27,220 nucleotides of DNA from a virus. Of the stretch, positions 1 through 27,220 are shown one piece after another. Where the stretch lies: the IMG/VR virus record IMGVR_UViG_3300030116_002175, positions 1 through 27,220 of that record; one strand, 5' to 3'. The position numbers and the translations under genes were made by a program. Positions within the stretch are counted from its first letter, which is position 1. The number at the start of each line of letters is the position of its first letter. Below the pieces are notes generated by a model, which saw only the letters and a program-made list of their open reading frames with translations, was not told the origin of the DNA and did not search any database.

Positions 1-699
1 AACGAATCCTTCACTGCTCGTTACACTCATGAAACAATCGCTTTGGCTTTTGCTATAACTGAAGAAGCTATTGAGGACAACCTCTATGATAGACTTTCAA
101 GCAGATATACAAGAGCATTAGCAAGATCTATGTCTAATACAAAACAAGTTAAAGCGGCGAGTGTGTTGAACAACGCTTTTGATAGTACTTTTACTTTTGG
201 AGATGGTAAGGAGCTTTGTGCTACTGATCACCCAACTGCAGGAGGAGGCACTTTCAGAAACGAACTGTCAACTGCGGCGGACTTAAATGAAACATCATTA
301 GAACAATCACTTATTGATATCTCAGGATTCATTGATGAAAGAGGTCTCAAAATTGCTTTAATGGGTCGTAAGTTAATTATTCCAGTAAACTTACAGTTTG
401 TAGCTGAAAGATTAATGGCAAGTAACATGCGTCCAGCAACAGCAGACAATGATGTTAATGCAATAAGAAACATGGGAATGTTACCTGAAGGGTATGTGGT
501 AAACCACTTCTTAACAGATACAGACGCATTTTTCATTAAAACTGACTCACCAAATGGTTTTAAACATTTTGAAAGAGCAGGGATTGCAACATCAATGGAA
601 GGTGACTTCGATACTGGTAATGTTAGATATAAGGCGAGAGAAAGATATAGCTTTGGCGTATCAGATCCTCGTTGTGTATTTGGCTCTCCAGGAGCTTAA
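1..699 (+). CDS. Major capsid protein, 3' part (5' end outside window)
   Basis: The reading frame is open from base 1 and ends with TAA at 697-699, so about 232 C-terminal residues are visible and the true start lies upstream. An internal TTG at 43 is not a credible start because coding continues before it. The segment beginning ITEEAIEDNLYDRLSSRY, the later KLIIPVNLQFVAERLM stretch and the terminal arginine/aromatic-rich region resemble Mu gpT-type and other HK97-fold major capsid proteins of marine phages. This protein would form the icosahedral shell. It is followed at once by a strong intrinsic terminator, as expected for a gene expressed in great excess over the genes downstream. Its position before small decoration-type proteins and head-tail genes fits. 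The call rests on remembered family resemblance and gene order. Confidence 0.82.
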   Translation, partial: NESFTARYTHETIALAFAITEEAIEDNLYDRLSSRYTRALARSMSNTKQVKAASVLNNAFDSTFTFGDGKELCATDHPTAGGGTFRNELSTAADLNETSLEQSLIDISGFIDERGLKIALMGRKLIIPVNLQFVAERLMASNMRPATADNDVNAIRNMGMLPEGYVVNHFLTDTDAFFIKTDSPNGFKHFERAGIATSMEGDFDTGNVRYKARERYSFGVSDPRCVFGSPGA

Positions 700-720
700 A
701 TCAAGGATCCCCTTGAAATT

Positions 721-751
721 AAAAGAGCGACTTTACAGTCGCTCTTTTTTT
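721..751 (+). terminator. Rho-independent terminator after the capsid gene
   Basis: GAGCGAC (725-731) pairs perfectly with GTCGCTC (738-744) around a six-base loop, TTTACA. The flanking AAAA (721-724) and TTTT (745-748) can extend the stem, and seven T residues run from 745 to 751. It lies 22 bases after the capsid stop codon. This is a textbook intrinsic terminator and should insulate or attenuate capsid transcription from the downstream genes. Confidence 0.92.
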
Positions 752-761
752 ATGTTATAGT
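732..761 (+). promoter_or_regulatory. Candidate sigma70-type promoter overlapping the terminator
   Basis: TTTACA (732-737, five of six matches to TTGACA) and TATAGT (756-761, five of six matches to TATAAT) are separated by 18 bases. The predicted start site is near 768, with the next gene at 814. The -35 element is exactly the loop of the preceding terminator hairpin. Such an arrangement would allow read-through transcription to stop and new transcription to begin at the same spot. AT-rich DNA produces promoter-like matches by chance, so this is a hypothesis. Confidence 0.45.
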
Positions 762-770
762 TTATACACC

Positions 771-792
771 TTGACGGGAATAAACCCGACAA
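771..792 (+). promoter_or_regulatory. Imperfect hairpin in the leader of gene 814-1323
   Basis: TTGACGGG (771-778) and CCCGACAA (785-792) form an eight-position stem with one A-A mismatch around the loop AATAAA. If transcription starts near 768, the hairpin sits at the 5' end of the mRNA and ends about ten bases before the ribosome binding site AAGGAG (802-807). It could protect the transcript from decay or act as a protein site. There is no U-run, so it is not a terminator. Confidence 0.4.
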
Positions 793-813
793 AGCCAAGA
801 CAAGGAGATTGAT

Positions 814-1323
814 ATGGCTAATACAACTTTTTCAGGTCCTATTAGATCTGAGAGTACAATCAAAACAATCAGTAAAAACGCAACAACTGGTGCTATCACA
901 GAGGTATCAACATTTGGTGATGGTCCAGTAAGTTTATCTGACGGTGATGTAACTCTTACAAATGCTACTCACAGTGGTAGAGTTTTACTTGTGCCAGATG
1001 GTAGTCAAGATAATACATATACACTTCCAGCACCGATAGCTGGATCTATGTTTAGATTTGTTTATGCTGGAGGAGCGGCTGATGCAACAGATGCGATAAT
1101 ACTCACTCCAGGAAACACTAACTTTTATATTGGTGGTATAACCTTTTTAGATACTGATGGTAATGCAATTAGTTCTGTATTCTCAAACGGTAGCTCAAAT
1201 AGTAGTATACAATTTAATGTTCCTGCTGGATTTGATGTTACAATTATGGGTATAAACACAACTAATTATCAAATTTTTGGTAATGCTACATCAACTACTG
1301 CCCCAGCTTTTGCTGATCAATAA
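814..1323 (+). CDS. Putative virion structural protein (head decoration or fibre-like), 169 aa
   Basis: The ATG at 814 is preceded by AAGGAG (802-807) at ideal spacing. The product is rich in Ser, Thr, Gly, Asn and alternating hydrophobic residues and has no transmembrane segment. This composition fits an all-beta surface protein. The pattern RVLLVPDGSQDNTYTLPAP followed by GSMFRFVYAGG recalls small beta-barrel virion proteins that I have seen next to capsid genes in marine phages. Lying directly after the capsid gene with its own probable promoter, it may be a head decoration (cement) protein or a head fibre. I cannot distinguish these from sequence alone, and no catalytic motif is visible. 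Confidence 0.6.
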   Translation: MANTTFSGPIRSESTIKTISKNATTGAITEVSTFGDGPVSLSDGDVTLTNATHSGRVLLVPDGSQDNTYTLPAPIAGSMFRFVYAGGAADATDAIILTPGNTNFYIGGITFLDTDGNAISSVFSNGSSNSSIQFNVPAGFDVTIMGINTTNYQIFGNATSTTAPAFADQ

Positions 1324-1335
1324 TAGGAGGCTTAT

Positions 1336-1740
1336 ATGGCAGATGCAGTTGCTACACAAACTATCATTGATGGTAGTAAAACAGCAGTTTTAAAATTCAC
1401 AAATGTTTCTGATGGATCAGGTGAAAGTGCTGTTACTAAAGTAGACGTCAGTGCATTAGCTAATAATTCTATTGGTCAGTCTTGTACTGGAGCTTCCATA
1501 CAAAAAATATGGTGGCAGTGTATCGGTATGAAAGTCCAAATATTATTTGACGCAACCTCTGATGTTCTTGCTATTGAGTTAGGTGAAAACCAAAGTGGCT
1601 TTCATGATTACTCTGGGTTTGGTGGTATACCAAATAATGCAGGATCTGGTAAGACTGGTGACATTCAGTTTACAACCGTAGGACATACAAGTGCAGACAG
1701 TTATACGATTATTCTGCAAGTAGCGAAAGAGTACGGTTAA
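1336..1740 (+). CDS. Putative virion structural protein, 134 aa
   Basis: The start is set by TAGGAGG (1324-1330) five bases before the ATG. The product has a polar, beta-rich sequence containing GASIQKIWWQCIGMKVQILF and ends in a strand-like SYTIILQVAKEY. It has no signal peptide or membrane segment. It sits 12 bases behind the preceding structural gene and overlaps the next start by one base (TAATG). I recall similar short proteins beside marine phage capsid genes without an assigned role. A head decoration or head-closure protein is likely from context, but this is inference. Confidence 0.55.
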   Translation: MADAVATQTIIDGSKTAVLKFTNVSDGSGESAVTKVDVSALANNSIGQSCTGASIQKIWWQCIGMKVQILFDATSDVLAIELGENQSGFHDYSGFGGIPNNAGSGKTGDIQFTTVGHTSADSYTIILQVAKEYG

Positions 1741-2024
1741 TGGCTACTACTAAAGATGTAAAAAGGACTCCCTCTGGTAAAATTAGTTACCGAGGGATGA
1801 CTTTTCCTGGATTTAACAAACCAAAGAAAACTCCAGGAGGTCCTAAAAAATCAGCCGTGTTAGCAAAAAAAGGCACACAAATTAAACTTGTTAGGTTTGG
1901 CGATCCTAACATGAGTATTAAAAAAGATCAGCCGGGACGTCGTAAATCATTTAGAGCCAGACATAGATGTGATACGGCTAAAGATAAATTTACTGCAAGA
2001 TATTGGTCATGTAAGGCATGGTAA
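1740..2024 (+). CDS. Small basic phage protein with C-terminal RARHRC...YWSCKAW motif, 94 aa
   Basis: The start ATG overlaps the preceding TAA by one base. About 28% of residues are Lys or Arg (17 K and 9 R by my count). The C-terminal third reads SFRARHRCDTAKDK and then FTARYWSC, with two cysteines separated by 13 residues and a histidine just before the first. I recall this RARH-C...ARYWSC signature as a recurrent conserved block in marine phage proteins of unknown function. The His/Cys arrangement could coordinate a metal, although only three candidate ligands are obvious. The protein is likely a virion component that contacts DNA. It is the first of a row of tiny basic genes. Confidence 0.6.
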   Translation: MATTKDVKRTPSGKISYRGMTFPGFNKPKKTPGGPKKSAVLAKKGTQIKLVRFGDPNMSIKKDQPGRRKSFRARHRCDTAKDKFTARYWSCKAW

Positions 2025-2182
2025 TGAAAGCTAACGAAGTTTTAAAATTATTAGAAAAGCACGAAGAAGAGTGCGGAAAAAGATATGAACGCATAGAAAA
2101 GAGTCTAGATAAGTTTGATGTTAAACTTTGGGGACTTGCCGTTCTAATAGTAATAACTCCTTTTTTACACAAGTTGATATAA
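2024..2182 (+). CDS. Small single-pass membrane protein, 52 aa
   Basis: The ATG (2024-2026) overlaps the previous TAA by one base and the frame closes with TAA at 2180-2182, two bases before the next ATG. The N-terminal 35 residues are charged and helical (MKANEVLKLLEKHEEECGKR then YERIEKSLDKFD). They are followed by one hydrophobic segment, about residues 36-51 (LWGLAVLIVITPFLHK). This coiled-coil-plus-C-terminal-anchor layout is like the small XhlA-type or haemolysin-like membrane proteins of phages. It fills exactly the gap between its neighbours with coupled start and stop, which argues that it is real. Its role is unknown, and its place among basic proteins rather than lysis genes is odd. 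Confidence 0.68.
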   Translation: MKANEVLKLLEKHEEECGKRYERIEKSLDKFDVKLWGLAVLIVITPFLHKLI

Positions 2183-2183
2183 A

Positions 2184-2462
2184 ATGGCTATGACGAGAGG
2201 ACAAATGAGAAAACAAATTAGTAAGCCTCCAGCCAAGAAAAAGAAAACTAAACGTAAAATACCTGAAAAATATTTAAAAGGTTTATCAAGCACAGAGCGT
2301 GCTAAACGTCGTAAGGAAATACAACGTAATGCACCTAAAGCAGATAACGATCCATCTGCTTATAAGTTCAGCACAGATTTTAAAAAAGGTAAACGCAGAA
2401 AAACAAAAGAGTCTGTGTACACAAAACGATTTAGAAAAATGTATGGAGGTAAAAAGAAATGA
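2184..2462 (+). CDS. Highly basic small protein, 92 aa
   Basis: By my count 24 Lys and 11 Arg occur in 92 residues (38%) against about seven acidic residues, giving a strongly positive protein. A central block, PEKYLKGLSSTERAKRRKEI, and a C-terminal YTKRFRKMYG surround a short acidic spot (KADNDPSAY). I recall this layout in small proteins shared by marine phages and large algal viruses, with no proven function. It could neutralise packaged DNA, scaffold the head or bind nucleic acid. The stop TGA overlaps the next ATG (ATGA at 2459-2462). Its ribosome binding site is weak, so translational coupling to the 52-residue gene is likely. Confidence 0.65.
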   Translation: MAMTRGQMRKQISKPPAKKKKTKRKIPEKYLKGLSSTERAKRRKEIQRNAPKADNDPSAYKFSTDFKKGKRRKTKESVYTKRFRKMYGGKKK

Positions 2463-2608
2463 AGAAAAAACTAACACCTAAACAAAAGAAGTTAGCTTCG
2501 TTAACACCACCTTTTAATAAAATAACTCGTGGAGATATTATTAAAGGGGCAACTATGAGAAAAAAGAAAAATGGTAGCAAAGCTAGAAACAATAAGAAAA
2601 AAACTTAA
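2459..2608 (+). CDS. Tiny basic protein, 49 aa
   Basis: The ATG is at 2459-2461 in an ATGA overlap with the preceding stop, preceded by GGAGGT (2445-2450). The frame ends with TAA at 2606-2608. The product begins MKKKLTPKQKKLASLTPP, continues FNKITRGDIIKGA, and ends in a Lys/Asn-rich tail. There are 15 Lys and 3 Arg with a single acidic residue. The strong Shine-Dalgarno and tight overlap support it as a real gene. The 3' end overlaps the next small frame by 38 bases. Function unknown; it belongs to the basic-protein cluster and may be a packaged DNA-binding peptide. Confidence 0.6.
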   Translation: MKKKLTPKQKKLASLTPPFNKITRGDIIKGATMRKKKNGSKARNNKKKT

Positions 2609-2708
2609 GAGTGGAAAAAAGTTAGGTTTTAGCGAAAGAGCTAGAGCAGTCAATAAAGGTTTAATGCCAAGTAAGAGGAGGAAAAAACGTGTCAGCAAAC
2701 GTAAGTAA
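2571..2708 (+). CDS. Tiny basic protein, 45 aa, overlapping both neighbours out of frame
   Basis: The frame runs from the ATG at 2571-2573 to TAA at 2706-2708. An in-frame TGA at 2556-2558 excludes a longer upstream ATG. The sequence is KLETIRKKLKSGKKLGFSER followed by ARAVNKGLMPSKRRKKRVSK, with 12 Lys and 7 Arg (42% basic) and only two acidic residues. It overlaps the 49-residue gene by 38 bases and the following GTG gene by 20 bases. No clear Shine-Dalgarno is present, so expression would rely on translational coupling. The helix-like first half and clean basic tail resemble the neighbouring products, which favours a real gene over a chance frame, but confidence is moderate. Confidence 0.5.
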   Translation: MVAKLETIRKKLKSGKKLGFSERARAVNKGLMPSKRRKKRVSKRK

Positions 2709-2961
2709 AACATTAGCTGAAAAAGCTAAAAAAGCTAGAGCAAAAGGTAAAAAGGTTACGGCTGGACAATTACGTCAAGTCTACAACAAAGGTCTCGCCG
2801 CTTATAAAACTGGACACCGTCCTGGAACAACACCAAATCAATGGGCAATGGCTCGTGTAAACTCTGTGCTAACTGGAGGTAAAGCGGCGAAAGTTGATGC
2901 TCATATATTTGGTAAAGGTAAAAAACCAAAGAAAAAACCAACGGCTAAGAAAAAAGGTTAA
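2689..2961 (+). CDS. Small basic protein with NQWAMARVNSVLTGG motif, 90 aa
   Basis: A GTG start at 2689 is chosen because AAGAGGAGG (2674-2682) lies just upstream at good spacing and no ATG is available nearby. About 27% of residues are Lys/Arg. The core reads QLRQVYNKGLAAYKTGHRPG then NQWAMARVNSVLTGGKAAKV, between a lysine-rich N-terminus and a lysine-rich tail. I recall this 'QLR.VYNRGLAAW ... QWAMARV ... TGG' block from small proteins of marine phages and algal viruses (possibly Pfam DUF5824, unverified). Function is not known. The compact core with flexible basic tails suggests nucleic acid or capsid contact. Confidence 0.7.
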   Translation: MSANVSKTLAEKAKKARAKGKKVTAGQLRQVYNKGLAAYKTGHRPGTTPNQWAMARVNSVLTGGKAAKVDAHIFGKGKKPKKKPTAKKKG

Positions 2962-3635
2962 TGTCTTATTTAATAAGCAATATACCCTTCTTTAAATGTT
3001 GGGTACGCAAAGAATTTACGCATAATCATGAAAAATATAGAGGTGAGTTTATACATGCTCATGCGTTTGCTGTAACTACGATGCCAGATAGAACACTTGG
3101 TTTTCAAGTTGTGTTTACTGGTTGTGAGGTTGACGGTACTGATGAAACAAATATACACGGTGGAGCAATGTGGGCTAGAATGCCTTTGACTGCATTAGTA
3201 GCCGACATACCATTAGATACCATGCCTGACATTATGCACCCACGCTTTGCTCAGCCTTGGGACTGTAGTTCTCATCACCATAGTGTAGTAAAATTAGACT
3301 ATGTGAGTGTAAGTCCATGGATATGTAAAATAGATAATAGGTTGCATATCGGTAAATATTTATTTACAATAGATTACAGTCAGTCTGATTTAGCAGATGA
3401 TCCAGCTCAGCATAAGCAGAGTCATGTCATTCAGTTAATAAAGGCTGATAATTGGACTGGTAACATTGTTGCCTTGCCAAATAACAGGGTTAGAGTAACT
3501 TCCCCTGCACTCTGGGAAACTGGAGAGGGAGCTCCCGATTTTAAACCGAGTCAATGGACTCATAACGCAGAGGAACATGAACAATATATGGATCCCGAAG
3601 TAACCTTCAACAATCTTTATAAGGAGAATAAGTAA
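2961..3635 (+). CDS. Conserved hypothetical phage protein, 224 aa
   Basis: Its ATG overlaps the preceding TAA by one base and its TAA overlaps the next ATG. The protein is rich in His, Trp and Cys for a phage structural protein. It contains ISNIPFFKCWVRKEF, FIHAHAFAVTTMPDR, a central SSHHHSVVKLDYVSVSPWIC and a C-terminal HNAEEHEQYMDPE. No membrane segment is seen, and I recognise no catalytic family. The histidine clusters could bind metal. Its place between the basic-protein chain and the head-tail genes, in a fully coupled operon, suggests a virion or assembly role. I think similar proteins exist in uncultured marine phages, all without assigned function. Confidence 0.6.
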   Translation: MSYLISNIPFFKCWVRKEFTHNHEKYRGEFIHAHAFAVTTMPDRTLGFQVVFTGCEVDGTDETNIHGGAMWARMPLTALVADIPLDTMPDIMHPRFAQPWDCSSHHHSVVKLDYVSVSPWICKIDNRLHIGKYLFTIDYSQSDLADDPAQHKQSHVIQLIKADNWTGNIVALPNNRVRVTSPALWETGEGAPDFKPSQWTHNAEEHEQYMDPEVTFNNLYKENK

Positions 3636-3832
3636 TGATGAAGAAAAAAAGCTATGCGATGGGTGGTGCTACTAACGATAAAAAGAAAATGATGGGTGGT
3701 GGTGCTATGAAAAAGAAAAGTTTCGCTATGGGTGGTGCTACTAACGAAAAAGAAAAAATGATGGGTGGTGGTGCTATGAAGAAAAAGAGCTTTGCAAATG
3801 GTGGCAAAGTAGTCAAAGGTCCTTATAGTTAA
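3635..3832 (+). CDS. Lys/Met/Gly repeat protein, 65 aa
   Basis: AAGGAG (3621-3626) precedes the ATG at 3635. Almost the entire product is two and a third copies of a 23-residue repeat, MKKKSFAMGGATNEKEKMMG plus GGA, and it ends GGKVVKGPYS. The sequence has no hydrophobic core and is likely disordered. Short KKKGYAMGG-type repeats are familiar to me from small marine phage proteins and from tails of larger internal virion proteins. Charge pattern and location after the basic-protein chain suggest a packaged or DNA-contacting peptide, but that is inference. Its stop overlaps the start of the next gene by one base. Confidence 0.62.
   Translation: MMKKKSYAMGGATNDKKKMMGGGAMKKKSFAMGGATNEKEKMMGGGAMKKKSFANGGKVVKGPYS
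3638..3805 (+). repeat. 69-bp tandem repeat within the Lys/Met/Gly protein gene
   Basis: Unit 1 covers 3638-3706, unit 2 covers 3707-3775 and a partial unit 3 covers 3776-3805. The units begin ATGAA(A/G)AA and share GGTGGTGCTACTAACGA and ATGATGGGTGGTGGTGCT at fixed spacing. The period is 23 codons, so copy-number change keeps the reading frame. Confidence 0.92.
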
Positions 3833-4500
3833 TGACCACTTCTTCCTCTACTAATTTTGAGCTAGATGTAGCTGAATATATTGAAGAAGCCTTTGAGCGT
3901 TGTGGTTTAGAGGTTAGGACTGGCTATGACTTACAAACAGCCAAACGTTCGTTAAATATATTATTAGCTGATTGGGCAAATAGAGGATTAAATCAATGGA
4001 CTATTGAACAACGTACACAATCATTAACATCAGGTACAGCGGAATATAGTTTAGGAACAGATGTAATCGATATACTCAACGCTGTAATACGCAGAGGAAC
4101 TACAGATTTTACAATTAGTAGAATAAGTAGGGATCAATACATCAACATACCAGTAAAGTCTACAACTGGTAGACCTAGTCAGTATTTTTTAGATAGACAG
4201 ATTACACCTAATTTAAAACTTTGGGCTACACCAGAGAATAGCACAGATACTTTTGTGTACGATGCTTTGACTAGGATACAAGACGCAGATACAGCGAAAA
4301 ATACGATGGAAGTACCGTTTAGGTTTTACCCATGTTTGACTGCAGGACTTGCTTATTATTTAGCAATGAAAAAAGCACCTGAAAGATTACAAATATTAAA
4401 AGCTGTGTATGAAGAAGAGTTTGAGCGTGCTTCAGCAGAAGATAGAGATCGCTCTAATTTAACATTAACACCTAGTAGCACTTATTATGGATTTGTATGA
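3832..4500 (+). CDS. Head-tail adaptor / P22 gp4-like tail accessory protein, 222 aa
   Basis: The product begins with a helical section, LDVAEYIEEAFERCGLEVRT then TAKRSLNILLADWANRGL. A beta-rich middle follows with GRPSQYFLDRQITPNLKLWA, and helices close the protein (FRFYPCLTAGLAYYLAMKKA). I recall this as the conserved protein preceding the head-tail genes in marine phages that also carry a gp10-like tail protein; by family knowledge it resembles P22 gp4-type adaptors. It would bind beneath the portal and close the filled head. It starts in a TAATG overlap and ends in an ATGA overlap, so it is co-translated with neighbours. An SU10-type adaptor is an alternative name for the fold. Confidence 0.62.
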   Translation: MTTSSSTNFELDVAEYIEEAFERCGLEVRTGYDLQTAKRSLNILLADWANRGLNQWTIEQRTQSLTSGTAEYSLGTDVIDILNAVIRRGTTDFTISRISRDQYINIPVKSTTGRPSQYFLDRQITPNLKLWATPENSTDTFVYDALTRIQDADTAKNTMEVPFRFYPCLTAGLAYYLAMKKAPERLQILKAVYEEEFERASAEDRDRSNLTLTPSSTYYGFV

Positions 4501-4814
4501 CTAGATACGCTATTGGAAGAAAATCAAAGTTTATATCAGATAGGTCTGGGTTTGCCTTTCCATACAGAGAGCGAGTTATGGAATGGAATGGTAATGTAGT
4601 TCATAGGTCTGAATATGAGGTAAAACACCCTCAGCTTACGCCACGCAAACCACCATTAGAACCACAAGCTCTTTACCAACCAAGACCACAACAAGAGGAT
4701 GACAATAAACAATTTATAGTCATTACAAACACTGGACTTGGTATTTTAGGAACAACCTTAACCTCTTTTAGTGCAACTGCTAGTTTAGGAACAGTAACAG
4801 TGAGTACATCATGA
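4497..4814 (+). CDS. Virion-associated protein with SDRSGF...EWNG motif and one repeat-module tail, 105 aa
   Basis: The first 60 residues carry FISDRSGFAFPYRERVMEWN, then HRSEYEVKHPQL and a proline-rich PRKPPLEPQALYQPRP. I recall this as a conserved small protein in head-tail blocks of marine phages, function unknown. The C-terminal 27 residues (about 79-105) switch to TGLGILGTTL followed by FSATASLGTVTV, which matches the repeat family of the fibre at 6929-8398. The protein may therefore bridge the neck and a fibre or share a trimerising beta element. Its start and stop both sit in ATGA overlaps. The N-terminal part is confidently coding; the role is unassigned. Confidence 0.62.
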   Translation: MTRYAIGRKSKFISDRSGFAFPYRERVMEWNGNVVHRSEYEVKHPQLTPRKPPLEPQALYQPRPQQEDDNKQFIVITNTGLGILGTTLTSFSATASLGTVTVSTS

Positions 4815-5455
4815 GCTTTACATTGACAACATTAACTGCCTCCGTGCAAGAGTGGACACAAAACGATGAAAGTACTTTCGTAGCTGAAATACCATTTTTT
4901 ATTAAAAATGCAGAAGAACGTATTTTTAAAACTGTTGATCTTGATTATTTTCGTAAAAACGTAACTGGGTCTGCTACATCTGGTAATAAATTTTTAGAAA
5001 AGCCTAGTGATTATATGGCTACTTTTTCTTTGTCATTAATAAACAGTGGTGCAAATGTTTTTCTACTACAAAAAGATGTTAACTTTTTACAAGAATATCA
5101 TCCTGATCCCTCTGTGACAGGCACTCCCAAATACTATGCACAGTTTGATGTTAGCACTTTTATTTTAGCTCCAACACCAAATGCTGATTTTACAGCTGAA
5201 CTACATTATTATTATAGACCAGCATCACTTACAACTGATAATAGTGGATCAACTTGGATTAGCACAAACGCCCCTGATGCTTTACTATATGGTACATTAG
5301 TAGAAGCATATACCTTTATGAAAGGGGAAAAAGATTTGTTAGATTTATATAACGGTAGATATTTAGAATCTATCGCACGTCTCAAAAATTATGCAGAAGG
5401 TAGAAATTATTCTGATTCATTTAGAGAAGGTTTGGTAAGACAAAGACAAACATGA
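4811..5455 (+). CDS. Putative head-tail adaptor (SU10-type), 214 aa
   Basis: The helical N-terminus, IPFFIKNAEERIFKTVDLDY, is followed by a beta section (FLEKPSDYMATFSLSLIN, then PKYYAQFDVSTFILAPTPNA) and helical C-terminus (LYGTLVEAYTFMKGEKDLLD, RYLESIARLKNYAEG). Helix, beta insert and helix with an 'LAPTP.AD...HYYYRP' strand pair is typical of the small adaptor proteins annotated in phages such as SU10 and phiEco32, as far as I remember. It would form a dodecameric ring in the neck. Two adaptor-like genes in this block (with the 222-residue one) agree with a two-ring neck. The gene starts and ends in ATGA overlaps. Confidence 0.62.
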   Translation: MSFTLTTLTASVQEWTQNDESTFVAEIPFFIKNAEERIFKTVDLDYFRKNVTGSATSGNKFLEKPSDYMATFSLSLINSGANVFLLQKDVNFLQEYHPDPSVTGTPKYYAQFDVSTFILAPTPNADFTAELHYYYRPASLTTDNSGSTWISTNAPDALLYGTLVEAYTFMKGEKDLLDLYNGRYLESIARLKNYAEGRNYSDSFREGLVRQRQT

Positions 5456-6177
5456 AGAAAAGTAAAAGTGTAGCTATTGTCGGTTTAGGAAATAGCTTTA
5501 GTGAATTTATTCTTGCTAGAATTAGAAGCGAAAAATTTGACGAAATATGGGCAATTAATTCTATGTCAGGAGTAATATATCATGATAAATGTTTTATGAT
5601 GGATCCACCTTCTAGGTTTTTAGATACTCCTAATGCTGGTAAACAAACAACAATAATGGCTGATAGATTAAAGTCAAAGCTAAATATACCCATATTTTCT
5701 TGCACTAAAGATGAAAGATGTCCCGATGTAGTTGAGTTCCCTTTGCAAGAAGTATTACAAAAAACAAAATATGCTTATTTGAACAACACCGTCGCTTATG
5801 CTTTTGCATATGCAATAGCTAATGATTTTAAAGAGTTACATTTATACGGTATTGACTTTACTCATAAACATATCAATTTTGCAGAGGCGGGAAGAGCTTG
5901 TTGTGAGTTTTGGTTAGCTATAGCAATATCAAAAGGTATTAAGGTAAATATAGCTCACAACTCAAGTTTATTAGATACAAATATCCCAGATGATCAAAAG
6001 CTGTATGGATATCATAGACTTGAAGATCCGATAGTTTCTACAACTACACAAGGTAGTATGTTAATTACAAGAAAATCAAAATTAGAACCTCCAGAACCTT
6101 TAGATGGGACACCAAATATTATTGGTAGAGAGGACATACTTGGCGTTACTTATGAGGAGGTTAATAAAAATGTTTAA
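5452..6177 (+). CDS. Rossmann-like protein related to MptE/DUF115 or sialyltransferase folds, 241 aa
   Basis: The N-terminus VAIVGLGNSF (residues 7-16) is a nucleotide-binding-type strand and glycine loop. It is followed by EIWAINSM and an HLYGIDFTH strand-turn (about 130-138). This layout recalls DUF115/MptE-like proteins and CST-type sialyltransferases, in which a G-x-G-x-S loop and a GxD motif shape a sugar-nucleotide site. I have seen related proteins in the structural block of other marine phages, where they are left hypothetical. It may glycosylate a virion protein or modify host surface sugars. The start lies in an ATGA overlap, and the last eight bases overlap the following gene. The fold call is moderate; the enzyme activity is a guess. 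Confidence 0.58.
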   Translation: MKKSKSVAIVGLGNSFSEFILARIRSEKFDEIWAINSMSGVIYHDKCFMMDPPSRFLDTPNAGKQTTIMADRLKSKLNIPIFSCTKDERCPDVVEFPLQEVLQKTKYAYLNNTVAYAFAYAIANDFKELHLYGIDFTHKHINFAEAGRACCEFWLAIAISKGIKVNIAHNSSLLDTNIPDDQKLYGYHRLEDPIVSTTTQGSMLITRKSKLEPPEPLDGTPNIIGREDILGVTYEEVNKNV

Positions 6178-6457
6178 TATTAATGTGTCAGAATTAGGAA
6201 ATGTTATTGTAAAAACCTCAGAAAAAGGTGGATTAAACAATGAACAAATAGCTGATTTAGCTGTTGATAAGATCGCTAGTATATCAGATGACGCTCCCTC
6301 ACATTTAAAAGAACAAGCTAAATTGTTTAGAGAACAACTCAAAGGAATCATCCATCATTATATACTCTTGGCAAGAAAGGAAGAGCGTGCTAGTATTATT
6401 CAAGTCTTGCGATCAAGTGGTCACAAGGAAATGGCTGAATATATAAGGAGACTCTAA
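6170..6457 (+). CDS. Small helical phage protein, 95 aa
   Basis: The start at ATG 6170 is chosen because GAGGAGG (6154-6160) lies nine bases upstream. A longer in-frame extension to 6104 would overlap the previous gene by 74 bases without a Shine-Dalgarno. The product is predicted helical: GGLNNEQIADLAVDKIASIS, then KLFREQLKGIIHHYILLARK and EERASIIQVLRSSGHKEMAE. I recall similar short proteins in head-tail blocks of many podoviruses, with no known function; a small neck, scaffold or assembly factor is possible. There is no membrane segment. Confidence 0.65.
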   Translation: MFNINVSELGNVIVKTSEKGGLNNEQIADLAVDKIASISDDAPSHLKEQAKLFREQLKGIIHHYILLARKEERASIIQVLRSSGHKEMAEYIRRL

Positions 6458-6458
6458 T

Positions 6459-6914
6459 ATGGCTATAACACAAGCAATGTGTACTTCCTTCAAAAAAGAG
6501 TTATTAGAAGGTGTACACAATTTCAAAAACTCTGGTGGAGACACTTTTAAATTAGCACTATTTGCAGAAGGCAGTGGTGGTAAATCATCAACAACTGCAA
6601 CATTAGGTGCAACAACGACGGCACTGGTAACAACTGGTGAAGTGGCATCAAGTGGTACATATGCAACTGGTGGTGGATCTTTAACTAGAGTAGATCCAAG
6701 CACATCTGGTACAACTGCTATTACAGATTTTGCTGATCTAAGTTTTACAACTGCAACAATTACAGCAATGGGAGCTCTAATTTATAATAGCTCTGATAGT
6801 AACAAAGCAGTTGCTGTTCTAGATTTTACATCTAATAAAACATCAACAGCAGGAACGTTTACAATACAATTCCCAACAGCAGACGCATCAAACGCTATTA
6901 TTAGAATAGCCTAA
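6459..6914 (+). CDS. Conserved virion structural protein, 151 aa
   Basis: AAGGAG (6445-6450) precedes ATG 6459. The opening AITQAMCTSFKKELLEGVHN is a hallmark I recall from a very common marine phage protein, as is the C-terminal FTIQFPTADASNAIIRIA. Between them is a beta-rich section with YATGGGSLTRVDPSTSGT and ITAMGALIYNSSDSNKAVAV. It is always found beside fibre genes in my memory and is probably a tail or fibre-associated virion component. No enzymatic motif is present. The next gene starts 14 bases downstream. Confidence 0.72.
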   Translation: MAITQAMCTSFKKELLEGVHNFKNSGGDTFKLALFAEGSGGKSSTTATLGATTTALVTTGEVASSGTYATGGGSLTRVDPSTSGTTAITDFADLSFTTATITAMGALIYNSSDSNKAVAVLDFTSNKTSTAGTFTIQFPTADASNAIIRIA

Positions 6915-6928
6915 CAAAAGGCTAACCA

Positions 6929-8398
6929 ATGGCGAACATTACTGGTTGGGGTAGAGGCACATGGGGTGAAGGAGCTTGGAACGCTCCTTTAGCCGTTGAA
7001 GTTACTGGTGTTGCAGGAACTACAGCACTAGGTAATGAAGTAGCTTTTGCAAACATTACTGTTGTTGAAACTGGTTTAGCTGGAACTTCAGCATTAGGAA
7101 ATACAGTTGAGACGGGAACTGCTAAAGTCACTCCAACTGGAGTTGCTGGTACTTCAGCACTAGGCAACGAAGTTTCTTTTACAAATGTTGTTGTAGTTGA
7201 AACTGGACTTCAAGGAACAACTGCATTAGGTAATGTTGTTCTAGACGGCAATGCTGTTGCAGTTGTGACGGGAGTCGCTGGAACTGGTGCAGTAGGAAAC
7301 ACAACCGAAACTGGTACTGGCGTCATTTCTGTTACTAATGTAGCTGGAACAACTGCATTAGGTACTGCTCAAGCCTTTCCAGAATTTGTTGTAGATGTGA
7401 CAAATGTCGCTGGCACTGGTGCAGTGGGAAATGTTTCTATATCTGGAACGTGTTCTTTTTCCGTTACTGGTGTTGCAGGGACTACTGCGTTAGGTGAAGA
7501 GGGAACATCGGCTGGCTCTCTAGTTGTAGAGACTGGACTGTCTGCAACTGGTTCTATAGGAACTGTAACTATCCTTCCATCAATAGAAGTCGTACCAACT
7601 GGTGCATCAAGCACTGGTGCTATTGGTGATGCTCTTGGGGCTGGAGGAGCACAAGTTGTTGAAGATGGATTAACTGGCACTGTTAATATTGGTGATGAAG
7701 CTGTTAGTGGTGGAGCAACTGTTTCTGTAACTGGTGTGACTGGCACTGGTGGTATTGATACAGACTCAACATTAGTTACATTTATTGTTACAGTCGTAGG
7801 TGGTAATCCTTCTAACCACCCTTACTATAATCAAGGTTCAACAAACAAGTATGCTATTGGTGGTAGCACAGCCACTGCTGATGTAGTCCTGACATTAATA
7901 GAGGGCAGAACTTATAGGTTTGATCAATCAGATAGTACAAATAGTGGTCATCCTATAGCTATTTATGAAGATGCTGATAAAACAACACAATACACAAGTG
8001 GTGTAACTACAAACGGAACTGCTGGAACTGCTGGAGCTTATACTGAAATAACAGTGCCAATAGGTGCTCCAACATTGTTTTATCAATGCACTAATCATGC
8101 TCTCATGGGAGCACAACTTAATACTGAAAGTGCCACTGGTACTGTCGTGACGGGAACATGTACTTTTGCTACGACTGGGGTTTCAGGCACAACAACACTA
8201 GGAGAGGAAACAGTTGATTTAACTTTACTTGTTTCAGTTTCAAGTGTTTCTGCATTAAATCAGATTGGAACACTTGCCATAATACCTGAATCTGTGGTAT
8301 CTTTAACGGGAGTTAGTGCTACTGGTGGTACTGGCGAGGAATTGATCTACAGTTTAATCGTTCCTAATCAAACAGCTAATTGGCAAGAGGTGGCATAA
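6929..8398 (+). CDS. Fibre protein of 22-residue repeats with an inserted cupredoxin-like domain, 489 aa
   Basis: The N-terminus GWGRGTWGEGAWN (6-18) is followed by twelve repeats of the type TGVAGTTALG at residues 26, 48, 70, 92, 114, 136, 158, 180, 202, 224, 246 and 268, a perfect 22-residue period. Residues about 286-400 are a different domain: HPYYNQGSTNKYAI, then YRFDQSDSTNSGHP and LFYQCTNHALMG. Its His341, Cys387, His390 and Met393 reproduce the type-1 copper ligand set of cupredoxins (His ... Cys-x2-His-x2-Met). Three more repeats follow at 416, 438 and 460. The protein is probably a trimeric beta fibre on the tail. Copper binding is inferred, not shown. The Shine-Dalgarno is weak (AAAAGG). 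Confidence 0.75.
   Translation: MANITGWGRGTWGEGAWNAPLAVEVTGVAGTTALGNEVAFANITVVETGLAGTSALGNTVETGTAKVTPTGVAGTSALGNEVSFTNVVVVETGLQGTTALGNVVLDGNAVAVVTGVAGTGAVGNTTETGTGVISVTNVAGTTALGTAQAFPEFVVDVTNVAGTGAVGNVSISGTCSFSVTGVAGTTALGEEGTSAGSLVVETGLSATGSIGTVTILPSIEVVPTGASSTGAIGDALGAGGAQVVEDGLTGTVNIGDEAVSGGATVSVTGVTGTGGIDTDSTLVTFIVTVVGGNPSNHPYYNQGSTNKYAIGGSTATADVVLTLIEGRTYRFDQSDSTNSGHPIAIYEDADKTTQYTSGVTTNGTAGTAGAYTEITVPIGAPTLFYQCTNHALMGAQLNTESATGTVVTGTCTFATTGVSGTTTLGEETVDLTLLVSVSSVSALNQIGTLAIIPESVVSLTGVSATGGTGEELIYSLIVPNQTANWQEVA
7004..7759 (+). repeat. Twelve 66-bp coding repeats (22-aa period)
   Basis: Each unit encodes TG(V/L)xGTxx(L/V/I)G at the same register for twelve units. Units 1-2 and 3-4 are also similar as pairs (NEVAFANITVVE against NEVSFTNVVVVE), which suggests an earlier 132-bp duplication. 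Later units diverge (TGASSTGAIG, DGLTGTVNIG). The repeats are coding, not a CRISPR array. Confidence 0.9.
8174..8335 (+). repeat. Three further 66-bp coding repeats after the inserted domain
   Basis: TGVSGTTTLG, SSVSALNQIG and TGVSATGGTG occur at residues 416, 438 and 460 of the fibre, again 22 residues apart. They resume the repeat family after the cupredoxin-like domain. Confidence 0.8.
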
Positions 8399-9666
8399 TG
8401 GCAGAATATACTAATAATCTTAGGTTAAAAGAAATAGCAACTGGTGCTGAATCGGGAACATGGGGTACATCAACTAATACAAACTTAGAACTAATAGGTG
8501 AAGCATTAGGTTTTGCTACTGTAAATATATCCTCTGATGCTGATCAAACAGAAACTATTGCGGATGCTTCCTCAGATAATGCTAGGGCTTTGTACATTAA
8601 AGTTACTTCTACTAGCTTATCAGCTACTAGAACTTTAACCATTGCACCTACTACCGTAAAAAGAGTGCATATTATAGAGAATGCAACGACTGGTAGCCAA
8701 GATATAACCATAAAACAAGGATCAAATGATGCGGCTGATAAAGTTACTATTCCAAATGGAAAAACAAAAGTTGTTTATCTAGATGGTAATAGTTCTTCAG
8801 CAAAAGTTGTCGATGCTTTTGCACATTTATCAGCTCCAGATATAACAGTAGATGATGATTTAATCGTAGGAGATAATGTAACCCTTAAATCAGATAGTGC
8901 TGTATTGGGGTTTGGTGCTGATACAGATACTACACTTACCCATACTGATGGCACGGGACTAACACTAAATAGCACAAACAAATTAACCTTTGGAGATGTT
9001 GCAAGTTTTGTTCAACAATCATCAGATGGTGTTTTGAGAATAGATGGCGAAGCAACTATAGACATGAACGCTTCTACTGCCGTTACAGTTAGTAATGATC
9101 TTAAACTAGATAGTGATTCAGCAGTCTTAGGGTTCGGTGCTGATAATGACGTTACATTAACTCATGTAGCAGATAGTGCTTTACTTTTAAATGATGCTAT
9201 CAAAATGACTTTTAGAGATAGTGCCTTGTCCGTAAGTTCTAGCACTGATGGACAATTAGATATTGATGCAGATACAGAGTGTGAGATTACTGCACCAACA
9301 ATAGACTTAACTGCTTCAACTAAAGTTACGGTCAGTAACGATGTTGAAGTTACTGGTAGATCCGTTGGCGTGACAGTAACGGCAGAGAACGATGGTAGTT
9401 TTGATTTAGCAGTAGGTAATGATTTTACTTGCACTACCAGTGGTAATACAGAGATTACATTTAGTAATGCCAAAGCTGGACAATCTGGAAATATAAAATT
9501 TGTAAATGCTAGTGATCATACTATAACAGCAAATGCACTAGTAGCGATAAATGCAGATGTTCTTACTACGATATCAGCAAGTGGCACATATCATTTGGCA
9601 TACTATGTTACGGCAGATAGTGGTAATGATACAATATTAGTATCTGCATCGGCGGCTCTTACATAA
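8398..9666 (+). CDS. Tail fibre protein, 422 aa
   Basis: The ATG at 8398 overlaps the preceding TAA by one base and has AGAGGTGG (8385-8392) upstream; a longer TTG start at 8380 lies before this ribosome site and is not preferred. The N-terminus, NNLRLKEIATGAESGTWGTS then NTNLELIGEAL, is a familiar attachment-type start of marine phage fibres. The shaft is beta-repetitive, with two copies of an LGFGAD(T/N)DxTLTH block (encoded near 8884-8979 and 9100-9195) and (S)SSTDGQLDIDADTECEI. The C-terminus (residues about 330-422) looks like a globular tip. It likely forms a trimeric side fibre or spike for receptor recognition. Confidence 0.75.
   Translation: MAEYTNNLRLKEIATGAESGTWGTSTNTNLELIGEALGFATVNISSDADQTETIADASSDNARALYIKVTSTSLSATRTLTIAPTTVKRVHIIENATTGSQDITIKQGSNDAADKVTIPNGKTKVVYLDGNSSSAKVVDAFAHLSAPDITVDDDLIVGDNVTLKSDSAVLGFGADTDTTLTHTDGTGLTLNSTNKLTFGDVASFVQQSSDGVLRIDGEATIDMNASTAVTVSNDLKLDSDSAVLGFGADNDVTLTHVADSALLLNDAIKMTFRDSALSVSSSTDGQLDIDADTECEITAPTIDLTASTKVTVSNDVEVTGRSVGVTVTAENDGSFDLAVGNDFTCTTSGNTEITFSNAKAGQSGNIKFVNASDHTITANALVAINADVLTTISASGTYHLAYYVTADSGNDTILVSASAALT
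8884..9195 (+). repeat. Two diverged copies of an LGFGAD-type fibre repeat
   Basis: The DNA from about 8884 and from about 9100 shares the pattern CTTAAA...GATAGTG...GGGTT(T/C)GGTGCTGAT and encodes LGFGADTDTTLTH and LGFGADNDVTLTH, about 216 bases apart. The copies are diverged beyond their cores. Confidence 0.6.
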
Positions 9667-9675
9667 GGAAAGTTA

Positions 9676-12147
9676 ATGAGTTTAGTTAAAGCAAATGGTG
9701 CAGGAGAGGTAAGCACAGGTTTTTACGACTATGAAATACAAAATAGTATGTTGTTCAATGGAAGTGGTGGTTTAAGATTTAACTCTGCCGAAGCACAGAC
9801 AAGCTATTGGAATTTATCTGTTTGGATCAAAAGACATAAGCTAGGTGGCAACTACTCAACAATTATGTCTGCAACAAATTATGGTAGCACATATCAAACC
9901 GACGTAATAGGCTTTGGCTCTGCAAACACGATGTATAGTATTAGAGGTTCAAACGCAAATTCTTTTACTGGTAATAGTGGCACTGCTAAAGTACGAGATA
10001 CAAGTAATTGGTATCATTATTGTTTAAGAAATAGTGGTGGTACAGTTACAAGATGGTTGAATGGTGTGCAAGATAGCAGTTATAGTATAAGTGGTACATT
10101 TATTGGAATAGGCAGAAGTGGTAATCACGATATAGGTGCTTATGGTGGTAGTTCAGCAAGTTATAATAATAATTTTTCATTAGCTGATTTTTATTTTATA
10201 AATGACTCTAGTTTTGGTGCAGATGATGTTTATGATTACACACAGTTTGCTGAATTTAAAAATGGTGTACTTGTGCCTAAGAAAAACTCTTTGACTGCCG
10301 CTCAAATAGGTGATGGTGGTTTTTTCTTACAATTTCAACAAACTGGAGGTAGTGCAGATTCAAGTGGCATAGGAGCAGACACTTCTGGTAATGATCATCA
10401 TCTTTCTGTTATAGGTACAGTATCAGATCATTGTAAAGCAAGATTAGATACTCCAACAAATAATTGGTGTACTTTAGACCCAAATTTTAGAGCAGTGACA
10501 GCAAACACTTTATCTGAGGGGAATGGTAAATGTGTTACAAGTACAAGTGGTCGTTCTTATAATGCTGGTACTTTTAGAATGACAACTGGTAAATGGTATT
10601 GGGAGTTTAGACCAGATGCAAATTCTGGTGGTATGGGTGTCGCTAAAATTAATGGCACAGATGGTAGTGGTGCTTATCAGTCAGCAACAAGTACAAGTAC
10701 AAGCACAAATACTACAGATTATTATTATGGTGAAACAAACTGGGCTATGTATGGTGATGGCATAGTTCATAACGCAAGTTATGTAGGTGGCACTTCAAGT
10801 GGTATGGGTAGTCCTAGTTATCCACAAATATGGGGGATAGGTATAGATTTAGATTCTGACCCACAAACAATTACTTATTACATAGATGGTAGCTCTGTTG
10901 GAAGTGCAAGTTTAGACTCTGGATATGATTACATACCCATCGTTGGAGATGGTAGTGGAGGTGTAAGTAGAACAATACACATAAATTTTGGTCAAAACCC
11001 AACATTTAATGGTAACGAAACTGCTGGAACAAATTCAGATGCTAATGGTCATGGTTTGTTCCATGACTCTGTCCCTTCTGGGTATCTTGCTTTGTGTTCA
11101 GCTAATCAGCCAACATTAACTATCGGTCCAGCACAATCATCTGATGCAGGTGATTTCTTTAACACAGTTACCTACACTGGTAATGCTAGTACAAATGCAA
11201 TAACTGGTGTTGGTTTTAAACCAGATTGGGTTTGGTCAAAAAGAAGAAATTCAAGTGCTTCTCATAACTTTTGGGATTCATCAAGAGGAACAACTAAATT
11301 ACTATTTCCAGATGCAGGATCAGTTCAAGAGCAAACAGTATCTGGACTTACGTCATTTGATGTTGATGGTTTTACTATGGGTTCAGAAGTAACTTATTCT
11401 TCTAATATTAATGGTTCAACTTATGTAGCATGGTGTTGGAAAATAAATGCTGGGACAACTGCCACTAATACAGAAGGCTCTTTATCATGCACTGTACAAG
11501 CAAACACAACTGCAGGAATTAGTATTGTAACTTGGGATGGTGATGGTAATACTTCAGTGACATTAGGGCATGGACTTGAAAAGAAACCACAGTTAATAAT
11601 TTATATGGGAAGAGAAAATACCTTTGAGCACCCCACTTGGTATCAAACATTTGGGACTTCTACTGGTTCGTTTATTAGCACAAATAATCAGCCTGGATCG
11701 TTTGCTAGAGTAACGTCAGAACCTACAGATACTGTAATTCCTAATGCTGAGAAAAATTATACAAACGTAAGTGGTGAAAAAGATATTGCCTATGTCTTTC
11801 ATAGTGTTGAGGGATATTCTAGAATTGGAGCTTATCGTGGTAACGGATCATCAGATGGTTCATATGTCTATCTTGGTTTTAGACCTGCTTGGATAATGTT
11901 TAAACGAATTAATGCTTCAGATAATTGGGCAATATATGATGTTGTTAGAGATACATATAATCCATTGGATAGTTATTTATATGCTGACCTTTCTCAAGGT
12001 GAAGCTACATTCAGCACAGCAGTATTGGATGCAACCAGTAATGGTTTTAAGTGGAGAGGTGCAGTGAATTTCGGCAATAACAGTAGTGGTACGTATCTGT
12101 ATATGGCTTTTGCAGAACAGCCATTTAAATTTAGTAATTCAAGATAG
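9676..12147 (+). CDS. Multidomain tail adhesin: LamG-like lectin, SPRY-like domain, GFKPDWVW repeats, 823 aa
   Basis: AAGGA (9665-9669) precedes the ATG. Residues about 25-200 look like a concanavalin/LamG-type jelly roll (LSVWIKRHKLGG, then WYHYCLRNSGGTVTRWLNGV). Residues about 276-445 resemble a SPRY domain (GKWYWEFRPDANSGGMGV, then WGIGIDLDSDPQTITYYIDG). From about residue 500 three related modules follow: GFKPDWVWSKRR (near 513), KKPQLIIYMGRENT (near 636) and GFRPAWIMFKRI (near 734), ending MAFAEQPFKFSNSR. The last part matches what I recall of a domain common in marine phage tail proteins (possibly DUF7483, unverified). It should be the main receptor-binding spike. No depolymerase active site is obvious. 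Confidence 0.75.
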   Translation: MSLVKANGAGEVSTGFYDYEIQNSMLFNGSGGLRFNSAEAQTSYWNLSVWIKRHKLGGNYSTIMSATNYGSTYQTDVIGFGSANTMYSIRGSNANSFTGNSGTAKVRDTSNWYHYCLRNSGGTVTRWLNGVQDSSYSISGTFIGIGRSGNHDIGAYGGSSASYNNNFSLADFYFINDSSFGADDVYDYTQFAEFKNGVLVPKKNSLTAAQIGDGGFFLQFQQTGGSADSSGIGADTSGNDHHLSVIGTVSDHCKARLDTPTNNWCTLDPNFRAVTANTLSEGNGKCVTSTSGRSYNAGTFRMTTGKWYWEFRPDANSGGMGVAKINGTDGSGAYQSATSTSTSTNTTDYYYGETNWAMYGDGIVHNASYVGGTSSGMGSPSYPQIWGIGIDLDSDPQTITYYIDGSSVGSASLDSGYDYIPIVGDGSGGVSRTIHINFGQNPTFNGNETAGTNSDANGHGLFHDSVPSGYLALCSANQPTLTIGPAQSSDAGDFFNTVTYTGNASTNAITGVGFKPDWVWSKRRNSSASHNFWDSSRGTTKLLFPDAGSVQEQTVSGLTSFDVDGFTMGSEVTYSSNINGSTYVAWCWKINAGTTATNTEGSLSCTVQANTTAGISIVTWDGDGNTSVTLGHGLEKKPQLIIYMGRENTFEHPTWYQTFGTSTGSFISTNNQPGSFARVTSEPTDTVIPNAEKNYTNVSGEKDIAYVFHSVEGYSRIGAYRGNGSSDGSYVYLGFRPAWIMFKRINASDNWAIYDVVRDTYNPLDSYLYADLSQGEATFSTAVLDATSNGFKWRGAVNFGNNSSGTYLYMAFAEQPFKFSNSR

Positions 12148-12156
12148 GAGAAAAAA

Positions 12157-12732
12157 ATGCCTTGGAAAAAATCTGATGGAACTTATATCAAAGAGGGCAA
12201 AGGATGGGTAGGTGTTGACGGCACTAAATTCCCTAGCGTTTGGAGAAGATTTACAGATGATGAACTAAAAAAATTTGGATTAACATGGGAAGATCCTCCA
12301 AAAGCCTCTGAGCCTTATGATGATAAATTTTATTCTGGTAGAAAAACAGATGGTTCATTAATTGAAAGAAGTCTCACTGATGTAAAAGTTGTTGATGGAA
12401 ACGGCAAGGAAGTAATAGATCATCAAACTGGTAAACAAATGATTGAACTTGGCTTAAAATCTATTTGGGTTGCACAAACAAAAGAAACAGCACAAACAAA
12501 ATTAAGCAAGTACGATTGGATGATAACTCGTAAAGCAGAAAAAGGTACAGCAATACCTTCTAACATTACAACTTATAGAGATGCCATAAGAACAAAGTGT
12601 GCTTCTATTGAAACAAGCATAAATAATTGTAGTAATCATGCAGATTTTATGAAGTTATTTGATGTACCCTTGGACAGTGAGGGTCAACCAACTGGTAATG
12701 CACCTATATATGATTTTCCAGATGAGATTTAA
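12157..12732 (+). CDS. Probable tail fibre assembly/chaperone-like protein, 191 aa
   Basis: AGGAG (12146-12150) overlaps the preceding stop and precedes the ATG by six bases. The N-terminal half reads KSDGTYIKEGKGWVGVDGTK, then FPSVWRRFTDDELKKFGLTW. The C-terminal half contains KYDWMITRKAEKGTAIPSNI and a helical RDAIRTKCASIETSINNCSN. The 'YDW...TR..E....IP..I..YR..IR' pattern is what I associate with the DUF4376/tail-fibre assembly family. Those proteins lie directly downstream of a receptor-binding gene, as here, and help it fold or attach. It could instead be a minor virion component. Confidence 0.62.
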   Translation: MPWKKSDGTYIKEGKGWVGVDGTKFPSVWRRFTDDELKKFGLTWEDPPKASEPYDDKFYSGRKTDGSLIERSLTDVKVVDGNGKEVIDHQTGKQMIELGLKSIWVAQTKETAQTKLSKYDWMITRKAEKGTAIPSNITTYRDAIRTKCASIETSINNCSNHADFMKLFDVPLDSEGQPTGNAPIYDFPDEI

Positions 12733-12734
12733 TC

Positions 12735-13301
12735 GTGCCAATAACATCTCTAAAGTTTAGACCAGGAATAAATAAAGAGACAACATCTTATTCAAACAAA
12801 GGTGGTTGGAATGATTGTGATAAAGTCCGCTTTCGTTTTGGTTACCCTGAAAAACTTGGTGGTTGGGAAAAATACGCAAACGCAACTTTTTTAGGCACTT
12901 CACGATCATTACATACATGGGCTAATCTTGAAGGTAATAAATATTTAGGAATAGGTACAGAACTTAAATTTTATATAGAAGAATCACAAACGTATAGAGA
13001 CATTACTCCTATTAGGAGAAAAGTCGTTGGTGATGAAGTTGTATTAAGTTTAAACAGAGAAACAGTAGCTTTTGCTGTATCGGGTGTTTCAGCAACATTA
13101 GGATTTACTGGTGTTACAGTTAATGCTCAAAGTAATGACACACTAGCTCCAGTAGTGTTAGAATCTGGTGTGAGTGGAACTGGTGAAGTAGGAACAGTTA
13201 CATTTGATTTAAGCACATCAGGACTAATCGCATCACTCGGTGATGTTACGGTGCTAGTGCCAACAAGTATAACAGTCACTGACTTTAGGGATGAGTCATA
13301 A
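12735..13301 (+). CDS. N-terminal part of a split P22 gp10-like tail stabilisation protein, with repeat module, 188 aa
   Basis: A GTG start at 12735 gives PITSLKFRPGINKETTSYSN, then GGWNDCDKVRFRFGYPEKLG, which I recognise as the N-terminus of the phage stabilisation (gp10-like) proteins of marine podoviruses. Those continue in one chain into the product of the next gene. Here, after DITPIRR, the protein departs into three repeat-type segments (GVSATLGFTGVTV, GVSGTGEVGTVTF, GLIASLGDVTV; residues 116-173) like those of the fibre at 6929-8398, and stops at 13299-13301. The next gene is in another frame and starts in a TAATG overlap. It is likely a real two-gene arrangement with translational coupling, though an indel cannot be excluded. 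Confidence 0.7.
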   Translation: MPITSLKFRPGINKETTSYSNKGGWNDCDKVRFRFGYPEKLGGWEKYANATFLGTSRSLHTWANLEGNKYLGIGTELKFYIEESQTYRDITPIRRKVVGDEVVLSLNRETVAFAVSGVSATLGFTGVTVNAQSNDTLAPVVLESGVSGTGEVGTVTFDLSTSGLIASLGDVTVLVPTSITVTDFRDES

Positions 13302-14842
13302 TGGCTATTACTTTTACAATAAGCTCAACTTCTAGCCCAAGTGTAACAGTAAATGATACTGCACATGGGGCTATTGTGGGTGATTTTGTAACATTTGATT
13401 CAGCAAATACTGGTAATAGTTCTTTAAACACTTTATTAGATAATGAACATGAAATTTTGACGGTAACTACTAACAGCTACACAATAAATTTATCAGAAAA
13501 TGCTCCTATTACTTTATCTGCATCAGGCACTGCTAATGCTGAATATCAAATAAATATAGGTATCAATACTGTTGTTCCTGGAAGTGGTTGGGGTGCTGGA
13601 ACTTGGGGTGCTGATGGTTGGGGGTCAGCTTCATCTGCCGTTGCTGGTGGTGGCACTTTAAGATTATGGTCTCAAGATAATTTTGGGGAAGACCTTATAT
13701 TTAACGAACGTGATGGTTTTGTATTTTATTGGGATAAATCTTCAGGTTTAAGCACACGAGCTAAAACTTTACTAGAGTTATCAGATTCAGCTCCGATTAA
13801 ATCACGTAAGGTTATGGTGTCTGAACGTGACCGTCATGTAATTTGTTTTGGTGCTTCTGCACAAGGATCTACTGCACAAGATAGATTATTGATTAGATTT
13901 AGTAGCCAAGAAAATCCTTTTTTATGGACAGCAGATACAACAAATACTGCTGGAGATTTACGCATTGGTAGTGGTTCTGAAATTGTAACAGCAGTTAAAA
14001 CTAGAAGAGAAATGATTGTTATTACAGATACATCTGTTCACAGTATGCAGTTTATCGGTCCACCTTTTACTTTTGGCATCACACAATTAGCTAGTGGAAC
14101 TACAGTAAGAAGTTTTAATAGTGCTGTAGCTGTTGGTGATGCTGTGTTTTGGATGGGGTATGATAGATTTTATATTTATGATGGTCGTGTAAATATAATT
14201 CCTTGTAGTGTAAGAGACCATGTGTTTAATGATTTTAACGAAACACAATCAGAAAAAGTATACGCAGGAGCAAACACAGCGTTTGGAGAAGTATTTTGGT
14301 TTTATCCATCTCTAACAAATGCAGTAGCAAACGGAGGCACTGGTGAAAACGATAAATATGTTGTGTATAATTATGACCAAAAAATATGGTATGTTGGCTC
14401 TCTGTCCAGGACTTCATGGGTAGATAGGGGTGTGTATCAATATCCAATGGCAACGGCATCAAATTTAGTTTACAATCATGAAAAAGGTAATGATGACGAT
14501 GGCACAGCGTTTACTTCTTTCATAGAATCAAGCCCCATAGATATACAAGATGGTGATCAATTTGTGTTTTTGCGTCGAATGATTCCTGACGTTAGTTTTG
14601 ATAATAGTGACAGTGGATTAGCTGACGCTAACAAAACTACTGTTTTTTCATTGAAAGCACAACGTAGTCCTGGAGAAGGTTTTGTTAAAACATCTACAAA
14701 TAATGTCACAACGACCACCGAACTAAATCATTTAAGGTTGCGTGGTAGATCTTTTGGTTTAAGAGTAGAAAGCACAACTCAAGGTGTAAACTGGCGTTTA
14801 GGTACACCACGAGTAGATATAAGAGCGGATGGAGATAGATGA
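13301..14842 (+). CDS. C-terminal part of P22 gp10-like tail stabilisation protein, 513 aa
   Basis: The ATG overlaps the preceding TAA by one base. After a short beta section (SVTVNDTAHGAIVGDFVTFD) and a GWGAGTWGADGWG motif (residues 96-108), the main domain follows: LRLWSQDNFGEDLIFNERDG, VMVSERDRHVICFGASAQG, RREMIVITDTSVHSMQFIG, VFWMGYDRFYIYDGRVN and the C-terminal RGRSFGLRVESTTQGVNWRL. These are hallmarks, from memory, of the beta-propeller-type 'phage stabilisation protein' (P22 gp10 family) that caps the neck and seals DNA. Its N-terminal portion is encoded by the preceding gene. The overlap ATGA at 14839-14842 couples it to the next gene. Confidence 0.8.
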   Translation: MAITFTISSTSSPSVTVNDTAHGAIVGDFVTFDSANTGNSSLNTLLDNEHEILTVTTNSYTINLSENAPITLSASGTANAEYQINIGINTVVPGSGWGAGTWGADGWGSASSAVAGGGTLRLWSQDNFGEDLIFNERDGFVFYWDKSSGLSTRAKTLLELSDSAPIKSRKVMVSERDRHVICFGASAQGSTAQDRLLIRFSSQENPFLWTADTTNTAGDLRIGSGSEIVTAVKTRREMIVITDTSVHSMQFIGPPFTFGITQLASGTTVRSFNSAVAVGDAVFWMGYDRFYIYDGRVNIIPCSVRDHVFNDFNETQSEKVYAGANTAFGEVFWFYPSLTNAVANGGTGENDKYVVYNYDQKIWYVGSLSRTSWVDRGVYQYPMATASNLVYNHEKGNDDDGTAFTSFIESSPIDIQDGDQFVFLRRMIPDVSFDNSDSGLADANKTTVFSLKAQRSPGEGFVKTSTNNVTTTTELNHLRLRGRSFGLRVESTTQGVNWRLGTPRVDIRADGDR

Positions 14843-15066
14843 GTAGACAATTAGTACCACCAACTTTTTCATTACCACCTGAAGAATATGATGTTCAATA
14901 TTTTAATGATATGGTAAGAAGTTTAGGTCAGCTAACAACACAATTACAAAATCCTGGAGAACTGCGTGGCACAAAAATTACTTTAACTGATTTACCCACA
15001 TCAGAAACTGGATTGGAAACTGGAGCCTTGTATAATGATAATGGAAGTGTTAAGATAAAGACATGA
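14839..15066 (+). CDS. Small conserved phage tail-region protein, 75 aa
   Basis: It starts in an ATGA overlap and ends in one (15063-15066). The product is PPTFSLPPEEYDVQYFNDMV, then a helical RSLGQLTTQLQNPGELRGTK, and ends TGALYNDNGSVKIKT. I recall this tiny protein immediately after gp10-like genes in marine phages, with no known function. It may be a minor tail or needle-associated protein. No cysteines or membrane segment are present. Confidence 0.66.
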   Translation: MSRQLVPPTFSLPPEEYDVQYFNDMVRSLGQLTTQLQNPGELRGTKITLTDLPTSETGLETGALYNDNGSVKIKT

Positions 15067-16463
15067 GTGGTATAGCAAGTATTTCATATGATTCACCGCT
15101 TGTACCCGAGGGCGGATTATTTACGATAAAGAATGCAAGTAAAATGCTTTCTGAGTTTGGTCGTAATGGTGACACTTATGTTGTTCATGCTAAAGAGGGC
15201 GAAACTGTTATACCTATGGAAGTTTTGGATAATAATCCAAGACTGAAAAAAATGTTATTCCAACAAATGCGTGAGCTTGATTTAGATCCTGCTCGTTATA
15301 TAGTAGGTAATGAATTAAACTCAATCAATCCAGTTACTGGTCAACCAGAGTTTTTTCTTAAAAAATTATTCAGGGGTCTAAAAAAGATTGTAAAAAAGGT
15401 TGCACCGATTGTATTACCAATCGCCGCTCCGTTTTTACTACCAACTATGCCGATGTTTTTAGCTACTGGTTTAGGTTCTTTAGCAGGAGGTTTAGTTGCA
15501 GGACAAAGACCACAAGATGCTTTTAAAAATGCTATCATAGCAGGAGGTTTAGCTGGATTAGGTAATATGGCTTTTGGTCAAGGTGGCTTTGGTGCTAGTG
15601 GCATAGAAGCTGGAATAACTAAAGGTCAATATGATGTGCGTAATTTATTTGGTGGTGGTAAGCCAACTGTAGATACCTCATCAATAGTAACAGCTAAACC
15701 AGACTTGCGAACAACTCAAACATCATTACCAAAAGGTACAGTTGGTTCATTACAACCAAGAGATTCTGGTATTTTAAATGTAGGAGGTGATCCTACATTA
15801 AGTATTGATGATTTAACAGCAAGTGTTACTGAACCAAAAGGTATAATTGATTCTATAAAAGAAGTTGGTGGTAAAGCTAAAGATATGTATGATGAGTACT
15901 TATCTCCATCACGACAAAGTATAATGCCTACTGACAAAGAAATAATAGCAGAGGCAAAAAATCGTATGAAGCTTTTTCAAGAAACTGAAGCACTTAGAAA
16001 AAAAGCAATGGGAGCATCTTATAAACCAGGAGATTTTAAACTTGATATTGCCACTATTAAAAAAGATCTAGCTCCAAGTGCATTAGAAAAGTTTGCTCCT
16101 CTTACTGGTATCGCAGGTCTTACCTTATATGGTCTTGATAAAGCTGGATTACCGATTTTTACAGTAAAAGATGAAGACACTGGGGGAGAAACATTTGTAA
16201 CTGGTAAACAACTATTAGAAATGTATCCTGAAGATTTTAGGTTAAGAGATTTTTATGGTCAAAACCCATACTATTTAAACAGAGCTGATGGTGGTGAAAT
16301 CGTTGGTCCTGGTACGTCAACCTCGGATTCTATACCAGCTATGTTAAGTGATGGTGAGTTTGTTATGAACGCAAAAGCAGTACAAGGTGCTGGAGGTGGT
16401 GACCGTAAAGAAGGTGCTAAACGTATGTATGCAATGATGAAAAGATTTGAAAAGGTAGCATAA
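15063..16463 (+). CDS. Internal virion / ejection protein with hydrophobic region and GPGTSTSDSIPAMLSDGEF motif, 466 aa
   Basis: The N-terminus carries YVVHAKEGETVIPMEVLDNN, seen in phage tape-measure or internal proteins. Residues about 108-172 are hydrophobic and Ala/Gly-rich (APIVLPIAAPFLLPTMPMFL, then AGGLAGLGNMAFG) and could insert in a membrane. The C-terminus contains GPGTSTSDSIPAMLSDGEF, then MNAKAVQGAGGGDRKEGAKR. I recall this as a strongly conserved tail in marine phage internal proteins. The protein is likely packaged inside the capsid and ejected to help form a channel through the host envelope. It opens the block of large proteins, coupled by ATGA and TAATG overlaps. Confidence 0.7.
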   Translation: MSGIASISYDSPLVPEGGLFTIKNASKMLSEFGRNGDTYVVHAKEGETVIPMEVLDNNPRLKKMLFQQMRELDLDPARYIVGNELNSINPVTGQPEFFLKKLFRGLKKIVKKVAPIVLPIAAPFLLPTMPMFLATGLGSLAGGLVAGQRPQDAFKNAIIAGGLAGLGNMAFGQGGFGASGIEAGITKGQYDVRNLFGGGKPTVDTSSIVTAKPDLRTTQTSLPKGTVGSLQPRDSGILNVGGDPTLSIDDLTASVTEPKGIIDSIKEVGGKAKDMYDEYLSPSRQSIMPTDKEIIAEAKNRMKLFQETEALRKKAMGASYKPGDFKLDIATIKKDLAPSALEKFAPLTGIAGLTLYGLDKAGLPIFTVKDEDTGGETFVTGKQLLEMYPEDFRLRDFYGQNPYYLNRADGGEIVGPGTSTSDSIPAMLSDGEFVMNAKAVQGAGGGDRKEGAKRMYAMMKRFEKVA

Positions 16464-17431
16464 TGGCTGAAACACAAACCGTTATACAAAGAGAAGCCCC
16501 AGAAATAGAAGCCTATAAACTGGGCTTGATGGAACAAGCAAAGGCGTTAGCTGAGTCAGCACCTACTATGGAGCAACTTCGTAGGCTTACTCCAGAACAG
16601 TTAGGTTTATCACCATTACAGTTTCAAGCGTTACAACAATTATCTGCTCAAGGTGAGGGTGGTATTGGTGGTTACAAACCTTTTCTGGAAAGAGCTGGTT
16701 TAGGATTAGATACTGCTGAAGATACAATAGGTCGTGCTGAAGGGGTAGGAGCTCTATCTACTGGTATATTTGATCCAAGTATGGTTGACAAGTTTATGAA
16801 TCCTTATCAAAAAGCTGTAACAGAACAAGCCCTATCACAACTCAATAAACAGTTTGCAGAACAACAAGCTCAAAGAGGAGCATCAGCTGTTGGAGCTGGA
16901 GCATTTGGTGGTGCAAGGTCAGGTGTTCTTGAAGGCATCGCTCAACGTGAATTAGGTGATGTAGCAAGTAGAAGAATATTTGAAGATTTAGCAAGGAACT
17001 TTGGTCAAGCTCAGCAATCCGCAATGACATCATTTGAAAACCAACAAAGACGTTTAGCTAATCAAGCTGGATTAGTATCTAATTTAGCTGGACAACAAGC
17101 TGAAGTAGCTTTACGTCAAGCTGGATTAGGTGAGTTAGCACAAAAACAAGCCTTAACAGATACAGATGCTTTACTCAGAGGGGGACAAGTTGAACAACAA
17201 CAGCGTCTAGCAGATGAACAAGCAAGAGTTGATAGAGAAAGATTTGCTTTCCTTGAGCCACAACAAAGGTTAAGTTTTTATAGTGATATATTAAGAGGTG
17301 TACCAAGCACACAGATACAAACACTTACTGGTCCAGGACAGCAACAAGTACCTTTATTTCAACAAGCACTAGGAGCTGGGATTACTGGTTTAGGTCTGTA
17401 TGGTGCAGGAAGTAAATTGGGGATATTTTAA
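16463..17431 (+). CDS. Internal virion protein, glutamine/alanine-rich, 322 aa
   Basis: After a helical start (QREAPEIEAYKLGLMEQAKA), the protein has DKFMNPYQKAVTEQALSQLN and RGASAVGAGAFGGARSGVLE (near residues 120-157), then long Gln/Arg-rich helices. The C-terminus is hydrophobic and glycine-rich (GAGITGLGLYGAGSKLG). I recall the 'FMNPYQ..V...AL.....Q......AVGAGAFGG.R' pattern as characteristic of podovirus-like internal or DNA-ejection proteins. It would be a small partner of the two larger proteins downstream, as P22 gp7/gp20/gp16 or T7 gp14/gp15/gp16 work together. It overlaps both neighbours by one base. Confidence 0.72.
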   Translation: MAETQTVIQREAPEIEAYKLGLMEQAKALAESAPTMEQLRRLTPEQLGLSPLQFQALQQLSAQGEGGIGGYKPFLERAGLGLDTAEDTIGRAEGVGALSTGIFDPSMVDKFMNPYQKAVTEQALSQLNKQFAEQQAQRGASAVGAGAFGGARSGVLEGIAQRELGDVASRRIFEDLARNFGQAQQSAMTSFENQQRRLANQAGLVSNLAGQQAEVALRQAGLGELAQKQALTDTDALLRGGQVEQQQRLADEQARVDRERFAFLEPQQRLSFYSDILRGVPSTQIQTLTGPGQQQVPLFQQALGAGITGLGLYGAGSKLGIF

Positions 17432-19848
17432 TGCAAATGTTAACTAATGAGCCGTTGGGCGGAATAACATCAGGGTTAGAAGATAATGAATCAGTTCAGG
17501 CATTGAGTAATGTAACTTCGGGCATTGAAACATTGTTTCAAAACATAGATGAGGCTGATAACCCAAAAGAAATAATGGATGCTATCCGTGGTGATGAAGC
17601 TAGTGTAGAACAAAGACGTATGGAGTTAGCACAATTAGTCGGTGAACAAGATGCAAAACAAACTCCAGAGTCCGTGCTTACAATAGTACAGCCCTTAATG
17701 ACTGTAATAGAATCTACTGGTGGTATAGCTGATTTAGATACAGAAACACCAGTTGCACCAAATATAAGTGATGCTCAACAAATGGAAGCTATGGCAAGAA
17801 TGCAAAGTGGTCAACAACCAGTTATGTTAAAAGATGGTTCTGTTGATACAGTAAAAGGCAATCCAACTGGTAACCCTGATATGAATATAAATCCTTTACA
17901 GTTTTTATTACAGAACGCAGGAATGTTCGGTCAAAGTGATCCTCTAAAAGGTATACAAATGGCACAGCGTCTTGTGCCTATGCCTAAACGTGAAGATTTT
18001 GCTGGCATGTACACAGATAAGCCAAGTGCTTACCAAGACTATAAAGATATTTTACCGTATAATATTTTAACAAACATTGGTCAATCAATAATGCGAACGC
18101 CAACTTTATTTGGTGCATTAACTGCTCCAGAAGTGACTAGTCAATTAGATCCTCTTATGAAAGTGGCTTTATTACAATCAAAAGAAAAAGCAGAACGTGA
18201 ACAAAAAGAAGCAACTGCTTTTGCAGAAGCTAAAAAAGATGCACAAAAATCAAGATTAGAACTTTATAAACCTTTAATAACATCTATTGGCACACCTGAT
18301 ATTGAAATGTTTAAAGCAGATGATGGTTCGCAATTTCTTGTAAATAAAAAAACTGGTAACTATGAACGACTTACTCCTGGAAGAACAAAAGTAGAGTATT
18401 TTAGTGGTCTAGGTATAGCAACAATTAAACCTGATGGCACTTACAGTATTAAAGATGTTGAGATGCAAGTTGTTGAAGATCCAAACACTGGTGCAAAAAT
18501 ATTATTTAATCCAATAACAAAACAAATGGGTCAAACAATAGTAGAAGGTCAAGTAAAATATGAGAAATTTGGTAGTGATCAGTTTGGTTATTATTCTCGC
18601 AATCCGTATACGAACCAAATAATGCAACTTGTAGAAGGTAAAGTACCTTTAAGTGAAGCACAAAAATTGATAAAACAATTTGCTGATACTAAACAAGCAT
18701 TAACTAGACGTGATATTACTGCACCAGAAAAACAGAACCTTTTAAATACATTAGAGGCTTTATCACCAAAGATTTTTGGACAAGACACTGAGTTTCAAAA
18801 AGTTGTTAATGAAATGACTGATAACTTTAGAAAAGATTTATTGGCTGATTCTGAAGCTGGTGTAAATGATGCTGATATTAATGAGCAAGTAAGAGAGTTT
18901 AAGCAAAACTTATTACTAAAATATTTTGACGCTAAGACTGTATCACAATCCCGTTACGATCCTAGGTCAGATGAAAAATCAAGATTTAATGAATTACTCA
19001 CTAAACAGATTGAAAATAGAAACAATGCCGTAGGCACTAATGATAAAATGGCTATGTTAGCGAATCAAGCCCAAAGCCTCTCAACACAGTTTCAAACTGG
19101 ATTATTTGCACCACAAAGATTATTTTTAGGTAGATTGTTACAGCAGTTCCCTGCTATGGAAACATATATGCGAGCTAATACAGATCCTGCGATGTTTAAT
19201 CAGTTTTTTGGTGGTGGTATAGCTTCTGCCGAAGCTCTTAATTCTGTTTCAACACAATTTGCTTTAGCTTTTGCTCAATATCTTCCTGGAAACTTAAACA
19301 CCGAAGAAATTAGAATGATACAGACAGCGGCTCCAAGTTTAACAACTACAAAAGAAGGTATTGCATTATTACAAAAAATATTTACTGGGCAAAATGAAAG
19401 ACTGAAAAAAGAACAAGCAGAGTCAATTAAAATATTAGCTTCGGAAGAGGCTAAAAACTTGACTGGTAGAGAATTATATCTTTACCATCAGCGTAAGATG
19501 AAGGAGTTTAAAGATAACAATTCTATATTCTCACAAGCGGATATAGATGCTCTACCGTCCACAGATGTATCACCTCCTAAATATTTTGCAAGAAATGAAA
19601 ATAGAGTAAATCTACCAGCGACTGAAATGAATCAAACACTAGCGGCGATTAGTAAACAATATCGCAATAGAACGGATTTTGATACGTTAGCTGTTCCAAA
19701 AATTAAAGATCATTTAAGAAATGAGTATAAAATTAAAATGGGTGTAGTTGGTGATATTGATCAATTTTTAGATCCTACTACTCCTGAAGGTAAAGCACGA
19801 CTTGATTTATTATTTGATATGGGTAACTTAAATTTAATGAGTAGATAA
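17431..19848 (+). CDS. Large internal virion protein, 805 aa
   Basis: The gene begins in a TAATG overlap. The product is largely helical and soluble. It has an acidic N-terminus, a charged helix near residues 249-285 (SKEKAEREQKEATAFAEAKK), a short repetitive section (LFNPITKQMGQTIVEG) and an amphipathic C-terminal half (PQRLFLGRLLQQFPAMETYM). I find no catalytic motif, signal or membrane segment. Length, position and lack of cysteine-rich or enzyme features fit an ejection protein that forms part of an internal core. Specific homology is not recognised beyond the gene-order argument. The next gene starts directly after the stop. Confidence 0.62.
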   Translation: MQMLTNEPLGGITSGLEDNESVQALSNVTSGIETLFQNIDEADNPKEIMDAIRGDEASVEQRRMELAQLVGEQDAKQTPESVLTIVQPLMTVIESTGGIADLDTETPVAPNISDAQQMEAMARMQSGQQPVMLKDGSVDTVKGNPTGNPDMNINPLQFLLQNAGMFGQSDPLKGIQMAQRLVPMPKREDFAGMYTDKPSAYQDYKDILPYNILTNIGQSIMRTPTLFGALTAPEVTSQLDPLMKVALLQSKEKAEREQKEATAFAEAKKDAQKSRLELYKPLITSIGTPDIEMFKADDGSQFLVNKKTGNYERLTPGRTKVEYFSGLGIATIKPDGTYSIKDVEMQVVEDPNTGAKILFNPITKQMGQTIVEGQVKYEKFGSDQFGYYSRNPYTNQIMQLVEGKVPLSEAQKLIKQFADTKQALTRRDITAPEKQNLLNTLEALSPKIFGQDTEFQKVVNEMTDNFRKDLLADSEAGVNDADINEQVREFKQNLLLKYFDAKTVSQSRYDPRSDEKSRFNELLTKQIENRNNAVGTNDKMAMLANQAQSLSTQFQTGLFAPQRLFLGRLLQQFPAMETYMRANTDPAMFNQFFGGGIASAEALNSVSTQFALAFAQYLPGNLNTEEIRMIQTAAPSLTTTKEGIALLQKIFTGQNERLKKEQAESIKILASEEAKNLTGRELYLYHQRKMKEFKDNNSIFSQADIDALPSTDVSPPKYFARNENRVNLPATEMNQTLAAISKQYRNRTDFDTLAVPKIKDHLRNEYKIKMGVVGDIDQFLDPTTPEGKARLDLLFDMGNLNLMSR

Positions 19849-22800
19849 ATGGCAGATCAATTTAAAGTAGATGAAACTGTAGATTTTGAAAGTGTATTTG
19901 GTAAAGAGGGTACAGCTTTCCCTATGCCAGATGCACTAAAAAGTGAAAAAATATTAGATTTTAACGGACTTGATTTAGATAATATACAACCGTTGTATAA
20001 AGTAACTGGCACAGAACCGACCACAGTCCAAGGTACTTCTTTAAAACCAGTAGAAGACTCTGATGTTTTTTCTTTATTAGATGCAATTACTCCTGACGCT
20101 GACACTGTAATTGGTTTTATGAGTACACCTGGATTATATACTTTTGGAGTTGATGAAGATAAACTTTCAAATTATTCAGAGGGTGTGAGCACTGTTTTAC
20201 GAAGCATGAAACAAGAACAAGATAGGATAGAAAATGTATTAAAAGATACATTAGGAACAAAATATCAAGGTTCTACAGCACAAGGTATAGAAGGTTTTGA
20301 TTTATTCACAACACGAGATGAATTAGCTAGAAAAAAATATTTTGAAGATATGAAAAAATATTTTGAGGATAAATATCCTGGATCTAAGTATTTTAGAGTT
20401 GGTGTTGGTGGCAAAAAATTAGAGCATGTATTTCAATTAGTACAAGATGGTCCTATTTATAGAGTTGACCCAAATGGGGGTTTTACTGATTTTGTAGGTG
20501 ATGTTGCAGATGTAACTGGTACATTAATTAATTTTGCCAATGTATCATCTATAGGCGGATCTTTGCTCCATCCACTTTTTGGCACAGCAGGAGGATACGT
20601 GTTAGGAGACATGATTGATAAACAATTAGCTCAAGAAGGTATAGATGTAAGTCGTGATGAGTTTTTGGAACAATTTAGTATGAATCAAGTATATCAAGGT
20701 TTAGTAGAGGGCGTTATAAATCAGTTTGCTCCAGGAATGGGAAAGTATGTAGTAGCAAAACTTAAAGGTGAAGAAACTGGTGTGCCTATGTCCATGCTAA
20801 TTAAAAAAATACCTAAAGAAGGATTAGAAGCTCAAAAGTTTGCAATCAAAATGCGTACTCAAGGTATACCAGAGATGGGTATAAAAGCAGACCCTGAATT
20901 TCCTTTATTAGGTGTAGGACAATTAGCAACAAAAAGTTTGTTAGCTCAAAGATTATTTTCACAGTCTGCAGGTATATCTCCTATAATAGGAAATCTAAGA
21001 AATAAACAACAAGCAAAAATTCTAGATTTACTTGAAAAAAAGGCACAACGTCAAGGGGGCTTCCAAAATTTTACACAAGCTGAATTAGACAATTATATTC
21101 TATTTAAAGGTAACACTTACTCAACAGAGTTGATGGAATTTTTTAACAGATCTTTGTTAGATAAAGATAAATTAATTCCAGGAAGTGATAAAATTTTTAA
21201 TAAAATTATAGAAGATTCTAATAATTTAAAAAAGGCATTAGATGACAGTATCGATAAAAAGTTTTTATCTGCTTCACAAAAAGCAAACTCTGCTGATGCA
21301 ACTTTTGATTTATCTGAAGTTGTAAAAAAATCAAACGAAATATTGTACGGAATAAGAACTAGAGCAAAACCAAAAAAAGATGATAAAACTGCAAAATCAA
21401 TAGGATTAAACATACCACAAGGTCCATTAGGTGATCAGCTACAAAGACTGGTCAATATTATTGACCCGAATGTCTCAAAATTAGTAACCTCAGATTTAGG
21501 CACACGAAAAACTTTTTCAGCTCTCAAACAAATCACAACTATAAGAAACGATTTAGCAGATATAATCCGCGATGGAGGGGCTGGGGCTGGACAAGCAAAA
21601 GAAGTAATTGAGTTAATAGATAATGCTATAATGAACCCAAGTGTCAAAAATAATGTAGCTGGTAAAGATATGTTAAAATTTTTAGATGAGGGTAAAGAAC
21701 TTTACAAGTTACGAGCAGGAGTCATTAACAGAGGTTCTTTAAAAAAGTTTTTCAAAGCCGATGGTACTTTTATGCCTCGTAAAGTTGTTGGCAAAATATT
21801 TTCTGGCGAAGTTGATGATGAGTCTATGAAAGTATTTTTTGATTTTGTTAAAGTTGCATCAAAAAACAAAAAAGCAAATCTAGCTACCATGAAAACTTTA
21901 AGAGAAGACATTGGTAATTCTCTTGTAACTTACATAAGTCATAATCCAGAAAAAGGTGGAGAAGTTGTTCGTAAGTTTATTAAAGATGAAAAAATGTTAA
22001 ATTTAATTTTTCCATCTAAACGAGCACAAAGACAACTAAGAGATTTTGCCATGAACACACAGTTTATTGAGGGTAGTGTTTTTAAAGCTCTGCAAAAAAC
22101 TAAAATGGAAAATTTAGAAGTTGCAAGAAATTTTTTAAATAATGCTACGGAAGCAGAAATAAAAGATTATGTAAGAGACTCTGGTGGCTATTTAAGTGAG
22201 AAAGTAATTGATTTACGACATGCTATACTTGATAAAATTTTTAAAGATCCAAGCATTAAAGGAACCTCTCCAGATGCACCAGATGTTGAAGTTATAAATG
22301 CAAAAAAATTCACAGATAAAATGAATAATTTTATAAACTTTAGTACAGATGAGTTTGCAAAATTTAAACCTTTATTCACAAAACCTAATGGACAGTTAGA
22401 TAGAGAATATTTAAAAAGATTAAATGAGGTAAAAAACTTTACACACTTCACACAAGAGGCTTTAGATACTGGTGGATCAATCGCAGTTGGTAGTAGGGTA
22501 GGTTCACTTATAAATAATCTTGATCTAGGTGCTATAGCAACTATTATGAAATCAAACTTATTGGCACGAGCCATGTCCATTCCACCTACAGTACAACAGC
22601 TTGAAAAAGCGATTGGTAATCCTGTCAAGAATAAAATATTTTCATTAGACACCTTAACAGCAGTTACAAACGCTATAGCAAGAAGTTATGGGTACACTGA
22701 TTTTGCACAACCTACTACAGAAACTTTAGAAGAAGAAACAGAAAGAACTGGGAAAATACCTGATGTTTCTGCTTTGGAAACTGACACGACTACAAATGTC

Positions 22801-22959
22801 GCTAGTATTACACCAAACACACTGAATTTAAGTCTTCCCAAGGTATCAGGTGGGGGTAATGTTAATCCTCCAAACAACCAGCAATATGCAAGTCTATTCC
22901 CATTTGATACCACGGGAACGGCTATTGCAAACAGAGCAGGAATCATGGGGTTGACGTGA
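19849..22959 (+). CDS. Largest internal virion / DNA-ejection protein, 1036 aa
   Basis: The ATG follows the previous stop without a gap. It is the longest gene in the window. The sequence is mostly helical. Residues about 214-262 are glycine-rich and hydrophobic (VADVTGTLINFANVSSIGGS, HPLFGTAGGYVLGDMIDKQL), a candidate membrane-active region. Long charged helices follow, and the C-terminus is polar and low complexity (PNTLNLSLPKVSGGGNVNPP). I see no lysozyme, lytic transglycosylase or zincin motif. The size and place correspond to the largest ejection protein of podoviruses (compare T7 gp16 or P22 gp16 by role). The TGA stop overlaps the next GTG start (GTGA). Confidence 0.65.
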   Translation: MADQFKVDETVDFESVFGKEGTAFPMPDALKSEKILDFNGLDLDNIQPLYKVTGTEPTTVQGTSLKPVEDSDVFSLLDAITPDADTVIGFMSTPGLYTFGVDEDKLSNYSEGVSTVLRSMKQEQDRIENVLKDTLGTKYQGSTAQGIEGFDLFTTRDELARKKYFEDMKKYFEDKYPGSKYFRVGVGGKKLEHVFQLVQDGPIYRVDPNGGFTDFVGDVADVTGTLINFANVSSIGGSLLHPLFGTAGGYVLGDMIDKQLAQEGIDVSRDEFLEQFSMNQVYQGLVEGVINQFAPGMGKYVVAKLKGEETGVPMSMLIKKIPKEGLEAQKFAIKMRTQGIPEMGIKADPEFPLLGVGQLATKSLLAQRLFSQSAGISPIIGNLRNKQQAKILDLLEKKAQRQGGFQNFTQAELDNYILFKGNTYSTELMEFFNRSLLDKDKLIPGSDKIFNKIIEDSNNLKKALDDSIDKKFLSASQKANSADATFDLSEVVKKSNEILYGIRTRAKPKKDDKTAKSIGLNIPQGPLGDQLQRLVNIIDPNVSKLVTSDLGTRKTFSALKQITTIRNDLADIIRDGGAGAGQAKEVIELIDNAIMNPSVKNNVAGKDMLKFLDEGKELYKLRAGVINRGSLKKFFKADGTFMPRKVVGKIFSGEVDDESMKVFFDFVKVASKNKKANLATMKTLREDIGNSLVTYISHNPEKGGEVVRKFIKDEKMLNLIFPSKRAQRQLRDFAMNTQFIEGSVFKALQKTKMENLEVARNFLNNATEAEIKDYVRDSGGYLSEKVIDLRHAILDKIFKDPSIKGTSPDAPDVEVINAKKFTDKMNNFINFSTDEFAKFKPLFTKPNGQLDREYLKRLNEVKNFTHFTQEALDTGGSIAVGSRVGSLINNLDLGAIATIMKSNLLARAMSIPPTVQQLEKAIGNPVKNKIFSLDTLTAVTNAIARSYGYTDFAQPTTETLEEETERTGKIPDVSALETDTTTNVASITPNTLNLSLPKVSGGGNVNPPNNQQYASLFPFDTTGTAIANRAGIMGLT

Positions 22960-24116
22960 ACACCATAACACCTGACACTCAAAACTTAACACCTTTTAAT
23001 CCATCAGACGCTTTACCAGCACCAAGAGTCAAAGGAACATTATTACCTTTTTCAGTAAAAAAATTTGGTGAAGATAAAGATGTGCAGTTTGATACACCAG
23101 AGTTTGTAGACTCAATGATTGAAAGTTTTAAACTTCCTGGAAAAGCCTTAACGGGACAACTTGGTATAGCCTCTATTGATAACCCTATGTTTACACAAGG
23201 AGCAACACAATTTACGTCTGATTTTGGATTAAACCTCGCCTTATTGAATGCTGTTAGAGCTCCAAGTGCTGTAAAAACTGGACAACTAAATATTATAGCA
23301 TCACATAATGCTAAAGATGGACCTAAAATATTAAAAAAACATGTAGATATGATTGCTAAAGAAGGTATGGATGCAACTTTTCAAAAAAATAAATCTTTCC
23401 AAGACCCTATAGATGGTAGATTAAGTTTTGAAATAGATACAAGTAAAATGTCTATACCAGAAAAATTTACAAAGACAAAAACATTTGAAAACCAACAAGT
23501 AAAACTTACCGATATTTTACAAGGTATGCCTGATTTATTCAAACAATACCCACAACTCAAAAAAGTTAAGGTATTTATGAGTGATGATCGTGACATTGTA
23601 TCAGAGGGAGGTGGAGCGGCATCAATTTTGACTAATGAAATAATTTTAGATAAAGTATTAATAAAATTATCTAATAGAGACAAAATTAGTAAAGAAATGT
23701 TAGAAGAAACAGTTATGCACGAAGTTCAACATTTTGTTGATAACATAGAGCGAAGATCTGCTGGTAGTAGTCCTAGTAGTGTTTTTGCACAAATAGCAGA
23801 TGGCAATGAAGGAGCAGTTAAGAGAGCGTTGAAAATAGCATTGGCAACGGATATTTATAAAAATAATGCTGGAGAAGTTAGAGCTAGAATGGTTGAACAA
23901 CGTCTCAAAAAAGGCATGGAAGGTGAGTTTCCTGATCCAGACGTAAGTCCAGAAAACATTATAAAAAACGAAGATTTATTATTAGAGCTTGTCAATCAGT
24001 CAAAAGGTGTGCCAAAATTAAGGGACGTTATGAAAGGTCAAGATGAATCTTTTATGAGACAAACAAATAGATCATTGTTAAAAGCTGTCAAAGGCGAAAG
24101 AGATGATGGAATATAA
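22956..24116 (+). CDS. Virion-block protein with zincin-like HEVQH motif, 386 aa
   Basis: A GTG start at 22956 overlaps the preceding TGA by four bases. Residues about 240-315 carry ILTNEIILDKVLIK, EETVMHEVQHFVDNIERRSA (H255, E256, H259) and KNNAGEVRARMVEQRL (E307). HExxH followed by a downstream 'AGE.RAR' glutamate is the arrangement I recall in zincin-like domains of large polyvalent phage proteins (possibly LPD23, unverified). It suggests a metallopeptidase, perhaps ejected with DNA to cleave a host protein or to process the virion. An N-terminal HNAKDGPKILKKHVDM stretch could be another domain. Proteolysis is unproven; the motif may be a structural remnant. Confidence 0.68.
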   Translation: MNTITPDTQNLTPFNPSDALPAPRVKGTLLPFSVKKFGEDKDVQFDTPEFVDSMIESFKLPGKALTGQLGIASIDNPMFTQGATQFTSDFGLNLALLNAVRAPSAVKTGQLNIIASHNAKDGPKILKKHVDMIAKEGMDATFQKNKSFQDPIDGRLSFEIDTSKMSIPEKFTKTKTFENQQVKLTDILQGMPDLFKQYPQLKKVKVFMSDDRDIVSEGGGAASILTNEIILDKVLIKLSNRDKISKEMLEETVMHEVQHFVDNIERRSAGSSPSSVFAQIADGNEGAVKRALKIALATDIYKNNAGEVRARMVEQRLKKGMEGEFPDPDVSPENIIKNEDLLLELVNQSKGVPKLRDVMKGQDESFMRQTNRSLLKAVKGERDDGI

Positions 24117-24566
24117 ATGAATATAGAACAATTACAAAAAGAAATAGCTGAAGACGAAGGTTGTGTACACGAAATATATTTAGACCATTTAGGTTTACCG
24201 ACCTTTGGTATTGGTCATTTAGTAAAAGAAACTGATCCTGAATACGATCAACCAGTTGGGACTCCAGTATCGGAGGATAGGGTTGATGCTTGTTTTGCGT
24301 CTGATATACAAATCACATTGAATGATTGCAACAAGTTATATCCCAACTACGATGACTTACCTGAAGAGGTACAATTAATCATCGCCAACATGATGTTCAA
24401 TATGGGTTACCCTAGAATGTCTGGATTTAAGAAGATGAAAGAAGCAGTTGACAGTGGTGACTGGGTTGAAGCATCTGAACAAATGAAAGATTCTAGATGG
24501 TATCGCCAAGTGACTAATCGTGCTGACAGACTCGTAAATAGAATGATGGTGGTTAATATTGTATAG
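24117..24566 (+). CDS. T4-type lysozyme (GH24 muramidase) endolysin, 149 aa
   Basis: The ATG follows the previous stop directly. The N-terminus aligns with the T4 lysozyme active site: EDEGCVHEIYLDHLGLPTFG then IGHL. This gives catalytic Glu14, Asp23 and Thr29 in the E-x8-D-x5-T spacing, with His34 matching the conserved His after GxG. The C-terminal LVNRMM/ADRLVN region also fits. The full-length domain is present with no signal peptide or N-terminal anchor, so a holin is needed for release. Genes for two membrane proteins follow immediately, forming a lysis block. It degrades peptidoglycan at the end of infection. Confidence 0.93.
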   Translation: MNIEQLQKEIAEDEGCVHEIYLDHLGLPTFGIGHLVKETDPEYDQPVGTPVSEDRVDACFASDIQITLNDCNKLYPNYDDLPEEVQLIIANMMFNMGYPRMSGFKKMKEAVDSGDWVEASEQMKDSRWYRQVTNRADRLVNRMMVVNIV

Positions 24567-24574
24567 AGGTAGTC

Positions 24575-25054
24575 ATGGATCCAGCTTCAATTGGACTGGC
24601 AATAACAGCGGCGAGTAAAGCCTTCACAGCAATTAAAAATGGTTTTGCAATCGGTCGTGATATTGAATCTATGGGTAAAGATTTAGGTCGTTGGATGGGT
24701 GCGTTGAGTGATATTGATAATGCTGAAAAGTCAGCAAAAAATGCCTCTCCACTCAGAAAATTATTTAAAGGTAAAGAAATAGAGGCGAGTGCCATTGAGG
24801 CTTTTACTGCCAAGAAAAAGTTAGAAGCACAAAGGCAAGAATTAAAATCATTCATAAATTTTCATTATGGACCCCAATCTTGGAATGAAATATTACATAT
24901 GGAAGCAGAAATAAGGAAACAAAGACAAAAAGAAATTTATGAACGTCAAGAACTTATACGAAAAATATGGGAGTACATTGGTTGGTTTATTTTATTTTGC
25001 ACAGTCATAGGTTTTGTATTTTTTCTTGCATGGTTATATAAGGAAAGTAGATGA
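24575..25054 (+). CDS. C-terminally anchored membrane protein of the lysis block, 159 aa
   Basis: AGAGGT (24565-24570) lies five bases before the ATG. The N-terminal part is Ala-rich (IGLAITAASKAFTAIKNGFA), then helical and charged (EIRKQRQKEIYERQELIRKI). One strong membrane span covers about residues 134-155 (YIGWFILFCTVIGFVFFLAW) with a short positive tail. I recall similar 'IKNGFAIGRDIESMGKDLGR' proteins next to lysozyme genes in marine phages, without experimental role. It could be a spanin-like or holin-helper protein. No lipobox is seen. It overlaps the next start by ATGA. Confidence 0.68.
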   Translation: MDPASIGLAITAASKAFTAIKNGFAIGRDIESMGKDLGRWMGALSDIDNAEKSAKNASPLRKLFKGKEIEASAIEAFTAKKKLEAQRQELKSFINFHYGPQSWNEILHMEAEIRKQRQKEIYERQELIRKIWEYIGWFILFCTVIGFVFFLAWLYKESR

Positions 25055-25371
25055 CACAGAAAAAATTACAAAAAGAATCTATTTATGCTGAGTATGATGA
25101 AGATGGTGATGGTGTAGTTACTGACGAAGAACTCAGTCACATAAAAGAAATTAAAGAAACAGAAACTAAATTACGCAAAAATCTTGCACAATTACGCATG
25201 GCAAGATACACCCTAATAGGTATGGGAGTGTTCACAGTGGCAATGTTCTTTGTTCCACTAGAAAGAGTAGAGGCATTAGCTGATATTAGTAATTTATTCT
25301 ATATTTCTGGTGCTGGAATAGTTGGAACTTACATGGGGACTACTGCCTACATGACCAAGAATGGGAAGTAA
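25051..25371 (+). CDS. Putative holin with an EF-hand-like loop, 106 aa
   Basis: The start is in an ATGA overlap, with AAGGAAAG upstream. Residues 16-27 (DEDGDGVVTDEE) are a canonical EF-hand loop: Asp at positions 1, 3 and 5, Gly at 6, Val at 8 and Glu at 12. A charged coil follows. Two membrane segments lie at about 53-70 (YTLIGMGVFTVAMFFVPL) and 80-101 (NLFYISGAGIVGTYMGTTAY). Small size, two spans and position after the lysozyme fit a class II-type holin. The calcium-binding loop is unusual for holins in general, though I recall it in similar marine phage proteins. It is the last rightward late gene. Confidence 0.7.
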   Translation: MTQKKLQKESIYAEYDEDGDGVVTDEELSHIKEIKETETKLRKNLAQLRMARYTLIGMGVFTVAMFFVPLERVEALADISNLFYISGAGIVGTYMGTTAYMTKNGK

Positions 25372-25443
25372 TTTTAGGGTACAAACATACCACTTACCCA
25401 CGCTCCAATGACTGTATCGAGCTTATTCGGATCCGTTTTTTCT

Positions 25444-26880
25444 TCAAACTATCCAATCTGTTACATTTTCTTGTAAAACCACACTAGCAAGATTAATTTT
25501 GTTTTTAAGAGCTTGTAACACTTTTTCATCTACTGTTTTGTCGGCAATAATATCAATATAAGTAACTTTATTTACTTGTCCAATGCGATGTGCTCTATCT
25601 TCACTTTGTAAACGCACCTCTAAATCATAACTATTACTATAATATATAACTGTAGATGCTTGAGTTAGTGTTAATCCATAACCTCCAGTTCTAGGTTGCC
25701 CAACAAAAAACCTTACTGGACTATCTGGGTTTTGGAAAGCACTAACAGCATAGTCACGTTGATCAGTTGTGGTTTCACCATAATAACTAACTACACTTTC
25801 TACACCATACATTCTACCTATGAGTTGTTCTATTAGTACGATGTCCATTGTAAAGTTCGCCCATATAATAACTTTGCCATCTATTTCATCAAGCATTACT
25901 TCTAACTCATTTAGTTTTGTTGATGGAAAGTTTTTTATTGTTCCATCATCTAACTTTACATGACCAGAACACACTTGTTGGAGTCTGAGTAATTGTGTCA
26001 ATATTGTGGTGGGAGTTACTGTGCCTTCTTCACATATACCAAGTGCTATCTTTTTTATATCATCATACATTTTACGTTGTGTATCACTTAACTCAACAAT
26101 ACGCTTGGTGTATACTTTATCAGGTAAATCCAAACAATCTTGTTTACGCACTCTAAAACTAAAATTATCTAACAAACCATTTAGCTCCTTTAAATTTTTG
26201 TATCCTACTATTTGGTTAAAACTATATGAACCTAAATTACGACGCTTTATAATCGCATACTCATATTGGAAACTATAAAAACTTTTATGACCTAATAGAG
26301 TTGGATTTAAAAACTCACATTGTGTATATAAATCCATAGGGCTTTTTGTTATAGGACTACCAGTCATAATCCTACGGAACTTGGCACTCTTTCCAAGTTT
26401 CACTATAGACTTTGTTCGTTTTGCTTTTTTACTTTTTATTGTAGTGCTTTCATCAATAGCCATAAGCACCGTATGAGCTAACAAAAACTTTTCGGCTACT
26501 TCTACACCTTTGCGTGTGCTAAAGGCTTCTATATTCATTAGGAATATTTTTAAATTATCGTTTGGTACAAATAAACTTTTCCAAGTCTGTAAAAACTTTT
26601 GTGTGTGATTAGGTTGCCATACACAGATATCAGTTAGCACATGTTCTGGCATATGAGTTGGTATCTCATTACGAGACCAGTTTCTATATACACCTTTTGG
26701 TGCAATAATCAAAACACCAGTTATATGTCCTCTGTCATATAACACACTAAAATTATCTATCAAAACCTTAGACTTACCAGTTCCCATATCCATAAAAAAA
26801 GCAAACTCTTCCAAGTTCCACCCTTTCCTTAGAGCTGTTAGCTGATGCTCATAAGGTTGTAATTTAAACTTATATTTCAT
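25444..26880 (-). CDS. SNF2-family DNA helicase/translocase, 478 aa
   Basis: This is the only leftward gene. The ATG at 26880 is chosen over a TTG at 26910, since the TTG lies upstream of a good -10 box (TATAAT, 26905-26900) and lacks a ribosome site. Motifs: LQPYEHQ (7-13), Walker A DMGTGKS (31-37), VLIIAPKGVYRNW (57-69), motif II DEST (143-146), LTGSP-like MTGSPI (172-177), and in the second RecA lobe FVGQPRTGGYGLTLTQAS plus EDRAHRIGQ (near 425-435). DEST and HRIGQ mark the SNF2 group. Length is near the minimal phage form. It likely acts in replication or recombination, as UvsW-type proteins do. Confidence 0.93.
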   Translation of the reverse strand: MKYKFKLQPYEHQLTALRKGWNLEEFAFFMDMGTGKSKVLIDNFSVLYDRGHITGVLIIAPKGVYRNWSRNEIPTHMPEHVLTDICVWQPNHTQKFLQTWKSLFVPNDNLKIFLMNIEAFSTRKGVEVAEKFLLAHTVLMAIDESTTIKSKKAKRTKSIVKLGKSAKFRRIMTGSPITKSPMDLYTQCEFLNPTLLGHKSFYSFQYEYAIIKRRNLGSYSFNQIVGYKNLKELNGLLDNFSFRVRKQDCLDLPDKVYTKRIVELSDTQRKMYDDIKKIALGICEEGTVTPTTILTQLLRLQQVCSGHVKLDDGTIKNFPSTKLNELEVMLDEIDGKVIIWANFTMDIVLIEQLIGRMYGVESVVSYYGETTTDQRDYAVSAFQNPDSPVRFFVGQPRTGGYGLTLTQASTVIYYSNSYDLEVRLQSEDRAHRIGQVNKVTYIDIIADKTVDEKVLQALKNKINLASVVLQENVTDWIV

Positions 26881-26899
26881 TACAAAACTTTCTAACTTT

Positions 26900-26928
26900 A
26901 TTATATACAAAGTGTTTTGGATTTTAAG
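26900..26928 (-). promoter_or_regulatory. Candidate promoter of the helicase gene
   Basis: Read leftward, a perfect TATAAT lies at 26905-26900. A weak -35 (TTAAAA-type, four of six) lies about 16 bases upstream near 26927-26922. The start site would be near 26893, giving a leader of about 13 bases before the ATG at 26880. Only the -10 is convincing. Confidence 0.4.
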
Positions 26929-26969
26929 TATTTTTTGCTCAGCACGATATTATTCGCGGGACGGAAAAT

Positions 26970-26999
26970 ATATCGATATCTGATATTTAAATATCTGAT
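26970..26999. promoter_or_regulatory. Two perfect palindromes and a direct repeat (candidate operator or origin element)
   Basis: ATATCGATAT (26970-26979) and GATATTTAAATATC (26982-26995) are perfect palindromes of 10 and 14 bp, separated by two bases. ATATCTGAT occurs at 26976-26984 and again at 26991-26999. The site sits between the divergent promoters of the helicase and the rightward early gene. It could be bound by a dimeric regulator or serve as an origin element. AT-rich DNA makes such palindromes commoner, so function is uncertain. Confidence 0.5.
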
Positions 27000-27007
27000 T
27001 TATCATT

Positions 27008-27050
27008 TAGACTAAATTGTGTTTTACTACTATATATAAAAGTATATATT
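27008..27050 (+). promoter_or_regulatory. Candidate rightward early promoter region
   Basis: Two overlapping options exist. TAGACT (27008-27013), 17 bases, TATATA (27031-27036) would start near 27043. TTTACT (27023-27028), 16 bases, TATATT (27045-27050) would start near 27057, exactly at the stem of the leader RNA below. None is a perfect match. A rightward promoter is expected here because a GTG-started gene follows at 27188. Confidence 0.38.
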
Positions 27051-27056
27051 TATTAA

Positions 27057-27161
27057 TGCTAGTGTTTAGTAGTGTGACATGCAAACCGTTCACTTGGCTA
27101 CCAAAAGCCCCAAGCTCCTAGGCAAAGGGTGTGAGGTAGTGACAAGGGTTAAACACTAGCA
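27057..27161 (+). ncRNA. Candidate structured leader RNA (closing stem of 12 bp)
   Basis: TGCTAGTGTTTA (27057-27068) is perfectly complementary to TAAACACTAGCA (27150-27161). Inside, ACC and TCAC (27085-27087, 27090-27093) pair with GTGAGGT (27131-27137), leaving a GT bulge. Nested within is a hairpin, CTTGGCT/AGCC-CC-AAG (27093-27114). CTACC (27098-27102) can alternatively pair with GGTAG (27135-27139), which competes with the second helix. The element ends about 17 bases before the ribosome site AGGAGA (27178-27183) of the next gene and has no open reading frame. This is what a riboswitch, attenuator or protein-bound leader looks like. I could not match it to a known Rfam class. Confidence 0.5.
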
Positions 27162-27187
27162 AGACTAACAACAGCATAGGAGAAAGT

Positions 27188-27220
27188 GTGACTGTATTTA
27201 TTACGCAAGAAGTTCCTGGT
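27188..27220 (+). CDS. N-terminus of a conserved phage protein (3' end outside window)
   Basis: AGGAGA (27178-27183) precedes GTG at 27188, and eleven codons run to the window end: MTVFITQEVPG. I recall 'VTQEVPG' as the beginning of a conserved protein of unknown function in the early or replication region of marine phages. The strong ribosome site and clean start support a real gene, transcribed rightward and away from the helicase. Nothing more can be said from eleven residues. Confidence 0.62.
   Translation, partial: MTVFITQEVPG

Follow-up and report, generated by a model that had tools for sequence, protein, structure and literature searches.

A cupredoxin-like domain with a near-invariant predicted metal site in a fibre-like protein of a tailed phage

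Could a phage fibre display a copper protein? The question is raised by a 27,220-nucleotide stretch of viral DNA (positions 1 to 27,220 of IMG/VR record IMGVR_UViG_3300030116_002175, whose full length is 51,249 bases; hereafter the window), in which an open reading frame on the + strand (6929-8398) translates to a fibre-like virion protein of 489 aa. PHROG profile comparison matched residues 279-432 of this product to the tail fibre protein family phrog_30742 (E = 1.4e-30). Its neighbours encode a PF25209 capsid protein, SU10 adaptors and virion proteins (Pfam), with a phrog_19943 virion protein downstream, and the fibre ORF therefore belongs to the structural genes of a tailed phage. For the next large virion protein, the best matches come from Roseobacter phage CRP-811, pelagiphages and methylophages. 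Twelve repeats of 22 residues (7004-7783, + strand), recognised by the exact spacing of a core such as TGVAGTTALG at residues 26, 48 and onward to 268, form a shaft; Tandem Repeats Finder did not find the 22-residue unit as a DNA-level array and returned two short rows with a period of 9. The array is broken at residues 286-400 by the domain that concerns us here (7784-8128, + strand), beyond which the translation again reads as repeat-like (8129-8395, + strand; for example TGVSGTTTLG). A sequence-only reading had described a type-1 copper motif in a domain inserted in the fibre, and the insertion is borne out by this arrangement. Elsewhere in the window, the product of 2961-3635 has a match to the 'ferredoxin' family phrog_3704 (E = 1.3e-31), but its four Cys are scattered, without a CxxC, and Pfam gives no match, so the PHROG name looks doubtful.

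Alignment, structural model and codon position agree on four predicted ligands, all encoded on the + strand: His341 (7949-7951), Cys387 (8087-8089), His390 (8096-8098) and Met393 (8105-8107), exactly the residues first pointed out. His, Cys and Met are scarce in the whole fibre (3, 3 and 2, respectively); the ligands make up two-thirds of its His, and Met393 is its sole Met apart from the start. The pattern H-x(25-60)-C-x2-H-x2-M is present in 1 of the 49 window ORFs of at least 80 aa, and when the whole six-frame ORF set was shuffled 200 times, it arose somewhere in 6; it arose in none of 2000 shuffles of the fibre sequence, and on that count pure chance was rejected as the origin of the motif. 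By itself the motif is only suggestive, and it is conservation among the homologues that lifts it above chance. The ligand set had been equated with that of plastocyanin. Set and order are indeed those of cupredoxins, but the spacing of the loop is C-x2-H-x2-M, which we take to be that of amicyanin, and not the C-x2-H-x4-M of plastocyanin that is seen in one of the loci collected here (L278). Another His, His297 (7817-7819), lies in the NHPY motif of an N-terminal extension; it is conserved in 85/85 aligned rows of the subfamily of the window domain and is absent from the short form of the domain. An iron-binding fibre of the HxH type was also considered and rejected, as the protein contains three His, at 297, 341 and 390, and no HxH motif.

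A first AlphaFold model, based on an alignment of 30 viral homologues, had a pLDDT of 77.3; a model from 71 diverse sequences had a pLDDT of 85.8 and a pTM of 0.81, with block means of 89-97 from domain residue 31 onward. Its strands (43-47, 58-61, 74-77, 86-90, 98-102 and 109-114 by DSSP) match the cupredoxin order, and the ligands are placed as in cupredoxins: the first His (H56 in domain numbering) stands just before strand 58-61, the Cys (C102) is the final residue of strand 98-102, and the second His (H105) and the Met (M108) are in the following loop, ahead of the last strand. Foldseek against the PDB put the cupredoxin AcoP, plastocyanin, amicyanin and short-loop azurins in the top ranks (best E = 2.3e-3), with Ig-like domains mixed into the list from rank 14, and the first model gave a similar list. 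VIA-align returned rusticyanin as the best match (Z score of 8.5, rmsd of 2.5 and 94 aligned) and a nitrite reductase domain with a Z score of 8.1, and all 50 rows among the matches listed were cupredoxin-fold proteins, judged by title. Because a Z score near 8 is only moderate, the cupredoxin assignment rests on the agreement of three lines, namely fold, ligands and profiles. At the level of prediction, then, the cupredoxin Greek-key sandwich presumed by the sequence-only reading is recovered.

The third of these lines came in steps. Neither the fibre nor the domain matched any Pfam family at E = 1, PF00127 included, and the window domain matched no Ig-type family. Among the 30 homologues of alignment A1, a single one matched PF00127 (E = 0.058) and a few weakly matched Ig-type families (E = 0.098 or worse). 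A PDB sequence search with the fibre gave no match, a PDB profile search with A1 gave 14 weak matches with pseudoazurin as the single cupredoxin (E = 0.34), and a first genome-contig scan with A1 gave eight pattern matches and no relative. The viral alignment A2, compared by hhalign with an alignment of Prochlorococcus and Flavobacteriaceae proteins (A4), matched at 95.8% (E = 7.1e-9) with the ligands in register; A4 matched an alignment of plastocyanin-like and pseudoazurin-like proteins (A3) at 98.0%, and members of both A3 and A4 exceed the PF00127 cut-off. Direct comparison of A1 or A2 with A3 was weak (33% and 49%), and the domain is linked to PF00127 only stepwise, via A4. Two proteins from Prochlorococcus genomes G002 and G001 (L285 and L292, respectively), both 148-aa PF00127 members with HPFYIKT ... 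YYYVCSPHASFGM, are distinct from plastocyanin and provide the nearest cellular link to the domain of the phage.

How well is the site kept? Across 71 sequences from viruses, bacteria and archaea, with 35-85% identity to the window domain, invariance is confined to the columns H56, C102, H105, M108 and G109, and an alignment of 79 sequences has the same five; in a set of 15 very diverse copies the invariant columns number nine, and four of them are the ligands. All 263 assessable copies out of 266 (249 loci) carry the four ligands, the three left out being a degenerate copy (L085), a cadherin-like false match (L113) and an incomplete copy (L232). Some genome scans used patterns containing C-H-M, and the invariance in alignments A5 and A6 is partly built in. 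Three further scans, designed to escape this bias, used queries that end before C-H-M; their counts are not independent, as the sets share contigs and hold close relatives, and IMGVR_UViG_3300006929_001405 recurs in the homologue search and in two of these scans. With a query from phage Bellamy that ends before all four ligands, 74 of 79 assessable copies (80 loci) keep the set: 73 have the His and C-x2-H-x2-M, one (L304, scored as retaining the set) has C-x4-H-x2-M, and five are without it. The window query, likewise cut before all four ligands, returned 82/82 assessable copies intact (83 matches, 80 loci). One match in each of these scans ends before the ligands and was excluded (L319, one of 80, and L396, one of 83). 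A P-SSM2 gp9-like query, which includes the first His and so tests only C, H and M, gave 79 of 80 matches intact (79 loci). The four ligands are thus near-invariant also when the query lacks the Cys, the second His and the Met.

The six exceptions represent three lineages, in each of which the Cys and the second His are gone together. One copy (L303) has lost all four ligands, a group of four (L310, L312, L325 and L328) has lost the Cys and second His and retained the first His and Met, and another (L524) has lost both His and the Cys. No loss of a single ligand was found among the copies of these three sets, although a cellular relative (L295) has lost the Met alone, which runs against strict all-or-none loss. 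A site mostly kept whole or lost together is the pattern expected of a functional metal site. Because the ligands are kept, or mostly lost, as a set, selection seems to preserve an intact site in most copies. The explanation that the window copy is degenerate and bound metal only in the past was rejected, the ligands being intact in nearly all matches to the ligand-free queries. The sequence-only interpretation therefore survives in part: neither of the two outcomes that it named as refuting was seen, since the predicted fold is cupredoxin-like and the ligands are near-invariant, and its 'formerly redox' option is disfavoured for the window copy. Copper as the metal, and the roles it put forward in adsorption, in trimer stability or in binding host metal transporters, are conjectural.

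Searching 50,697 phage records by tblastn gave 27 that match the domain, with Synechococcus, Prochlorococcus, Pelagibacter and Methylophilales among the hosts. In eight matching phages that were examined, the domain is mostly found in genes annotated as tail fibre or virion structural protein, and cyanophages, pelagiphages and methylophages repeatedly carry the module in tail fibres and gp9-like proteins. These eight genomes contain 17 profile matches at E = 10 or better, of which 14 keep the ligands and three do not (L260, L263 and L264). The three ligand-less copies are in giant baseplate-type proteins of S-H9-1 and Bellamy; therefore the fold does not need the site, and they constitute natural ligand-less controls. 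Relatives in BFVD include cyanophage baseplate and fibre proteins and 'beta-sandwich proteins' of Pithovirus and Marseillevirus entries.

The domain is not confined to viral records. Genome contigs yielded 118 relatives, of which 80 were kept. Twenty-four of 82 genome-contig copies are in proteins with a lipobox-like start, as recognised by a simple pattern, with the domain 7-18 residues from the C-terminus; the carriers are Marine Group II archaea, gammaproteobacteria including SAR86, and a single contig assigned to Acidimicrobiaceae. Stalks that are collagen-like or cadherin-like occur in some of these predicted lipoproteins. Among Marine Group II archaea (L126, L139, L141, L155, L158 and others), the domain tips predicted lipoproteins with collagen-like GPP/GADGADG stalks. 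Further genome-contig copies belong to giant proteins of Bacteroidetes, or lie on contigs that are probably viral. Judged from these sequences, phages and cells seem alike in using the module on an exposed stalk. In a tree built on 105 columns, in which 39 of 76 inner branches are open, the viral copies are interspersed with those from genome contigs (17 changes for the label virus). Because several of the genome-contig rows probably represent virus-derived stretches within MAGs or SAGs, we claim no direction of transfer. A copy on a Pelagibacteraceae contig (L154) is nearly identical to that of phage HTVC028P (L086), with which it shares a starred branch, and this SAR11 genome contig is probably phage sequence. 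In a record named Epulopiscium, a fish gut bacterium, the domain lies at the start of a 410-aa protein (L115); this record may be viral or a contaminant.

Taken with the model, the alignments make it likely that the domain has a functional metal site of cupredoxin type. Our main reading, to which we assign a probability of roughly 0.5, goes further: the virion would display the domain as a cupredoxin loaded with copper after release, and the domain would serve as an accessory module for attachment. It would be a mobile module, found in tail fibres and baseplate proteins of marine viruses and at the end of predicted surface lipoproteins of marine microbes. Free copper is scarce in the cytosol, in which phage fibres fold, and this scarcity counts against a fibre that is copper-loaded; on our reading the fibre would be made there without copper, and copper, the predicted metal, or a similar soft metal ion would be taken up once the virion had been released, either out of seawater or at the surface of the host. 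The loaded domain may then help the virion to stick to or dock on cell surfaces, although the range of hosts speaks against a single specific receptor.

The main alternative, which we think less likely, is that copper would have a structural part only, stiffening an exposed beta-sandwich in the fibre and making it durable, with no role in recognition. In the window fibre the domain is internal, between repeats, and its spread over phages of unrelated hosts would fit so generic a role; however, close relatives keep the domain without the site, so stability does not require it, and in cells the domain ends the stalk, which fits display over support. It is unlikely that the loaded domain acts, by analogy, as a Trojan horse that mimics a copper-delivering protein and is recognised by the copper-uptake receptors of the host. 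Azurin, itself a cupredoxin, is reported to bind the copper transporter OprC (PMC6907878), and an iron version of the idea is proposed for HxH tail fibres (PMC11705849), but the azurin-OprC complex was not seen by others (PMC8610252). Moreover, the domain spans phages of cyanobacteria, SAR11 and Methylophilales, for which a common copper receptor would be hypothetical. We consider it quite improbable that the residues bind another metal or none and instead serve an Ig-like sandwich as a protein-binding or covalent site: the Ig-like folds in the Foldseek list would allow it, but the ligand set and its order, the placement on strands and the concerted loss together predict a shared metal site, and the chain of profiles leads to PF00127. 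Electron transfer, in which copper at the surface of the host would alternate between the Cu(I) and Cu(II) states, is very hard to credit, for although the ligand set is intact and most type-1 copper proteins carry electrons, Pfam and PHROG identified no redox partner or enzyme domain beside the domain, and a fixed fibre domain would make a poor shuttle.

If the main reading is right in giving the site copper, a recurring module of cyanophages, pelagiphages and methylophages, annotated only as 'tail fibre', would be a metalloprotein, and a surface module would be common to phages and marine microbes. There would be a metal-dependent step in adsorption or virion stability that is open to testing, with the natural ligand-less copies as ready-made controls, and virus particles might carry a pool of bound copper. 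We speculate, with considerable doubt, that copper-loaded cupredoxins are displayed by marine tailed phages, and perhaps by giant viruses too, as attachment devices that exploit copper-handling molecules of the cell surface, such that virions would form a pool of strongly bound copper in seawater; by analogy, this would be the copper counterpart of the iron Trojan-horse idea. The cupredoxin fold and its site are already well known. In mainly open-access full texts, we found no paper that describes a phage tail with a cupredoxin or a copper site, which does not prove that none exists; one match concerns a viral nitrite reductase, and the available part of the paper on methylophage Melnitz makes no mention of cupredoxin or plastocyanin. 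A conserved cupredoxin with a predicted copper site, as a recurring virion module, would therefore be something not described in the open-access literature searched.

How does the domain compare with known systems? The iron-binding HxH tail fibres of T4 (gp37) and Alteromonas phage R22Y share with it a proposed metal site in a phage fibre (PMC11705849), but there the HxH motifs pair across the trimer, whereas the window fibre has none. Secreted Pseudomonas azurin is likewise an extracellular cupredoxin reported at a bacterial surface, with OprC (PMC6907878); it is, however, a free protein of the cell itself, its link to phages is only one of analogy, and the complex is disputed (PMC8610252). 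The domain matches part of each of four PHROG families (phrog_30742, phrog_677, phrog_693 and phrog_32294), which are named only as tail fibre, baseplate wedge connector or unknown, with no cupredoxin or metal in the names shown. The A4 proteins (L285-L288, L292 and L295) align with the viral domain at all four ligands in the hhalign comparison at 95.8%, but are cellular, lie above the PF00127 cut-off and include one without the Met (L295). Azurins from the Foldseek list that carry CTPHPFM or CAAHAAM loops have the same short C-x2-H-x2-M loop, which is thus workable in a cupredoxin. The PF00127 cupredoxins, such as amicyanin, plastocyanin and rusticyanin, resemble the window domain in predicted fold and in a His-Cys-His-Met set at matching strands and loop. 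They are free periplasmic electron carriers, whereas the window domain sits in a phage fibre and bears an N-terminal extension with a subfamily-specific His in its NHPY motif.

Follow-up and report, generated by a model that had tools for sequence, protein, structure and literature searches.

Precedents for a 5'-terminal stem-loop, and for the bearing of base pairing there on RNase E, come from the ompA leader of E. coli (Emory, Bouvet and Belasco 1992; Bouvet and Belasco 1992; both as cited in PMC3997798). The phage precedent is the stem-loop of T7 gene 10 (Mertens, Remaut and Fiers 1996, as cited in PMC6146998), and the citing study itself found, with that stem-loop, a 1.5- to 3-fold increase in reporter protein together with stabilisation of the mRNA. 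In these two leaders a stem lies at or very near the start of the transcript, beyond which come a linker and a ribosome site that is left free, and it is the pairing that counts, not the sequence. The phage leader described here is predicted to have the same layout. It differs in that its interior is hypervariable among near-identical phages, reaching the size of a three-way junction of roughly 105 nt, and in that stabilisation is something we infer.

Hairpin RNAs near the start of a phage operon are also represented by put of HK022 and nut of lambda. These elements act via conserved loop or bulge sequences, whereas no sequence is conserved across the two clades of the present leader. The riboswitch classes in Rfam resemble it as structured 5' leaders with nested helices and, in the full-length forms, conserved unpaired residues. 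Unlike them, our leader has no Rfam match, no supported alternative pairing and no expression platform, and its interior is dispensable in close relatives. A literature search on such phage leaders found nothing direct, and blast of the region against named phages gave no real match.

Genomic setting of the leader

The window, i.e. the whole stretch of 27,220 nucleotides that was analysed, comprises bases 1-27,220 of a 51,249-base virus record (G000) and has a GC content of 37%. Judged by capsid and DNA polymerase, the nearest phages are 023Pt_psg01, Phage DSL-LC04 and the pelagiphages HTVC023P and HTVC027P. The leader is located in a divergent region between a leftward SNF2-type helicase gene and a rightward replication operon. 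The operon begins with a gene of the Pam3_gp32 family (Pfam PF23992, E 1.3e-25; phrog_5888) and continues with genes resembling Pam3 gp33 and gp34 and with those for a primase and a helicase. The start of the Pam3_gp32-like gene (27188-27220, + strand; GTG start, MTVFITQEVPG...) is cut by an assembly gap; the whole gene is present at G000:27390-27698. Its position makes it plausible that this is an early gene. The ribosome site AGGAGAA (27178-27184, + strand; ATAGGAGAAAG is invariant in the near clade) begins 17 nt after the stem, as had been proposed in the initial annotation. In the folds it was neither sequestered by nor paired with the hairpin, a value read for this leader from the near-twin L016 since that of the window is a few bases out of register.

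Some other genes of the phage were also noted. A 5-hmdU DNA kinase (PF18723), a TET-associated glycosyltransferase (PF20691) and a radical SAM-SPASM protein are encoded in a row at L007:7414-10085 (G000 about 34293-36964) and have a probable role in DNA base hypermodification. A small protein built of MKKKSFAMGGATNEKEKMMGGGA repeats is encoded at 3635-3832, and a 489-aa protein with many degenerate VTGVAGTTALGN-type repeats, probably a virion surface or tail protein, at 6929-8398.

Upstream of the Pam3_gp32-like gene a block of nested palindromes (CGCGGGACGGAAAATATATCGATATCTGATATTTAAATATCTG; 26955-26997, + strand) is conserved in the near clade, and the far clade carries a similar ATATCnGATATT..AATATCNGAT block. 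An inverted copy of this palindrome-rich, operator-like segment (CGCGGGACGGAAAATATATCGATATCTGATATTTAAATATCTGAT), 76% identical, was found at G000:46380-46465 (minus strand) upstream of the small terminase gene. The block looks like a putative operator through which a phage regulator would control genes for replication and packaging. A 115-aa protein matching sigma-70 region 4 / helix-turn-helix (E 3e-8) is encoded at L008:4780-5127 and is a candidate regulator for phage promoters.

Structure and position of the leader hairpin

The two arms of the outer stem P1 (27057-27068 and 27150-27161, + strand) form the perfect 12-bp stem from which the initial annotation had started. Pair probabilities of P1 in the ensemble fold were 0.54-1.00, mostly 1.0, and in 299 of 300 trials P1 was longer than any stem that shuffling the leader produced. 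The folding energy of the whole leader (-34.8 kcal/mol) was only mildly unusual (z -1.84 relative to shuffles), so energy alone would not have decided whether the structure is real. Relatives were collected via the gene product (19 loci at close range, 80 with an alignment). In the leaders of the window's own (near) clade the longest stem was equalled by few shuffles, 0-8 of 300 per leader.

The closing stems of the near clade vary in sequence (TGCTAGTGTTTA, GTTGCTAATGCTTA, GTTGTTAATGTTTA, GTTACTAATACTTA etc.), with the complement present each time. For counting covariation in the near clade, nine P1 arm pairs were excised manually and linked through a dummy loop. In these 97.2% of the cells were paired and both-side changes occurred in 6 of the 12 pairs; in the more distant marine (far) clade, where a short hairpin of unrelated sequence occupies the same place, 97.8% were paired and both sides had changed in 3 of 7 pairs (0/500 shuffles), the hand-trimming of both alignments around the stems favouring structure in the percentage paired, not in the double changes. 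The near-clade covariation score was 0.481 as against 0.258 for shuffled alignments; no shuffle out of 500 reached it and sliding the arms abolished the signal, relatedness being kept by the sliding control and not removed by the shuffles. P1 thus passed the test of compensatory changes by which the initial annotation had proposed to judge the stem. Mispairs on the + strand comprised 22 G-T and 4 A-C, as collected by a strand-blind stem search that picked a few far-clade stems imperfectly. This excess of G-T indicates that the + strand RNA is the molecule whose pairing is kept. On this comparative evidence P1 is a real, conserved RNA structure of the + strand.

An independent promoter scan and conservation pointed to a sigma-70-like promoter, TTTTAC-17-TATATT (27022-27050, + strand), equivalently TTTACT-16-TATATT (27023-27050). 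The predicted start, about 27057, is the first base of the stem, and one of the promoter options considered previously, with transcription starting exactly at the stem, was thereby recovered. TTTTAC, the ACTATATATAAAAGT spacer and a TANNNT-like box are common to both clades. The first paired base follows the -10-like box at a distance of 4-7 nt in almost every distinct leader (by direct reading, +6 in L024 and +7 in the window) and is usually paired at 0.8-1.0, so that both clades place it at the predicted transcription start. In four leaders (L079, L088, L107 and L109) the MFE fold adds a few weak pairs upstream, and the start of the main hairpin is unchanged. A second promoter reading, TTGAYM-18-TATATA, clearest in the far clade as judged by eye, would start transcription about 13 nt upstream of the stem. 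Which reading applies is the main uncertainty in placing the hairpin at +1. As deduced from the predicted promoter, the first pair is probably at about +1 of the transcript.

Inside P1, the middle arm begins with a small hairpin, P2 (27070-27084, + strand), which has a GAC triloop (TAGYGT-GAC-ATGCWA) and was recognized in the MFE folds of L019, L021, L022 and L025. In the window P2 is weakened by an A-A mismatch, and the ensemble prefers a competing pairing of that segment, at only about 0.4. In P3 (27085-27149, + strand; alignment A2 and folds) the middle-arm segment AACC..TT (27084-27090) is paired with AA.GGGTT (27144-27150), with an ensemble probability of 0.44-0.48 in the window; P2 and P3 are thus both weak (<0.5) in this copy. 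The core hairpin (27097-27140, + strand; conserved AAGCTCCTAGGCAAAGG), defined by the ensemble fold and covariance model R1, is firm. Its helices P4 (27097-27102/27135-27140), P5 (27107-27110/27127-27130) and P6 (27114-27116/27121-27123), all on the + strand in the ensemble fold, have probabilities of 0.84-0.99 and account for the nested helix and hairpin that had been noticed within the stem. Full-length leaders adopt a three-way-junction fold with conserved unpaired residues, and module 1 contains conserved single-stranded segments.

Covariance model R1 found the core once per record, always at this leader. In 18 phage records there was no second copy except for a weak match to the second allele, and the idea of a mobile repeat was rejected on this ground. 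Searches of viral contigs with core and module patterns matched only this leader, and the core was absent from 84,980 bacterial and archaeal genomes. For a free interior, AAGYTYCTAGGCAAAGG is unusually conserved. The carriers are closely related, and since covariation of the inner-core pairs was not significant, the conservation of the core may be due to recent descent. A 26-codon frame inside the hairpin (27079-27159; MQTVHLATKSPKLLGKGCEVVTRVKH), open in the window and in L016, was rejected as a leader peptide, since only MLTVH remains of it in L019 and L021 and, by eye, it lacks a ribosome site. An 18-mer of the stem also occurred in three unrelated IMG/VR contigs, where the other gene context indicated a chance match. 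The long leader of L123, upstream of 3001 and about 90 nt in length, is of another kind; its TTAATAAT...ATTATTAA hairpin bears CAGTCCTAGGTAT, which resembles the CTCCTAGGC loop of the window core; the fold of this leader (CCTAGG loop) was no better than that of shuffles (z -0.22).

Variation of the leader and competing explanations

Among phages that are 95-100% identical on either side, the leaders are 45-49% identical and 26 to 119 nt long. L019 and L028 share 98% identity in the promoter, 99% in the gene and 48% in the leader; the respective values are 100%, 97% and 45% for L022 and L023, and 100%, 98% and 49% for L021 and L024. When about 4 kb was compared in 100-base steps, the leader appeared as a sharp minimum (42-60%) and most other steps exceeded 90%, except at the ends of the alignment; over most of the flanks (2 kb upstream, 1.5 kb downstream) identity is 90-100%. 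Basal stem, middle arm and core are combined in the window, L016, L017, L021, L022, L025 and L026, basal stem and core in L023, L024 and L027, and basal stem and middle arm in L019. A simple hairpin is found in L018, L020 and L028. The last three lack both the core and module 1, and L019, L023, L024 and L027 lack one of them. Every one of these near-clade architectures is still a hairpin starting at about the predicted +1. With flanks nearly identical, leaders at 45-49% and hairpins throughout, it is structure and position that have been kept, not sequence. Because the middle arm has a segment on either side of the core, its gain or loss alters both sides together, which points to exchange of whole leaders with pairing maintained. 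No such hairpin was seen by eye upstream of the gene in homologues further away (HTVC027P and 023Pt_psg01, and relatives including L064 and L100), indicating that the hairpin is not essential to it.

A protective or insulating stem-loop at the 5' terminus would fit a hairpin that always forms on the + strand, starts at the predicted +1, leaves the ribosome site free and conserves no sequence. Our leading explanation, to which we assign about even chances, is that the leader would be such an element, with a non-conserved interior, on the mRNA of the replication operon headed by the Pam3_gp32-like gene. The replication-operon transcript would start at or within a few bases of the stem-loop, with the first pair at about +1, and from the hairpin a short single-stranded linker would lead to a ribosome site that is not blocked. 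The paired 5' end would shield the mRNA from 5'-end-dependent decay (pyrophosphate removal, RNase E-type entry), and the hairpin would also keep the leader from folding onto the ribosome site. As only a closed stem at +1 would be required, the interior would be free to change, and it may range from a loop of less than 10 nt to the junction seen in the window. Conserved pairing, + strand polarity, a fixed position relative to the conserved promoter and a hypervariable interior are established by the sequence comparisons. As with known stabilising stem-loops, pairing matters here and sequence does not, in view of the covariation in two clades and the hypervariable interior. Several points count against a protective cap, beside the lack of the hairpin in the distant homologues. 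If transcription started about 13 nt upstream, the RNA would have a single-stranded 5' tail, which would weaken protection; an invariant AAU loop in the far clade suggests recognition of the loop there; and the conservation of the AAGYTYCTAGGCAAAGG core is unusual for a free interior, though its carriers are close relatives.

The AAU loop, invariant in 13 far-clade hairpins, together with the location of the hairpin at the operon start, the conserved unpaired core of many near-clade leaders and the single-stranded segments of module 1, speaks for a protein-binding hairpin. Bound by a protein of phage or host, the hairpin could be an element (nut- or put-like) that brings about antitermination or modifies RNA polymerase, or it could be a translational operator for the operon's own product. 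However, no loop or bulge is common to all leaders, and the near clade has no AAU loop. L018, L020 and L028 contain neither core nor module 1, yet their downstream gene is 81-99% identical in DNA, and loops with nothing in common would need to be bound by the same proteins. We regard this explanation of the leader as tentative and somewhat unlikely, a protein-binding role being possible particularly in the far clade.

Another reading makes the leader a cassette that diversifies. The interior of the +1 hairpin would then be replaced again and again through recombination and selection, being itself under attack or conferring identity, for example to evade antisense RNAs (of host or prophage) or RNA-targeting defence, or to exclude sister phages, and the AAGYTYCTAGGCAAAGG core would be one functional cartridge among several. 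We consider this doubtful.

The initial annotation had suggested a switch, and a ligand-sensing riboswitch or other cis-regulatory switch would agree with the three-way-junction fold and the conserved unpaired residues of full-length leaders. It would also agree with the lack of a known family: Rfam gave no match at the gathering score and only spurious matches at E up to 10. But the supposedly exclusive pairing did not hold. CTACC and GGTAG are paired with each other in the main fold at 0.97-0.99, the rival GGCT/AGCC hairpin has a probability of 0.00 in the ensemble, and the arms of the alternative pairing are not preserved in L021, L022 and L025. No intrinsic terminator or attenuator (GC-rich hairpin with U run) was found on either strand, and the stem leaves the ribosome site unsequestered. 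Neither an aptamer conserved across the homologous leaders nor two exclusive structures acting on a terminator or the ribosome site were found. Loss or replacement of an aptamer-like interior where the flanks are 95-100% identical would not be tolerable for a ligand sensor of this operon. The leader is thus unlikely to be a riboswitch, and a switch of any sort is quite improbable. Of the proposed new phage regulatory RNA, the conserved structured leader and its lack of an Rfam family stand; the riboswitch-type reading is not supported, given the interior lost in close relatives.

A divergent promoter region beside replication genes is a usual place for an origin, and the palindrome might act at the DNA level as a replication initiation site or operator, in double-stranded form or as a cruciform. 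The polarity of the mispairs and the way the hairpin position follows the promoter argue against this, and a hairpin without conserved sequence is no fixed operator, which makes a role in DNA hardly probable.

The right edge of the window lies at an assembly gap of 10 Ns (G000:27221-27230), beyond which follows a variant copy of 27049-27220 that is 88% identical and differs in the core (G000:27231-27422; L007:342-543). The simplest reading of this junction is that contigs of two coexisting leader alleles were scaffolded, rather than a tandem duplication. That the two are genuine tandem copies in one genome, and the duplication the real object of interest, is very improbable, as exactly 10 Ns are a usual scaffolding filler, the closest relatives of the window (L016 and L017) have a single copy, and contigs L035 and L126 stop inside or at the leader, as expected where strains with different leaders coexist and break assembly.

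Implications for marine phages

If the protective or insulating stem-loop is the right explanation, these marine phages swap nearly all the contents of a hairpin and yet preserve the hairpin itself, at the first base of an important mRNA. The unusual point is why the leader drops to about 45-49% identity while the flanking kilobases mostly stay at 90-100%. We know of little work on RNA decay in AT-rich marine bacteria. The leaders would amount to a natural experiment showing what in a 5' leader is important, and would supply a set of naturally varied 5' hairpins for tests of mRNA protection in such hosts.
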